Shown here: in pieces, positions 1 through 64,000 of the stretch
Layout of the letters: each line of letters begins with the position of its first letter
Numbering within the stretch: position 1 is the first letter of the stretch
DNA from: Rhodospirillaceae bacterium
GTDB taxonomy: Bacteria > Pseudomonadota > Alphaproteobacteria > UBA8366
Length of the DNA: 64,000 nt
NCBI GenBank assembly: GCA_002716125.1
Contig: PAZH01000007.1
Coordinates: forward strand, 28,540-92,539
Reading direction: 5' to 3'
Notes under the pieces: model-generated
Database searches by the model: none
What the model saw: only the letters and a program-made list of their open reading frames with translations
What the model was told of the DNA's origin: nothing
Position numbers and translations under genes: made by a program

Positions 1-843
1 TCTCTCGGAACCGAACGCCAAGGTCATGCCGTCGTTATTGATTCCAATGGATTGGCGCTAACGATCGGGTATCTCATCCTGGAAGCGGAGAGCGTCAATT
101 TGACGACGAACGACGGCAAAGTCGTTCCGGCAGAGATTCTGGCTTACGATCATAATACCGGTTTCGGGATGGTCCGCGCCATCCAACCCTTGGGCGTTAA
201 GCCGGTCCGCATGGGCGACTCCGCCCGTGCCGAAGGCGGCGTTTCCGCACTTGCCGTCGGTCATGGCGGGATGGGAAACGCTGTACCTGTGAACATTGTT
301 TCTCGGCGGGATTTCTCGGGCTACTGGGAATATATCTTGGAAGACGCAATCTTTACGTCACCGCCATTTCCAAGCTTTGGCGGCGCAGCGTTGATCGATC
401 AAGGGGGACATCTGATCGGTATTGGGTCGTTGATCATTCCCAATGCTGGCGATCCGGATTCGCATAGCCCCGGCAACATGTTCGTGCCGATAAATGCGAT
501 CAAGCCGATTATGGCGGACTTGCTGGATCAAGGACGTTCCGAAAAGAAGCCGAATCCTTGGATCGGAATCTATACCAACGACCAGCAAGGGTTTCTCATT
601 GTGCAAAGACTGGCGGACGGCGGCCCATCGGCCAAAGCGGGCGTTGAGGTCGGCGATATCATCGTTTCGGTCGGCAACAAACCGGTGAAAGGCCAAATGG
701 ATTTTTACCGAAAGTTATGGGCGACTGGCGGACCCGGCACCGAAATCTCGTTGGGGGTTCTGAAGCCTGGAAAAGGTTTGCAGATATTGCCGGTGACGGC
801 GGGGGACCGGTATCGCTGGCTGCGGATGTCGCGAGGAAACTAG
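1..843 (+). CDS. Trypsin-like serine protease with PDZ domain (S1C/DegP-like), 5' end outside window
   Basis: ORF is open to the window start; C-terminal PDZ-like segment 'GFLIVQRLADGGPSAKAGVEVGDIIVSVGNKPVKGQMDFYRKL'; upstream reading frame continues to base 1. Confidence 0.75.
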   Translation, partial: SLGTERQGHAVVIDSNGLALTIGYLILEAESVNLTTNDGKVVPAEILAYDHNTGFGMVRAIQPLGVKPVRMGDSARAEGGVSALAVGHGGMGNAVPVNIVSRRDFSGYWEYILEDAIFTSPPFPSFGGAALIDQGGHLIGIGSLIIPNAGDPDSHSPGNMFVPINAIKPIMADLLDQGRSEKKPNPWIGIYTNDQQGFLIVQRLADGGPSAKAGVEVGDIIVSVGNKPVKGQMDFYRKLWATGGPGTEISLGVLKPGKGLQILPVTAGDRYRWLRMSRGN

Positions 844-2612
844 GTCCCTTCGGTCTCTTCGTTACGCGCGGCGAGGATTGCACGGCGGTAGGCCATCATA
901 ACGTCCCGTTGATGCACGACGCCGACCAGCTTCATCGCGATGGGATCGTCGACCACTGCAATATGATCCTCACCTTCCGCTTGCATCCACCGCATGGCGA
1001 CGCCGAGGTCTTGTTTCTGTTGCATTGTCGGCGGATGAAGGCGGGCCACATCTTGCGCGTTCAAGAGAGCGTCGATTTCTGTATCGAAAGCCGTTTCCGC
1101 CAAATCACTCAACGTAATCGTACCATGTAGGCCGCCGTCCCCATCGACGACGAACAGCGTTCCATAACTGGAGGTACTCAGTTTCTCCCGCACATGTTCC
1201 ATAGGTGCTCCCGGCTCTACGGAAACGATATCATTGGCCATGACTTCGGCGATTTTCACCTCTCTCATAACTCTCTGCTCATGACCGTCCCGCACGTTGA
1301 GACCTCTGCGTTCCAACTGCCAGGTAAAGTACGAATGCCCGATCTGATAGCGGGTGATTAACGTCGCGATGACGGTTGCAACCATAACCGCGACCGTGAG
1401 GGCATAATCGTTGGTCAATTCGAAGACCATTAAAATTGTGGAAATTGGCGCTCCCATTACAGCGCCAGCGACGGCACCCATGCCGACGATCGTGTAGGCG
1501 CCGGGTCCGGAGGACAATTCCGGCGCTGCTGCGGTGGCGAGAATACCGAATGCGCCGCCCAACATCGCACCCAGTACCAAAGACGGCGAAAACACACCGC
1601 CGCCAAATCCGCAGCCGAGACTGATTGTCGTCGCAATCAGTTTTGCCGCGAGCAAGGCGCACAACATTGTAATCGTTAAGGCTTCTCGAAGCGCGTCGTC
1701 CGTCGCGGCGTAGCCGACGCCTAAGACCTGCGGATAGGCCAAAGCGATCAAACCGACGGCAAGGCCGCCGATGGCCGGCTGCAGCCAAACGGGAAGGCCG
1801 CTTTGATCGACGGTCGATCTTACAGCGGATATCGAGCGGACAAAGATAATGGCGAGCAATGCGCTCATCACCCCAAGAATGGCGAAGGCCGGGAACTCCA
1901 GAATGGATGCGATTTCATGGCTACCGATAATGAAGGCCGGATAGTCGCCAAAATACCCACGCGAGACCATTGTGCCGGCGACGGAAGCGATGACTACGGG
2001 TGCCGTGGCGCCGAGTGAGTAGTGACCGAGAACGACTTCCAGCGCAAAGAACGAACCGGCGATCGGCGCATTGAAAGAAGCGGCGACCGTGGCGGCCACC
2101 CCGCAACCGAGCAAGGTGCGCGCTAATGAACGACCGAGGTGCAGTTTCTCGGCAACGAATGCACCGAGCGTCGCGCCCATATGTACGACCGGTCCTTCAC
2201 GGCCGACGGAGGCGCCGAAACCGATCGACATGGAACTGGTAAGGGCCGACAGAACGCCGACCCGAACACTCATCTGACTGTCACGGAGCACGTTCGCTTC
2301 CACAACGTCTGCAACGCCGTGAACGCGCTGATCCGGTATCCATTTCCAAACGATGAGGCCGATTACTAGACCGCCGAGTGTGGTGGAACCCAGGACCTGC
2401 CACCACGCGACGGTTTCGAAGAGATTATCGAGGCGGTCGTATTGCGGTTCTAGTGCGATCCCTTGAAAGAATGAAATCGCCTCGCGGAACAATATGGCGC
2501 AACCGCCGCCAAGCAGGCCGATGATGACCGCTAAGATGAACAGAATGACCTGTTCGTGCTGAACCGTCCGGCCCATCTTCCGAAGCGGCGATGTGATGTC
2601 GAACCGTTTCAA
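840..2612 (-). CDS. Chloride channel (ClC family) with C-terminal CBS domains
   Basis: 590 aa; ClC motifs GxSxGREGP (GFGASVGREGPVVHMGA) and GCGFGGGVFSPSLVLGAMLG, plus CBS-like tail. Confidence 0.93.
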   Translation of the reverse strand: MKRFDITSPLRKMGRTVQHEQVILFILAVIIGLLGGGCAILFREAISFFQGIALEPQYDRLDNLFETVAWWQVLGSTTLGGLVIGLIVWKWIPDQRVHGVADVVEANVLRDSQMSVRVGVLSALTSSMSIGFGASVGREGPVVHMGATLGAFVAEKLHLGRSLARTLLGCGVAATVAASFNAPIAGSFFALEVVLGHYSLGATAPVVIASVAGTMVSRGYFGDYPAFIIGSHEIASILEFPAFAILGVMSALLAIIFVRSISAVRSTVDQSGLPVWLQPAIGGLAVGLIALAYPQVLGVGYAATDDALREALTITMLCALLAAKLIATTISLGCGFGGGVFSPSLVLGAMLGGAFGILATAAAPELSSGPGAYTIVGMGAVAGAVMGAPISTILMVFELTNDYALTVAVMVATVIATLITRYQIGHSYFTWQLERRGLNVRDGHEQRVMREVKIAEVMANDIVSVEPGAPMEHVREKLSTSSYGTLFVVDGDGGLHGTITLSDLAETAFDTEIDALLNAQDVARLHPPTMQQKQDLGVAMRWMQAEGEDHIAVVDDPIAMKLVGVVHQRDVMMAYRRAILAARNEETEGT

Positions 2613-2687
2613 CGCGGCGCTGCATTCATAGGTAGAATTACCGGAATCATAGAGAAGTCAGCGGCGGCGGGAAAGTCCGCAGGATTG

Positions 2688-3737
2688 TTATTCGGCGGCG
2701 CTTGTGGCGAGTTCCGTCTCGAGAACGGATTTATTCCGGCCGGTGCGTTTTGCGTGGTAGAGCGCGTCGTCCGCTCTTTGGATGAAATCGACCAATGCCT
2801 CGCCCGGTCGATATAGGGCGATGCCCAAAGATATCGTGATAGAGCTGAGTTCTTCACCGGTTTGTTTCTTGCGGAACCGTTTCGTGCTAATTGAGGTGCG
2901 AATCTTTTCGCCGAGCGCGCGGCCGGTATCAAGGGTCGTATCCGGCAGAATAACACCGAATTCCTCGCCCCCGTACCGGGCTGCTGTATACCGGCCCTTG
3001 ATATTCGACGCCAATGTATGTGCGACCAGCCGGAGAACGTCATCGCCGGTTTGGTGCCCGTAATTGTCGTTGAACTTCTTAAAGTGATCGATATCGACGA
3101 GGAGAATCGTAAGCGGTGTTCCGCTTTCCATGGAATGCAGCACCGACGTCCGTAAATGGATGTCGAAATATTTACGGTTGGCAATTCCCGTTAAAGCGTC
3201 CGTCATCGCTTCGCGTCTGACTTCTTCCAAGTTGCGGCGCAAAGCATCGATTTCGGACGTCGTGCTTTTGAGACGTTCTTCAAGTTTGCGGCTGCGATTC
3301 AGCATCTCGCTGGTTTCCGCCTGCAGGGCACCGACGACACCTTTCAAATCTTCGGCGGAACCGGCGTCGCTGATTTGATCGAGTGAATTTTCGAGATTCG
3401 ATTTGAAGCTTTCCGTGCCTTCTGCCGCTTCGGAAAGGAAGGTGCTGACTTCTTTCACGGAATTGTCGATTTGTTCGCTGGCTTCCTGAATTCGCGCGCC
3501 TTCTTTAGTGAACCCGAAAAATTTTTCGAACAGTTCGGCGTTCTCGAAACTACTGAACTCCGTTCCTTCGCCGATCATTTTATCGATCGCACGCTTCAGG
3601 TCGGGTTCCCGGCCGCCTACATAGGTATACCAAACGGTATAGTTCTGAGGGGTCGACGGAATATCCTTTTCCGTCATTGCACTCAGCGCTTCCTTCGCCC
3701 TTTGGGCGGCTACCTTAATGTCGTCTGGATGGTCCAA
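2688..3737 (-). CDS. Diguanylate cyclase (GGDEF domain, here GGEEF)
   Basis: 349 aa; DALTGIANRKYFD ... VDIDHFKKFNDNYGH ... ARYGGEEFGVILPDT. Confidence 0.93.
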   Translation of the reverse strand: MDHPDDIKVAAQRAKEALSAMTEKDIPSTPQNYTVWYTYVGGREPDLKRAIDKMIGEGTEFSSFENAELFEKFFGFTKEGARIQEASEQIDNSVKEVSTFLSEAAEGTESFKSNLENSLDQISDAGSAEDLKGVVGALQAETSEMLNRSRKLEERLKSTTSEIDALRRNLEEVRREAMTDALTGIANRKYFDIHLRTSVLHSMESGTPLTILLVDIDHFKKFNDNYGHQTGDDVLRLVAHTLASNIKGRYTAARYGGEEFGVILPDTTLDTGRALGEKIRTSISTKRFRKKQTGEELSSITISLGIALYRPGEALVDFIQRADDALYHAKRTGRNKSVLETELATSAAE

Positions 3738-3844
3738 GTCCGCACCCCAACTCGTCAGACGAATTATTAACTATACCGATTTCGCCATTATTAAACTAAC
3801 AGATTCCGGCAAATTGCGAAATCCGTTTTGCGTTCTATCGGAAA

Positions 3845-4342
3845 TTAAACAGATGGGCGTTTCATGCCGATTAACCGACCGACGCCGCTTGGTTCGGGCA
3901 GCGTCGAATGCCGGTCACAGATTTTCCTCACCCATTCAGCTATTTCCGGCGCCATCGGCCCGACGCGCCGGTTGGTCAAATCAATATGCAGGGACAGCAA
4001 TTCATTGGTCGCTGCGAGATATCCTTCGGTCGCATGATACATCTCGTGCCAGAAATGAATTCTTTTCTCGTCGCAACTCAAGATCCGGGTTGTGAAGCGA
4101 AGCGGGTCGCCTTCGTGAACCTCCTGGACATAAGTAACGTTCATATCGGCGACGAAGGTCGTGGTGTTGGCTTTTGTCTTGTAGTCGTGCGTAAGCTCGA
4201 GAAATTCCAACATGGCGTCCGTCGCGTGATCGAAGGCCAGGACATAGAACGCAACGTTCATGTGCCCATTGTAATCGATCCATTCCGGTCGAACCGTTTC
4301 TTCGTGGAGCGCGAGTGGTGCTGGAATATTGTCGGTGTTCAT
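3845..4342 (-). CDS. Hotdog-fold thioesterase (4-hydroxybenzoyl-CoA/betainyl-CoA thioesterase-like)
   Basis: 165 aa; 'VRPEWIDYNGHMNVAFYVLAFDHATDAML' is a typical hotdog thioesterase N-terminus. Confidence 0.82.
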   Translation of the reverse strand: MNTDNIPAPLALHEETVRPEWIDYNGHMNVAFYVLAFDHATDAMLEFLELTHDYKTKANTTTFVADMNVTYVQEVHEGDPLRFTTRILSCDEKRIHFWHEMYHATEGYLAATNELLSLHIDLTNRRVGPMAPEIAEWVRKICDRHSTLPEPSGVGRLIGMKRPSV

Positions 4343-4509
4343 AGGGCAAAATTATGGCTTGGTTCCCCGCGATGGCAAGAGCGGCGGGTGTGGCGTCTCA
4401 AATCGCGCCAGAGCGATCTGCGGATAGACAATTGGAATTCGTTGCTGCATTCGCCATACTATCGGTGACGAATACTTCAAAAGCGATTTAAGTCGTCGGG
4501 GGGATCTAA

Positions 4510-6213
4510 ATGTCGGAGCAGAAAAGCGCGGAAACCGGAACGGCGCCGGCGAAATGGATTGTTCCTGCGTGGGCCGGCGGCATTGTCGGACTCGGTCTGC
4601 TTGCGTTCGTGTTTTTATATATTTTCGGCGATCCGCGACCGCGCTCGGTCGATGAGACGCAGATCGGCGGCGGCGCTTCGGCCATCCCAGATGTGATGCC
4701 GAACGGGCCGTATTATAGGCTTCGTGCGGAATATTTTCCGTTGTCCGACGCGGGGGCGAATGCCGACCCTCTGGGTAAAGCTTGGATTGCACTGTTTTCG
4801 GATGCCGTTTCGCGCGCGGGTGACCGTACCGTTCGGCTGCGGCTTTCCCATACGAAACGGATGCCGTTGCCCAGAGATGATGATGGATATTTGTTTATCG
4901 ATAGCCCGATCGAAGGGCCGGCGCTTAGCGCTGTGACGCCGTTTATGCTGCGGAATAACGATGACAATGTTGAAATTCGTCTCGACACGGAACGCGGTGA
5001 CGACGCGCGGTCCGACCTCTTTCCGTCCTTGTTGCGTTCGATGGGAAGCGCCTCTGAAACGTCGAGTGGTTGGGTATCAATCTATGCGCCGGGGTCCTCG
5101 ACCGGCCGACAGGTGCTCACCAGCGCGAACGCGATTCTCCCGGTCCGCGATTTTTCCGGACGCGTTGTGGGTGCGGTACGGATTGGGGTGGAGACACGTG
5201 ACGGTCTGTTGTTTTCTGTCGACACCAGCGACCAGATTGTTGGCCGCATTCTTGGCACAAGCCGGGGCTCGGCCGAACGTATCGAAGCATTGACGGAAGC
5301 CGTCGGAAACGAACTGCCGGATTCATTCGCAGGCGAGGGCGGCAAGTCTCAGCTGCGACAAATACTCGAGGCGGTCTCGCAGAACCCAGATCCGGCTGCA
5401 TGCCGCAATGCTATCGCCGGGTTGAGCGAGCGTGCAGGCATATCGGCAGCCGATGCGACGGCACTCGTGTATCTGGCGAGGTACGACGAGGCGGCTGCGG
5501 AAGATGCCATATGCGGCGACGTGCAACTAACCACGGCCTTGGCGGCCTCCGGTATTGTTGATCGCGTGCGCCAAGTCGCTGCGACAACGCAGACGACGGA
5601 AGAGACGAAAACGGCGGAGAAGGGTGCCGCGTCGGCTGCAAAAGTTTCAGACAATACGGCATCGGCAACGGGTATCGAGACACCGTCGGGCCGATATGTT
5701 TGCCTTGGGTTGAGTGGGCCGCGAATCGCGCATCACTGCAAAGTGTTGAACGAAATCGCGCGTGAGTGGCGGGGCGGTGCAAAGTTCCTCCATATGACCT
5801 CATCGGTGCGCTATATCCAGTTCAACACCGGGCTCGAAGAGCCAACTGCAGACATGACCTACGCAGCGTCTCGGTTCGTCGATCGGCGAGACCTACTGAT
5901 CCATATCGCGCTTTCCCGTGTCGAGAACTTTGCCTGTTTTCGGATGACACGGGAGAATCCGGATTATTTTGAGGCGGTGATCGTGATGCGCGAACCCGGC
6001 AGTCGAACTGCACGCCGTGTTGATGTATTTCAGTTCGCCTTCGATAGCGATGGCACGATTGGTCGAATTCGACGTCGGGCCGCGCTGCCCTCCGATATCG
6101 ATGCGGCGCGGTCTCTGCCGGAAAATTCGAGGTGCCGGCAGGAGTTTCTCGATCCACGCCGCGACACGATAAACGACACCGTCAACAGACACTGGCGTCT
6201 TTCTAATTCTTGA
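4510..6213 (+). CDS. Hypothetical membrane-anchored protein, 567 aa
   Basis: Single N-terminal TM segment (WIVPAWAGGIVGLGLLAFVFLYIFG) and large presumably periplasmic region; no family recognised. Confidence 0.75.
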   Translation: MSEQKSAETGTAPAKWIVPAWAGGIVGLGLLAFVFLYIFGDPRPRSVDETQIGGGASAIPDVMPNGPYYRLRAEYFPLSDAGANADPLGKAWIALFSDAVSRAGDRTVRLRLSHTKRMPLPRDDDGYLFIDSPIEGPALSAVTPFMLRNNDDNVEIRLDTERGDDARSDLFPSLLRSMGSASETSSGWVSIYAPGSSTGRQVLTSANAILPVRDFSGRVVGAVRIGVETRDGLLFSVDTSDQIVGRILGTSRGSAERIEALTEAVGNELPDSFAGEGGKSQLRQILEAVSQNPDPAACRNAIAGLSERAGISAADATALVYLARYDEAAAEDAICGDVQLTTALAASGIVDRVRQVAATTQTTEETKTAEKGAASAAKVSDNTASATGIETPSGRYVCLGLSGPRIAHHCKVLNEIAREWRGGAKFLHMTSSVRYIQFNTGLEEPTADMTYAASRFVDRRDLLIHIALSRVENFACFRMTRENPDYFEAVIVMREPGSRTARRVDVFQFAFDSDGTIGRIRRRAALPSDIDAARSLPENSRCRQEFLDPRRDTINDTVNRHWRLSNS

Positions 6214-6300
6214 GGTTGATCGCCCGTTCGAATCCCGTATTTATGGTCGTGTGATGTCGTTGCGACTGGCACCATCATTTAGCGGACATCAACTTTTGAA

Positions 6301-7044
6301 ATGAGCAGCATGCGGCGGCCTAGAGTTCTACAAATCGTTCATCAGAGTACGTCCGATCCAGGGCGCGTGGGTCAGATATTCGGCGACCTCGGGTTCGAGT
6401 CTGATCGACGGTGTCCGAATTTGGGGGACCCGTTGCCGGCGACTTTGGATGAGCATGACGCCGTCGTCATATATGGCGGTCCGCAAAGCGCCAATGACGT
6501 GAACGATCCGGATGCCCCCGGTATCCGGGCCGAATTGGATTTCGTGCCGACCGTTCTTCAATCCGGGAAACCCTTTCTGGGAATTTGCCTGGGCGCGCAG
6601 ATCTTGGCGAAGTCACTCGGTGCGAAAGTCGACCTTCATCCCGATGGGTTTGTAGAAGCCGGATATTATCGGATCGAGCCTACCGCCGAGGGCGATGATT
6701 ATTTTGACGGTCCGGCGATGTTCTATCAGTGGCATAAAGAAGGGTTCGATGTCCCGACGGGCGCGACCTTGCTGGCCCAGAGTGCGATTTTTCAGAATCA
6801 GGTCTTTCGCTATGGCGAAAAGGCTTACGGCCTCCAGTTCCATCCCGAGGTATTGGAACCCGTCATTCAACTATGGTCCACCGACAGTCCGGATCGATTA
6901 AAAATGCCGGGTGCGCGTCCCGCCGAAACCCATCTTGCTGAATTCAAGAAATTCGACAAAGAGGTCGATCGCTGGATAAGGCGATTTATCGAGCGCCTCG
7001 TCAGCCATCGTGGAGATTCCATGCAAGTTGAGGCGGCCGAATAA
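6301..7044 (+). CDS. Class I glutamine amidotransferase (GATase1, GMP-synthase-like)
   Basis: 247 aa; nucleophile elbow FLGICLGAQILAKSLGA and catalytic His in LQFHPEV. Confidence 0.9.
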   Translation: MSSMRRPRVLQIVHQSTSDPGRVGQIFGDLGFESDRRCPNLGDPLPATLDEHDAVVIYGGPQSANDVNDPDAPGIRAELDFVPTVLQSGKPFLGICLGAQILAKSLGAKVDLHPDGFVEAGYYRIEPTAEGDDYFDGPAMFYQWHKEGFDVPTGATLLAQSAIFQNQVFRYGEKAYGLQFHPEVLEPVIQLWSTDSPDRLKMPGARPAETHLAEFKKFDKEVDRWIRRFIERLVSHRGDSMQVEAAE

Positions 7045-7060
7045 GTCCGCCGAGCGAAAA

Positions 7061-7828
7061 TCAACGGTTCAACAGATACCCGTTTCGCTCTTCATAGGCT
7101 TCAAGTGCCGCGCGTGCCCGCTCATACGCGGAGTGCCACGATTTGCGCTGGTGATGTTTCGATCCCGAATTTCCAAGGCGGCTGCCTAATAGATCGATCT
7201 CGACCGACATCGATTCGCTGCCGTTCGTCAGCTCGTACTCTTTTGTCGGACGATGCGCGTGCCGTTCCAGGTGTTTGGTTTTGATGTTTCGCCAAATCCG
7301 GAAGACCCGCCCTCGATAAGGGAGGTGGAACTTGGGACGTGCGGAGTGATAGCGCTTTACAGCGGTAAACCAAGAACTTGTTTCCCGATGCAGCGCCGCA
7401 AGGTACTTCGCGCCGTAGGCGACGTTTGTTGCTGGATCGAAAGCGGCTTCGATAGACGGAAAGGCCTTCTTGTGGTGCATCAGATTTATTTGCATGCAGC
7501 CGACGTCAATGTTCCGCACACCTTCGGCTTGTAAGCTTTTCGCCGCTGCGATCGCCGCTGCTTTATTGGGATAATAGCGGCCTTCGCCTTTCGCCATAAT
7601 TGTCCATGGCCACGCGACGAGTTGCCTTGTGTTTTCATCACGGCGACCAGATTTGGCTAAAGATAATGCTTGCAGCAGCGAGTCGGGAATTTCGTGTAGG
7701 CGTTCCTGCAATACCGCCTTTTCGAGACATGCCGTCGCCGCGCCTTGATTTTCATTGGCGAGAACGGGAGGTCCTGCTTGGAAGAGCGATAAAGTCGCGG
7801 TCGCGGCCAGAAGGAAGCGGAACTTCAT
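7061..7828 (-). CDS. Lytic transglycosylase, SLT domain, with signal peptide
   Basis: 255 aa; signal peptide MKFRFLLAATATLSLFQAGPPVLA; 'NIDVGCMQINLMHH...AYGAKYLAAL' SLT motifs. Confidence 0.87.
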   Translation of the reverse strand: MKFRFLLAATATLSLFQAGPPVLANENQGAATACLEKAVLQERLHEIPDSLLQALSLAKSGRRDENTRQLVAWPWTIMAKGEGRYYPNKAAAIAAAKSLQAEGVRNIDVGCMQINLMHHKKAFPSIEAAFDPATNVAYGAKYLAALHRETSSWFTAVKRYHSARPKFHLPYRGRVFRIWRNIKTKHLERHAHRPTKEYELTNGSESMSVEIDLLGSRLGNSGSKHHQRKSWHSAYERARAALEAYEERNGYLLNR

Positions 7829-8064
7829 GAAGCACCCATGTGATTTACTACTGATTACAGTAAAAAGCTCAGCGAATCAATATAAATTAGGAATAGTATA
7901 TTTTATAACTGTATAGACTCTAATATTAGTGGTCGTCTCAAAATAAAAGTAAATCGTAAAGTATTCGCAAATATCTTCGGAAATCGTGATGGCCGTCACT
8001 GTTGAAGTCGTTCCGGTACGATAATCTCACAATAAGAATTTGGGGATAAGCGAAGGGTTGGAAA

Positions 8065-8265
8065 ATGAAATGCGGTAATTGTCATCGGTTTGTCGGGTAC
8101 GGCATGTTGGCTGGGCCGCAAGTGGGTGAGCTTTCGGCGGCGCGCGCCCCGTCCTATGTTTGTCCCCGTTGCGGGTATCGGGAAATGCGACGGTCGGATC
8201 GACGGCAACGCAGTATCCCGGTCGCGTTCGATCGGCGCGTCCTCGAAAGACGTGCGGTCGCTTAG
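8065..8265 (+). CDS. Small zinc-ribbon-like protein (66 aa)
   Basis: Two CxxC knuckles: MKCGNC ... YVCPRCGYRE; intergenic position between two minus-strand genes; preceded by a purine-rich stretch (gaagggttgg). Confidence 0.5.
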   Translation: MKCGNCHRFVGYGMLAGPQVGELSAARAPSYVCPRCGYREMRRSDRRQRSIPVAFDRRVLERRAVA

Positions 8266-8290
8266 GGTCCCTTTCGGTAAACCACCAAGT

Positions 8291-11200
8291 TCATGAACGG
8301 CTGTAGCCGAGGTTTGCGGACAGCCAACGTTCCGCCGTCTCCACTGTGACTTCGCGCCGGGTGGCATAATCTTCGACTTGATCCCGGCCAACCCGACCGA
8401 CACCGAAATAGCTCGCCTCTGGGTGCGCGAAATAGAAGCCTGAGACGCTTGCGGCCGGGAACATTGCGAACCCGTCTGTGAGTTGGATACCCGTTCGCGC
8501 CTCGGCTTCCATAAGTTCGAAGAGAATCCTTTTCTCCGAATGATCCGGGCAGGCCGGATAGCCTGGTGCGGGCCGGATACCGCGATATTGCTCCGCGATC
8601 AAATCGGCATTATCGAGACGTTCTTTTGGAGCGTAGCCCCAGAATTCTTGACGTACGCGCTCATGCATACGTTCCGCGAATGCTTCCGCGAAGCGGTCGG
8701 CGAGTGCCTTCAGAAGTATGTCGCTATAGTCGTCATGATTCGACTTAAAGTCTGACAGTTTTGCTTCAATATTGAGGCCGGCCGTCACCGCGAAACCACC
8801 GATATAGTCGGGAATTTGCGTCTCCTTCGGCGCGACGAAATCCGAGAGGCAAAGGTTTGCTCGCCCTTCGCGTTTCGCCATTTGCTGTCGCAGCAAGTGG
8901 AAGGTGGCGACCGCTTCCGAACGGGTCTCGTCGCGGTAAACTTCGATGTCGTCACCGACGGAATTTGCCGGGAAAAAGCCGATGACAGCCCGTGCACTCA
9001 ACCACTTCTCTTCGACGATTCGTTGCAACATTTCCTGTGCATCGGCGAAAAGTTTTTCCGCTGCTTCCCCGACCACTGGATCCTTGAGAATTTGCGGGTA
9101 AGTGCCTGCGAGTTCCCAAGTGCGGAAGAAAGGGGTCCAGTCGATCCGATCGACCAAGTCGGCGAGGTCGTAATTGTCAAAATCCGTCAAACCAAGCGAC
9201 GGCGGGACGGGTGGCGTGTAGTCGGACCAGTCGGGAAGGAACTTCTGCCGTCTGGCAATCCCGATTGGCAGGCGTTCGCTTCGGGCCTCTTTGCCCGAAT
9301 GGCCTTCGCGTAACTTCTGATACTCGTCGGCCGTTGTCTGTATAAGCTTATCCTTTTGTGTTTCGCTCACCAGATTGCCGGCGACACCGACAGCGCGGGA
9401 CGCATCGACGACATGTAGAGTCGGACCTTTGTAGTTCGGCGCGATCTTTACCGCTGTGTGAATCTTGGATGTTGTCGCGCCGCCAATCAGCAGCGGTATG
9501 TCGCAACCGGTACGTTCCATCTCTGCCGCCACGGTGCACATTTCTTCGAGGGATGGCGTGATCAGGCCGGAGAGGCCGATCATGTCGGCATTTTCCGCTT
9601 TCGCGGTCTCTAGAATTTTTGCGTAGGGCACCATAACGCCGAGATCGATGACCTCGAAATTGTTGCAGCCGAGGACCACGCCGACGATATTTTTCCCGAT
9701 ATCGTGAACGTCACCCTTAACTGTCGCCATCACAACCCGCCCCTTCGGACCGGAACTCTCGTCCTTCTCTTTCTCGATAAAGGGCTGGAGATGGGCAACG
9801 GCCTGTTTCATGACGCGGGCGCTTTTGACGACTTGCGGCAGAAACATTTGGCCCGAGCCGAATAGATCGCCGACAACGTTCATACCGTCCATCAACGGAC
9901 CTTCGATCACGTCGATCGGCCGGTCGGCGGTGAGGCGCGCTTCTTCGGTATCTTCAATAATGTAGTCGGTAATGCCTTCGACCAACGCATGTTCGAGACG
10001 CTTTTCGACGGGCGATTCCCGCCAGGAAAGGTCGATCTCGCGTTTTTTGCCGCCGCCCTTGAATGTCTCCGCAATCTCGAGCAATCGGTCGGTGGCATCC
10101 GGACGCCGATTGAGCACGACGTCTTCCACCGGGTCGCGTAACGCTGCCGGTATATCCGCATAGACGGCAAGCTGACCCGCGTTGACGATCGCCATATCCA
10201 TACCGGCCTGAATCGCGTGGTAGAGAAAGACCGAGTGCATGGCTTCGCGGACCGGTTCGTTGCCGCGAAACGAAAACGATAAGTTCGAAAGACCGCCAGA
10301 TACTTTGGCGCCGGGCAGCGTGTTCTTGATCTGCCGGCAGGCCTCGATGAACGCGACGCCGTAATCGTTGTGTTCTTCGATACCCGTGGCGACGGCAAAG
10401 ATATTAGGGTCGAAAATAATATCCTCAGCCGGAAAGTCGATTTCTTCGGTGAGGATTCGGTAGGCGCGCGAACAAATCTCGACTTTACGTTCGACCGTAT
10501 CCGCCTGACCTTGTTCGTCGAACGCCATTACGACAACCGCGGCACCGTAGCGCATAATCTCGCGGGCTTGTTCGCGGAAAGGCTCTTCGCCTTCTTTAAG
10601 GCTGATCGAATTCACGATCGCCTTACCTTGCACGCATTTGAGACCGGTTTCGATAGCGGACCATTTCGACGAGTCGATCATGATGGGGACACGGCTGATG
10701 CTCGGTTCCGATGCGACCAACTTTAGAAATGTTTCCATCGCTTCTTCGGACTCGAGCATCGCTTCGTCCATATTGACGTCGATGATCTGAGCGCCGTTCT
10801 CGACTTGTTGGCGCGCGACTTCGAGCGCGGTCTCATATTCCCCGTTCATAATCAATTTCTTGAAGCGCGCGGAGCCCGCGACGTTTGTACGTTCGCCGAC
10901 ATTTACGAAGCCGGTGACATCGTCAAAGCGCAGTAGCTCGAGGCCGGAAAGAATACAATACGGCGTCGGGTCGGATACCGTTCGGGGGGCCTTGTCGGCG
11001 ACGGCGTCCGCGATGGCCGCGATATGTTCCGGAGTCGTGCCGCAGCAACCGCCGGCGATGTTGAGGAATCCGCTTTCCGCGAATTCGCCGATACTTTCCG
11101 CCATGGATTCTGGAGAATCGTCATATCCGCCAAACTCATTGGGCAGACCGGCGTTCGGATAGATGCTAACCGGGATGTCGGCGAGCGTCGCGATATCTTG

Positions 11201-11998
11201 AATGTAGGGCCGCAAGTCTTGCGAGCCGAGGGCACAGTTGAACCCCACGCTGAGCGGATGTGCATGGCGCACCGATGCCCAAAATGCCGCAGCTGTTTGG
11301 CCGGACAAGGTCCGACCGGATGCATCCGTGATGGTGCCGGAGATCATCACGGGAAGACGATAGCCGACTTTGTGAAAGTAGCGTTCCGCCGCATAGATCG
11401 CCGCTTTGCCGTTCAGCGTATCGAAAATTGTTTCGATCAGCAGTATGTCGGCGCCGCCGTCATCGAGACCGACGATCGCTTCTTCGTATGAATCGACCAA
11501 TTCATCGAACGTCACATTGCGGAAGCCTGGATTGTTCACATCCGGCGAAATCGAGGCGGTTTTGTTCGTCGGCCCGAGGGCACCTGCGACAAAGCGCGGC
11601 CTGTCCGGCGTGTCGGCTTCGACCCGATTGGCAGCCCTTTTGGCGATCTCCGCGGAGACGCGGTTGATCTCGTAGACAACCTCTTCCGTCGAATAGTCCG
11701 CCTGCGATATTGAGGTGCCGTTGAACGTATTCGTCTCAATGATGTCGGCTCCGGCGCGCAGGAAGCTCTCGTGGATTTCCTCTATGATGCCGGGCTGCGT
11801 CAGGCTCAATATATCGTTGTTGCCCTTCAGGTCCGCTTCGAAATTTTGAAAGCGCTCGCCGCGATAGCCAGCCTCGTCGAGGTTGTATGACTGAATCATG
11901 GTGCCCATCGCACCGTCGAGCATCAGTACGCGGCGTTCGAGAAGACGCTTGATTTCGTCGCCGCGTCGCGCCGCGGCGATATCTCCGTTGAGAGGCAT
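8291..11998 (-). CDS. metH: Cobalamin-dependent methionine synthase
   Basis: Full Hcy, pterin, B12 ([18 protein letters not shown]) and activation domains; likely start is internal Met 29 of the listed ORF ([36 protein letters not shown]), just downstream of the metF stop. Confidence 0.97.
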
Positions 11999-12014
11999 TG
12001 TTTTTATTTTCCGT

Positions 12015-12896
12015 TTAAGCGGCGTGCGCGCTGGTTCCGTTTTCGCCGACTGGCCGTACGCCAAGACGCCAACAAATCGCATACGTCAGTGCGGCGCGGT
12101 TGAGCGTATAAAAATGAAAAGCGCTGACGCCATTTGCGAGCAAATCTTCGCACTGCTCGATGGCGGTGGATGCAGCGATCAATGATCGGGTTTCCGGATC
12201 GTCATCCAGGCCTTCGAATTGCTGTGCCATAGCCGTGGGAACCGACGTGCCGCATTTCTCACTAAATTCGACCACGCGCGCGAAATTGGTGACGGGTAAA
12301 ATTCCGGGGATGATCGGTATGTCGATACCAGCCGAGACGGCAGCATCGCGGAAACGATAGAACAACGCGTTGTCGAAGAAATATTGGGTGAGAACCCGAT
12401 CGGCGCCGGCGTCGACCTTCCGCTTTAAATTGTCGAGGTCCGCCGACAAATCGGCGGAATCAGGGTGCATTTCCGGGTATCCCGCGACGTAAATCTCGAA
12501 ATCGGCGATTTTTCGGAGACCCGATACGAGCTCAGCGGCATTGGCGTACCCGTCAGGCCGGGCCGTGTATTGCAGCTCCCCTTTCGGGGGATCGCCCCGG
12601 AGGGCGACGATATGCTTAATGCCAGAATCCCACCATTGCTGGGCTAAGGTGTCGATTTCATCGCGCGTTGCACCAACACACGTCAAATGCGCCGCCGGCG
12701 GAACGGCCAAAGCGTTGTGGACGCGTTCGACGAGACGCTCCGTCCGACTCCGCGTCGAACCTCCGGCGCCGTAGGTGACCGAAAAGAACGCCGGCCCAAG
12801 CGGTGACAGCTTGTTCATAACGGTCCAAAGCTGCTCTTCTGCTTTCGGCGTATGCGGCGGGAAGAATTCGAAGCTTACTGTCGGTGTTAGAACCAT
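12015..12896 (-). CDS. metF: Methylenetetrahydrofolate reductase
   Basis: 293 aa; [44 protein letters not shown]. Confidence 0.97.
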
Positions 12897-13870
12897 GACG
12901 ACGTTCCTTCAGCGTTTGCTATATTCGCCGAAACGTGATCGTTCCCCGGCTTTATGGCGGACCATATAGAGACCGTGAGCGGATTGCCGGCCAAGTGAAT
13001 AGTGTCTTCCGGAACCAATCCGGCGTGAGCGAACCAATTGTGCATTTCGTTGTCCGTAAAACCGAGCCACCGATGCGCGTGCTCTGTCCTTAGATGCGAC
13101 TCGTCGTGTGGGGCGAAGTCCACGACGATAACCTTGCCGCCGGGACGCAGCGGGCGGGTTGCTTCCGATAAAACCAACTCCGGGCGTTCGGCATAATGAA
13201 GTACAAGATGAAATGTCACGACGTCGAAACTGTCGTCGTCGAGCGGAAGTTGTTGCATGTCGCCGTGTCGCACACGACAGTTGGCAAACTCCGGCCCGGC
13301 GAGCGTGGAACGCGCGACGGTGAGCATCTCGAGCGAAAGGTCGATTCCGACAGCGCGTTTCGCCTTCGGAGAAATAATCTTTAAAATTCTGCCGGTCCCA
13401 GTTCCGATATCGAGATGTTCCCAACCGGGTCGGTCCGGCAAGAGCTCCAGTAACGCCTCTTCGACGGATGCGTCGTCGACGTGAAGGCGGCGAATACCGT
13501 CCCATTCCGCCGCATTTTCCTTGAAAAACGCTTCCGCTTTCGAAGCGCGTTCCTGTCGGACCATTTCCAATCGGGCTCGGTCTCGTTCGAAGACCGGATC
13601 GTCGAACGGAATCAAGGCGAGAAGCGCCGGTGCGAAGCCGTTTGGAAGGTCTTTTTCAGAGGCCCGATAGAACGCCCACTGCCCTTCGCGAAAGCGATCG
13701 AGTAAGCCGGCCTCAACCAGCAGTTTGAGGTGGCGGGAGACCCGAGGCTGGCTTTGATTCAAGATGCTGGTTAATTCGCTGACCGATAGTTCGGTTTGTC
13801 CGCACAGCGCAAGAATGCGCAGCCGTGTGTCTTCGGCGACAGCTTTAAGGTTTTGTAAAAGAGCATCCAT
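12887..13870 (-). CDS. sahR: ArsR-family regulator fused to SAM-dependent methyltransferase domain (SahR-like)
   Basis: 327 aa; ArsR winged helix (ILNQSQPRVSRHLKLLVEAGLL) plus class I MTase motif (HLDIGTGTGRILKIIS); overlaps metF start by about 10 nt. Confidence 0.85.
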   Translation of the reverse strand: MDALLQNLKAVAEDTRLRILALCGQTELSVSELTSILNQSQPRVSRHLKLLVEAGLLDRFREGQWAFYRASEKDLPNGFAPALLALIPFDDPVFERDRARLEMVRQERASKAEAFFKENAAEWDGIRRLHVDDASVEEALLELLPDRPGWEHLDIGTGTGRILKIISPKAKRAVGIDLSLEMLTVARSTLAGPEFANCRVRHGDMQQLPLDDDSFDVVTFHLVLHYAERPELVLSEATRPLRPGGKVIVVDFAPHDESHLRTEHAHRWLGFTDNEMHNWFAHAGLVPEDTIHLAGNPLTVSIWSAIKPGNDHVSANIANAEGTSSWF

Positions 13871-13908
13871 CTCGCGCGGAGCCTGCGTTATTCAGCGCAA
13901 GTAATAAT

Positions 13909-13924
13909 ATAAAGATATCTTTAT
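13909..13924. promoter_or_regulatory. Perfect 16-bp palindrome, candidate SahR operator
   Basis: ATAAAGAT|ATCTTTAT, 38 bp upstream of the SahR-like gene start, in the mlaA/sahR divergent intergenic region. Confidence 0.7.
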
Positions 13925-14161
13925 GTCTATATTTGATGAGGCAACGCCCGTCCGGCGGAGATTTATCGGGTCGGTGAGACATTTTTGCAACAAAGCGGCG
14001 CGATGAGGCGCAGCCGCGAAGATCGGCTATAGCCATGCGGGTGGGCCTATGGTAGGAAGTTCATGCAATATCTAGCGATTCTAGATTCCTGCGTTTGTAG
14101 TCGCATTTCACGACGCGTGGATTGGGAGTTTTTTGGTTTGAAGGCCTGTCACTTTTCGGGG

Positions 14162-15010
14162 TTGAAGAGCTCCCCCATTGCGAGATCTTTGATTTGCGCC
14201 TTTGTCGGCATTTCGCTGGTATCGGGCTGCGCCTCTGTTGAAGATGATCCGGCGAATGACCCTTTCGAGGAAGTCAACCGGACGATCTTCGATTTCAATA
14301 ACGAAATCGACAATTCCGTGTTCGAGCCGGTCGCACAAGCTTATGTCGATAATGTGCCGGATACGTTGCGGCTCGCCGTTCATAACGCCGTTAATTTCCT
14401 GAAGACGCCCATGATTTTCGCGAACAACGTTTTGCAAGGAAATCTGGACGGTGCGGGCAATACCGTATCGCGCTTCTTGGTCAACGGTATCACCGGATTT
14501 GGGGGCACAGTGGATGTCGCCGCGGACTCTGGTGTGCCCTACGTTAAGGAAGATTTCGGGCAGACCCTTGCTGTTTGGGGATTTAGCGAAGGCCCGTATT
14601 TGATGATTCCGATTTTGGGCCCGACGAATATTCGAGATGGCGTCGGGACATTGGTCGACTCGTTCTTGGATCCGCTTAGCACGGAAGTTGACAAGGCGGC
14701 GGTAGATTGGCCGCGGCGTGTTGCGGATGGTGTCGATACGCGGGCCGATCTATTGGATGTCCTTGACGACCTCGAACGAACATCGCTCGATTACTATGCT
14801 GCCATTCGCAGTCTCTATCGCCAGCGTCGCACGGACGAAATCACAAACGGCGAGGGGGATGCCCCTGTGCCAGTACCGAATATTAGCTTCGATGACGAAG
14901 ATGATAAAAAGGCCGCGGGACAAAGTGACGAGCTAAAACCTGTTATTGGCTTTGACGACGAAGAGAAGCCGAAGCTCGGGGCGCAAACAAGCTTAAAACG
15001 GACACGTTAA
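14162..15010 (+). CDS. mlaA: MlaA (VacJ) family outer-membrane lipoprotein
   Basis: NDPFEEVNRTIFDFNNEID ... GPSN-like 'GPTNIRDGVGTLVDSFLDP'; lipobox LVSGC; in-frame TTG at 14162 gives a proper lipoprotein signal peptide (ORF open from ATG 14063). Confidence 0.88.
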   Translation: MKSSPIARSLICAFVGISLVSGCASVEDDPANDPFEEVNRTIFDFNNEIDNSVFEPVAQAYVDNVPDTLRLAVHNAVNFLKTPMIFANNVLQGNLDGAGNTVSRFLVNGITGFGGTVDVAADSGVPYVKEDFGQTLAVWGFSEGPYLMIPILGPTNIRDGVGTLVDSFLDPLSTEVDKAAVDWPRRVADGVDTRADLLDVLDDLERTSLDYYAAIRSLYRQRRTDEITNGEGDAPVPVPNISFDDEDDKKAAGQSDELKPVIGFDDEEKPKLGAQTSLKRTR

Positions 15011-15027
15011 GTAAAGTTGGGGCATGG

Positions 15028-15654
15028 GTGAGAATGATGCGTCTCGGTGGTCTGTCGATACTATTTACCGTTTTATTCACGTTTTCTGTACAAGCTTCGA
15101 CAACCTACGATGACTCCGGTGCTTTTGTGAAAGCATTGGGGGATCGGGCGATCAATCTCTTGACGCAGAGTCAGGTGAGCGACGAAGAACAGGAAACTCG
15201 GTTTCGGTTGCTTCTTCGTGAAGGCTTTGCCGTCGATAAGATTGGCCGGTTCGTGCTCGGTAAGTATCGCCGAAAAGCAACCAGCGAAGAGTTGGACGAA
15301 TTCTTAAAGCTTTTCGAAGACTATATCGTTTCGCTCTACTCATCGGCATTTCGAAACTATTCGGGCGAAACATTTGCGGTGTCACGAGTCGTAAAGACCA
15401 GAAGCGCCCGGGATACGATGGTCGTCACGCACATCAATCCTGAGACGGACCCGAATCCGACGAAAGTCGTCTTCCAAGTGCGCAATTCAAAAGACGTATA
15501 CAAAATCTTGGATGTTAAGATTCAGGGCGTCAGCATGATCGTCACACAACGTGACGAGTTCACCGGATTTATCCGTAACAATGGCGGTAAAGTGGGCGCA
15601 TTGATCACAGCCCTCCGGAAAAAGACCGAAGCGCTCAAAACGAGAGCGAAATAG
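15028..15654 (+). CDS. mlaC: MlaC/Ttg2D family phospholipid-binding periplasmic protein
   Basis: 208 aa with signal peptide; 'RFVLGKYRRKATSEELDEFLKLFEDYIVSLYSSAFRNYSGE' typical MlaC; immediately downstream of mlaA. Confidence 0.88.
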   Translation: MRMMRLGGLSILFTVLFTFSVQASTTYDDSGAFVKALGDRAINLLTQSQVSDEEQETRFRLLLREGFAVDKIGRFVLGKYRRKATSEELDEFLKLFEDYIVSLYSSAFRNYSGETFAVSRVVKTRSARDTMVVTHINPETDPNPTKVVFQVRNSKDVYKILDVKIQGVSMIVTQRDEFTGFIRNNGGKVGALITALRKKTEALKTRAK

Positions 15655-15670
15655 GCGTCTTTAGAGACGC
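15655..15670. terminator. Compact hairpin between convergent mlaC and ettA
   Basis: GCGTCT-TTAG-AGACGC perfect 6-bp stem, directly after mlaC stop and 6 nt beyond the ettA stop; U-tract weak. Confidence 0.45.
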
Positions 15671-15675
15671 TCTGC

Positions 15676-17355
15676 TTAACGGCTTAGCGGTTGGTATTTG
15701 ATACGATGCGGTTGTGTTGCGGCCTCGCCGAGCCGTTGCCGCTTATCCGCTTCATAATCTTCGTAATTCCCTTCGAACCAGACGACTTGGCTGTCGCCTT
15801 CATAGGCGAGAATGTGCGTGGCAATGCGATCGAGAAACCAGCGATCGTGGCTGGTGATGAGAACGCAACCCGCGAACTCGCTCAGCGATTCCTCCAGCGC
15901 CCTCAATGTGTCGACATCTAAGTCGTTGGTCGGTTCGTCGAGTAGAAGGACATTCGCGCCGGATCGAAGCATTTTCGCGAGGTGCACGCGGTTGCGTTCG
16001 CCGCCCGACAGTTGTCCGACCTTCTTCTGTTGGTCGGGTCCGCGGAAGTTGAACGCGCCGACATAAGCTCGGCTTTGGATTTTGCGTTTGCCAAGGTCGA
16101 TCTCGGCTTCACCTTGGCTGATCTCTTCCCAGACGGTGCTGTCATTATCCAAGGCGTCTCTTGACTGGTCGACGAATCCGAGTTGAACGGACTCCCCTAT
16201 ACGCAATTCCCCGCCATCTGGTGTCTCGTCGCCGGTTATCATTCGAAACAGCGTCGTTTTACCGGCACCGTTCGGCCCGATAACCCCGACGATGCCGCCC
16301 GGCGGCACTTTGAAGGATAGGTCTTCCATCAAAAGATGGTTGCCGTAGCCTTTCCGAAGATGATCGGCTTCAATCACGAGATCGCCGAGACGCTCGCCGG
16401 CGGGAATCACGATCTGAGCTGAATCGGGCGCGCGGTCTTGGCTTTCGGCAAGCAGCTTTTCGTAGGCCTCAACGCGCGCCTTGGACTTGGCTTGGCGTGC
16501 CCGCGGACTGGCGTTGATCCATTCCCGCTCGCGCGCCAATGTGCGCAGTCGCGCCGATTCGGTGCGGCCCTCTTGCTCGATGCGTTTCTCTTTCTGCTCC
16601 AGCCAAGCGGAATAGTTGCCTTCGTAGGGGATGCCTCGGCCGCGGTCGAGCTCAAGAATCCAGCCTGTCACGTTGTCGAGGAAGTAGCGGTCGTGCGTCA
16701 CCATGACCACCGTTCCTTCGTATTCACGCAGGTGGCGTTCGAGCCAGGCAACGGTTTCGGCATCGAGGTGATTTGTTGGCTCGTCGAGTAGGAGCAAGTC
16801 CGGCTTGCTGAGCAGCAATTGGCAAAGCGCAATCCGGCGCCGCTCGCCGCCCGAAAGGCTCTCTACGCTTGCCTCGCCGGGCGGGCAGCGGAGCGCATCC
16901 ATCGCAATTTCGATCGTTCGATCCAGATCCCACGCGTCGGCCGCGTCGATCTTTTCTTGCAGTTCTGCTTGCTCTTCGATGAGCGCCGTCATTTCGTCTG
17001 CGTCCTCGACCTCGCCGAGCTTCATACTGACTTCTTCGAAGCGGTCGACGTAACCTTTTTGCTCGGCCAGCCCTTGCAGCACGTTCTCCGCAACCGTCTT
17101 CTCGGGGTCGAGCTGCGGTTCCTGCGGCAAGTATCCGACAGTCGCACCCTCCGCCGCCCAGGCCTCGCCGTTAAACTCTGTCTCGAGTCCTGCCATGATC
17201 TTGAGAAGCGTGGACTTCCCGGCACCGTTGTAGCCGAGCACACCGATCTTGGCGCCCGGCAGAAAAGCCAACGTGATGTTGTTGAGAACCTCCCGGCCGG
17301 CTTGATAGGCCTTTGTTAGGTCTTTCATCACGTAGATATATTGATAGGACGACAT
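15676..17355 (-). CDS. ettA: Energy-dependent translational throttle protein EttA (ABC-F ATPase)
   Basis: 559 aa; two Walker A ([18 protein letters not shown]) and two LSGGE signatures, ABC-F arrangement with the '[14 protein letters not shown]' EttA N-terminus. Confidence 0.95.
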
Positions 17356-17517
17356 ACGGGTGCTCCGGCAAGTGCAGGCGATAGATTAATCGCGCTCTAT
17401 TTAAAGAAGTGGGAGCTTCGCCGCAACGTTCGTTAACAGCCGGAATGTTTGCAACGGAGGCTGACGTAAGTCTCAAACGCGGCTACTATCAAGAATGAAA
17501 TTAATGCCGGAACTGAT

Positions 17518-18903
17518 ATGAACTACGACGCGCTTTTCGCTCAATACGCGGATCGGACCGTTCGGGCCGGATTGATCGGGGCGGGGCAGTTCGGTGCTTC
17601 GTTCATTGCGCAAACAATTCGCACGCCGATCCTGGATGTTCCGCTTCTCTGTGACTTAGATGCGGAGCGCGCGGCAAGCGCGTTCGCGGTCGCAGGGTAT
17701 GCGGATGAAGATATCGTAATAGCCGACAGTTCGGTAAGTGCAACGGCAGCCTTAGAGAAGGGGCGGCGCGTTGCGATTCAAGACGCGACCATCGTTCCCG
17801 AACTCCCGATTGATATTGTCGTCGAAGCGACGGGGAATCCGGAAGCGGCTGTCGCCATTGGCGTGGCGGCCATCGACGCGGGGAAGCATCTCGCGATGGT
17901 CTCGAAAGAGGCGGATTCCGTGGTCGGCCCGTATTTATCTCAACGGGCGAACAAGGCGGGTGTCGTCGCAACGCCGGTCGATGGCGATCAACCGAGCCTC
18001 TTAATCGGTTTGCTGTCTTGGGCGCGTTTGCTCGGTCTAAATGTCGTCGCCGCCGGGAAATCCAGCGAATATGATTTTGTGTACGATCGGATTCATGGAA
18101 CGGTTTCTTGGCGGGGAGAGGCGATTGCCTTGCCGGACTTTGCCGATGTTTGGGTCATGCCCGAACGGGGAGTGAAAGAGACCGTTGAAGCCCGCAGCGA
18201 GATGTTGTGGGCGTTTCCGCAGCGAACGGTACCCGATTTGTGTGAAATGGGGGTCGTCTGTAATCACAGCGATCTTCTACCCGATTGCCCGACGTTCCAT
18301 GCACCGCATGCACGTACGCTGGAAGTTTCAGAAATCCTCAGACCGGTCGACGACGGTGGGATACTGGAGAGACCCGGAACGATCGATGTTTTCAATTGCC
18401 TGCGGCGATCGGACGAACAGAGCTTTGCCGGCGGCGTGTTTATCGTCGTCGAATGCACGGACGCGGAGACCTGGCAGGTTTTGAAGGAGAAGGGAATTCC
18501 CGTTAGCCGCGCCGGAGGCCATGCGTTGCTATACAATCCTTCGCACCTGTTGGGCGTCGAAGCGCCAGCTTCCGTCTTGTCTGCTTGTCTCTTGGGCTAT
18601 GGAACCGGTTCGCCGAACGTTGAACATAAGGTCGATCTGCTCGCGCGCGCCGATCGTAATTGGTCGACCGGCGATGTCCTGACCATCACAGATCACCACC
18701 ATCACGAGGTGGCCGGTCTCGAACCTTTGCTGATGCCTCCTGCGCCTTTATCGGAGGACGCCCCGCTGCCTTATTACATGGCGACAGGCCGCACCTTGGT
18801 TCAGGACGTTGCGAAAGGTGAGGTGATTACCCGTTCGATGGTGGCTGCCCCAAATGACTCGGTACTTTGGCGGACGCGCGACGAGATGGACCGGATGCGC
18901 TAA
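17518..18903 (+). CDS. NAD(P)-binding homoserine-dehydrogenase-like protein with C-terminal SAF domain
   Basis: 461 aa; 'RAGLIGAGQFGASFIAQTI' Rossmann motif; C-terminal 'TLVQDVAKGEVITRSMV' SAF-like. Confidence 0.8.
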   Translation: MNYDALFAQYADRTVRAGLIGAGQFGASFIAQTIRTPILDVPLLCDLDAERAASAFAVAGYADEDIVIADSSVSATAALEKGRRVAIQDATIVPELPIDIVVEATGNPEAAVAIGVAAIDAGKHLAMVSKEADSVVGPYLSQRANKAGVVATPVDGDQPSLLIGLLSWARLLGLNVVAAGKSSEYDFVYDRIHGTVSWRGEAIALPDFADVWVMPERGVKETVEARSEMLWAFPQRTVPDLCEMGVVCNHSDLLPDCPTFHAPHARTLEVSEILRPVDDGGILERPGTIDVFNCLRRSDEQSFAGGVFIVVECTDAETWQVLKEKGIPVSRAGGHALLYNPSHLLGVEAPASVLSACLLGYGTGSPNVEHKVDLLARADRNWSTGDVLTITDHHHHEVAGLEPLLMPPAPLSEDAPLPYYMATGRTLVQDVAKGEVITRSMVAAPNDSVLWRTRDEMDRMR

Positions 18904-20042
18904 GCCGGTTTCCGCGGCAGGCGAACGATACCGCTTCCGAAGATCGATAACTCATCGTCTTGTTGATGAGCTTCTTGTGCGATCTCGACGTACCCGTGGC
19001 CGTCCTCTTCATATTTCTTCGTTACTTTGCCTTTAATGAAGAGCAAGTCGCCCTCCGGATTGTGACGCCGGATTTTCGATTCCGCCCGAACGAGGAATCC
19101 ATCATCGCCCATCCAATTTGTTAAATGATGGGTCAGCCACGAACATCGCTCAGGTCCGTAATCATATGCGCCGGGTGCCCCGACTTCCGTCGCGAATTCG
19201 TTCTCCCAATGGACGCGTTCAGGGCAATCTGGGATTCCGAACTTATTCTCAATCCCCAGACCGGGATGCCGATCAATCTGCTTCCAGGCGATCTTATTCG
19301 CGCGAATGTAGAGGCCGCCCCACCCTTGTGCATAACAAATGAATCCGGTGACGGTCATCGGACCCTTCGCCATCGTCGGAAGTTCCTCGCCGACCGATAC
19401 GTCTTCCCAATACCGCGGTGTTGCGCCCCGAATTTCTTCATCCCGATACAGCGCGTAAATCTCAGACAATTCTTCCGGTGTATAGCGCTTCTGCGTTTTC
19501 GCCTTGAGGGCGTCGTATTTGGTACCTTCCTCGCGCGCAAAGTCGCGATCCGTCCGGAAACACCAGCTATCTGCTTCTGACAACAGGTCGCCGTCCTGAT
19601 TGTAGAAGTTGACATGATAAACCTGTTGCACGGCGCGGCCGGAGAACCGTGTGTCGTGCTCGATGAGATCTTTCAGCCAAGCCTCTGTCGTAATCTCGTC
19701 GTTCCGCCGCACCCATTTGTGCCAGGTCCAATCGGCGCCGGCCCACATCGCATGAACGCCGGGCAAACCCCCGACATACCCGGAAATTATTCGACTGCAG
19801 GAAAACAGAAATGACGGCAATGCAACGATGTCGCCATGGCGGCTTTCTTTGGCGTATTCCGGATCGCACCAAAGTGGATTGTCGTCGCCTATGCCATGGG
19901 CGTAGTGGCGGATATTGTCGCGCGTCGCTTCGTGACACCAAGGTTCCAGCGTGTTTTCGATTTTGACGTTGATGCGTTTACGGAGGTCGTCGAGTGCACG
20001 GTCCGTCACTTTGGGGAAACGGCGGTCGTAGGAATCCGTCAT
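18900..20042 (-). CDS. MaoC-like acyl dehydratase (FAS1-type dehydratase N-domain)
   Basis: 380 aa; 'IRHYAHGIGDDNPLWCDPEYAKESRHGDIVALPSFL' and 'YWEDVSVGEELPTMAKGPMTVTGF' hotdog dehydratase motifs. Confidence 0.82.
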   Translation of the reverse strand: MTDSYDRRFPKVTDRALDDLRKRINVKIENTLEPWCHEATRDNIRHYAHGIGDDNPLWCDPEYAKESRHGDIVALPSFLFSCSRIISGYVGGLPGVHAMWAGADWTWHKWVRRNDEITTEAWLKDLIEHDTRFSGRAVQQVYHVNFYNQDGDLLSEADSWCFRTDRDFAREEGTKYDALKAKTQKRYTPEELSEIYALYRDEEIRGATPRYWEDVSVGEELPTMAKGPMTVTGFICYAQGWGGLYIRANKIAWKQIDRHPGLGIENKFGIPDCPERVHWENEFATEVGAPGAYDYGPERCSWLTHHLTNWMGDDGFLVRAESKIRRHNPEGDLLFIKGKVTKKYEEDGHGYVEIAQEAHQQDDELSIFGSGIVRLPRKPA

Positions 20043-21592
20043 GTACTGGCCTCATTTCTTTCGGCTTCGCGGTCGCGAAGGATTTTGCGATTGACCTTAC
20101 CGGCAGGTGTTTTCGGTAAAGAGTCGGCGAACTCGATGCGGCGCGGATACTCGTGTCGCGCCAGACGCTCTTTCGTGAATTCTTGGAGCTCGATTTCGAA
20201 GTCCCGATCGCCAGATCGAGTCGTCACGATAAAGGCTTTCGCGACTTGGCCGCGCTCGTCGTCGGCGACGGCGATCGCCGCCGCTTCTTCGACATCGGGG
20301 TGGGCAAGCAGGGTGTCTTCTATTTCCTTTGCACTCATCGTCCATCCGGCGGAGATGATGACATCGTCCGCGCGGCCGTCATGCCACCAGTAACCGTCTG
20401 CATCGCGATGTCCTAAATCCTTAATCGCGAACCAGCCATCGCGCCGTTTCAGCATAATTTCACCGACAACATTCGGCGGGCAGGCGTTTCCGTCGGGATC
20501 CAGAATATCGAGTTGGATGCCCGGCACAGGCTTGCCGAGCGATCCGGGTCGGACGTCGAAATCCGAAGCCCCCGGATAACTTGCAAGCATAACGCCGACT
20601 TCCGTCGTACCGTACATACTACAGACCGGGACTCCGAACGTTGACTTCACCCATGTTTCGGTATCCGAGTCGATAGGTTCGCCGGTAAATGAAAGCTTCT
20701 CAATACTTGATCCGTGGGCCGGGCCGCAGCCCGCATTCTTCATCATTCGATAGTGGGTCGCTGCAGCGGATAGATTGGTGATTTCCATCTCGCAGATCGC
20801 ATCGAATAGACGCTGAGGATCAAACTTTCCGGCATAACTGGCGATTTCAACACCCATCGCCATCGGTGCCAGTGTGCCATGCCAAAGTCCATGCCCCCAT
20901 GCCGGTGACGACGGGCACATATAGCGATCGCCTGGCCGCACGCCCGTTGCATAAAGCGCGGCAATCATAACGGTGACAATGGCCCGGTGGCGATGCTTGA
21001 CCGCTTCGGGTAACTCCCGGGTCGTGCCGGACGTGTACTGGTACATCGCCATATCGTCGGCAGACGTATTGGGGGTGAACGCAGCGGGCTGCGCTTTGAT
21101 TTGCTCGAGGAATGCCGTATCCGCGATGTGGACTGCGACGTGAGGTGCATGATCCGAACTCGGCGCCAAATCCGGTGTGGTCAGCAATATCTTTGGAGTG
21201 CAATCGTTAAGGCGCAGGCGCAGGCCATCCGGGCCGAAAAGCGTGAAAAGCGGTACCGCAACGGCGCCCATCTTCATTGTGCCGAAAAGGGCCAGGTAGA
21301 ACGCGGGAGAGGGCTCCAGCATCACGGCAACACGGTCGCCTTTCTGAACGCCTTGCGATACCAGCCAGTTCGCGAATTGATTCGATCCTGCACGGAGTTC
21401 GCCGAATGACAGCGTTTCGACATTACCGTTTCCATGTGCAACGCGAACGGCGATCCGCTCCGGCGCATGCCGGTCGACGCATTCGTGACCGATGTTCAGT
21501 CGTTCGCGATCCCCGTCGAACAATTCCCAAAGCGCTTGTTTGGAAAAGTGCCGCTGGGCATCTGCGTAACTGGTAAAATCGCTAAGTGGCAT
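20039..21592 (-). CDS. AMP-dependent acyl-CoA synthetase/ligase
   Basis: 517 aa; YTSGTTRELPEAVKH, MYGTTEVGVM, GRADDVIISAGWTMSAKEIED; overlaps the dehydratase start. Confidence 0.92.
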   Translation of the reverse strand: MPLSDFTSYADAQRHFSKQALWELFDGDRERLNIGHECVDRHAPERIAVRVAHGNGNVETLSFGELRAGSNQFANWLVSQGVQKGDRVAVMLEPSPAFYLALFGTMKMGAVAVPLFTLFGPDGLRLRLNDCTPKILLTTPDLAPSSDHAPHVAVHIADTAFLEQIKAQPAAFTPNTSADDMAMYQYTSGTTRELPEAVKHRHRAIVTVMIAALYATGVRPGDRYMCPSSPAWGHGLWHGTLAPMAMGVEIASYAGKFDPQRLFDAICEMEITNLSAAATHYRMMKNAGCGPAHGSSIEKLSFTGEPIDSDTETWVKSTFGVPVCSMYGTTEVGVMLASYPGASDFDVRPGSLGKPVPGIQLDILDPDGNACPPNVVGEIMLKRRDGWFAIKDLGHRDADGYWWHDGRADDVIISAGWTMSAKEIEDTLLAHPDVEEAAAIAVADDERGQVAKAFIVTTRSGDRDFEIELQEFTKERLARHEYPRRIEFADSLPKTPAGKVNRKILRDREAERNEAST

Positions 21593-21686
21593 TATCCATG
21601 GTGTGCGGAATTAGATTGGTGCACAAATCTCAGCATGTTAAAAGGCAAGTCCTCTCAGGATTTATGATAACGGGCCTTTTCCGCAA

Positions 21687-22562
21687 GTGAGACAATTGTA
21701 TTATCTGGCAAAGGCGAGTTGCCGGCGCCTGCTCTATCATGTCGTTCGTATTCGTTTGGATTCGGATGAAAAGGCAGCTTACAAACTCAAATCGCGTCAG
21801 CTATCCAGTGCGGTTTTCGCGGATGGAATTATCTTGTCCTATCCGAAATCGGGGCGGACCTGGGTCGAATCTATGCTGTCCCATTTATATACGAGCCGTT
21901 TGGGACTGCCCGAAACCAGAATCCTTGATTTTCAAGATGATCGGACGGAATTTCCTGAACTTCCGTATCTTTTCTTTACCCACGATTTTGCACATGCGAC
22001 GGGCGGTCGTTGGCTTATTCCGAAGGCCGGCAGCCGTGGACATTTCCATGGAACACCAACCCTATTTGTTGTTCGGCATCCGATCGATACCGCGGTTTCG
22101 ATGTATTTCCAGCAGTTAAGGCGTGAACAGGGGATAGAAGAGGTTGGGATTTACGAGTTTGTGAGCGCCCATCAAGGCGGCCTGCCGACTGTTATCGAAT
22201 TTCTGAATTTCTGGCTTGAGGAATCGTCAAAAATCAAACGCTGCAAAATTGTGCGATATGAGGACCTTTCCGACGATACCTTTGCGGCATTTCGTGACGT
22301 GGTTCGATTTTTTGGATTTGAATTCTCAGACGACGAAATCCGAAGCGCGGTGGACTTCGCCGATTTCGGCAATATGCAAAAGCTGGAAAAATCAGGTCAG
22401 CTTTCCGATTGGCGGTTTTCCGAAAAAGCGGAAGGCGATGTCGACAAACTCAAGGTACGGCGCGGGAAAGTGAAAGGTTACACCGACTATTTCGATGAAG
22501 AGCAAGTCGCGGCTCTTGAGGCGATGGTGGCCGATAATCTAAACGCACAATTCGGTTATTAA
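21687..22562 (+). CDS. Sulfotransferase domain protein
   Basis: 291 aa; 5'-PAPS loop 'LSYPKSGRTWVESML', 'FVVRHPIDTAVSMYFQ', C-terminal 'RRGKVKGYTDYF'. Confidence 0.9.
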   Translation: MRQLYYLAKASCRRLLYHVVRIRLDSDEKAAYKLKSRQLSSAVFADGIILSYPKSGRTWVESMLSHLYTSRLGLPETRILDFQDDRTEFPELPYLFFTHDFAHATGGRWLIPKAGSRGHFHGTPTLFVVRHPIDTAVSMYFQQLRREQGIEEVGIYEFVSAHQGGLPTVIEFLNFWLEESSKIKRCKIVRYEDLSDDTFAAFRDVVRFFGFEFSDDEIRSAVDFADFGNMQKLEKSGQLSDWRFSEKAEGDVDKLKVRRGKVKGYTDYFDEEQVAALEAMVADNLNAQFGY

Positions 22563-22690
22563 CGTTTGCCGCGGTGAGGGTGCCGGACATCTCTTCAAGC
22601 GTCGCAACATGGACGAGACAGACGTCCGGAAATCCCCGGATCTCTAAGTTTTAATTCGATTGCTGGAATCGACGCCGCAGCACGCGATTC

Positions 22691-23962
22691 CTAAAAGAAG
22701 ACGTAAGAGCGGACCACGACATTCTTTCGGCATGGTGCGTCCCGCGGCACCGTGGGGTCGACACACGCCGTATGGAATGACCATCGCGACACAGAGCCAT
22801 CGGTGACGGAATCATAGCATTTCAGCATTGAAACCTCTGTCGGCGTTTGCCGCGGGAACCAATACCATTCGTGATCCGCACGATAGGTGAAACGTGTCGT
22901 CTCACCGACCCTATCGTCATAAATCCGGTAATTCGTGATGTATTCCTGATCTGCGAAGGACGGCCAGGCGCAGAGCACGAACGGAAACTGCTCAACCGTC
23001 TCCATCGGTTTCGCGAGATTGATCGACATAAAGCGCCGAGACATTTTCGCGTCGGCTTCGGCTTCGGTGTAGTTCTGTTGGCGACCGAAGTTCCGTAAGT
23101 TTTTCGTCAAGAGTTCGCGGCAACGAACCCGACCGCTGTTATCGTTCAAGTCGTTGTGCACCAGATTGGCGTAACGTGCATTGACGCCAGGGTTCTTCGC
23201 ATCTTGATCTTCCGTGCGATCGCCTTGGTAGTCCTTGTCGAAAACGTCGTGATTGTAGACCAACGCGTCCGTGGCTCCGGGGAAGAAATCAAGCAGAAGC
23301 TTCTCGATTTCGGGATAGAACACGCGCTCCACTTCCGCCGAATCATAGAAATTTGCGCACTTCGATTCGAGATGTGCGAGAGAGACCCCGAGCTTATCCA
23401 TGCATTCCGGGCTATTGGGCGAAAGGCCGGAATGATATTCCTCAATCCGCCGCGCATCGCGCATGATTTGCGGGAAATATAGATTTAGATGTCGGTTTTG
23501 CTCTTCGGCTTCGCGCAGCCGGTTCGCGTCGTCAGAACGTGCCGGATCGTGCCAAATGGCGTTGGACGGGACGACGGAATAGGTCGGCCGCTCGTAGATG
23601 GTATACGGAAGCGGCAAGGCCAACCCGCCTTCGGGGGCTGCGATACCTTGTTCCTTGATATAAGCTACGCATTCGTCGTAGCTCCGAAAACCGACGCCCC
23701 ATTTTGTCTCGATTGGGCCGGTGGGGCCGTTTTCGATCAATTCGATGACTTCCGCCCGTTCCGGCTTGGAGAGTTCGTCGAAGGCGGCTTGAAGTGCCAC
23801 ACTGGTGCCGGCATCGCCTGCGTCGTCGAAGGAATAGTAGGAGAGTCCGCCGTTTGCCGCGATCGGCTCAGGTTGCCCTTTCGTCAGCTGAAGCGACGGC
23901 ACGAAAACGGAGGCATTCGATTCGCTGTTCTCCGTATTCTCGGCAATATTGATCTCATTCAT
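22691..23962 (-). CDS. CmcJ/NvfI-family oxidoreductase-like protein
   Basis: 423 aa; 'NLVHNDLNDNSGRVRC', 'INLAKPMETVEQFPFVLC', 'YWFPRQTPTEVSMLKCYDS ... HTACVDPTVPRDAPCRKNVVVRSYVF' resemble the CmcJ/NvfI domain. Confidence 0.7.
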   Translation of the reverse strand: MNEINIAENTENSESNASVFVPSLQLTKGQPEPIAANGGLSYYSFDDAGDAGTSVALQAAFDELSKPERAEVIELIENGPTGPIETKWGVGFRSYDECVAYIKEQGIAAPEGGLALPLPYTIYERPTYSVVPSNAIWHDPARSDDANRLREAEEQNRHLNLYFPQIMRDARRIEEYHSGLSPNSPECMDKLGVSLAHLESKCANFYDSAEVERVFYPEIEKLLLDFFPGATDALVYNHDVFDKDYQGDRTEDQDAKNPGVNARYANLVHNDLNDNSGRVRCRELLTKNLRNFGRQQNYTEAEADAKMSRRFMSINLAKPMETVEQFPFVLCAWPSFADQEYITNYRIYDDRVGETTRFTYRADHEWYWFPRQTPTEVSMLKCYDSVTDGSVSRWSFHTACVDPTVPRDAPCRKNVVVRSYVFF

Positions 23963-24109
23963 AATTGAATCCCGTTTATCCGCAATTCACCGTTTCATTA
24001 AGAATTTTGTGTTTTTGTGGGAATGTAAAGCCCCGGTCACACGAACTTGTTTGCTCACGTCGTGTGCCTTTCGGTGAATTTCAATTGAATTCGTGTGGAC
24101 GGCCGGCGT

Positions 24110-25372
24110 TCAGGCGGCCGCGAGTTCCTGTTGCCGGGGACGCCGCATGGCAATCAGTCGGTCTGCCTCTGCCGCCCGGCCTTGCTTGCGGATCGCTTCT
24201 GCCAGGGTGAATTCAAGTAAATCGCGCTGTGCATTGCTGCCGCCGAGACGCTCATGCCCCGCCATTGCCGGACCGAGTTCCCGTTCGGCTGCCGCCCAGT
24301 CGCCTTCCGCGAAGGCTTTAAAGCCCGCCCATGTCGGCGCGACAATCTCGGCGGCCGGTCCTTTCGCCTCTTTTGTCAGCGCGGCGAAGGCTTCCGCGTT
24401 TCCCGCCATAGCATGCGCCAAACCGGAGTGGACGTCGGCGAAGGCAAGGCCGGCTCTCGGGAATGTCTCGGCGGCGAAATCGCTGATTCGTTTCCAGCGC
24501 TCGGCCGGTACATCGATCCCAGACAATTGTGCACGGTGAAGGAAGGAGACTGTGTCCGTCAGAATATTAAGTCCCGGTCCTTTCGAGTTCTCGGGCGAAC
24601 AGCCTTCCTCCAAGAGGCGCCAGGCCGTATCCATGTCGCCCGCGGCTGCGGTCCAAAGTGCCACGTGCCACGAGATGTGGCAGTGGAGATAGGCGTTGTC
24701 GTCATAGTCGACATACCACTCCCGCAGATAATCGAAGCCGGCGTCGTTGTTGCCTTCCTCGTAGAAGATATGCGCGTTGATATGAGCATTGTGGCCATTG
24801 CGCGGATAGGCTTCGAGCGCGCGTTCAATATTCTCGCGCGCCAATTCAAGCTGGCCGACCTCCGCTTGGGCGAAAGCGTGCTGGCCGAGGAACCACCAGT
24901 CGTCGCCATAGTCCGGTGCGATATAGGTCGTATAGGCAAGCTGCTCCGCTTCGCGTCCTTCGCGGCCGCTAAATCCAATGAGGCCGAAGACGCTGGTGCA
25001 GGTCTGCGCGATCATGACGTCGCGGGGATATTCCACGACATGGGCGCGGATTGCCTTGTAACCGCCCGGTCCGTCGCCATCGATGAGCCTGCCAAAAGCT
25101 TCGGTGTGGGAGACTTCGCGTTCGCTTTGACCTGTTGCGTTTCGGGCATCCTGAATGGCAGCTGCTGCGCCGGGTCGATCCGCCATCAGAATGCGATACC
25201 GCGCGATTCCCACATGCGCTACGGCCAGATTCGGATCGGCTTCGACGGCCCGGCGAAACGCTTCTTCCGATCCGGCATTACCGGATAGAAACTTGTCGAC
25301 GCCGTCGATATACGCGTCGCGCGCCGCATCGGATTCGGTCGTGAGCGAGTTACCGTATCTGTCTTTGAGCAT
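24110..25372 (-). CDS. Tetratricopeptide repeat protein, TTC38-like
   Basis: 420 aa; TPR-like helices, 'HCHISWHVALWTAAAGDMDTAWRLLEE' typical of TTC38-type proteins. Confidence 0.75.
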   Translation of the reverse strand: MLKDRYGNSLTTESDAARDAYIDGVDKFLSGNAGSEEAFRRAVEADPNLAVAHVGIARYRILMADRPGAAAAIQDARNATGQSEREVSHTEAFGRLIDGDGPGGYKAIRAHVVEYPRDVMIAQTCTSVFGLIGFSGREGREAEQLAYTTYIAPDYGDDWWFLGQHAFAQAEVGQLELARENIERALEAYPRNGHNAHINAHIFYEEGNNDAGFDYLREWYVDYDDNAYLHCHISWHVALWTAAAGDMDTAWRLLEEGCSPENSKGPGLNILTDTVSFLHRAQLSGIDVPAERWKRISDFAAETFPRAGLAFADVHSGLAHAMAGNAEAFAALTKEAKGPAAEIVAPTWAGFKAFAEGDWAAAERELGPAMAGHERLGGSNAQRDLLEFTLAEAIRKQGRAAEADRLIAMRRPRQQELAAA

Positions 25373-25400
25373 GGTGCAGGCTGCCTTCTTGGGAGTTCGT

Positions 25401-25477
25401 TGGTGGGCCTGGAGGGACTCGAACCCCCGACATAGCCGTTATGAGCGGCTCGTTCTAACCACCTGAACTACAGGCCC
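25401..25477 (-). tRNA. tRNA with CAU anticodon; probably tRNA-Ile2 (lysidine type), alternatively elongator Met
   Basis: RC GGGCCTGTAGTTCAGGTGGTTAGAACGAGCCGCTCATAACGGCTATGTCGGGGGTTCGAGTCCCTCCAGGCCCACCA; 7-bp acceptor stem, 5-bp anticodon stem AGCCG/CGGCT with loop CTCATAA, GGTTCGAGTCC T-arm, CCA encoded; C4-G69 and C5-G68 pairs favour a TilS substrate. Confidence 0.93.
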
Positions 25478-25542
25478 GCCGTCTCTATACCAGCGTCGGG
25501 GCGGGCGAAAAAGCCTGGGGTTCGTTTCGTCCTGCGCCGCAC

Positions 25543-25615
25543 CCTTCGACAGACTCAGGATGAGATGCTGGAAGATGATAGAAAGAAAAAGCCCTCATCC
25601 TGAGCGTGTCGAAGG
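25543..25615. repeat. Inverted repeat element (22-nt arms, 20/22 matches)
   Basis: CCTTCGACAGACTCAGGATGAG (25543-25564) versus CTCATCCTGAGCGTGTCGAAGG (25594-25615). Confidence 0.85.
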
Positions 25616-25627
25616 ACGAGGGCTTTT
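25587..25627. terminator. Probable terminator hairpin downstream of rpoD
   Basis: Perfect 10-bp inverted repeat AAAAGCCCTC (25587-25596) / GAGGGCTTTT (25618-25627); T-rich on both strands. Confidence 0.7.
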
Positions 25628-25651
25628 GGGATCGCTCAAAAGCGTTCGAGC

Positions 25652-27676
25652 TTAATAATCCAAGAAACTGCGGAGTTTCCGGGAGCGGCTTGGGTGTTTC
25701 AGTTTCCGAAGCGCTTTCGCCTCGATCTGACGAATACGTTCCCGTGTCACAGAGAATTGCTGGCCGACCTCTTCCAAGGTGTGGTCGGTGTTCATGCCGA
25801 TACCGAAGCGCATCCGTAATACCCGTTCCTCGCGCGGCGTCAGGCTGGCGAGCACGCGGGTGGTTGTCTCCCGCAAGTTCGAGTGCATGGCGGCGTCCGA
25901 CGGCAAGATGGCGTTCTTGTCCTCGATGAAATCGCCGAGGTGGCTGTCTTCCTCGTCACCGATCGGCGTTTCGAGGCTGATGGGCTCCTTGGCGATCTTC
26001 AGGACCTTGCGGACCTTCTCGATCGGCATTGCAAGTTTCGCGGCCAATTCTTCCGGGGTCGGCTCGCGGCCGATTTCGTGCAGCATCTGGCGCGAGGTGC
26101 GGACCAGTTTGTTGATCGTCTCGATCATGTGAACCGGAATCCGGATGGTCCGTGCCTGATCCGCAATGGATCGCGTGATCGCCTGGCGGATCCACCATGT
26201 GGCGTATGTCGAGAACTTGTATCCGCGGCGGTATTCAAACTTATCGACCGCCTTCATCAGGCCGATATTGCCTTCCTGAATGAGGTCGAGGAATTGCAGG
26301 CCGCGGTTCGTGTACTTCTTCGAGATCGAGATCACCAAGCGGAGGTTGGCTTCGACCATCTCCTTCTTGGCACGGCTCGCTTCGCGCTCGCCTTGCTGGA
26401 CGGTGCGCACGATGCGCCGGAATTCCGGCAACGGCATGCTGGCCGCCAGCGCGATTTCGGCAACGACGCTGCGTAAACCTTCGATGTGGGTGATGTTCTT
26501 GCGAACGAAATCGCCCCAGACCTTCTTGCGCAGGCTCTTGATGTGATCGCCCCAGTTCGGGTCGACTTCGAAGCCGTAGTAGTTCTCGAGGAACTCTTCG
26601 CGGTCGATCTTACTGTCGATAGCGAGGCGGAGGAGTTGGCCTTCGGCCTTGGTCAGTTCGCGGTTCAACTCATAGAGCTGCTCCACCAACTGCTCAATTC
26701 GCAGATTGTTCAGATGGATATTCTCCATCAACTGGATCAAGGCGCGTTTATGCTTCTCGTACGTGCGCTCGGTCGACTTCGAGACGGTCTCGCCGTTTTG
26801 CAGCATCGCGAGACGCTTGTCTTGGGCGCGCTGCAGTTTGTTATAGGTCGACGCGATGTTCTTGAAGGTTTCCAGGACTTGGGGCTTGAGCTCCATTTCC
26901 ATCTGCGCGAGCGAAACATTCGCTTCGCCGTCTTCGTCGTCCTCGTCGCGTTCCTCACCGTCCTCGTTTTCTTCGTCGCTGCCTTCCGGCTGGGCTTTTT
27001 CTTCAGCGGGTTCGGATTCCTTCGCTTCGACTTCCTCTTCGATCTCTTCCTTGTCTTCCGCGTCGAGGTCGACATCGTCCTTGAGCATGCTTTCATCCGG
27101 CTCTTCGCCGCCATAGGTGGCGTCGAGGTCGATGACATCGCGCAGCAACAGCTCCCCTTCGTTCAACGCATCGTGCCAGTGCGCGATCGCGCGCATGGTC
27201 AGCGGACTCTCGCAGAGGGCGCCGATCATCTTCTCGCGCCCGGCCTCGATCCGTTTCGCAATTGCGATCTCGCCTTCGCGCGACAGCAGCTCCACACTGC
27301 CCATTTCCCGCAAATACATGCGGACGGGATCGTCCGTGCGGCCGATATCGTCATCATTCAGGTTACCAGCCGGCCGAGAGTCGGTTGCGACGGTACCTTC
27401 TTGTGTCGAGCTCGACTCCTCAGACTCTTCATTCTCGATGACGTTGACGCCCATCTCCGAGAAAAGCGTCATCACGTCCTCGATTTGTTCGGACGCGGAG
27501 TCGTCCGGAGGCATCACCGCGTTCAGCTCATCAATCGTGATGTAGCCACGTTCTTTTCCCTTCGCGATCAGCTTTTTGACCGCGGCCGTCACGCTGTCCA
27601 TCAGCGGGCCGTCGGTGATCGTTTCGGTCTGATCGTTGGCTTCGCTTTCGCGTACTGCTGCTGCCTTCGTCGCCAT
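25652..27676 (-). CDS. rpoD: RNA polymerase primary sigma factor RpoD (sigma70)
   Basis: 674 aa; '[54 protein letters not shown]' and C-terminal '[14 protein letters not shown]...[43 protein letters not shown]'. Confidence 0.98.
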
Positions 27677-27765
27677 TCGTAATCGCCCTCGTCGCAGGTC
27701 GTTAACACAGTTTGGCCCACCGCTTTCTGCGCCGCGCCGCCCTTAATCCCCCAAATCCGGAGCCG

Positions 27766-29586
27766 TTAGTCTGCCCCGTCTTCTGCATTTGCCGATTCTC
27801 GAACGATCTCACCGCGTTGCAAAAACCGTGCGTAACTCTCTTCCGTATCTACTTCTTTCGCCGCCTGTTGCCCAAACGCCCTATGATCCACCAATTGGCG
27901 TTGATGCTGAAACTGCACCAAAATCTTCGCTACACCCTCTCGAGCCGTCTCCAACGGCGCGTCGGGGCGCGTAAATGCGCAACTTTCTAAGACGCTTTGG
28001 TCCAAAACGTGCGACAGAATCTCCGCAAATCCGCTGCTATTGAGGTGGCTATGCAGCACCTGTCCGTCAAGGTCGGGGTTTGCGGCAACGATGACATGAA
28101 GTTCTTCGCGCAATTTGTCAAGGTTTGCGTCCAATGAGACGTCGATTAACTGCTCGCCGAATTCGTCGATCAGAGCTGGGTGATTGATCAGTGCCGCCAG
28201 CAGAATTCGCTGCCAAAGCGTACTTGCCGCCGCCGCCGCCAAGTTTGTGCGCGGGCGCGTCTCTATCGGCTGGCCCCAACGCCGATTGCCTCGACCGGGT
28301 AATCCGGGGCCGCGTCGTTGGGGGGTCGTCCGTTCGTCGAATAAATTGCGGTATTGTTCGCGAACCGTCGGGTCCGCAATGCGCGACGCCTGTTGGCGAA
28401 GCCGTGCCTTAAGGCCGGCCATCCGCTCGGGCGTGTCGGTCGGGCCTGCACGTCTTTCGATATCCCAAACGACTTCGGCCAGAGGCTGGGCCGCATCCAA
28501 GATGTTGCGAAGGGCGGCGGGGCCTTGCTCTGCAAGCAAGCTATCCGGGTCTTGGCCTTCCGGGAGGAAGGCGAAGCGGATCGATTTGCCCGGCTTGAGC
28601 AGCGGCAGGGCGCGTTCCGCGGCACGGCCGGCGGCGCGCTGCCCGGCATTATCGCCATCAAAGCAGAGCACCGGTTCTTCGACGAGCTTCCAGAGCGTTT
28701 CGATCTGTTCTTCGGTGAGAGCCGTGCCCAACGGCGCCACGGCGGCTGGGAATCCGCCCCGAGAGAGCGCGATCACGTCCATATAACCTTCGGCGACGAT
28801 AACTTCCTTCGCGTCGCGGAGCGCTTCCCGCGTTCTTGCGTGATTATAAAGCGTACGTCGTTTGTCGAAGAGCGGCGTATCGCGTGAGTTCAAATACTTC
28901 GGCTCGCCATCGCCAAGGACCCGGCCGCCAAAGGCGATCACGCGGTCGCGTCGGTCGGCGATCGGAAACATGACGCGGTTGCGAAAGAAGTCGTAAGGAG
29001 CTCGGCCATCGTCCGGCGCGGTCAATAGTCCCGCTTCGAGCAGCGTTGCGTCCTCAAATCCTTGTTTCTTCAGATCGGCGGCGAGACGGCTCGGTTCGTG
29101 CCGCCGCAAGGGCGGTGCGTAGCCGAGACGAAATTTCGCAATGGTCTCCGAATCGAGGCCTCGGTTCGTGAAATAGTCGAGCGCGATTTTACCCTCGGGT
29201 CCTTGGAGTCGCTGTTGGAACCATTTTGCCGCGGCTTCGACGGCCTCCAGAAGGCCGCCCCGGCGTTTTTCGCGCTGTACCTCTTCCGGCGTCGCGCGCG
29301 GCACTTCCATACCGGCATCGCCCGCCAGACGTTCGACTGTTTCCGGAAATGTAAGATTTTCCGTTTCCATGACGAAGCTGATTGCATCGCCATGCGCGCC
29401 GCATCCGAAACAGTGGTAGAAAGCTTTGTCGTCATTCACCGTAAAGGACGGGGTGTTTTCTTTGTGGAACGGGCAAAGGCCCAAGTGCTCTTTGCCGCGG
29501 CGTTGGAGATTGACCTTCCGGCCGATCAGATCGACAAGCGACGTGCGGTTCCGCAGCTCATCGAGAAATCGATTTGGGAAGCTCAT
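27766..29586 (-). CDS. dnaG: DNA primase
   Basis: 606 aa; zinc-binding 'CPFHKENTPSFTVNDDKAFYHCFGCGAHGD', TOPRIM 'VIVAEGYMDVIAL'; upstream partner of rpoD. Confidence 0.97.
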   Translation of the reverse strand: MSFPNRFLDELRNRTSLVDLIGRKVNLQRRGKEHLGLCPFHKENTPSFTVNDDKAFYHCFGCGAHGDAISFVMETENLTFPETVERLAGDAGMEVPRATPEEVQREKRRGGLLEAVEAAAKWFQQRLQGPEGKIALDYFTNRGLDSETIAKFRLGYAPPLRRHEPSRLAADLKKQGFEDATLLEAGLLTAPDDGRAPYDFFRNRVMFPIADRRDRVIAFGGRVLGDGEPKYLNSRDTPLFDKRRTLYNHARTREALRDAKEVIVAEGYMDVIALSRGGFPAAVAPLGTALTEEQIETLWKLVEEPVLCFDGDNAGQRAAGRAAERALPLLKPGKSIRFAFLPEGQDPDSLLAEQGPAALRNILDAAQPLAEVVWDIERRAGPTDTPERMAGLKARLRQQASRIADPTVREQYRNLFDERTTPQRRGPGLPGRGNRRWGQPIETRPRTNLAAAAASTLWQRILLAALINHPALIDEFGEQLIDVSLDANLDKLREELHVIVAANPDLDGQVLHSHLNSSGFAEILSHVLDQSVLESCAFTRPDAPLETAREGVAKILVQFQHQRQLVDHRAFGQQAAKEVDTEESYARFLQRGEIVRESANAEDGAD

Positions 29587-29725
29587 CGTTTCAACCGGCG
29601 CCTTTCGCGTGCAACCGCTCGATGTGGGTAACCGCGCGGTGATTGGGTCTTAGGGCCAGGGTGACTCAATTCTATCCGATGGCGGCGGGAGACGGAAGAA
29701 AATGTCGTCCTGTTGGCTCCAATTA

Positions 29726-30202
29726 TTAGGACAGCGCGGCCTTCGCCATTGCGCCGGCCTTGCCGAAATCCATTTCGCCGGGATGGCGCTCTCTTAAGGT
29801 GGACATCACCATCCCCATTTCCTTCAAGCCGCTTGCTCCGGTCTCCTCGATGATCGCGCTGACAGCCGCTTTGATGGCGTCTTCATCCATTTGCGCCGGC
29901 AGGAACCGTTCAATGACATCGATTTCACGCGCTTCACGGTCCGCCAACTCCTGGCGGCCGCCCTTCTGATACATATCAATGCTCTCGCGGCGTTGCTTGA
30001 TCATTGTCTGGAGCAATTCGCGAATAATGTCGTCGTCGACCGGGTCTTCGCCACCCTTGCCGCGAGCGGCGATATCGCGCTCCTTAATCGCGGCCAAAAT
30101 CAGCCGTACGGTCGCCACCGTGCAACTGTCTTTCCCCTTTAGGCCTTCTTTCAATGCCGTGTCGAGCTGCTCGCGCAGCATGTCTTGCCCCCCAACATCC
30201 AT
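29726..30202 (-). CDS. GatB/YqeY domain protein
   Basis: 158 aa; 'LDTALKEGLKGKDSCTVATVRLILAAIKERDIAARG' and 'GASGLKEMGMVMSTLRERHPGEMDFGKAGAMAKAALS'. Confidence 0.92.
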   Translation of the reverse strand: MDVGGQDMLREQLDTALKEGLKGKDSCTVATVRLILAAIKERDIAARGKGGEDPVDDDIIRELLQTMIKQRRESIDMYQKGGRQELADREAREIDVIERFLPAQMDEDAIKAAVSAIIEETGASGLKEMGMVMSTLRERHPGEMDFGKAGAMAKAALS

Positions 30203-30302
30203 TGGCGATAAGCGCAGACGGTACTAGAACACGGAATTCAAAGCAATCAGATAAAATATCGTAATATATTGATATTAAACAATATTTTTATTATATTCGT
30301 GC

Positions 30303-30331
30303 TTGACGACGGCATGCCTTTTGCTTAAAAA
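30303..30331 (+). promoter_or_regulatory. Candidate sigma70-like promoter of carA
   Basis: TTGACG (30303-30308), 17-nt spacer, TAAAAA (30326-30331). Confidence 0.45.
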
Positions 30332-30429
30332 TCGACCTCATTCGCCAGCGGAATTCATTCCGCCAACGCCCGGATGGGCCGAACGGGTTGATCCCAAACG
30401 GTTTTCCAGGCGCGAGGAGAGTTACACCC

Positions 30430-31599
30430 ATGTCCGACTCGATGCCGCGTAGCCAAACGCCGCCAGAAAATGCGACAGCCGCCTTGGTTTTGGGCGACGG
30501 AACCGTCTTCTGGGGCCAAGGCGTGGGCGCCGAAGGCAGCGCCGTCGGGGAGGTGTGCTTTAACACCTCTTTGACCGGGTATCAGGAAATCATGACCGAC
30601 CCCTCCTATGCGGGTCAGATCATCACATTCACCTTTCCGCATATCGGGAATGTCGGCACAAACGATGAAGACATCGAAACGACGACGCCGGCCGCGCGCG
30701 GTTGCGTGCTCAGGGCGGATATCACCGATCCGGCTAATTGGCGTTCGGTGCGTCATTACGATGAGTGGCTTCGCAGCAATGGCCTATCCGGCATTGCCGG
30801 CGTCGACACGCGCCAACTCACGCGGCGTATCCGCGATCTCGGTGCGCCACACGCCACGATATGCAATGCCCCAGACGGTCAATTCGATATTCCGGCGCTA
30901 CAGGCGCAGGCGGCCGATTGGCCCGGCCTAGAAGGGATGGATCTCGCCAAGGATGTGAGCTGTCGCCAGACCTATACCTGGGATGAGACCAATTGGGTGC
31001 TTGGCCAAGGGTACGGCAAACAGACCGATCCGAAATTTCAGGTCGTCGCCGTCGATTTCGGCGCCAAGCGCAATATTTTGCGCTGCCTCGCCAGCCTCGG
31101 CTGTAAGGTGACGGTGGTGTCGGCCAATGCGACGGCGGAAGACGTACTCGGGCACAAACCGGATGGAATCTTTCTCTCGAACGGGCCGGGCGATCCCGCC
31201 GCGACCGGCGAATACGCCGTGCCGATGATCAAATCGGTTCTCGAATCGGGGTTGCCGATCTTCGGAATCTGCCTCGGCCATCAAATGTTGGCGCTGGCTT
31301 TGGGTGCGACGACCGAGAAGATGCATCACGGCCACCGGGGTGCCAATCATCCGGTCAAAGACTTGGAGACCGGCAAGGTCGAGATTACCAGTCAGAACCA
31401 CGGATTCGTCGTCGTGCCCGATTCGCTGCCGGATAATGTCGAGATGACGCATGTGTCGCTCTTCGACGGCACGCTCGAAGGCATCGCGCTCCGCGACCGA
31501 CCCGTCTTCAGCGTACAGCACCATCCGGAAGCTTCCCCGGGCCCGCAGGACAGTCACTACCTGTTCGACCGTTTCATCGGCCTGATGGAAAGCCGTTAG
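30430..31599 (+). CDS. carA: Carbamoyl-phosphate synthase small subunit
   Basis: 'LVLGDGTVFWGQGVGAEGSAVGEVCFNTSLTGYQEIMTDPSYAGQIITFTFPHIGNVG', GATase 'FGICLGHQMLALALGA', 'SVQHHPEASPGPQDS'; start set at ATG 30430 after gaggag RBS (listed ORF begins upstream at 30388). Confidence 0.96.
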   Translation: MSDSMPRSQTPPENATAALVLGDGTVFWGQGVGAEGSAVGEVCFNTSLTGYQEIMTDPSYAGQIITFTFPHIGNVGTNDEDIETTTPAARGCVLRADITDPANWRSVRHYDEWLRSNGLSGIAGVDTRQLTRRIRDLGAPHATICNAPDGQFDIPALQAQAADWPGLEGMDLAKDVSCRQTYTWDETNWVLGQGYGKQTDPKFQVVAVDFGAKRNILRCLASLGCKVTVVSANATAEDVLGHKPDGIFLSNGPGDPAATGEYAVPMIKSVLESGLPIFGICLGHQMLALALGATTEKMHHGHRGANHPVKDLETGKVEITSQNHGFVVVPDSLPDNVEMTHVSLFDGTLEGIALRDRPVFSVQHHPEASPGPQDSHYLFDRFIGLMESR

Positions 31600-31685
31600 C
31601 GCGATCTCGGGTATTTCGAGACCGGCCAATCGCCCTAGGTAATGTTCCAAGACACTGATGGAACTTCCGATGGGACCGAATTGCC

Positions 31686-32234
31686 ATGGCTCGCCTGCCT
31701 TATCTCGATAAAGAAGACCTGAAGCCCGAAGACCAAGAGCTTTTAGCGCGCGGTATCAATCTGCAGAAGATCCTGGTGCACAGCCCGGGCGCGACCCGTG
31801 CGCATGGGGCGATGGGGCAATACATACGGTATGGCTCGACGATGGACGCGCGGCTGCGAGAGATGGCCATCTTGCAAGTCGGCTGGTTGGCGAAGAGCCC
31901 TTACGAGTGGTCGCACCACGTCAAAATCGGCTTCGATTTCGGCGTCTCCGAGGACGACATCCGGAACCTCATTGCGGAGAGTGCAGGCACGGATACCGAT
32001 CTCGCACCGATCGACAAGGCGGTCTTGCGGGCGGCGCGTGAGATGACGCTGGATGGCAAGGTCGCGGACGATACCTACGCTGCGCTGGCGGATCACTTCT
32101 CAAACGAACACTTGATCGATCTGTTGGTGACAATGGCTTTCTATAACGCCGTCGTTCGTTTCCTTGCCTCGACCGAAATGGACGTTGAAGAAAGTTACCA
32201 GCCTTATCTCGACCAATTTCCCTTGCCGGACTAA
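31686..32234 (+). CDS. Carboxymuconolactone decarboxylase (AhpD-like) family protein
   Basis: 182 aa; 'RLREMAILQVGWLAKSPYEWSHHVKIG' CMD motif (Cys pair absent). Confidence 0.85.
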   Translation: MARLPYLDKEDLKPEDQELLARGINLQKILVHSPGATRAHGAMGQYIRYGSTMDARLREMAILQVGWLAKSPYEWSHHVKIGFDFGVSEDDIRNLIAESAGTDTDLAPIDKAVLRAAREMTLDGKVADDTYAALADHFSNEHLIDLLVTMAFYNAVVRFLASTEMDVEESYQPYLDQFPLPD

Positions 32235-32262
32235 CGGACCCCCATAGAAAGGAACCGATATC

Positions 32263-33054
32263 ATGCTGATCGGAAAACCCGGACCTCTTAAAAGCGGTAT
32301 CTGTACGGCCGACGAAGCGAGCATCACAGTGCGCGGCCGTGATCTTTGTAACGATCTCATGGGCGGCATGGGATCGACGGAATTCTTTTTGCTGCATCTG
32401 ACCGGTAAGCCGGCAACACCGGATCAGGTCTTCTTTATGGATGCAATGCTGGTCGGCTTGGCCGAGCACGGGATGGTGCCTTGCGTGCAGGCGGCGCGGA
32501 TGACGCTTGCCGCCGCGCCGGAAGCGCTGCAGGGAGCTGTCGCTGTTGGCATCAATGGTGCCGGTTCGGTGATCCTCGGTGCCGCGGAGAACGCCGGCGT
32601 CCTGTTGAGCCGGGGCGTCGCCGAGATGGAAGAGAAGGGCGAGACAGCGGCCGAAGCCGCGAAGCGGATTGCGGAAGAGCTACGTGCCGGACGCAAAGCG
32701 GTGCCTGGATTTGGCCATCCGCTGCACCGGCCGGACGATCCGCGCGCCACCCGTCTCCTCGAGTTGGCGCACGAGCGTGGCGTCGTCGGTCGTCACACCG
32801 AGTTCCTGGAGGCGCTGGCTCCGGCGGTCGATGCGGCATGGGGACGGCATCTGCCGATCAACATTAACGGGACGATCGCTTCAATCATGCTCGATCTGGA
32901 TTTTCCGATGCAGGCGCTCAAAGGCGTGCCGATCCTGGCAAGGACCATTGGGCTCCTGGGCCACCTCTATGAAGAAACCCAACGGCCCATGGGCTTTTTG
33001 CTCTCCCATCATGCAGAGGCCGAGGTGGAGTACGATGGTGGGGAAGTGGGCTAG
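32263..33054 (+). CDS. Citryl-CoA lyase / citrate synthase-like protein (short form)
   Basis: 263 aa; 'AVPGFGHPLHRPDDPRATRLLELA' and 'LPININGTIASIMLDLDFP...LARTIGLLGHLYEETQRPMGF' citrate-synthase-fold motifs. Confidence 0.82.
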   Translation: MLIGKPGPLKSGICTADEASITVRGRDLCNDLMGGMGSTEFFLLHLTGKPATPDQVFFMDAMLVGLAEHGMVPCVQAARMTLAAAPEALQGAVAVGINGAGSVILGAAENAGVLLSRGVAEMEEKGETAAEAAKRIAEELRAGRKAVPGFGHPLHRPDDPRATRLLELAHERGVVGRHTEFLEALAPAVDAAWGRHLPININGTIASIMLDLDFPMQALKGVPILARTIGLLGHLYEETQRPMGFLLSHHAEAEVEYDGGEVG

Positions 33055-33066
33055 GAGCAGAACGAT

Positions 33067-33987
33067 ATGTCGTCGAAAGCGATCCTGATCACCGGTGCCT
33101 GCGGACTCGTCGGCGCGCCGCTCACAAAACTGCTGACCAGGCGGGGCGACCGCGTGGTCGGTCTCGACCCCGCAGAGGCGCCGGAGGAACTGGAAGGTTT
33201 CACGCATATTCGGGAAGGGTTCGGCGATTACGACATGCTGGCCGGCCTGCTGCGGGATCACGATGTCGGTAAGATCGTGCATGGGGGCGGCATCTCCGGG
33301 CCGATGCTGGCGAGGGACACGCCGCACCACATCAACCAGGTGAATTTGATCTCCACCATCGATTTGGCGGAGGCCGCCTATCGGCACGGAGTCGAGAGGT
33401 TCGTTTATTGCTCGTCCGGTTCCGCCTATGGGGTCACGCCGGAATCCCCGGTGACCGAAGAGACGCCCTTCCGTCCGACGTCGGTTTACGGTGCGACCAA
33501 GGCGGCCTCGGACCTCGTGCTGATGGCCTATCGCGACGAATACGACCTCGACGTGGTCGGCTTACGTTATTCCTCGGTCTATGGGCCGCGCCGCGCGACC
33601 GATTGTGCGATCCGCACGATGATCGAAGACGCGATGGCCGGCCGGGCGACGACGCTCGATTGGGGAGCGGGCGAGTTCTGGCCCTTCGTCTATGTCGGCG
33701 ACATCGTCGATGCGACGGCCGCCGCCCTCGACGCACCGAAGACGCCGCAATACGCCTACAATGTGGCCGGACCTGATATGCCGGCGGTGCAACGGATCGC
33801 CGAGCTTGTCTTCGAATCGTTCCCGAACGCGTCGATCGAGCTGGGCAGCGACCCGCGCCGCGACAAACGCGTCCGCTTCGATCTGAGTGCTGCGGCGCGC
33901 GATCTGAACTGGACGCCCAAGTGGGACATCGAGCGCGGCGTGAGGACCTATATCGAATGGTTTCTCGCCAATCGCCCGAACGCCTGA
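33067..33987 (+). CDS. NAD-dependent epimerase/dehydratase (SDR)
   Basis: 306 aa; 'ILITGACGLVGAPLTKLL', 'YCSSGSAYG', 'SVYGATKAASD' YxxxK. Confidence 0.9.
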   Translation: MSSKAILITGACGLVGAPLTKLLTRRGDRVVGLDPAEAPEELEGFTHIREGFGDYDMLAGLLRDHDVGKIVHGGGISGPMLARDTPHHINQVNLISTIDLAEAAYRHGVERFVYCSSGSAYGVTPESPVTEETPFRPTSVYGATKAASDLVLMAYRDEYDLDVVGLRYSSVYGPRRATDCAIRTMIEDAMAGRATTLDWGAGEFWPFVYVGDIVDATAAALDAPKTPQYAYNVAGPDMPAVQRIAELVFESFPNASIELGSDPRRDKRVRFDLSAAARDLNWTPKWDIERGVRTYIEWFLANRPNA

Positions 33988-34072
33988 ACATGCCCGTAAA
34001 GGGACATGACGCGAGAGGCTACCGGCGTTAAGTTGGACGGCAAAATCTTCCCTGGAAAGAAGCGAGCGAAAT

Positions 34073-34699
34073 ATGAGCCAGCAACCGGGCCAAATGTCGG
34101 TCGAGAGAGCGACGGAAACCCTCTTCCCCACCGTCATCCAGATCAGTCAGCTGTCCAATGCGACAGAATTCAACAAGGACCTGATGCAGAAGGTTGCCAA
34201 GCTGCGCAAGGAAACGCCGAACGGTCGCCCGGACAGCTGGACGTCCAGCGTTTATACCACGTTGAATACCGCCGATCAGTTGCACCTAATGCCGGAATTC
34301 GCGGAACTTGCTTCCGCCATTATGGGTGAAGCGAACTCCTTCGCCGACACGTTGAATCTTGCCCACAACCAATATCCGCTCCGGATTAAAGACTGTTGGG
34401 TCAATATCTACGGCCCGAAGGATGGGCAGGAGATGCACCTTCACACCAATAGTGTGATCAGCGGAAGTTATTATCTCAAGGTGCCGCAAGGCGGCTCCGG
34501 AATTGTCCTGCACTCGCCTTTCACCGATAATATGTTCGAACCGCCGCTCGCCGGCATCAACGCCCTCAACAGCGGCGCCGCCGAACTACCCGTCGAAGAA
34601 GGTATGTTCGTCCTCTTTCGCAGCTGGCTCAAACACAGCGTCCGCCCGAGCCCGGTGAAACAAGACCGCATCAGTATCTCGTTCAATCTGATGATGTAG
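34073..34699 (+). CDS. Putative 2OG-Fe(II) oxygenase (TIGR02466-like)
   Basis: 208 aa; 'CWVNIYGPKDGQEMHLHTNSVISGSYYLKVP...GMFVLFRSWLKHSVRP...RISISFNLMM'. Confidence 0.77.
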   Translation: MSQQPGQMSVERATETLFPTVIQISQLSNATEFNKDLMQKVAKLRKETPNGRPDSWTSSVYTTLNTADQLHLMPEFAELASAIMGEANSFADTLNLAHNQYPLRIKDCWVNIYGPKDGQEMHLHTNSVISGSYYLKVPQGGSGIVLHSPFTDNMFEPPLAGINALNSGAAELPVEEGMFVLFRSWLKHSVRPSPVKQDRISISFNLMM

Positions 34700-34724
34700 A
34701 GGCGCGTCCGGCTGTCATTCCCCC

Positions 34725-34754
34725 TTGCCCTTTGCCCTCAATCCCGCCTAATAT
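34725..34754 (+). promoter_or_regulatory. Candidate sigma70-like promoter for leu leader transcript
   Basis: TTGCCC (34725-34730), 18-nt spacer, TAATAT (34749-34754); predicted TSS about 34761, next to leader ATG 34764. Confidence 0.5.
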
Positions 34755-34763
34755 CCGCGCGCT

Positions 34764-34820
34764 ATGACGAAATTGACCACCATTCGGCTTCTTGGCCTTC
34801 GACTTATCGGCCCGGCGTAA
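34764..34820 (+). CDS. leuL: Leucine-rich leader peptide MTKLTTIRLLGLRLIGPA (attenuation leader for leuA)
   Basis: 18-codon ORF with 5 Leu codons (one TTG, four CTT) clustered before the stop, upstream of leuA, downstream of a promoter-like sequence; too short for the ORF track. Confidence 0.7.
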   Translation: MTKLTTIRLLGLRLIGPA

Positions 34821-35013
34821 CTGCGTCGGGGCGTCCGGCTGCGTGGCCGGGCAAGGATAAGAGAAGAACAAGTCGAAAGGGATGGTCGGAAGATGATCGT
34901 CGAGAAATCACACAAGAATAACACACACAGGGATCGGACCGCTTTTGTTCGGGGGATTTCTGATGGCATTTCGTATTCCACCGCGTTGCAACGTCAGCTG
35001 CGACTTAGCGGCG

Positions 35014-35045
35014 GCTATCGGGCCTGATCGCGGCTGCCCGATGGC
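35014..35045 (+). terminator. Candidate attenuator hairpin upstream of leuA
   Basis: GCTATCGGGC (35014-35023) pairs with GCCCGATGGC (35036-35045), 10 bp with one T/G wobble, followed by TGTATTTG. Confidence 0.4.
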
Positions 35046-35112
35046 TGTATTTGCGCCGCTCGCAAACGAGACTACACAGCAACGCTAAAAGATATTTTCA
35101 GGAGTAAGACCC

Positions 35113-36789
35113 ATGGCCTTTATGCCAGTCGAGAAATACAAACCGGCCGCGACAGTCGAACTGCGAGACCGAACTTGGCCCGATAAGACGATTACGAAAT
35201 GCCCGATCTGGTGCTCTGTCGACCTGCGGGACGGGAACCAGGCATTGATCGAGCCGATGGGCTCGGAGCGCAAGCTCAAGATGTTTAAGACGCTCTGCGA
35301 TATGGGCTTCAAGGAGATCGAAGTTGGGTTTCCGGCAGCGTCCGAAACAGATTTCGATTTTTGCCGTCAGATAATCGAAGAAGACCTGATCCCCGACGAC
35401 GTGGTGATCCAAGTCCTGACGCAGTCCCGCGACGAGTTGATTCGCCGTACGTTCGAAGCCATCGACGGCGCCCATACGGCGATTGTCCATCTGTACAACT
35501 CGACGTCGACGACACAGCGCCGGGTCGTCTTCAACCTCGACATGGACGGGGTGAAGAAAATCGCGACCGATGGCGCGGAGTTGATAAAGGAATTGGTACC
35601 GACGGTGCCGAATACGAAGATTATCCATCAGTATTCGCCCGAGAGTTATACGCAAACCGAACTGCCTTATGCGATGGAAGTCTGCGAGGCGGTGATGGAC
35701 ATCTGGCAGCCGACACCCGAGAACAAGACCATCATCAACCTGCCGGCGACGGTGGAAGTCGCGACGCCGAACGTCTACGCCGATGGTATCGAGTGGATGC
35801 ACCGCAACTTCTCGAAGCGCGAGAACGTCATCCTGTCGCTGCATCCGCACAATGACCGGGGCACAGGCGTCGCCGCGACGGAACTGGGCATCCTGGCTGG
35901 GGCCGACCGGGTCGAAGGCACGCTTTTCGGCAACGGCGAGCGCACCGGGAATGTAGACGTGATCACCTTGGCGATGAATATGGTGAGCCATGGGCTCGAC
36001 TCGCAATTGGATATGCGCAACATGCGCGAGCTGCGGGCGACGGCCGAGTACTGCAACCAGTTGCCGGTCCATCCCCGCCATCCCTATGCGGGCGATCTGG
36101 TTTTCACGGCCTTTTCCGGCAGCCATCAGGACGCCATCAACAAGGGCCTGAAGGCGATGGAAACGCAGAACAGCGAAGAATGGGATGTGCCCTACCTGCC
36201 GATCGATCCGGCGGATGTCGGGGCGAGCTACGAAGCGGTCATCCGGATTAACAGCCAATCCGGCAAGGGCGGCATTTCCTATATCATGGAAACCGAGTTC
36301 GGTGTTCAGATGCCGCGTGCCCTGCAGGTTGAGTTCTCCGGGGCTGTCCAGAAGATTTCAGATTCATCGGGTGAGGAGCAAACGCCGGAGGATATCTGGA
36401 AGGCGTTCGACCAAGAATACTTGAGTGCGAAAACACCCTACGAATTCGTTGAACATCAAACACGCGCCGACACGCATGCGTCGGAAAAGCGTTTGATGAC
36501 TGCGAAGGTCAAGAAAGACGGTGCCGAGGTCACGATCGAAGGGTCCGGCAACGGGCCGATCGATGCCTATGTCGATGCCCTCAAGCAGGACAGTGGCAAG
36601 GACATCAAGGTGTTCAGCTATTCCGAACACTCGGTCGGCGGCGGCTCGGACGCGACGGCCATTGCGTTTGTCGAAACCGAAGTCGACGGCAAACATCTCT
36701 ATGGCATCGGCCAGGATCCCAACATCGTCTCGGCATCGCTGATCGCGGTCACCTGCGCGGTCAACCGGGCCATCCGGAATGGCAATTAG
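35113..36789 (+). CDS. leuA: 2-isopropylmalate synthase
   Basis: 558 aa; 'PIWCSVDLRDGNQALIEPMG', 'LSLHPHNDRGTGVAATELGILAGADRVEGTLFGNGERTGNVD'; RBS caggag. Confidence 0.96.
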   Translation: MAFMPVEKYKPAATVELRDRTWPDKTITKCPIWCSVDLRDGNQALIEPMGSERKLKMFKTLCDMGFKEIEVGFPAASETDFDFCRQIIEEDLIPDDVVIQVLTQSRDELIRRTFEAIDGAHTAIVHLYNSTSTTQRRVVFNLDMDGVKKIATDGAELIKELVPTVPNTKIIHQYSPESYTQTELPYAMEVCEAVMDIWQPTPENKTIINLPATVEVATPNVYADGIEWMHRNFSKRENVILSLHPHNDRGTGVAATELGILAGADRVEGTLFGNGERTGNVDVITLAMNMVSHGLDSQLDMRNMRELRATAEYCNQLPVHPRHPYAGDLVFTAFSGSHQDAINKGLKAMETQNSEEWDVPYLPIDPADVGASYEAVIRINSQSGKGGISYIMETEFGVQMPRALQVEFSGAVQKISDSSGEEQTPEDIWKAFDQEYLSAKTPYEFVEHQTRADTHASEKRLMTAKVKKDGAEVTIEGSGNGPIDAYVDALKQDSGKDIKVFSYSEHSVGGGSDATAIAFVETEVDGKHLYGIGQDPNIVSASLIAVTCAVNRAIRNGN

Positions 36790-36808
36790 CATGAAGTCCT
36801 CACGCCAA

Positions 36809-36832
36809 CCCTCTCCCGTCAGCGGGAGAGGG
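36809..36832. repeat. Palindromic repeat/hairpin (possible leuA terminator)
   Basis: CCCTCTCCCG-TCAG-CGGGAGAGGG perfect 10-bp stem; flanked by partial outer complementarity TCCTCACGCC / GGCGGGTGAGGGA. Confidence 0.75.
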
Positions 36833-36868
36833 AAGGACCCGCGGCGCGGGCGGGTGAGGGAGCTCTAG

Positions 36869-37117
36869 ATGCAATCGTTCTTCGAGTTCACCGACCAATA
36901 TCCATGGGCGTTGCCGACGATCTTCGCCGTTATTTTATTGTTCGGTCTGTTCATGCGTCGTCGCGCCTTGGCCGCACGGGCGACACGCGGGCCCGAGAGC
37001 GGACATGTGACGGCCCGGGACTGGAACCGGGCCCGCATTCAATTTTTTATGACGCTTGCCTGCGTGTTTTTGCTGATCTTTATCTGGGTCATGCAAACAT
37101 ACTTTCCATCGAATTAG
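36869..37117 (+). CDS. Small two-TM membrane protein (hypothetical)
   Basis: 82 aa; TM segments LPTIFAVILLFGLFM and FFMTLACVFLLIFIWVM. Confidence 0.65.
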   Translation: MQSFFEFTDQYPWALPTIFAVILLFGLFMRRRALAARATRGPESGHVTARDWNRARIQFFMTLACVFLLIFIWVMQTYFPSN

Positions 37118-37180
37118 ACAGCGGCCTTCGGGGCAGGTACATCTGATTCGGCGGGGGGCGAGATCGAAGGGGGTAAGTCC

Positions 37181-38527
37181 ATGGCGGACGAGAGCGGTAG
37201 TATTGAACTTTTGAACGATTTGGTCGCGCGCGCCTTGAAGGCCGGCGCCGACGCGGCGGATGCAGTCGATATCAAGTCGATCGCACTCTCGCATGCACAA
37301 CGCCTTGGCGAAGTCGAAAAGGTCGAACGTGCCGAAAGTCGGGACCTTGGTCTTCGCGTATTTTTTGGCCAGAAACAGGCTGTCGCGTCTTCGACGGATC
37401 CCGGCGAAGATGCATTGGCCGAGTTGGTCGAACGCGCGATCTCCATGGCGAAAGCGGTGCCGGATGACGAGAACTGCGGTCTTGCCGACCCCGAACAGAT
37501 TTTAACAGCGGATGTGCCGGATCTCGATATCGCCGATTCGGAAGAGCCGTCGACCGAGGTCTTGGCGGAGCGCGCGAGCGAATGCGAAGCCGCCGCGCGG
37601 GGTGTTCTCGGCATTACCAATTCCGAAGGGGCGGAAGCATCTTGGTCGTCGTCTGACGTTTCTATTGCAGCTTCGAACGGCTTTACGGGCGCTTATCGGT
37701 CGACGGGTCATGGCTTTTGGGTGGCGGTTCTGGCGGGCGAAGGGACCGGTATGGAGCGCGACTACGAATCGACGAGTGCGACATACGCTGCGGATCTCGA
37801 TGCACCAAACTATGTTGGCCAAACGGCCGGCGAGCGGGCTGTGGCACGGCTTAACCCGCGAAAGGTCGAAACCCAGCAGGTCCCTGTCGTGTTCGCGCCG
37901 CGTGTTTCGAACGGCTTGGTGCGTCACTTGGCTGGCGCTGTGAACGGCAGCGCGATCGCTCGGGGTACGAGTTTCCTCAAAGACAGTATGGGGGAACGTG
38001 TTTTCCCTGAAGGTATTCACATCATCGACGACCCGCATCGAAAGCGGGGTCATCGCTCGAAACCCTTCGACGCCGAAGGCTTGCCGAATGGTGCGATGCA
38101 TCTGGTGGAAGACGGCGTGCTAGAAAACTGGGTGCTGGACCTTTCGACCGCGCGCAAGCTGGGACTGGAGAGTAACGGCCGGGCCTCGCGCGGCACGTCT
38201 TCACCGCCTTCGCCGAGCACGACGAATCTTTACATGACGGCTGGTAAGGTCTCGCCCGCCGATTTGATCGTCGATATCACCGAGGGTTTCTACGTCACGG
38301 AGCTGATGGGTTTTGGGGTGAATAACGTCACCGGCGACTACAGCCGAGGGGCCACCGGGTTTTGGATCGAAAGCGGTTCCATCGCCTACCCGGTCAGCGA
38401 GGTAACGATTGCCGGAAACCTCAAAGACATGTTCATGAATATGACGGCCGCGGACGACCTTCGGTTCAAATACGGCACCGACGCGCCGACCATACGCATC
38501 GAAGGCATGACGGTCGCGGGAAATTAG
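37181..38527 (+). CDS. pmbA: TldD/PmbA family metallopeptidase
   Basis: 448 aa; 'LGLRVFFGQKQAVASSTD', 'GVNNVTGDYSRGATGFWIESGSIAYPVSEVTIAGNLKDMF'. Confidence 0.93.
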   Translation: MADESGSIELLNDLVARALKAGADAADAVDIKSIALSHAQRLGEVEKVERAESRDLGLRVFFGQKQAVASSTDPGEDALAELVERAISMAKAVPDDENCGLADPEQILTADVPDLDIADSEEPSTEVLAERASECEAAARGVLGITNSEGAEASWSSSDVSIAASNGFTGAYRSTGHGFWVAVLAGEGTGMERDYESTSATYAADLDAPNYVGQTAGERAVARLNPRKVETQQVPVVFAPRVSNGLVRHLAGAVNGSAIARGTSFLKDSMGERVFPEGIHIIDDPHRKRGHRSKPFDAEGLPNGAMHLVEDGVLENWVLDLSTARKLGLESNGRASRGTSSPPSPSTTNLYMTAGKVSPADLIVDITEGFYVTELMGFGVNNVTGDYSRGATGFWIESGSIAYPVSEVTIAGNLKDMFMNMTAADDLRFKYGTDAPTIRIEGMTVAGN

Positions 38528-38533
38528 CCGCAG

Positions 38534-39604
38534 ATGGTTGAGCCTTTTGTTTACACGTCACAGCCGAGCCGGATCGTTTTCGGTGCCGGTACGTTAGCGC
38601 AACTTGCGGACGAGGTGACGGCTTTGGGGGGCGAACGCGTGCTGTTCTGTTGCACCCCGGGCCGCAAGTCGGAGGTTGAGGAGATCGCGGCGGGCTTTCA
38701 AGATCGCTTAGCCGGCATCTGCGATATCGCCAAACTATACGTGCCTGTCGAAATAGTGGCGGAAGGTGTGGAGATTGCCCGTGCCGCCAAGGCCGATTGT
38801 CTTGTCTCCTATGGCGGCGGCACGGCCGTTGGTCTTGCCAAGGGGATCGCGCTCGAGCTCGATATCCCGATTGTCGCCGTCATCACTGCGTATTCCGGCT
38901 CGGAGACGACGTCGATGCAAGGGATGCTGGATGGCGGGGCCAAGAAGATGTTCAAGTCGCCCCGTATGCTGCCGAAGACGGTCATCTACGATCCGGACCT
39001 GACGGCTGGCGTGCCGCTGAATGTTCTCGTGCCGAGCGGCGTGAATGCGATGGCCCATGCGGTCGAAGCTTTTTATGCGGAAGGTGCCAATCCCGTCTCT
39101 TCGATCATTGCGGAAGAGGGATTGCGGGCGATGGCAACGGCGTTGCCGCGTCTCGCCGACGATCCTTCGAACATGGAAGCGCGGGCAGATGGTCTCTATG
39201 GCGCATGGCTTTGCGCCGTCCCCTTGGTGACGACGGGTGTCGCATTGCACCATAAGGCGGCGCATGTCGTCGGTGGCGGCTGGGACCTGCCGCACGCCGA
39301 TACGCATACGATTATCTTACCGCATGCGACGGCCTATAACCGCGATGCCGCGCCCGAGGCAATGCAGCGGATCGCACGTGCATTGGGGGCTGACGACGAT
39401 GCGCCGGGGGCGATTTTCGACCTCTTGAAACGGAGCGGCGCACCAACCGCGCTGAGGGACCTCGGTATGCCCGAAGAAGGGATCGCGAAAGCCGCGGATC
39501 TGATTGCATCCGCGCCCTATTTCAATCCGAGGCCGGTCGAACGCGCGCCTGTCCTCGCTATGTTAGAGGACGCCTGGCACGGCCGCCGTCCGGGAGCAGG
39601 TTAG
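38534..39604 (+). CDS. Maleylacetate reductase / iron-containing alcohol dehydrogenase
   Basis: 356 aa; 'RIVFGAGTLAQLADEV', 'VSYGGGTAVGLAKGIAL', 'ALHHKAAHVVGGGWDLPHADTHTIILPHATAYN'. Confidence 0.9.
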   Translation: MVEPFVYTSQPSRIVFGAGTLAQLADEVTALGGERVLFCCTPGRKSEVEEIAAGFQDRLAGICDIAKLYVPVEIVAEGVEIARAAKADCLVSYGGGTAVGLAKGIALELDIPIVAVITAYSGSETTSMQGMLDGGAKKMFKSPRMLPKTVIYDPDLTAGVPLNVLVPSGVNAMAHAVEAFYAEGANPVSSIIAEEGLRAMATALPRLADDPSNMEARADGLYGAWLCAVPLVTTGVALHHKAAHVVGGGWDLPHADTHTIILPHATAYNRDAAPEAMQRIARALGADDDAPGAIFDLLKRSGAPTALRDLGMPEEGIAKAADLIASAPYFNPRPVERAPVLAMLEDAWHGRRPGAG

Positions 39605-39607
39605 ACG

Positions 39608-40693
39608 ATGAGCGACAATGCCTTTCGAATTGCGGTTCTTCCCGGGGACGGGATCGGCGTGGAGGTCACGGATGCCTGCCTGGTCGTCCTCTCGAAACTT
39701 GAAGAGAAAACTAAGGCTTTCGCGCTGTCGACGGAAACGCTTCCGGCGGGCGCTTTTTGCTACAAGGAACACGGTAGCGACTTACCCGAAGAGACGCTGC
39801 GCAAATCTGACGAAGCGGATGCAATCCTGCTCGGCGCTTGTGGTTGGCCGGGAATCCGGAAGGATGACGGCACGGAGATCGCGCCGCAGATCGAGCTGCG
39901 GGAACATTTCGACCTGATCTCCGGCGTGCGGCCGATCCGGGCCATTCCGGGTGTCCCTTTGCCGCTGTCTGATCCACGGGCGAAAGACATTGATCTCGTC
40001 ATCGTGCGCGAGTCCACCGAAGGTCTCTTTAAAGGGCGCGAGAACGGCGAAATTATCGAGGACCGGGAGGCGCGCGATACGCAAATTATCACGCGGCCGA
40101 CGTCAGAACGCTTGTTTCGGTTTTCATTTGAACTCGCCCGGGCGCGTAAAGAGCGCGGCAAGCCGGGAAGCGTGACTTGTATCGACAAAGCCAATGTTTT
40201 GGCATCGATGGCGTTCTTCCGGAAGATCTTCGATGAGATCGCCGCGGAATTCCCCGATTGTGAAGCGGATCATCATTACGTCGACGCGACGGCGCTCGAT
40301 CTTGTGCGAAAACCGTGGGCGTTTGACGTGATGCCGACCGAGAACATGTACGGCGATATCATCTCCGATCTGGCCGCAGGACTTATCGGAGGCATGGGAT
40401 TCGCACCCTCGGCGGATGTCGGTGATGGGCACGCGGTGTTTCAGCCCTCGCATGGAACGGCGCCGGACATTGCTGGACAGGGCAAAGCGAATCCGACGGC
40501 AATGTTTCTCTCGGCCGCGATGATGTTGGATTGGCTCGGCCGCCGCCATAACGAGCCCGATTGCGTCGAAGCGGGGATGTTATTGGAAAAAGCCGTGGAT
40601 GATGCGTTCGCCGGCGGTGCGCTGCGGACGGCGGATTTCGGCGGGCCGGACGGCACGGCTGAAGTGACGAACGCCGTACTCGCCCAGCTTTGA
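39608..40693 (+). CDS. Isocitrate/isopropylmalate dehydrogenase family protein
   Basis: 361 aa; 'IAVLPGDGIGVEVTDACL', 'VTCIDKANVLASMAFFRKIFDEIA', 'DIISDLAAGLIGGMGFAPSADVGDGHAVFQPSHGTAPDIAGQGKANPTA'. Confidence 0.92.
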   Translation: MSDNAFRIAVLPGDGIGVEVTDACLVVLSKLEEKTKAFALSTETLPAGAFCYKEHGSDLPEETLRKSDEADAILLGACGWPGIRKDDGTEIAPQIELREHFDLISGVRPIRAIPGVPLPLSDPRAKDIDLVIVRESTEGLFKGRENGEIIEDREARDTQIITRPTSERLFRFSFELARARKERGKPGSVTCIDKANVLASMAFFRKIFDEIAAEFPDCEADHHYVDATALDLVRKPWAFDVMPTENMYGDIISDLAAGLIGGMGFAPSADVGDGHAVFQPSHGTAPDIAGQGKANPTAMFLSAAMMLDWLGRRHNEPDCVEAGMLLEKAVDDAFAGGALRTADFGGPDGTAEVTNAVLAQL

Positions 40694-40710
40694 TTCGACA
40701 ATTCTGAATA

Positions 40711-41472
40711 TCAGTGTGGACGGAATAGATTGGCGGTGAGGCGGTCGATCGAGTCGTAGCGTTCGACGGCGCGGTTAAAGGTCACCTGAAAATGCCGTCC
40801 GACATCCAGCAGCATTGGCGTTTTAGGGTTGTGGCGGCGAAAGGCTTCGCTGCAAATCAGTTTCACCATGTATTGCGGGCCGACGTCCGATATGTCGGAT
40901 ACCCAATCGACGTCGCGGCTGGCGGAAAGCAAACGAATGAGGAGACTGTCGAAGGCGTCCCCGATATTGTCGTGTGGAAACGGAAGACTTGGTTCGCGAA
41001 TCTCGAGAAACGGACAAAGTGTTTCCCAACCGTCGCCATCGCAGATGTAGAATTCGAGGTAGTCGGAGGTACGATCCGCAAAATATGCGCGGGCTTCTGC
41101 GGTGTGGCGTTCCCATGTCTCCGAAAATATCTCTCGGTCGAAGGCGCGGGACCGGTAAAGCACATCGTGTAACCCGCTCAGTTCCGGCGATTCATCAAAA
41201 TAGGATTGATGCCGCTCCCAGTGCTTACGGCAGGACTCGAGCCAGTCGTCCTTGTCGCGCAGTGTCAGTATGAATTTGCTTTTCGGGAAGGCCCGATCGA
41301 GGTTCGGGTAAGCGGCCGCGATCGGCGAATCGGCGGATGCCTGATGGTCGAGAATCGCATTGATATCTTTGGGATGATGAACAGCCGAAATGCCCAACAT
41401 ACGCAGTGCATTGATCAAGCTACTGGTGCCGGTGCGGCTCAGTCCTATGCCGAAAATTTTCTTTTTCATCAT
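40711..41472 (-). CDS. Sulfotransferase family protein
   Basis: 253 aa; 'KIFGIGLSRTGTSSLINALRMLGISAVHHPKD', 'KFILTLRDKDDWLES'. Confidence 0.87.
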   Translation of the reverse strand: MMKKKIFGIGLSRTGTSSLINALRMLGISAVHHPKDINAILDHQASADSPIAAAYPNLDRAFPKSKFILTLRDKDDWLESCRKHWERHQSYFDESPELSGLHDVLYRSRAFDREIFSETWERHTAEARAYFADRTSDYLEFYICDGDGWETLCPFLEIREPSLPFPHDNIGDAFDSLLIRLLSASRDVDWVSDISDVGPQYMVKLICSEAFRRHNPKTPMLLDVGRHFQVTFNRAVERYDSIDRLTANLFRPH

Positions 41473-41638
41473 CTTCCGGAATTCTTCCGTCGGATCAATG
41501 GGTTGACACTAACAGGAATCTCGCGGCGAAAGCCAGTGCATTTTAATCGAGGGAAAATGGCCGCCGGTGACCGATGTCTCCTTGACCGGGCGGGCTTTGA
41601 GGTCAACTGGATAGTTTGGTTCACGACGGAGCTTCAGG

Positions 41639-43726
41639 ATGGCTTGGCGGATCGGGGTCGATATTGGCGGTACGTTTACGGATTTTGCGCTACTGGACGC
41701 GAACGGCCGGAAGCTCGCCATCCATAAACAGCTGACCACGCCATCCGATCCGTCCCGGGCTGTCATCGAGGGGGTTGGCGCGATCCTGGCGGCCAATAAT
41801 GTCGCCATCGAAGATGTTGCCGATATCGCGCACGGGACGACGCTGGTTACCAATGCGGTGATCGAGCGCCGGGGCGCGCGCACCGGCATGCTCGTGACCG
41901 AAGGGTTCGGCGACATCATGGATACGGGGTTGGAACAGCGCTACGACCTGTTCGACCTCCGGGTGAAGTATCCGGACCCGATCGTACCGCGCCCGCTGCG
42001 CCGCGGCGTTTCAGAGCGAATTCATTATGACGGGCGAATTGAAACGACCGTCGATCTCGATGACGCGCACAAGGCGATCCAAGCGCTGGTGAAAGAACAA
42101 GAGATTGAGGCGCTCGCAATCTGCTTCCTGCACAGTTATGTCGACCCGTCTCATGAACGCGCTGTCGCCGAAATCGCGGCCGAAGCGTTTCCGGCGCTTT
42201 ATGTATCGGCCTCGGCCGATGTTTATCCGAACATGCGTGAATACGAGCGTTGGACGACGACGGCGATCAACGCCTATGCACGCCCGATGGCGGACCGCTA
42301 TCTGCAACGTTTGGAGACGGGCTTGGCGGATCTCGGTTTCCGCGGTCGGCTCTATATCATGACGTCGAGCGGTGGCATGTTGGCGCCGGAGACGGCACGC
42401 CGGTTCCCGGTGCGGCTTCTCGAATCGGGTCCCGCCGCTGGCATGCTGATGGCAGCGGTCCAAGGGCGGGCGTCGAATCTACCGGATGTTCTTTCCTTCG
42501 ATCTTGGCGGCACAACGGCGAAGGGTGCCTTGGTGCGGAAATTCGCTCCGTTGAAGACCGAACAGATGGAGGTCGCGCGGATGCACGAGTTCCGCAAAGG
42601 CAGCGGCCTGCCGTTGCGCATTCCGGTTCTCGACATGATTGAGATCGGCTCCGGCGGCGGTTCGCTTGCGGCGGTCGATGAGCGGGGGCTGCTCAAGGTC
42701 GGGCCGCGAAGTGCGGGTGCGGACCCGGGGCCGGCGTGCTATGGCGCCGGCGGCGAAAACGCGGCGCTGAGCGATGCTAATCTTGTGCTTGGTTATCTCG
42801 ATCCGGACTTCTTTTTGGGCGGTGAAATGCGCTTGGATAAGTCGGCCGCCGAAACGGCGATACAGGCGAAAGTTGCCGCACCGCTGAAGTTGTCGGTGGA
42901 GCGTGCCGCCTGGGGAATCCACGATACGGCCAGCGAAGATATTGCACGCGCTTTTCGTATCCATGCGGCGGAGCGCGGGTTCGATTATCGGTCCGCAAGC
43001 ATGGTGGCGTTCGGTGGATCGGGGCCGTTGCATGCGATGCCGGTGGCGGAGAAATTGAAGATACCGCGTGTCGTCTTTCCGATCGGCGCGGGCGTCTACT
43101 CCGCCCTCGGACTGCTCGCGAGTCCACTTGCGTTTGAATTGGCGCGATCTCGCCGTGTGGTGGCGGATGATATCGACGGTGCAGAATTTAGGCAAATGTT
43201 TGAACCATTGGAGCAAGATTGCTCGGCCTTCTTGCACGAAGCGGGCGTTTCCGAACGCGATATCTCGATATCGCGCCAGATCGATATTCGATATTTCGGT
43301 CAGACTCATGAGATCGAGGTGACGTTACCGGACGGCGACCCTTCGGATGCCTTTAGCCGGCTTCGAACCTTGTTCGAAACACGCTACGCGGAGGTCTATA
43401 CTTTCGCGACCTTGGGAGCGCCGCTCGAAATCATCAACTGGAAGGTCTCTGCGACGGGACCCGACCCCGGGATGGAAACCGGTTACGCCCTCGACGCCGA
43501 CGCGCGGGACAATAGGACGGACGCCCTCAAGGGGACACGCGATGTATATTTTGCGCCAGAGGGTTATCGGGAGACGCCTATCTATGACCGCTACTTGCTA
43601 TCGCCAGGGACGCAAATACCGGGTCCGGCGTTAATCGAAGAACGCGAATCAACCTGCCTCATCACGCCCGGCTACCGTGCACACGTTGACGACGCGTTCA
43701 ATATTGTCGCGGAATTGGAGGCGTAG
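41639..43726 (+). CDS. Hydantoinase/oxoprolinase subunit A (HyuA)
   Basis: 695 aa; 'IGVDIGGTFTDFALLD', 'HGTTLVTNAVIERRGARTGMLVTEGF', 'GPAAGMLMAA', 'GGSGPLHA'. Confidence 0.95.
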   Translation: MAWRIGVDIGGTFTDFALLDANGRKLAIHKQLTTPSDPSRAVIEGVGAILAANNVAIEDVADIAHGTTLVTNAVIERRGARTGMLVTEGFGDIMDTGLEQRYDLFDLRVKYPDPIVPRPLRRGVSERIHYDGRIETTVDLDDAHKAIQALVKEQEIEALAICFLHSYVDPSHERAVAEIAAEAFPALYVSASADVYPNMREYERWTTTAINAYARPMADRYLQRLETGLADLGFRGRLYIMTSSGGMLAPETARRFPVRLLESGPAAGMLMAAVQGRASNLPDVLSFDLGGTTAKGALVRKFAPLKTEQMEVARMHEFRKGSGLPLRIPVLDMIEIGSGGGSLAAVDERGLLKVGPRSAGADPGPACYGAGGENAALSDANLVLGYLDPDFFLGGEMRLDKSAAETAIQAKVAAPLKLSVERAAWGIHDTASEDIARAFRIHAAERGFDYRSASMVAFGGSGPLHAMPVAEKLKIPRVVFPIGAGVYSALGLLASPLAFELARSRRVVADDIDGAEFRQMFEPLEQDCSAFLHEAGVSERDISISRQIDIRYFGQTHEIEVTLPDGDPSDAFSRLRTLFETRYAEVYTFATLGAPLEIINWKVSATGPDPGMETGYALDADARDNRTDALKGTRDVYFAPEGYRETPIYDRYLLSPGTQIPGPALIEERESTCLITPGYRAHVDDAFNIVAELEA

Positions 43727-43729
43727 GCG

Positions 43730-45394
43730 ATGAACGATACAGCTATGCACGAATTTGACGCTGTCGAGCTGGGTATTCTCTGGGACCGGCTCGTGTCGAT
43801 ATCGGATGAAATCGTCTCGACCCTGGTGCGCACGTCATTCTCGACCATCGTATCGGAAAGTTACGATCTGACCGTTGTCGTTCTTGACCGTGAAGGGCGA
43901 TTGGTCGCGCAAGGCAGCTATTCGGTACCCGTATTCATCGGCACCGCACCCCGGACCTTGAAGTTCATGCTGGAGAAATTCCCGCCCGAGAGCCTGCGGC
44001 CGGGCGATGTCATCTGCACGAACGATCCATGGATGGGAACCGGACACCTGTTCGACATCAATGTAATGCGGCCGGTATTTCGCGGTGACGAGCTGGTCGG
44101 ATACACCATGTCGATTACGCATCTTCCCGATATCGGCGGCATGGGATTCGGTGCGGCGGCGAGCGAGATCTACCACGAGGGACTGCGCTTGCCGATCTGC
44201 AAACTGGTTCGCGAAGGCACTGTCGACGACTTCGTCATCGATCTGGTGCGGGCCAATGTCCGCGTGCCGGACGCGACCATCGGCGACCTTATGGCAAACG
44301 TCACCTGTAACGAGGTTGGCGGCCGTCAGTTGCTCGAATTTATGGCGGAATACGATATCGATGATTTGTCGCCGTTGAGCCGAGCAATCCGAGCACAGTC
44401 CGAAAGGGCCATGCGCGATAAGATTCGCGAAATCCAAAACGGCATCTATGAGAATCGAATTTTGATCGAGGCGATTGACGAGCCGATTCCGCTCGCGTGT
44501 CGGATCGATGTCCAAGACGAGGAAATCTCGATCGATTTCGATGGAACCGGCGACTGCGTTCGGCGCGGTATCAATGTGCCGTTTTGCTATACCAATGCCA
44601 TGTCACTCTATTCCATAAAATGCATCACGATTCCCAATTTGCCGAACAACGAAGGTGCGACGCGTCCGGTTCGGGTGACCGCACCCGAAGGGTGTTTGCT
44701 GAACGCGCAACCGCCGTTTCCAACAGGCGGCCGCCACGCCATTGGGCATTTTGTCCCGGGATTGATCTTCGGTGCGCTGGCTGAAGCCGCGCCCGATAAG
44801 GTGCAGGCCGACAACGGGATGATGGATTTGCTGACGATCCAGTCGACCCATCCGGACGGCCGTCCCGTCTCAACGATCAGTTTTGTGGCTGGCGGTTTTG
44901 GGGCGCTCGAAGGGCAGGACGGCCGCGACTGCTTGCCCGGTCCGTCCAACATGGCGGCGGTGCCGGTGGAGGTCTGGGAGAGCATCACCGGCATGACCGT
45001 CGTCCGGAAGAAGCTGCGGCCGGACAGCGGTGGGCCCGGTGCGGCGCGCGGAGGGGTCGGTCAAGAAATGACGTTTCGGAACGACACGGGGAAACCGATG
45101 ACCGTCTTCTCCATGGGCAATCGGACCGATTTTGCGCCGCCGGGATATGTCGGCGGGAAACCGGGCGCCTTGCGTGAGCATAAGGTGAACGGCATGACCG
45201 TTCATCCGAAGGGATCCCAAGTCTTGCAACCGGGCGATGAGATCACGCTGATCCAAGCGGGTGGCGGCGGTATCGGCGATCCGGCGGATCGGCCTGCCGG
45301 CTTGATCGAACGCGACCTGGAACTGGGCCTTGTCACGCCCGAAGGCGCTGCCCGGGACTATGGTTACACAGTGAGGTCGGCGTCGGATGGCTGA
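43730..45394 (+). CDS. Hydantoinase B/oxoprolinase (HyuB)
   Basis: 554 aa; 'TNDPWMGTGHLFDINVMRPVF', 'DFDGTGDCVRRGINVPFCYT', 'GGPGAARGGVGQEM'. Confidence 0.95.
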   Translation: MNDTAMHEFDAVELGILWDRLVSISDEIVSTLVRTSFSTIVSESYDLTVVVLDREGRLVAQGSYSVPVFIGTAPRTLKFMLEKFPPESLRPGDVICTNDPWMGTGHLFDINVMRPVFRGDELVGYTMSITHLPDIGGMGFGAAASEIYHEGLRLPICKLVREGTVDDFVIDLVRANVRVPDATIGDLMANVTCNEVGGRQLLEFMAEYDIDDLSPLSRAIRAQSERAMRDKIREIQNGIYENRILIEAIDEPIPLACRIDVQDEEISIDFDGTGDCVRRGINVPFCYTNAMSLYSIKCITIPNLPNNEGATRPVRVTAPEGCLLNAQPPFPTGGRHAIGHFVPGLIFGALAEAAPDKVQADNGMMDLLTIQSTHPDGRPVSTISFVAGGFGALEGQDGRDCLPGPSNMAAVPVEVWESITGMTVVRKKLRPDSGGPGAARGGVGQEMTFRNDTGKPMTVFSMGNRTDFAPPGYVGGKPGALREHKVNGMTVHPKGSQVLQPGDEITLIQAGGGGIGDPADRPAGLIERDLELGLVTPEGAARDYGYTVRSASDG

Positions 45395-46658
45395 TTTGCG
45401 AACTGCGGTTCTGGACGCGCTTGAAGACAACCGGCCCTTGATGGATGAGTTTGAGGCGATCTGCGACTTCGGCGGCAGATTCTCCGGCACCGAAAGCGAG
45501 AAGCGGGCTGTCGCGCATCTCAAGAACCGAATGGCGGCGATATCCGGCGCCGATGCACATGTGTTTCCGACAGAATATGACGGTTGGCGGCGCGAGACGC
45601 AGACGCTTACGCGGCTCACGCCGTCCGTGTTGGATCTGGAATGCACGTCGCTTGTCTGGTCGCCGTCGACGCCGGCGGGCGGCCTTGAAGCGGAAGTCGT
45701 CGATCTTGGACGGGGCGAGCTATCCGCATTCGCGGAACGCGCGGATGAATTGCGGGGCCGGATACCGCTTGTACGGCACGAATACATGTTTACGGAGAGC
45801 ACGCTCCATCGCCGGTACAAATATGATGCGGCGCGCGAGGCAGGGGCGGCGGCATTCTTGATCGCAAATTACCTGCCGGGCGTTGGGCTGCTCTCCGGGT
45901 CTTCCGGACGCAACCGGCCAAGCGACATTCCCGCCTGTGCCATTTCGGCGGAGAGTGCGGCGGCTCTAACCGAGACATCCAACGGCTATCCGCGTGTCCG
46001 ACTTACGGTGCAGACCGTTTCGTCCGGCGACACGGCGGAAAGCCTCTTCGTGGAATTGCCCGGCGAACTCGACGAATGGATTGTGCTGAGTGCGCATATC
46101 GATGGCCATCCTTTCGGCGAGAGTGCAATGGACAATGCGACGGGCCTCGCAATGGGGTTGCGGCTTTTTGAGCTTGTGCGTGCGCAGAGAATAAAACTGA
46201 GGCGCGGCCTCCGCCTTATGTTCTTCAATGTCGAAGAATGGGGGCTTTGGGGTTCGCGTCAGTATGTCGAAGGTTTGAGTGACGAAGCGCGCGCGAAGAT
46301 TAAGCTCAACGTCAACCTCGACTCCGTGGCGGGTGCGCCCGATCTCACGGCGATTACCAGTGAATATTCAAAATTACCGCCCTTTCTTGCAGCCGCAGCG
46401 TCGGCCTGCGACGTGCCGCTATCTTGCCATGATGCATTGATGCGGAACTCCGATCACTACAATTTCGCGGTCGGCGGTATTCCGGCATTCCGCTTGGTGG
46501 CTGGATTTGATCAGCCGGAATCGCACCTGCGTTACGTGCTGACACGGGAAGACACCCGCGAGAAGATCGCAGAATCCGAGATGCAGCAAGCGGCGCGGCT
46601 GACGGCATCAGTCGTCGTCTCCGCATTGACGACGGAGACGCTCGATCTTAGGGCGTGA
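45387..46658 (+). CDS. M28 family metallopeptidase
   Basis: 423 aa; 'VLSAHIDGHPFGESAMDNATGLAMGLRLFEL...LRLMFFNVEEWGLWGSRQYVE'; start overlaps hyuB stop by 8 bp. Confidence 0.88.
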   Translation: MADLRTAVLDALEDNRPLMDEFEAICDFGGRFSGTESEKRAVAHLKNRMAAISGADAHVFPTEYDGWRRETQTLTRLTPSVLDLECTSLVWSPSTPAGGLEAEVVDLGRGELSAFAERADELRGRIPLVRHEYMFTESTLHRRYKYDAAREAGAAAFLIANYLPGVGLLSGSSGRNRPSDIPACAISAESAAALTETSNGYPRVRLTVQTVSSGDTAESLFVELPGELDEWIVLSAHIDGHPFGESAMDNATGLAMGLRLFELVRAQRIKLRRGLRLMFFNVEEWGLWGSRQYVEGLSDEARAKIKLNVNLDSVAGAPDLTAITSEYSKLPPFLAAAASACDVPLSCHDALMRNSDHYNFAVGGIPAFRLVAGFDQPESHLRYVLTREDTREKIAESEMQQAARLTASVVVSALTTETLDLRA

Positions 46659-46667
46659 TCCGGCGGA

Positions 46668-47651
46668 CTACTCAGCCGCTTTCGGCTGGTGGCCGAGCGT
46701 GCCTTCGTATTTCGCGAGTTCCGCCTCGCCCATGAAGCGCTCTTCCCACTCCATGACTTGGTCGAATCCGGCGAAGCCATGGAAGTCGGCAAGCGGGTGG
46801 TTTGACAGTTTCTTGGTGAACTCCGCTTCGGCCATTGGGCCTTTTTCCTTCAATTCCATCGCCAGGTCGTAGACCGCCATCAGCTGCATCCGCATCGTGG
46901 CGCCCGGCAGGATCGTCATCGCGATCCCGAGTTCGTTCATCTCTTCCTCCGAGAAACGCGGCGAGATGCCGGTCTGATTGTACATGATCGGTCCGTTGAC
47001 CTCGGCACAGACCCGGCGGACTTCCTCGACATCCTTCGGCCCCTCGACGAAAGCGACGTCGGCGCCGGCTTCGAGATAAGCATTGGCGCGTTTGATCGCT
47101 TCATCGAGACTGCCGCCAACCGCGCCCCGCGCATCGGTCCGCGCAATGACGACGAAATCCTCGTCGACTTCCTTGCGGGCATAATCGGCGGCGGCATATT
47201 TTCCGGCCGCCTCCTCGATGGGGATGACTTGTCGGCCGGCGACGTGGCCGCAGCGTTTCGGGATGATCTGATCCTCGATATGGATCGCCGCGACGCCTGT
47301 TTGGATATACTCCTTCACGGTTCGGATCACATTGATCGCATTGCCGTAACCGTTGTCCGCATCCGCAATGACCGGCACTGAGACGGCGTTCGAAATGTAG
47401 CGCGCGTTCAGATGCATTTCGGTCATTGTCGCAAGGCCGCAATCCGGCATGCCGGTCAGCGAAAGCGATGTGCCGTATCCGGTCATGTAAATGGCCGGAA
47501 ACCCGATTTTGTCGAGAATTTTACCGCTGACCGCGTTGTAGCAACCGGGGATGACGATGGTTTTGCCCGACTTCATCATCTCGCGGAGTTTTGTGGTACG
47601 TCTCATTTCGTGCGTCCTTCCCTGACGTAAGAATTCGTTAAGATAGGACAT
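46668..47651 (-). CDS. Isocitrate lyase/PEP mutase superfamily lyase
   Basis: 327 aa; 'VPVIADADNGYGNAINVIRTVKEYIQTGVAAIHIEDQIIPKRCGH' catalytic loop. Confidence 0.92.
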   Translation of the reverse strand: MSYLNEFLRQGRTHEMRRTTKLREMMKSGKTIVIPGCYNAVSGKILDKIGFPAIYMTGYGTSLSLTGMPDCGLATMTEMHLNARYISNAVSVPVIADADNGYGNAINVIRTVKEYIQTGVAAIHIEDQIIPKRCGHVAGRQVIPIEEAAGKYAAADYARKEVDEDFVVIARTDARGAVGGSLDEAIKRANAYLEAGADVAFVEGPKDVEEVRRVCAEVNGPIMYNQTGISPRFSEEEMNELGIAMTILPGATMRMQLMAVYDLAMELKEKGPMAEAEFTKKLSNHPLADFHGFAGFDQVMEWEERFMGEAELAKYEGTLGHQPKAAE

Positions 47652-47752
47652 ATGCGAGCCACGCCGCTTGGCTAGCTCTCATTTTGGTTGGCAGAATGCG
47701 TCGGCTGAATTAGCTCTGTCTTTAGATCACCGAACAAACCGAGGATTTTCAA

Positions 47753-48955
47753 ATGACCCAGGAGATGCCGCTCGAGGGGTTACGCGTGCTCGACCTGGCG
47801 ACGGTAATCGCTGGGCCGCTCTCGTCTGAACTGTTGGCGGATTTTGGCGCCGATGTCGTGAAGGTCGAATTACCAAACGGAAGCGATGGGATGCGCGCAC
47901 TGCCGCCGTTTAAAGACGGGGTCTCGCTCTGGGGAAAAGTGACAAACCGCAATAAGAGGGGTGTCACGCTGGACATCCGCAAGCCGGAAGGCCTCGCGCT
48001 CTTCAAGCGGATGCTGCCCAAATTCGACGTTCTGGTCGAAAATTTTCGGCCGGGCACACTTGCAAAGTGGGGTCTGCCGCTGGAAGAGCTGCATCGAATA
48101 AATCCGAAGCTGACGGTATTGCGGGTAAGCGGGTTCGGTCAGACGGGGCCGCGGGCGCACGAGGCGGGATTTGCGCGCGTCGCGGAAGCAATGTCCGGGT
48201 TCACATATATCTGTGGTGAGGTGGATCGTTCGCCGTTGCACCTTGGCTATCCGATCGCCGATGGTATGACGGGGGTTTTTGGCGCGTTCGGCTTGATGAC
48301 GGCTCTGTTCCATCGCGCGAAGAACCCGGATCTGCCGGGCGAGGAAATCGATCTGTCGCTTTATGAATCGATGCACCGAATACTGGAGTTCTTGGTGATC
48401 GAGTACGATCAGCTGGGTGCCGTTCGCGAGCGGTCCGGCAATCGAAGCCAATATGCCGTGCCGAGCGGCGTTTATCGCACGCGTGACGACCGTTGGGTGT
48501 CGCTCGCTTGCTCGACGCAGAGTGTGTGGGAGCGCTTGGCGCAGGCGATGGGCCGCGACGACCTGATCGACGACCCGCTTTATAAGACGAATGCGGATCG
48601 CGTCGCGAACAGTGATGGTGTGGAAGAAATCGTGACGGACTGGTTTGCAGCGAACGACTTTTCTTATCTCTCGGACCTATTGGGTGAAAAGGGAGTCGCG
48701 TTCAGCTTGGTCTTCACGGCGAAGGATGCCTATGAGGACCCGCACTATGCGGCGCGCGAGAATATCGTGCCGGTTGCGGACAGCGAGCTCGGCGAAATTC
48801 GGATGCAGGGTATCGTGCCGAAGTTGAGGAATGCGCCAGGGTCCGTTCGCCGCGCCGGCCCGGCCCTGGGACAGCATACGGACGAAGTCTACGGTGAGCT
48901 GCTTGGCTTGAGTGATGACGAACTAACCGCTCTGCGCGATAAGGGCGTCGTTTGA
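47753..48955 (+). CDS. CaiB/BaiF CoA-transferase
   Basis: 400 aa; 'LEGLRVLDLATVIAGPLSSELLADFGADVVKVE' and 'RVSGFGQTGP'. Confidence 0.95.
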   Translation: MTQEMPLEGLRVLDLATVIAGPLSSELLADFGADVVKVELPNGSDGMRALPPFKDGVSLWGKVTNRNKRGVTLDIRKPEGLALFKRMLPKFDVLVENFRPGTLAKWGLPLEELHRINPKLTVLRVSGFGQTGPRAHEAGFARVAEAMSGFTYICGEVDRSPLHLGYPIADGMTGVFGAFGLMTALFHRAKNPDLPGEEIDLSLYESMHRILEFLVIEYDQLGAVRERSGNRSQYAVPSGVYRTRDDRWVSLACSTQSVWERLAQAMGRDDLIDDPLYKTNADRVANSDGVEEIVTDWFAANDFSYLSDLLGEKGVAFSLVFTAKDAYEDPHYAARENIVPVADSELGEIRMQGIVPKLRNAPGSVRRAGPALGQHTDEVYGELLGLSDDELTALRDKGVV

Positions 48956-48959
48956 TCGG

Positions 48960-49475
48960 TTAGCGTTCGATTTCTGTCGGGATCGACTTGCGTTGCGTGC
49001 CGACGAGCAGTTTGTCGACCGTGACATGATCGGTGGCAAGCGGGAAGGCGGCGCGTGTATACGCATAAAGCTGGCCGTAGAGTTTCGCTTCGATGTCAAA
49101 GCAAGCTGGTTGACCGGTGTCGACCGCTTTGCGCAGGTGACGGGTCACCATCTCCGCGAACTCTTGATCGGCATAGGCCATTGTCGTTTGGCCGGTCATA
49201 TCTCGCCGTCCGGGATTCGTGACACGGCTGCCGTAGAGTCGATAGCGAAAGATGGAAGGGCCTTTGACATCGAGAATATGTAAACGCCCGAGTTGGCCCT
49301 TGAGGTCATAGGGATCGATGTCGTCCCGGGATGGCAGCCGATGCGTTGCCCTTTTCCGCTCCCAATATTGCCAAAGTTCCGTGATTTCAGCATTCGCGAC
49401 CTGGCCGAATGTCAGAAAATCCTCCCGAACAAGTTGGAAGCCGAGAGCGGAGTCTTCGCCGACGCCTTGGGGCAA
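48960..49475 (-). CDS. PAS-domain protein (PAS_5-like)
   Basis: 171 aa; 'ELWQYWERKRATHRLPSRDDIDPYDLKGQLGRLHILDV...FRYRLYGSRVTNPGRRDMTGQT'. Confidence 0.77.
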   Translation of the reverse strand: MPQGVGEDSALGFQLVREDFLTFGQVANAEITELWQYWERKRATHRLPSRDDIDPYDLKGQLGRLHILDVKGPSIFRYRLYGSRVTNPGRRDMTGQTTMAYADQEFAEMVTRHLRKAVDTGQPACFDIEAKLYGQLYAYTRAAFPLATDHVTVDKLLVGTQRKSIPTEIER

Positions 49476-49478
49476 GAA

Positions 49479-49769
49479 TCACACCTCCGGTTCGGTGGCC
49501 AGAAATGATTTGATCGCGTCAGGATCGATTAAGGGGTAGATGTCGAACTCCGCCGGAATAATTTCCGCCCATTCGTTCAATAGGCCGTGAAGGACTTCGT
49601 TGGAATCGACATCGAACAACGCCACGGCCCCGCGCCCCGTTCGGGCGTAGAACGATTTCGCGAGACCTCGATCCAGCTTGTCTTGCGCCCATGGCCAATA
49701 GAGCTGGCGTTGCTCGCGAACTTCCGACGGCCGTTGGGGCACCGGCGTGCTAATCACGAGGTATAGCAT
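49479..49769 (-). CDS. Small dimeric alpha-beta barrel/muconolactone-isomerase-like protein (96 aa)
   Basis: 'MLYLVISTPVPQRPSEVREQRQLYWPWAQDKLDRGLAKSFYARTGRGAVALFDVDSNEVLHGLLNEWAEI' ferredoxin-like fold pattern. Confidence 0.65.
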   Translation of the reverse strand: MLYLVISTPVPQRPSEVREQRQLYWPWAQDKLDRGLAKSFYARTGRGAVALFDVDSNEVLHGLLNEWAEIIPAEFDIYPLIDPDAIKSFLATEPEV

Positions 49770-49780
49770 CGGATGTTCTC

Positions 49781-50917
49781 CTATACCGGTGTCAGGGGAA
49801 CGATCTTTTCCATTCCGGGGATCGTGACGCCGCCTCGGTCACCAGCGGTGACGCTATTGTATCGGCCGGCAAAGGCCTGCGGCAGTTCGATCCCATCGGG
49901 CGGGCTCAACCAGAGCCGTAACAAATACCGCTTCCGGTCTTCGTCATCCCAGTCTTCATAGGCGGTGCGATCATGGAGAATCTGATGGTTGTGCAGCAGT
50001 TGCACATCGCCGGGTTGGAATTCCATCGTCAAATGAAGCGAGGGGTCATTTGCGAGGTCGTACATCAGGTCGAGTGCTTCGACGACCTCGTCGCTCATGC
50101 GCAGGGCGTCCGGATGGCGCTGTGACATATCGATATGGGTGCGCAGGAAATTGATCGCGAGGCGACCCTTGTAGTGATTGAATACCGGCAACTCGTACCA
50201 GGGGCCTTTCCCCGGCGGAATTTCGTCCCGCCGGTCCCGGGCAATGGGACCATAGAGCGCGCGTGCGAGATCGGGCCGGCGTGCCCACATTTCGTTATGA
50301 ATGGTATAGGAGCTGACGATGGAGCTCGCGCCGCCCTGTTTAGCCCGACGCAGACACATCAGTCCGACAATATCGACCGAATCGCAGTGGTACTTCAGGT
50401 GCCGGTTGGTCAAGTAACCGCGCTCGCTCTTGTTCTCGAACGAACTGCCGAGATCGATAACGTGTCCGAGGAGATGGCCGCGGGTGTTTTGCGAGCGGGC
50501 AGAACCGATATGGGTTCCGATCCCCCAATACATTATGGCGATCTCGGCGAACGACAGGTCTTCCAAGGGCAGGCCGCGTAAAAGGACGAAGCCGCGACCG
50601 TGAAGGATCTCTTGTTTCAAGTCGCGAATTGTGCCGCTCAACGTCGGCAACGCGAAGTCTGACTTCTTAATGTCGACGATATTATCGAACTGTGCGGCGG
50701 CGTTCTCCGTTGCGTCCAAGAGTTCGGATCTTTCGGCGGACGAGAGGACGTATTTCCATTCGTCCGAATTCTGGAGGTCAGGTCCGCGCCAGACGCCCGG
50801 CCCGGAAATCGGGCCGTCCAAAGCCGGCGGATGATCCGCGGGGAGTTGATCTCCCGGCGGTAAGAGTTCTGCAGTTTGCAACGATGCGCTCCATCGATAA
50901 CGTCTAATCTGGATCAT
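49781..50917 (-). CDS. TauD/TfdA family Fe(II)/2OG dioxygenase
   Basis: 378 aa; 'LKYHCDSVDIVGLMCLRRAKQGGASSIVSS' HxD motif and 'FQPGDVQLLHNHQILHDRTAYEDW' distal His/Arg. Confidence 0.9.
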   Translation of the reverse strand: MIQIRRYRWSASLQTAELLPPGDQLPADHPPALDGPISGPGVWRGPDLQNSDEWKYVLSSAERSELLDATENAAAQFDNIVDIKKSDFALPTLSGTIRDLKQEILHGRGFVLLRGLPLEDLSFAEIAIMYWGIGTHIGSARSQNTRGHLLGHVIDLGSSFENKSERGYLTNRHLKYHCDSVDIVGLMCLRRAKQGGASSIVSSYTIHNEMWARRPDLARALYGPIARDRRDEIPPGKGPWYELPVFNHYKGRLAINFLRTHIDMSQRHPDALRMSDEVVEALDLMYDLANDPSLHLTMEFQPGDVQLLHNHQILHDRTAYEDWDDEDRKRYLLRLWLSPPDGIELPQAFAGRYNSVTAGDRGGVTIPGMEKIVPLTPV

Positions 50918-51031
50918 AACTTAGTGCATTCACGCGTGTGGGGCGAAAAAATTCTATTTCGTCGGCCGACGCCGGATTGGCGGGTCTTCCGGAAGACCTA
51001 CGTAGATGCGTAACGCCGGTAGGCTTAGCGT

Positions 51032-51841
51032 GTGAAACCTTGGGAGCGAGAGATGGATTACAAGGCGATACTTTTCGAGAAGCGCGATAACGTCGCATAT
51101 ATCACATTGAACCGGCCGGACGATGCGAACGCATTGGACCTGACGACCGCGGAAGAACTGCATCAAGCAGCGCTCGATTGCGATCAAGATGAGGATGTTC
51201 GGGCCATTCTCATTACGGGCAAGGGGCGCATGTTTTGCGGCGGCGGCGATCTCAAGTTTTTCCATGGTTCCGGCGCCGACGTCGAATCGCTTCTGATGCA
51301 GGTGACGTTACACTTCCATCGCGCCGTTTCGCTCTTCAACAGAATGGATGCGCCCGTCGTCATGGCGATCAACGGGACGGCAGCGGGCGGCGGCTTCAGT
51401 TTCGCGATATCGGGTGACATCATACTCGCGGCGGAATCCGCGAAATTTACCCTCGCCTATACGGCGGCCGGGCTGTCCCCGGACGGGAGCTCGACCTATC
51501 TGCTGCCACGATATATCGGGCTTCGGCGTGCGAAGGAATTGATGCTCACGAACCGGCTCCTGACCGCTGCAGAGGCGGCGGATTACGATATCGTCGATCG
51601 TGTCGTGCCGGACGACCAGCTGATGGAGGAGGCGGAAAAGCAAGTTCGGGCCTTCGCATCGGGTCCGACGAAAGCTTTCGGCGCCGTGAAACGATTGTTG
51701 GACGGCACTTTCAAAGAGAGCCTTGAAACGCAGATGGAACTTGAATCGCGTTCGATTGCATCCTTGGCCGCCAGCGGTGATGGCGCAGAAGGTATCGATG
51801 CGTTTGTCGGGAAGCGGAAGCCCGATTTCAAAGGAAAGTAA
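51032..51841 (+). CDS. Enoyl-CoA hydratase/isomerase
   Basis: 269 aa; 'VAYITLNRPDDANALDLT', 'GKGRMFCGGGDLKFF', 'VVMAINGTAAGGGFSFAISGDIILAAESAKF'. Confidence 0.94.
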   Translation: MKPWEREMDYKAILFEKRDNVAYITLNRPDDANALDLTTAEELHQAALDCDQDEDVRAILITGKGRMFCGGGDLKFFHGSGADVESLLMQVTLHFHRAVSLFNRMDAPVVMAINGTAAGGGFSFAISGDIILAAESAKFTLAYTAAGLSPDGSSTYLLPRYIGLRRAKELMLTNRLLTAAEAADYDIVDRVVPDDQLMEEAEKQVRAFASGPTKAFGAVKRLLDGTFKESLETQMELESRSIASLAASGDGAEGIDAFVGKRKPDFKGK

Positions 51842-51998
51842 AATATTCGCGTGAATCGAACGATTTAGATTGAGCTTGCGAAGTCATCGAAGTGAGAATA
51901 TTTATGGTTAACAAAAATTAATACTTAGTGATTTGGCCTCAGGCTAATATTTGTTTACTATATTTTTATTACTCGACGGGCGGGGCTAGTATTGGCCA

Positions 51999-52988
51999 AT
52001 GACTGAGCCACAAGTTGGCGACATTGCGGTCGTGTTGGGAGACCCAAAGTCGGAAACGAGACGCTTAATTCGCGGCGCGATGAACGGAGCCGGTTATCGC
52101 GACGTACGCGAATGTGCGGATATGGAAGCGCTCGAAACCAACATCTGTACATCAGTTCCCCCGGACCTTGTCATCACAGATACCAAAATGCCGGGCGGAG
52201 ACATTTTTGATTTGATGTCGAAAATGCGGCGCGGTGAAGTTGGCGATAATCCTTTCGTTCCCGTCATCATGCTGACATGGGATGCGAATGCGGATGTCAT
52301 TCGCAATGCGGCGGCCTGTGGCGTGGACGATATTCTGGCGGCGCCGATATCGCCGGCGGACCTATTCGGCCGAATCAAAACTTTGGTCTCGAAACGAAAA
52401 CCGTTTGTCGTGACGAGCGATTACATCGGTCCGGACCGTCGGCGAGATGTAGCGCGCGACGGCGCCGATGGTATTCCGTTGATCGATGTGCCCAACACGC
52501 TGAAGACGAAAGCGATGGGCGAACGGGTCAATGTCGCCGACCTTAAAGCGGCCGTCGGCGAGGTTATGCATGAGATCAACGATCAACGGCTCGTTCGACA
52601 TTCCTATCAGATCAATTTCCTCGTCGGCATGATTCTGCCGGCCTATCAGGAAGGCAATATAACGCCCGAGGTTCGCGTGCATGTGACGCGGCTATCGGAG
52701 GTATCGACGGAGGTGGAAGGCCGGCTTGCCGGCTCGCGGTTCGAACATGTCGGCGAGTTGTGCCAAACAATGAGCGGGGTTGCTCAGTCGATCCGCGGCA
52801 ACTGGCGTGAGCCGAACCGCAAGGACGTCGAACTCCTCAAGCCGCTCTCGCAAGCCATTCTCGCCGGTTTCAATCCGGACAGGGATTCGACGGATATGGC
52901 ATCCGAGATTACCAGTATGGTCTCCAAGTTCTCCGGTAAAGTGAACGAGGAAGCGCGCCGGCAGATCGAAGACGCGGTCAAGGAGTAA
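51999..52988 (+). CDS. Response regulator (REC domain) with uncharacterised helical C-terminal domain
   Basis: 329 aa; REC-like 'VITDTKMPGGDIFDLMSKMR...PVIMLTWDANADVIRNAAACGVDDILAAPISPADLFGRIKTLV' then 'YIGPDRRRDV' linker. Confidence 0.88.
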   Translation: MTEPQVGDIAVVLGDPKSETRRLIRGAMNGAGYRDVRECADMEALETNICTSVPPDLVITDTKMPGGDIFDLMSKMRRGEVGDNPFVPVIMLTWDANADVIRNAAACGVDDILAAPISPADLFGRIKTLVSKRKPFVVTSDYIGPDRRRDVARDGADGIPLIDVPNTLKTKAMGERVNVADLKAAVGEVMHEINDQRLVRHSYQINFLVGMILPAYQEGNITPEVRVHVTRLSEVSTEVEGRLAGSRFEHVGELCQTMSGVAQSIRGNWREPNRKDVELLKPLSQAILAGFNPDRDSTDMASEITSMVSKFSGKVNEEARRQIEDAVKE

Positions 52989-53001
52989 TCGGCAGGGTGC
53001 C

Positions 53002-54285
53002 TTAAAGACCCATCCGATCCTTCATTCCATACCAGAAATACACCATCGGCAGGAACCAAGGTTTGCCGAAATAGAGCGGTTTCGTTACGAAATCATCGGC
53101 GGCAAAGGCTGTTTCCGCTTCGCTGTTGCCGACGATGGAATGGGCCGCCTTCATACCGAGCCAGCGGGCCCAAACAACGCCGGAGCCGCAAAATCCCGTT
53201 GCATAATGAACGCCGTCATTCACGACGAGTTTCGGCATGAAATCGAAAGTGAATCCCGTATACCCCCACCAGGAATGGGTGAGACCGACATCTTCCAGTT
53301 CGGGGAAAATTTCGACCAGTACCCGCTTCAAATGGACCGATTTCTCAATCGAATCATCGGTGATCGTGCCGGCCTTTCCGCCGAAAACAATACGCGTGCC
53401 GTCCGGTGAGGGGCGGAAATAGTTATACAGGTTTCGAGATTCGCCGAGCATCCGTTTCTTCGGCATAAGACGATCCATAACGTCTTGCGGCAATGTCTCC
53501 GTCGCGATGATCTGGCTGGGAATAGGGATCACCCGGCGCTGCAGCCATGGGGTCGCTTTTCCGGTATAGCCATTGGTCGCAACGATCACATTCCGCGCTT
53601 TGATCGTCCCGCGGCTGGTTTGTACCTCGAAACGGTCGCCGTCTTGTCGGATGCCTGTTACTTCGGTTCGGTTCTGAACATCGACGCCGGCTTCCATCGC
53701 GCGCGCCAAGATACCGTGATGAAGTTTGCCCGGATGGACACCGTGAATATCCGGACGGATCTGGCCACCGTAGTACAGGTCGCTGCCGATTTCGCTGTGC
53801 TGATCGGCTTGCTGCACCATATAGGCGCCCGTGTCGAAATGTTCGTTTAGGAAGTCAGCTTCCCGTGCCTGACTGTCGTAGTGCTTGGGGCGGTTGGCGC
53901 CGGTCCAGCGGCCGACCTCCTGATAATCACAGTCGATATTTTCTTGTTCGACAAAGCGTTTGAGATCTTCGCGAGCTCGGAACCCTTCGCCATAGATCGC
54001 CTTCGCGCGTTCGACGCCGTACGTCTTGATCATTGTGCCGAAGGTCATCCGAAGATTACCGCTGGCGATTCCGCCGTTCCGGCTGGACGCGCCTTCGCCG
54101 GGCCGGTCTTTCTCCAAGACAGTCACCTTGCGGCCGGCGCGCGCGAGAACCAGGCCTGCGCTTGATCCTGCGAATCCAGAGCCGACGATGGCGACGTCGG
54201 TTTCATCCGGCAGAGGCTTCTCGTCGAGTTCACGCCGGGGCGCGGCTTCCCACCAAAAGGGGTCGAGGTCGAGATTTTGGCTCAT
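53002..54285 (-). CDS. FAD-dependent amino-acid/amine oxidoreductase (DadA-like)
   Basis: 427 aa; 'DVAIVGSGFAGSSAGLVLARAGRKVTVLEKDRPGEGASSRNGG'. Confidence 0.92.
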   Translation of the reverse strand: MSQNLDLDPFWWEAAPRRELDEKPLPDETDVAIVGSGFAGSSAGLVLARAGRKVTVLEKDRPGEGASSRNGGIASGNLRMTFGTMIKTYGVERAKAIYGEGFRAREDLKRFVEQENIDCDYQEVGRWTGANRPKHYDSQAREADFLNEHFDTGAYMVQQADQHSEIGSDLYYGGQIRPDIHGVHPGKLHHGILARAMEAGVDVQNRTEVTGIRQDGDRFEVQTSRGTIKARNVIVATNGYTGKATPWLQRRVIPIPSQIIATETLPQDVMDRLMPKKRMLGESRNLYNYFRPSPDGTRIVFGGKAGTITDDSIEKSVHLKRVLVEIFPELEDVGLTHSWWGYTGFTFDFMPKLVVNDGVHYATGFCGSGVVWARWLGMKAAHSIVGNSEAETAFAADDFVTKPLYFGKPWFLPMVYFWYGMKDRMGL

Positions 54286-54455
54286 GACGAAACTCCTTAC
54301 CGAATTTTTCGGACGACGCGGAAAAAGACGCTTCGCCCGAGCATAACCTTCTTACGCGGCGGTTCCCAGCCGTCGCCGGGATACCCTCCCTGTATCTCCC
54401 CCCAAACCCTTGCGGCGGCCGCGTTTTGGCCGCCGCTTTCTTTTAGGCCGTCGGG

Positions 54456-55553
54456 CTAGTAGGTGCGGTCGGTCGCTTTCGCGTGCTGTCGAAAGCGCGG
54501 CATGACATCTTCGGCCAGTCGCTGCATCGATCCCTGCCAAAGTGCCTTCTCATCCCAATCATGGCCAGTCATCAACAAGGTACCGAAGGGGCCGACTTCG
54601 TCGCGAAACGCGATCAAGCGGTCGAGCACCGTATCAGCATCGCCTGCCAACACTTGGTCCTCCAAGGCTTCGTTTACTTGGTTCGCAACATAGTTCTCGC
54701 GTTCTTCCGGCGATGCGATGCTGCGTTTCGCCTCGAGCGTCCGAAGGTAGTGGAAATAGTGCCGAAATCCGCCTTCCGCCTGGGCGACATATTCTTCGGC
54801 CCGGGCGTTGCTATCGGTCACCAGAATACTGCGTCCAGCCCGCCAGTTTTCGGGGTCGATCCGTTTCCCGAGGTCCTCGCGTTGGTTGCAGTAGTCGGCC
54901 CACTGGCTTGCGACGAAGCCGGATGGCACGAAATTGCCTGAGATCGGAATCCAATCGCGCTCGGCCACGACGCGCGAAGCGCCGGATTTGGGGCTTCGCA
55001 TGGCATAGGCAATTGGCGGGAAGGGTTTTTGCAACGGCTTGGGCAGGCGGCCAACACCGACGCCATCCTCGACAAAATCCGTGAGTTTGACATGCCAGAA
55101 CGTTCCTTCGATGTCGATCGGCGCATCTTGCGTCCAGACCGCTTCCATCATGTCGACGCACTCGACCATCATGTCATAAGAGCGTTCTCGGTCGACGCCG
55201 AAAATCTCGGAATCGCTCGGCAGGCCGCCCGGACCGATGCCGACCAGCGTCCGCCCTCCGCTGATCTGGTCGAACATCGCGATCTGCATCGCGAGTTTAA
55301 CCGGATGGTGATAGGAGAGGTTCACCACCGCGGAACCGAATTTGATATTCTTCGTTTCGTGAATGGTCGTGGCCATGAAGAGGAACGGGTCGGTGATCGG
55401 CTCTGAAATCGAGGTCTGATGTTCCCCGATCCAGGCTTCCGTCAGACCGAGTTTATCGGCGAGCAGGATCTGCGCGCGGTTCTCTTCCATGACTTCCCGA
55501 TAGTCGCGTTCCTTCGGGTGCAACGGCATCGCGAAAAATCCGAGATCGACCAA
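54456..55553 (-). CDS. LLM-class flavin-dependent oxidoreductase (luciferase-like monooxygenase)
   Basis: 365 aa; 'LADKLGLTEAWIGEHQ', 'QIAMFDQISGGRTLVGIGPGGLPSDSEIFGVD'. Confidence 0.94.
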   Translation of the reverse strand: MVDLGFFAMPLHPKERDYREVMEENRAQILLADKLGLTEAWIGEHQTSISEPITDPFLFMATTIHETKNIKFGSAVVNLSYHHPVKLAMQIAMFDQISGGRTLVGIGPGGLPSDSEIFGVDRERSYDMMVECVDMMEAVWTQDAPIDIEGTFWHVKLTDFVEDGVGVGRLPKPLQKPFPPIAYAMRSPKSGASRVVAERDWIPISGNFVPSGFVASQWADYCNQREDLGKRIDPENWRAGRSILVTDSNARAEEYVAQAEGGFRHYFHYLRTLEAKRSIASPEERENYVANQVNEALEDQVLAGDADTVLDRLIAFRDEVGPFGTLLMTGHDWDEKALWQGSMQRLAEDVMPRFRQHAKATDRTY

Positions 55554-55601
55554 TGTGTGCGCTCCTGTGTTATCCGTTCCGAGAAAAGATAGAGCGGTAA
55601 T

Positions 55602-57143
55602 CTATCCGGAATAGACGGCATCGATGAGTTGAGGGCCGTCGGCGGCGAGGGCAGCTTCGAGTTTTTTCGCAAAATCTTCCGCGGTCTCCGCCCGATGTCC
55701 TTCCATCCCCATGCCTTTGGCCAGATGCGCCCAATCGATGTCGGGGTTACCGATATCGAAGAGCGTGTCGGCCTTGGGGCCCAACTCGTTGGCGCCGGTT
55801 TTGAAATACTCGTGTTCCAAAATCTTGTAGCGCCGGTTGGTCAGTATCACAGTAACGACGTCGAGGCCCTCGCGCGCGAGGGTCCAGAGCGCCTGGTTGG
55901 TGTACATACCGCCCCCGTCGGATTGAATGCAGAGAACCTTGCGGTCCGGACACGCCACCGACGCGCCAACCGCAAGCGGAATTGCCATGCCGATGGAGCC
56001 GCCGGTGAGACCCAACCAGTCGTGTGGTGTGGCTCCGCGGGTAAAGCCGAAGATCGGGCCGCCGGATGTCGTTGTCTCCGCCGCGACGATGGCGTTTTCC
56101 GGCAGCAAGGCGCCGATTGCCATCCCCACCGTCTTCGGATTCAGCGGTCCAGCGGGTATCTCCGGCACGGCACTGTCATATGACTGTCCTGCCTCGGTCG
56201 CATCCAAGGCTGTCGCCAATGCTTCGAGCGCACCTTCCGCATCGTCTGCCGGACCCGCCAGGGTATGGGTCGCGACGCCCTCCGGGATGAGCATGCCGGG
56301 ATAGCCTTCATAAGCGAGGTAGGCGACCGGCGGTTTGGTCCCTGCGAGGACGACATTGCCGGCGGAGCCCAAGGTTTCCAACGCGATGGGTTGATCGCCC
56401 GGCAAGGGGCCGAACTGTCCGCGTCCGGCACCGCGCGCCATTCGGGCGGCAAAAACCTCGACCATCAACCGGCAGCCGGTTTTTGCCGAGATTCGGTTGG
56501 CGGCGGCAAGGCCGCGTTCCGAAAGGCCGTTGCCATTGACCAAAAGGATGGCCGTTTCATCCTTGGCGATAGCGGCGGCAATCTTCTCGATTTCGCTATC
56601 GGAAGCGCGCTTGCGGGGCGTTGGTGATGCGGCGGGTGCCGGTTGCGCATCGTCACCCCATGTGGCGTCTTGCGGGACGATCAAGGTTGCGACCTGGCCC
56701 TCTCGCGCCGCGGCGACCGCATCCGCCGCATCTTGGCCCAAGGTCGCCGGTGATGAGGCACGGCGGACCCAGCCGGACATCGACGCCGCCAACGCTTCCA
56801 AGTCGGAGGCGAGAAGCGGGTCGTTCGGGCTGTGATAGCTCGGATAATCGCCGGCCATATTGACGACGGGGCTATAGGCGCGCTTGGCGTTGTGCAAATT
56901 CGCGAGCCCATTTGCGAGGCCCGGACCGACATGCAACAGCGTCGCCGCCGGCTTACCGGTCATTCGGGCGTATCCGTCGGCTGCGCCGGTGCAGACACCT
57001 TCGAAGAGGCCGAGGACCGGACGGAATCCGTCGACGGCGTCGAACTCCTTAATGATCTCCATCTCGGTCGAACCCGGATTGGTAAAGACATGGTCGACAC
57101 CGGCAGCGACCAAGCTGCGGACGAGACTTTCAGCTCCGTTCAT
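55602..57143 (-). CDS. Thiamine-diphosphate enzyme, acetolactate-synthase-large-subunit-like
   Basis: 513 aa; 'HVFTNPGSTEMEIIKEFD', 'LFEGVCTGAADGYARMTGKPAATLLHVGPGLANGLANLHNA', 'VLCIQSDGGGMYTNQALWTLAREGLDVVTVILTNRRY'. Confidence 0.92.
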   Translation of the reverse strand: MNGAESLVRSLVAAGVDHVFTNPGSTEMEIIKEFDAVDGFRPVLGLFEGVCTGAADGYARMTGKPAATLLHVGPGLANGLANLHNAKRAYSPVVNMAGDYPSYHSPNDPLLASDLEALAASMSGWVRRASSPATLGQDAADAVAAAREGQVATLIVPQDATWGDDAQPAPAASPTPRKRASDSEIEKIAAAIAKDETAILLVNGNGLSERGLAAANRISAKTGCRLMVEVFAARMARGAGRGQFGPLPGDQPIALETLGSAGNVVLAGTKPPVAYLAYEGYPGMLIPEGVATHTLAGPADDAEGALEALATALDATEAGQSYDSAVPEIPAGPLNPKTVGMAIGALLPENAIVAAETTTSGGPIFGFTRGATPHDWLGLTGGSIGMAIPLAVGASVACPDRKVLCIQSDGGGMYTNQALWTLAREGLDVVTVILTNRRYKILEHEYFKTGANELGPKADTLFDIGNPDIDWAHLAKGMGMEGHRAETAEDFAKKLEAALAADGPQLIDAVYSG

Positions 57144-57170
57144 AAATGTCCTCGCACGAATGTTTGAGTG

Positions 57171-58817
57171 TTAGACGCGGAAGTCTTTCGCGATCTCCCG
57201 CAATTCGAATTTCTGGATTTTGCCGCTGGCGGTTCGAGGGAACACCTCGACCAGTTCGAGTTTCTCCGGCAGATAGGTCTTCGACATACCGGCGTCCATC
57301 AAGTGTTCGATCATCGCCTCGAAGGTGAAGTTGGCCCCCGGTTTGGTTTGAACGAAGGCGCAACCTCGCTCGCCGAGGCGCTCGTCCAGCATGGCGACGA
57401 CGGCGACGTCCTCGACCGCGGGATGGCGATATATCTGCTCTTCGACCTCGACGACGGGAATATTCTCGCCGCCGCGGATAATAATGTCCTTGGCGCGACC
57501 AACGATGCGAATGTAGCCGTCGGCATCGATCCGGGCGAGGTCGCCCGTCTCGAACCAATCGTCATAGGATTCGTAGGCGTCTGGGCGTTTCAGATATCCG
57601 ACGAACATACCGGCGCTTTTCGCCTGGAGGCGGCCTTCGACATTCGGCGCGACCGGGTTGCCGTCCGGGTCGACGATCCGGACGGCGGCATGATCAACGG
57701 CGGCGCCGTCTGTGTTGAAAATCTTCTCGTCTGGATCGCCGGGGCGTGTGGTCGTCACGAGGCCGTTCTCAGTCATCCCCCAGCCAGAGAGAATTTGCGC
57801 CCCAAGCCGCTTGGTGGCGTTTTCGACCAGGATGCGCGGGATCGGCGCACCGGCCGAACAGAACATTCGGAAACTGCTGACGGCGCAGACTTCGAGTGCG
57901 GGCGAATTTGCAAGGTCGGCTAGAAACGGTGTGGAGGCCATCGTGTAGGTCACACGTTCGTCGTTGATGCGCCGCGCCGCCACCTCGGCCGACCAGATGT
58001 CCTGCAAGACCAGTTTCGTTCCGAGCACGAGCGCCATCGACATGCCGTAAACGAAGCCGGTCTGGTGGGCCATTGGCGACGGCATGAAAACGATGTCGTC
58101 TTTCGTCAGGCCGAGACGTGCCCGCCCCGTATCAACCAGGCTCGAAAGCGTATTGCTGGTGTGAAGAACGCCTTTCGGCACGCCGGATGTGCCAGACGTA
58201 TAAAGCAGCTCGATCACTTCGTTCGGGTCCGGCCGGCGCGCAGCGAAGAGCGCATCCGCATCGACTTCCTCCTCCCAGCGCCGGTCGATGAACCGCCTCT
58301 CGAAAGACGTATCGCCTTCGCCGTCGAGGAAGAACATATGCTCAAGATGGGGCAGTTCCGCCGCAAGCTCTTCGGCCATCGCTTGGTGATCGAAACCACG
58401 GAAGGTTTTCGGGGTAATGAAGACTTTGCTCTCCGCGTAGTCGAGCATGAAGGACAGCTCGCGCTGGCGGAAGATCGGCATGACCGGATTGGTGATGGCG
58501 CCGATATGGAGACATGCCAGGTGTAAGGCGGCGAACTCCCACCAATTCGGCATCTGGAAGGATACGACCTCGCCCTTCTCAACGCCGAGCTCTGCGAGTC
58601 CGATTGCGATCCGGCGCGCAATCCGATGAAGTTGGCTGTAAGAAACGGATTCGGTTCGGTCGCGCATACTATTGATACACGTAATGGCAACCGCGTCCGG
58701 TTGTTCCGCCGCCCATCGCTCGACGTGATCGAGCAGCAGAGCCTTTGGCCATAACCCCTGCCCGTTCATCGCTTCGATTCGATCCTGGGTCAGGATGGTC
58801 ATCGTCTCTAGCGCCAC
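57171..58817 (-). CDS. AMP-dependent acyl-CoA synthetase/ligase
   Basis: 548 aa; 'LLYTSGTSGVPKGVLHTSNT', 'GWGMTENGLVTT', 'GRAKDIIIRGGENIPVVEVE', 'RTASGKIQKFELRE'. Confidence 0.95.
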   Translation of the reverse strand: MALETMTILTQDRIEAMNGQGLWPKALLLDHVERWAAEQPDAVAITCINSMRDRTESVSYSQLHRIARRIAIGLAELGVEKGEVVSFQMPNWWEFAALHLACLHIGAITNPVMPIFRQRELSFMLDYAESKVFITPKTFRGFDHQAMAEELAAELPHLEHMFFLDGEGDTSFERRFIDRRWEEEVDADALFAARRPDPNEVIELLYTSGTSGVPKGVLHTSNTLSSLVDTGRARLGLTKDDIVFMPSPMAHQTGFVYGMSMALVLGTKLVLQDIWSAEVAARRINDERVTYTMASTPFLADLANSPALEVCAVSSFRMFCSAGAPIPRILVENATKRLGAQILSGWGMTENGLVTTTRPGDPDEKIFNTDGAAVDHAAVRIVDPDGNPVAPNVEGRLQAKSAGMFVGYLKRPDAYESYDDWFETGDLARIDADGYIRIVGRAKDIIIRGGENIPVVEVEEQIYRHPAVEDVAVVAMLDERLGERGCAFVQTKPGANFTFEAMIEHLMDAGMSKTYLPEKLELVEVFPRTASGKIQKFELREIAKDFRV

Positions 58818-58986
58818 GGCTTATGCTCCCGTTTTCGTCTTAGGGATAATGTTATCGCGCGGAGAGAGAAGGAAAAGGCATCGTGCGAACGCCCGGATGT
58901 CCGGACATTGGATTCATAAGTTATTAATCTGCTGCCAATAAATTAGGCACATCGAATGTTGCAGAGTTGTTGCAGTTTTTTGTTCT

Positions 58987-61104
58987 TTGAGGGGGGACAA
59001 GATGCAGAATTTAAAGATTTCCCAAAAATTATTTGGTGGCTTTTTTATTGTTCTTGCCGTGCTGGCGTTAGCTGTGGGCACATCGATTTGGGGTATTAAA
59101 GGTCTGCAAGACAACACCGATAGGATTGTTAATCTTCGGATGCCGACGGCGCAGGCCAGTCAGCAAATGATGAACAACATAAATGCGTCGCTCGCGGCTT
59201 TACGCGGCTGGATGCTGATCGAAAACCCGACCTTCAAAAAACAACGGGCCGCCGTTTGGGCGAATATAGACCAAACACGCCAAACGATGGACCAGCTGTC
59301 CGCCAATTGGACCAATCCGGAGAACGTAAAGGTTTGGACGGAGTTTAAAGAAACGCTCGAAGAATTCCGGGTGGCGCAGCAGCAAGTCGAAGACATCAGT
59401 CACACACCAGATGAGCAGCCGGCGACGAAAATCCTGGTCGAGGCGGCCGCACCGCTCGCCGCGGTCATGGTGGCGAAGATCACGGAAATGATCGACGACG
59501 AACTTTCGCGGGCGGGAGAGGCCGATGGAAACCGTGTGCCGATATTGGGCGTCATGGCTGATGTCCGCGGGACCTTGGGTCTAAGCCTGGCAAATATCCG
59601 GGCCTACCTTTTGACGGGCGATCCGAAGTTCGCGGAGAAATTCGACAAACTCTGGGCGAAGAATGAGGTGCGTTTCAAGGATTTGCAGGCGGTTTCGACA
59701 TTGCTCAACGAAACGCAGTTCGCCGCTTTCGAAGCTTTCGCGGAGAACCGCGTGAAGTTTGCACCGCTGCCGCCGAAGATGTTCGACATTCGCGGTTCGA
59801 AGAAATGGAACATGGCCAACTATCTATTGGCAACCGAGGCGGCGCCGCGCGCGGGCAAGTTGCTGACTCATCTGACCGGTGCATTGCAGCCGGACGGCTC
59901 GCGTGTCGGTGGGATGGTCGCGAATCAGAAACAGTTGTTCTCTCTGGACGCGGAGACCAATAGGTCCGACACGCGTTTTCTTTTGACCGGTCAATGGATT
60001 CTCCTCGCGGTCGGTCTCATCTTGAGTATCGCGATTGCGGTCGTCACGGCCCGTGCGATTTCGAAGCCGGTTGTTCAGATGACCGGCGCAATGGGTCGAC
60101 TGGCCGACGGGGATGTTAGCGCAGATGTGCCGGCGCAGGGGCGGCAGGATGAGATCGGCCAGATGGCGCACGCCGTTCAGGTCTTCAAAGACAATATGAT
60201 CAAGGCACGCGAACTGGAGAGCGAGCAAGCGGCCGCACATGCGGCCGAGCAAAAACGTGCTCAGACGATCGATAATCGAACAGGGACCTTCGACTCGGTT
60301 ATTTCCGGGGCGCTGGAAAGCGTCACGGCCGCGACCGAGCAGATGCGCTCTTCTTCGACGAGCCTTTCGACGCTAGCGTCCAATACGAACGAGAAATCGG
60401 TCGCTGTCGCGGCCGCGGCCGGACAGGCGTCGTCCAATGTCCAAACGGTTGCTGCGGCGGCTGAAGAGCTGAGCGCCTCCATCTCGGAGATCAGCCGGCA
60501 AGTCAGCCAATCGACCGAAATCGCCTCTAGTGCGGTTGAGCGGGTGGACCGCGCCAACCAGGAAGTTCAGGGTCTCGTTTCCGCGGCCGAGCGAATTGGC
60601 GAGGTTGTGGAACAGATCACCGATATTGCGGCACAGACGAACTTGCTCGCGCTGAATGCCACAATCGAAGCCGCCCGTGCCGGCGATGCCGGTAAAGGTT
60701 TCGCGGTCGTCGCGACGGAGGTGAAGAGCCTGGCCACGCAAACGGCCGAGGTGACGGAACAGATTGGCGCTCAAATCGGTGATATTCGATCGGCCACACA
60801 AAGCGCCGTCAGCGGTATCGAGAGCATCGGCACCGTCATAAACGAGATGCGCGATATTTCGATGACGATTTCCGGTGCGGTTGAAGAGCAGGGTGCCGCG
60901 ACGAAGGAGATTGCCCGTAACGTCGAGCAGGCGGCGACGGTGACGGAAGAAGTGACGACGAACATTATCGAAGTGACACGCGGCGCCGAAGAAACCGGCA
61001 CCTCAGCGGCGGAAGTCCTGAAGGCGGCGGAGAGCCTTTCGCAAGAAGCAAGCGACGTGCGGTCCGAAGTCGATCACTTCCTCGACGACATCAAAGCGGC
61101 GTAA
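58987..61104 (+). CDS. Methyl-accepting chemotaxis protein (4HB-type sensor, HAMP, MA domain)
   Basis: 705 aa; N-terminal TM, HAMP-like region, 'ITDIAAQTNLLALNATIEAARAGDAGKGFAVVATEVKSLATQTAEVT'. Confidence 0.95.
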   Translation: MRGDKMQNLKISQKLFGGFFIVLAVLALAVGTSIWGIKGLQDNTDRIVNLRMPTAQASQQMMNNINASLAALRGWMLIENPTFKKQRAAVWANIDQTRQTMDQLSANWTNPENVKVWTEFKETLEEFRVAQQQVEDISHTPDEQPATKILVEAAAPLAAVMVAKITEMIDDELSRAGEADGNRVPILGVMADVRGTLGLSLANIRAYLLTGDPKFAEKFDKLWAKNEVRFKDLQAVSTLLNETQFAAFEAFAENRVKFAPLPPKMFDIRGSKKWNMANYLLATEAAPRAGKLLTHLTGALQPDGSRVGGMVANQKQLFSLDAETNRSDTRFLLTGQWILLAVGLILSIAIAVVTARAISKPVVQMTGAMGRLADGDVSADVPAQGRQDEIGQMAHAVQVFKDNMIKARELESEQAAAHAAEQKRAQTIDNRTGTFDSVISGALESVTAATEQMRSSSTSLSTLASNTNEKSVAVAAAAGQASSNVQTVAAAAEELSASISEISRQVSQSTEIASSAVERVDRANQEVQGLVSAAERIGEVVEQITDIAAQTNLLALNATIEAARAGDAGKGFAVVATEVKSLATQTAEVTEQIGAQIGDIRSATQSAVSGIESIGTVINEMRDISMTISGAVEEQGAATKEIARNVEQAATVTEEVTTNIIEVTRGAEETGTSAAEVLKAAESLSQEASDVRSEVDHFLDDIKAA

Positions 61105-61235
61105 AGATTCCACAGAGCCCGCCCGCTGGAGGGAAATTTTCCATCGGTCGGGTCGGCGGATTTGGAGATATGGCCCGCCCGGTCATCGACCTTTAAGATC
61201 GGCGCATAAGTTCAATTGCGTATTCTAAGGGTTTT

Positions 61236-61919
61236 GTGCCGATGTCCCGTTCCGACCTCCCGTGGCTGACCTTCGATTGCTACGATACGCTGGTGCGTTA
61301 CTCAGAAGGCAAAGCGGCCGCCTTGGCGGGGCTGGTCCGGGGAAAAGGCGGCGACACTGCCGCCGTTGACCGGGCCCAAGCAACTTTTGAAGCGCGGGAA
61401 CGGTCAATTCAATCCGGGTCGTTTATGATTCTTGTGGACGTTCTGAAGGAAAGTTTGCGGGACGCCCTCGACGCCGCGAGCCTGCCTTATTCGCCTGAAG
61501 ACGACGAGATCATTTTGGACGCGGTCCGCGCCGCTGCGCCTTTTCCCGACGTGACGGCAGCGATCAGAGATTTACGATCGGACCACCGTCTGGCGATCCT
61601 CTCCAACTCGCAACCGGATATCATTTCCCACAATATCGCGTCGATCGGCATCGAGTTCGACGCGGTTGTATTGGCGGCGGAAGCGAAATGCTACAAGCCG
61701 GACCCCGGCATGTTCCAGGCGTTGTTGGCCCGTATTCAAGCCGCGCCGGTCGACGTGACGCATATCGCGCAAAGCTTCTATCACGATATGCGAACGGCCA
61801 AAGACCTTGGGTTCGGGCGCCGCATTTGGGTCAATCGCTATGGTCGCGAAGGCGATCCCGCCTATACCCCGGATGCGGAACTGCGGGACCTGACGGGGGT
61901 TCGTGCCGCGCTTTCCTGA
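61236..61919 (+). CDS. HAD-superfamily hydrolase, haloacid dehalogenase type II-like
   Basis: 227 aa; 'LTFDCYDTLVRY', 'LAILSNSQPDI', 'KCYKPDPGMFQALL'. Confidence 0.9.
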   Translation: MPMSRSDLPWLTFDCYDTLVRYSEGKAAALAGLVRGKGGDTAAVDRAQATFEARERSIQSGSFMILVDVLKESLRDALDAASLPYSPEDDEIILDAVRAAAPFPDVTAAIRDLRSDHRLAILSNSQPDIISHNIASIGIEFDAVVLAAEAKCYKPDPGMFQALLARIQAAPVDVTHIAQSFYHDMRTAKDLGFGRRIWVNRYGREGDPAYTPDAELRDLTGVRAALS

Positions 61920-62002
61920 TGTCGTTCCCGGACGCGCTATATTGGTCGAAATCGCGGCTTGTCCTAAGTGTCTTCGTGAATGGGAAATAGGAGGTAGCAG
62001 CG

Positions 62003-62881
62003 ATGAGCGGAGGATCGAAACTCAGGAAATTGATGGGCGAAAGTATGGTCGTCGCGCCGGGCGCCTATGACGGTCTGACGGCACGGTTGATCTCACAAGC
62101 TGACTTCGCCGCTGTTTACATGACCGGCGGTGGTACGTCTTCTGGCTTCGGTTATCCGGATTACGGCCTATTGACGATGAGCGAGATGGTCGAGAATGCG
62201 GGACGGATCGTCGATGCGGTCGATTTGCCGGTGATTTCAGATGCCGACAATGGCTACGGCAATGAGTTGAACACATATCGCACGATCCGCGCCTTCGAGA
62301 AGGCCGGTGTCGCTGGCGTTCATATTGAAGATCAGGCCTTTCCGAAGAAGTGCGGTCATCTCGATGACAAAGAGCTCATCCCGCTTGAAGACTACGTCGC
62401 GAAGATTCGAGCCGCTGCCGACGCGCGACGGAGCGACGATTTCGTTATCATCGCGCGTACCGATGCGCGGGCGTCGCTCGGCTTCGAGGAGGGGGTTCGC
62501 CGATGCAATGCGGCGCTCGAAGCCGGCGCGGATGTGGCGTTTCTCGAAGCAATGCAGACAGTTGATGAGCTGAAGTCCGCCCCAAAAGAAATCCATGGGC
62601 CATGTCTTTTGAATGTCGTACGCGGTGGAAAGACGCCGGACGTCTCGTTCGCGGAAGCGGAAGAGATGGGCTACAAGATCGCGATCGTGCCGGGCCTGCT
62701 GCTGATCCAGGCAATCGGCGCCTGCGATCAAGCGCTCGCCGACATGAAAGCGGAAGGCCGGCATCCCAAACCGCTCGCCGACCTCAGCCCGGCTGATGCC
62801 TTCGCGCGTGTCGGTGCCGCCGAGTGGGATCCGCGCCGCGAGCAATACCGTGAGCCGGCGGTGAAGGACGCTGCGGAATAA
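62003..62881 (+). CDS. Isocitrate lyase/PEP mutase superfamily lyase (second copy)
   Basis: 292 aa; 'LPVISDADNGYGNELNTYRTIRAFEKAGVAGVHIEDQAFPKKCGH'. Confidence 0.93.
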   Translation: MSGGSKLRKLMGESMVVAPGAYDGLTARLISQADFAAVYMTGGGTSSGFGYPDYGLLTMSEMVENAGRIVDAVDLPVISDADNGYGNELNTYRTIRAFEKAGVAGVHIEDQAFPKKCGHLDDKELIPLEDYVAKIRAAADARRSDDFVIIARTDARASLGFEEGVRRCNAALEAGADVAFLEAMQTVDELKSAPKEIHGPCLLNVVRGGKTPDVSFAEAEEMGYKIAIVPGLLLIQAIGACDQALADMKAEGRHPKPLADLSPADAFARVGAAEWDPRREQYREPAVKDAAE

Positions 62882-62884
62882 GAA

Positions 62885-63832
62885 CTAACGCAGTGGCGGT
62901 TGTTGCCGCTCTCGGCGCGCCACATCGATTTGGTGGCGGATACGGTCGTCCAACGAAGGCGGCGTGTAGCCAAGGTCACGCTCCAGGCGTGCGCCGTCCA
63001 TTCGATTGATCTGCTCGAATCCGGCCGCGTCCGGTGCGAAGGCAATCTCGGCATCTGGTAGAATGGCGCGCAGCTTTTCGGCAATCTCGCCGAGTGAAAC
63101 ACGGTGGGTCGGCACGCAGTAGACATCGCGCTCGAGGCGCGTGGCGAAGGCAAGCCGAATAAGACATTCGGCGACATCCTCAACATAAATGTAAGCGGAC
63201 GTCTGTGACGCGATCACAGGACTGACATACGGTTCGCCGATCGCTACAGCCGAGATCATGGCTGAGGCAGCAGCGCTCCGGCCGGTCACGCGACCATGTC
63301 CGAAAACGGTGCAAATTCGGAGCCCGCGGCTATCGAGCCCGGTATTCGCGAGATAAGCGCGGGCAGCCAACTCGTTGGCTTGCTTGGCCACCCCATATAG
63401 CGAGAAGGGAAATCGGAGCGATTCTTCATTGAGAACGGTTTCCCCGTGGTCCGATTGGTCGCCATAGACGGCGATGGAGCTCGGATAGACCACCCGTTTG
63501 ACGCCAAGCCGGCTCGCGGCGTCGAAGATGTTGTTGGTCCCGCCGATGTTCACGTCGCAGCCGCGGCTTGGATCTTCCTCAGACGTGGGCGGCAAGATGG
63601 CCGCCGTGTGAATGATCCGGCTTACTTGATTGTCTGAGATCGCGGTTTCGATAGCGGACAAATCGGTCACATCCGCTTCGGCAACGCGTACTTTCCCACG
63701 CTGTTGCAATTCTTCCAGACCCGACAGGGGTGAGACGCGATCGAGCGCTAGGACTTCTTCGCCCCGTTCGACAAGCTTGTGCACTATCCGAGATGCGATG
63801 AGGCCTCCGGCACCGGTGACGAGCACAGTCAT
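62885..63832 (-). CDS. NAD-dependent epimerase/dehydratase
   Basis: 315 aa; 'VLVTGAGGLIASRIVHKLVERGEEVLALDRV', 'YPSSIAVYG', 'YGVAKQANE'. Confidence 0.9.
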   Translation of the reverse strand: MTVLVTGAGGLIASRIVHKLVERGEEVLALDRVSPLSGLEELQQRGKVRVAEADVTDLSAIETAISDNQVSRIIHTAAILPPTSEEDPSRGCDVNIGGTNNIFDAASRLGVKRVVYPSSIAVYGDQSDHGETVLNEESLRFPFSLYGVAKQANELAARAYLANTGLDSRGLRICTVFGHGRVTGRSAAASAMISAVAIGEPYVSPVIASQTSAYIYVEDVAECLIRLAFATRLERDVYCVPTHRVSLGEIAEKLRAILPDAEIAFAPDAAGFEQINRMDGARLERDLGYTPPSLDDRIRHQIDVARRERQQPPLR

Positions 63833-63836
63833 ATTC

Positions 63837-64000
63837 CTAAACCTCCATCGCCATACCGTCTGTTGCGGGATCGGCGCCGCCGTCCCATTTGCCGTCCTTG
63901 ATGCGGATGGCGTGGACCCAGGCGAAGGTGTAGCTCACCGGATGGCGCAAGATCGGATACCCTTGATCGCGGAGGTCTCTTTCGGCGGATCGTAAGATGC
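63837..64000 (-). CDS. C-terminal fragment of gamma-glutamyltransferase (rest outside window)
   Basis: RC translation ...LRDQGYPILRHPVSYTFAWVHAIRIKDGKWDGGADPATDGMAMEV-stop resembles Ggt C-terminus; runs off window edge. Confidence 0.6.
   Translation of the reverse strand, partial: ILRSAERDLRDQGYPILRHPVSYTFAWVHAIRIKDGKWDGGADPATDGMAMEV

Follow-up and report, generated by a model that had tools for sequence, protein, structure and literature searches.

Leucine leaders upstream of leuA have been known since 2005 in Actinobacteria, where Seliverstov et al. (PMC1262725) described the LEU element, and their mechanism is still unsettled because no terminator was found and mutations gave puzzling effects. 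In the LEU element, a leader ORF with a run of leucine codons precedes a long-form leuA without a terminator, the run is complementary to the Shine-Dalgarno (SD) sequence of leuA, and a pseudoknot with the leader stop codon in its loop lies just past the Leu codons. LeuL1, the leuA leader of Streptomyces lividans, is leaderless and also lacks a terminator (PMC8079986). For Streptomyces coelicolor, as far as the citing passage in PMC1262725 goes, the effects of leuA leader mutations are inconsistent with classical attenuation. Among alphaproteobacterial systems, rhizobial trpL (rnTrpL/peTrpL of Sinorhizobium meliloti; PMC10117765) is a leaderless leader peptide of an amino acid biosynthesis gene, and the Caulobacter ilvL attenuator (PMC4117421) has a leader peptide for branched-chain amino acids. 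The former is a transcription attenuator, whereas the terminators expected of such a system were not found at the leuA leader studied here; the latter was described with a rho-independent terminator and belongs to a different gene (ilv). Outside amino acid biosynthesis, in the erm translational attenuators, among them that of ermB with two leader ORFs in its regulatory region (PMC8274638), a stalled leader ribosome frees a hidden downstream ribosome-binding site (RBS), as proposed below; there, however, the signal is a macrolide drug rather than charged Leu-tRNA, and the resistance gene is unrelated. Our literature search found no description of such a leuA leader in Alphaproteobacteria; the main survey of proteobacterial attenuators, by Vitreschak et al. 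(2004), lay outside that search. The leaders match no Rfam covariance model, either in the window or at nine related leuA loci.

The window, the whole 64,000-nucleotide stretch of DNA from a Rhodospirillaceae bacterium that was analysed, carries a long-form leuA encoding a 558-aa 2-isopropylmalate synthase (35113..36789, forward strand, as are all features given here), with AGGAG at 35100..35104 as its SD. We searched 60 relatives and 385 genomes of the class with this LeuA and fetched the matched upstream regions, in which the leuA start codons are those of automatic annotation. The leader region contains two conserved ORFs with biased leucine codons, a fixed promoter spacing, a pseudoknot and complementarity between each leader and its cognate RBS, and it contains no terminators. 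With moderate confidence, we read it as a two-stage, leucine-sensing translational attenuator. It resembles the LEU element in having a Leu-run leader ORF before long-form leuA, no terminator, and a pseudoknot around the leader stop codon just past the Leu codons. It differs in lying in Alphaproteobacteria, in having a second complete module in tandem, in codons that pair with the RBS of the leader that follows, and in the sequences of the pseudoknot; the complementarity to the leuA SD is significant across relatives but is not seen at the SD of the window. The LEU design was visible in the corynebacterial, Nocardia and Nonomuraea loci that we fetched. Our RNA model R1 gave no match at E ≤ 1 to the leuA leaders of Corynebacterium and Nocardia, and since it misses these actinobacterial members, the similarity is architectural only, without demonstrated common descent.

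The first module begins with a promoter (TTGCCC 34725-34730, an 18-nt spacer and TAATAT 34749-34754; together 34725..34754), and 9 nt separate its TAATAT from the ATG of leader peptide 1, MTKLTTIRLLGLRLIGPA (34764..34820; ATG 34764, TAA 34820), in which CTT encodes four of the five Leu residues. Promoter and 18-codon ORF had both been described in these terms by the sequence-only reading, and the ORF turned out to be strongly conserved; the refuting condition named there, an ORF without conservation in relatives, did not apply. Homologous leaders of 17-23 aa lie directly 3' of a TTGACC/TAnnnT promoter in relatives, and in all 21 independent two-leader loci ATG1 follows the -10 box of a (C)TTGACC/TAnnnT promoter by only 6-10 nt. 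Because of this spacing, leader 1 mRNA is probably leaderless, as had been suggested earlier. Of 131 leuA upstream regions, 94 have a short ORF that starts with ATG and has 4 or more Leu among 10 residues, which is more than chance would give: the reverse strand yields 9 and dinucleotide shuffles yield 9.4. Its Leu codons are rare ones: CTT or CTA accounts for 74 of 114 in leader 1 and for 27 of 718 in the leuA gene (Fisher p = 4e-53). The Leu run of module 1, often CTNCGACTTA, leads into a hairpin that encloses the leader stop codon. In the predicted fold of the window, this hairpin 1 (34811..34830) overlaps leader 1 at its end, stop codon included, and a second small hairpin follows 3' of the leader (34833..34852); these separate hairpins replace the pairing of GCCCGGC (34810) with GCCGGGC (34846) that had been put forward from the sequence and is absent from the fold.

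Between leader 1 and leuA lies leader ORF 2, encoding MIVEKSHKNNTHRDRTAFVRGISDGISYSTALQRQLRLSGGYRA (34893..35027; ATG 34893, TGA 35027). In relatives, module 2 consists of an ORF of 25-60 aa with CTNCGACTWA at its end, followed by the pseudoknot. The frame of the CGA CTT codons is open back to an ATG in 29/29 loci, compared with 9/58 for the other two frames, and in a second set of loci, found with the RNA model, the ATG is in frame in 23/24 (other frames, 8/48). CTT or CTA makes up 43 of 77 Leu codons of leader 2, again against 27/718 in leuA (Fisher p = 2e-31); overall, CUU and CUA contribute 56-65% of Leu codons in the leaders and 4% in leuA. No part of the leader region is better conserved than the pseudoknot and the CGACTTA motif (35001..35007; Arg-Leu codons), the latter common to both leaders in relatives. 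Leu codons are few in leader 2 of the window (ALQRQLRL). A frameshift at CUUA before the pseudoknot, suggested by the layout, was set aside; in one locus (L024), a stop codon comes right after CUA. In leader 2 of another locus (L004, about 1336-1370), additional GLRLVGPISGP residues come with a separate hairpin, CGGCCCGATTTCGGGGCCG, and resemble a partial third copy of module 1.

Since no terminator was found, the leader codons were tested for complementarity to the downstream RBSs, with the same segments swapped between genomes as the control. The segments compared were fixed in the course of the analysis, and a second locus set served as replication. Leader 1 paired with the RBS of leader 2 at a mean of -18.3 kcal/mol, compared with -13.7 kcal/mol for permuted pairs (z = -6.1, n = 21), and none of 5000 permutations was as low; the second, independent set gave z = -3.5 (p = 0.0006, n = 16). 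Folded in context, stage 1 scored 0.51 versus 0.30 with swapped leaders (Wilcoxon p = 2e-6). Leader 2 was complementary to the leuA RBS in the first set (z = -3.4, p = 0.0004; p < 0.0005 with a 16-nt SD window) and to the SD window in the second (z = -2.9, p = 0.0026), whereas significance was lost there with the wider 33-nt leuA RBS window (p = 0.19), and the in-context effect of stage 2 was weak (0.51 versus 0.36, p = 0.04). Control pairings in the first set were mostly null, with leader 1 against the leuA RBS weakly low (z = -2.1); those in the second set were null (leader 1 with leuA RBS, z = 0.0; leader 2 with RBS2, z = +1.3). In single-leader loci, where both the annotation and the picking of ORFs are noisy, the leader was not significantly complementary to the leuA RBS (p = 0.20). 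Stage 2 is lineage-dependent.

Stage 1 stands out clearly in the window, stage 2 only weakly. The segment 34764-34905 folds into one long stem (z = -4.4, reached by 0/200 shuffles), in which the codons of leader 1 are joined to the start of leader 2 and its RBS; in the duplex test, the residual z of the window is -3.3. The arms of this stage-1 base stem are 34766..34808 and 34856..34901, and within them 34779-34785 face 34880-34886. A possible stage-2 base stem (34983..35085), weak and taken from a local fold, joins GCGTTGC (34983-34989) to GCAACGC (35079-35085); its 7 bp stop 14 nt before the leuA SD, which is left uncovered, and the duplex test found no pairing of the leader 2 codons with that SD (z = +0.5). 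Stage 2 may therefore be degenerate in the window.

From these features, we infer ribosome stalling, switching between structures and a leucine response whose direction would be as follows. Leader 1, probably leaderless, would be translated from the 5' end of the mRNA, and its codon region would otherwise mask the RBS of leader ORF 2 by pairing with it. The leader 2 codons 5' of CGACUUA would pair with the leuA RBS region in a stem that closes over the pseudoknot containing the leader-2 stop codon. When leucine is plentiful, ribosomes would clear each leader fast and both base stems would re-form, so that translation of leuA would be poor. A shortage of Leu-tRNA would stall a ribosome at the rare CUU/CUA codons of leader 1, which would free the RBS of leader 2; the ribosome on leader 2 would then stall in its turn and free leuA. 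For this tandem layout, with leader 1 aimed at the RBS of leader 2, the nearest parallel by analogy is the two-leader erm genes.

Untranslated RNA is open to Rho, the principle behind polarity. Rho-dependent control, in which translation of the leader or its lack decides termination before leuA, could draw on this, as the leader is long and has no intrinsic terminator, and an untranslated ORF 2 or leuA would expose RNA to the factor. Such control gives no reason to expect, however, that each leader is specifically complementary to the RBS after it, and we consider it unlikely as the main explanation, although it could add to the cascade.

Classical ribosome-mediated transcription attenuation, in which a stall at Leu codons blocks a terminator before leuA, was what the sequence-only reading had proposed, and it appears somewhat less likely still. 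Hairpin 1 does follow directly on the Leu codons of the leader, with the stop codon in its loop, and T-rich tails come after it in a few relatives (GGGGTTTTT in L036, GGGTTTATT in L046). In the window, however, no terminator-like site was found, and none follows either hairpin; none of 21 relatives has 6 or more T among the 10 nt that come after hairpin 1, and the complementarity points to the RBSs instead. Hairpin 1 is also separated from leuA by over 200 nt with a second ORF; the gap of 290 nt between leader and leuA is occupied by the second conserved leader ORF (34893-35027), which also accounts for the long gap that had been remarked on as atypical. Of the earlier proposal, then, the conserved leucine leader peptide, its rare Leu codons, its probable leaderless start and its strict link to leuA are supported, whereas a transcription attenuator is not, and the second ORF and the pseudoknot had been missed.

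The 3' end of ORF 2 lies inside a hairpin that had been marked at 35014-35045, and its arms, GCTATCGGGC and GCCCGATGGC, are indeed present at 35014-35023 and 35036-35045. To judge from the alignments, this hairpin and a downstream strand form a conserved H-type pseudoknot. Its stem S1 (35012..35047) pairs 35012-35021 with 35038-35047, with the leader-2 stop codon in the loop, and is paired in 96% of cells; stem S2 (35030..35059) pairs GCGGC (35030-35034) in the loop with GCCGC (35055-35059) on the 3' side. In an alignment of 28 sequences, S1 and S2 together were paired in 94% of cells, a level reached in 0/500 shuffles, and 7 pairs had changed on both sides. A second alignment of 65 sequences was made with a model containing S1 only; there, 8/10 S1 pairs had changed on both sides, and S2, which was not fitted, was paired in 80% of cells with a covariation score reached by 2/500 shuffles. 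Covariation support is thus strong for S1 and moderate for S2. A rival nested stem for the 3' strand of S2 was rejected (51% paired, the shuffle level), as was the idea that this strand hides the leuA SD as a general rule (p = 0.84). Rhizobium leguminosarum (L247) nevertheless has GCTCCTCG, which complements the SD of its leuA.

The two-stage model leaves the role of the pseudoknot unaccounted for, which we count against it together with the mutation effects cited for S. coelicolor. The pseudoknot and CGACUUA could form a protein-binding site to which leader translation is secondary; they are the best conserved elements, and LEU elements have been suggested to involve a protein (PMC1262725). 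Yet a conserved frame, a bias to rare codons and promoter-proximal leaderless starts would be unnecessary for binding, and the sequence of S1 varies with compensation, making this explanation very unlikely. Arrest by the nascent LRLxGxR peptide itself, regardless of Leu-tRNA supply, would suit the LRLxGP and LRLxGGRR endings that recur in both leaders, but it is highly improbable, as several lineages have other endings (LLPELLLGLAL, LLLGLLLGA) and the RNA stems dictate the GP/GGRR part.

A long-form LeuA match was found in 112 of the 385 class genomes, and the RNA model matched 34 of the 385, once each; all 30 matches that were fetched lie directly upstream of long-form leuA. At the level of the order, the model matched 31 of 44 genomes. 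Five members of the window's own family (G004, G005, G008, G009 and G010) have none, and their only LeuA match is distant, at about 28% identity. Single-module versions ending in SLLLLGLTRGCRVR and a stop codon, with a differing S2 (GAGGAGC/GCTCCTC), occur in Sinorhizobium, Rhizobium and Shinella; in Sinorhizobium meliloti (L240:563-688), an unannotated 41-aa ORF before leuA ends in SLLLLGLIRGCRVR and a stop codon and is accompanied by a pseudoknot. One relative (locus L023, genome G033) has kept leader 1 and lost module 2 wholly, a natural one-stage variant. Loci L166, L168, L170 and L172, from one family, have a single leader of another kind, CTTCGACTTACRCGCCCTTAGGCG, whose loop is complemented by a strand farther downstream (CTAAGGGAC or similar), and in L168 the leader codons pair with the leuA RBS over about 12 nt. 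In the betaproteobacterium Cupriavidus metallidurans, a Leu leader ending in SSLLLSLPIGCRA and a stop codon precedes long-form leuA (L242, upstream of the match at 901), and the design may therefore extend beyond Alphaproteobacteria and Actinobacteria. Downstream of leuA in R. leguminosarum (L247:2387-2566), we noted a sub-threshold match to the Brucella sRNA CI27 (RF02600). A locus titled Mesoflavibacter sp., a Bacteroidota name (L182, CP051228.1), encodes a LeuA 67% identical to that of the window, and its title is probably mislabelled.

We tentatively propose that the two stages form a serial cascade that needs two successive leucine-starvation events, an AND-like and low-leak arrangement, and that it arose in Alphaproteobacteria by tandem duplication of a LEU-like module. 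The duplicated alphaproteobacterial design, in which codons pair with an RBS at each step, provides a concrete and testable mechanism, and one module, two modules and shifted pairing registers offer natural variants of the leader design. If the proposal is true, two serial stalls would let RNA and ribosomes, by themselves, respond sharply and with little leak when an amino acid runs short.
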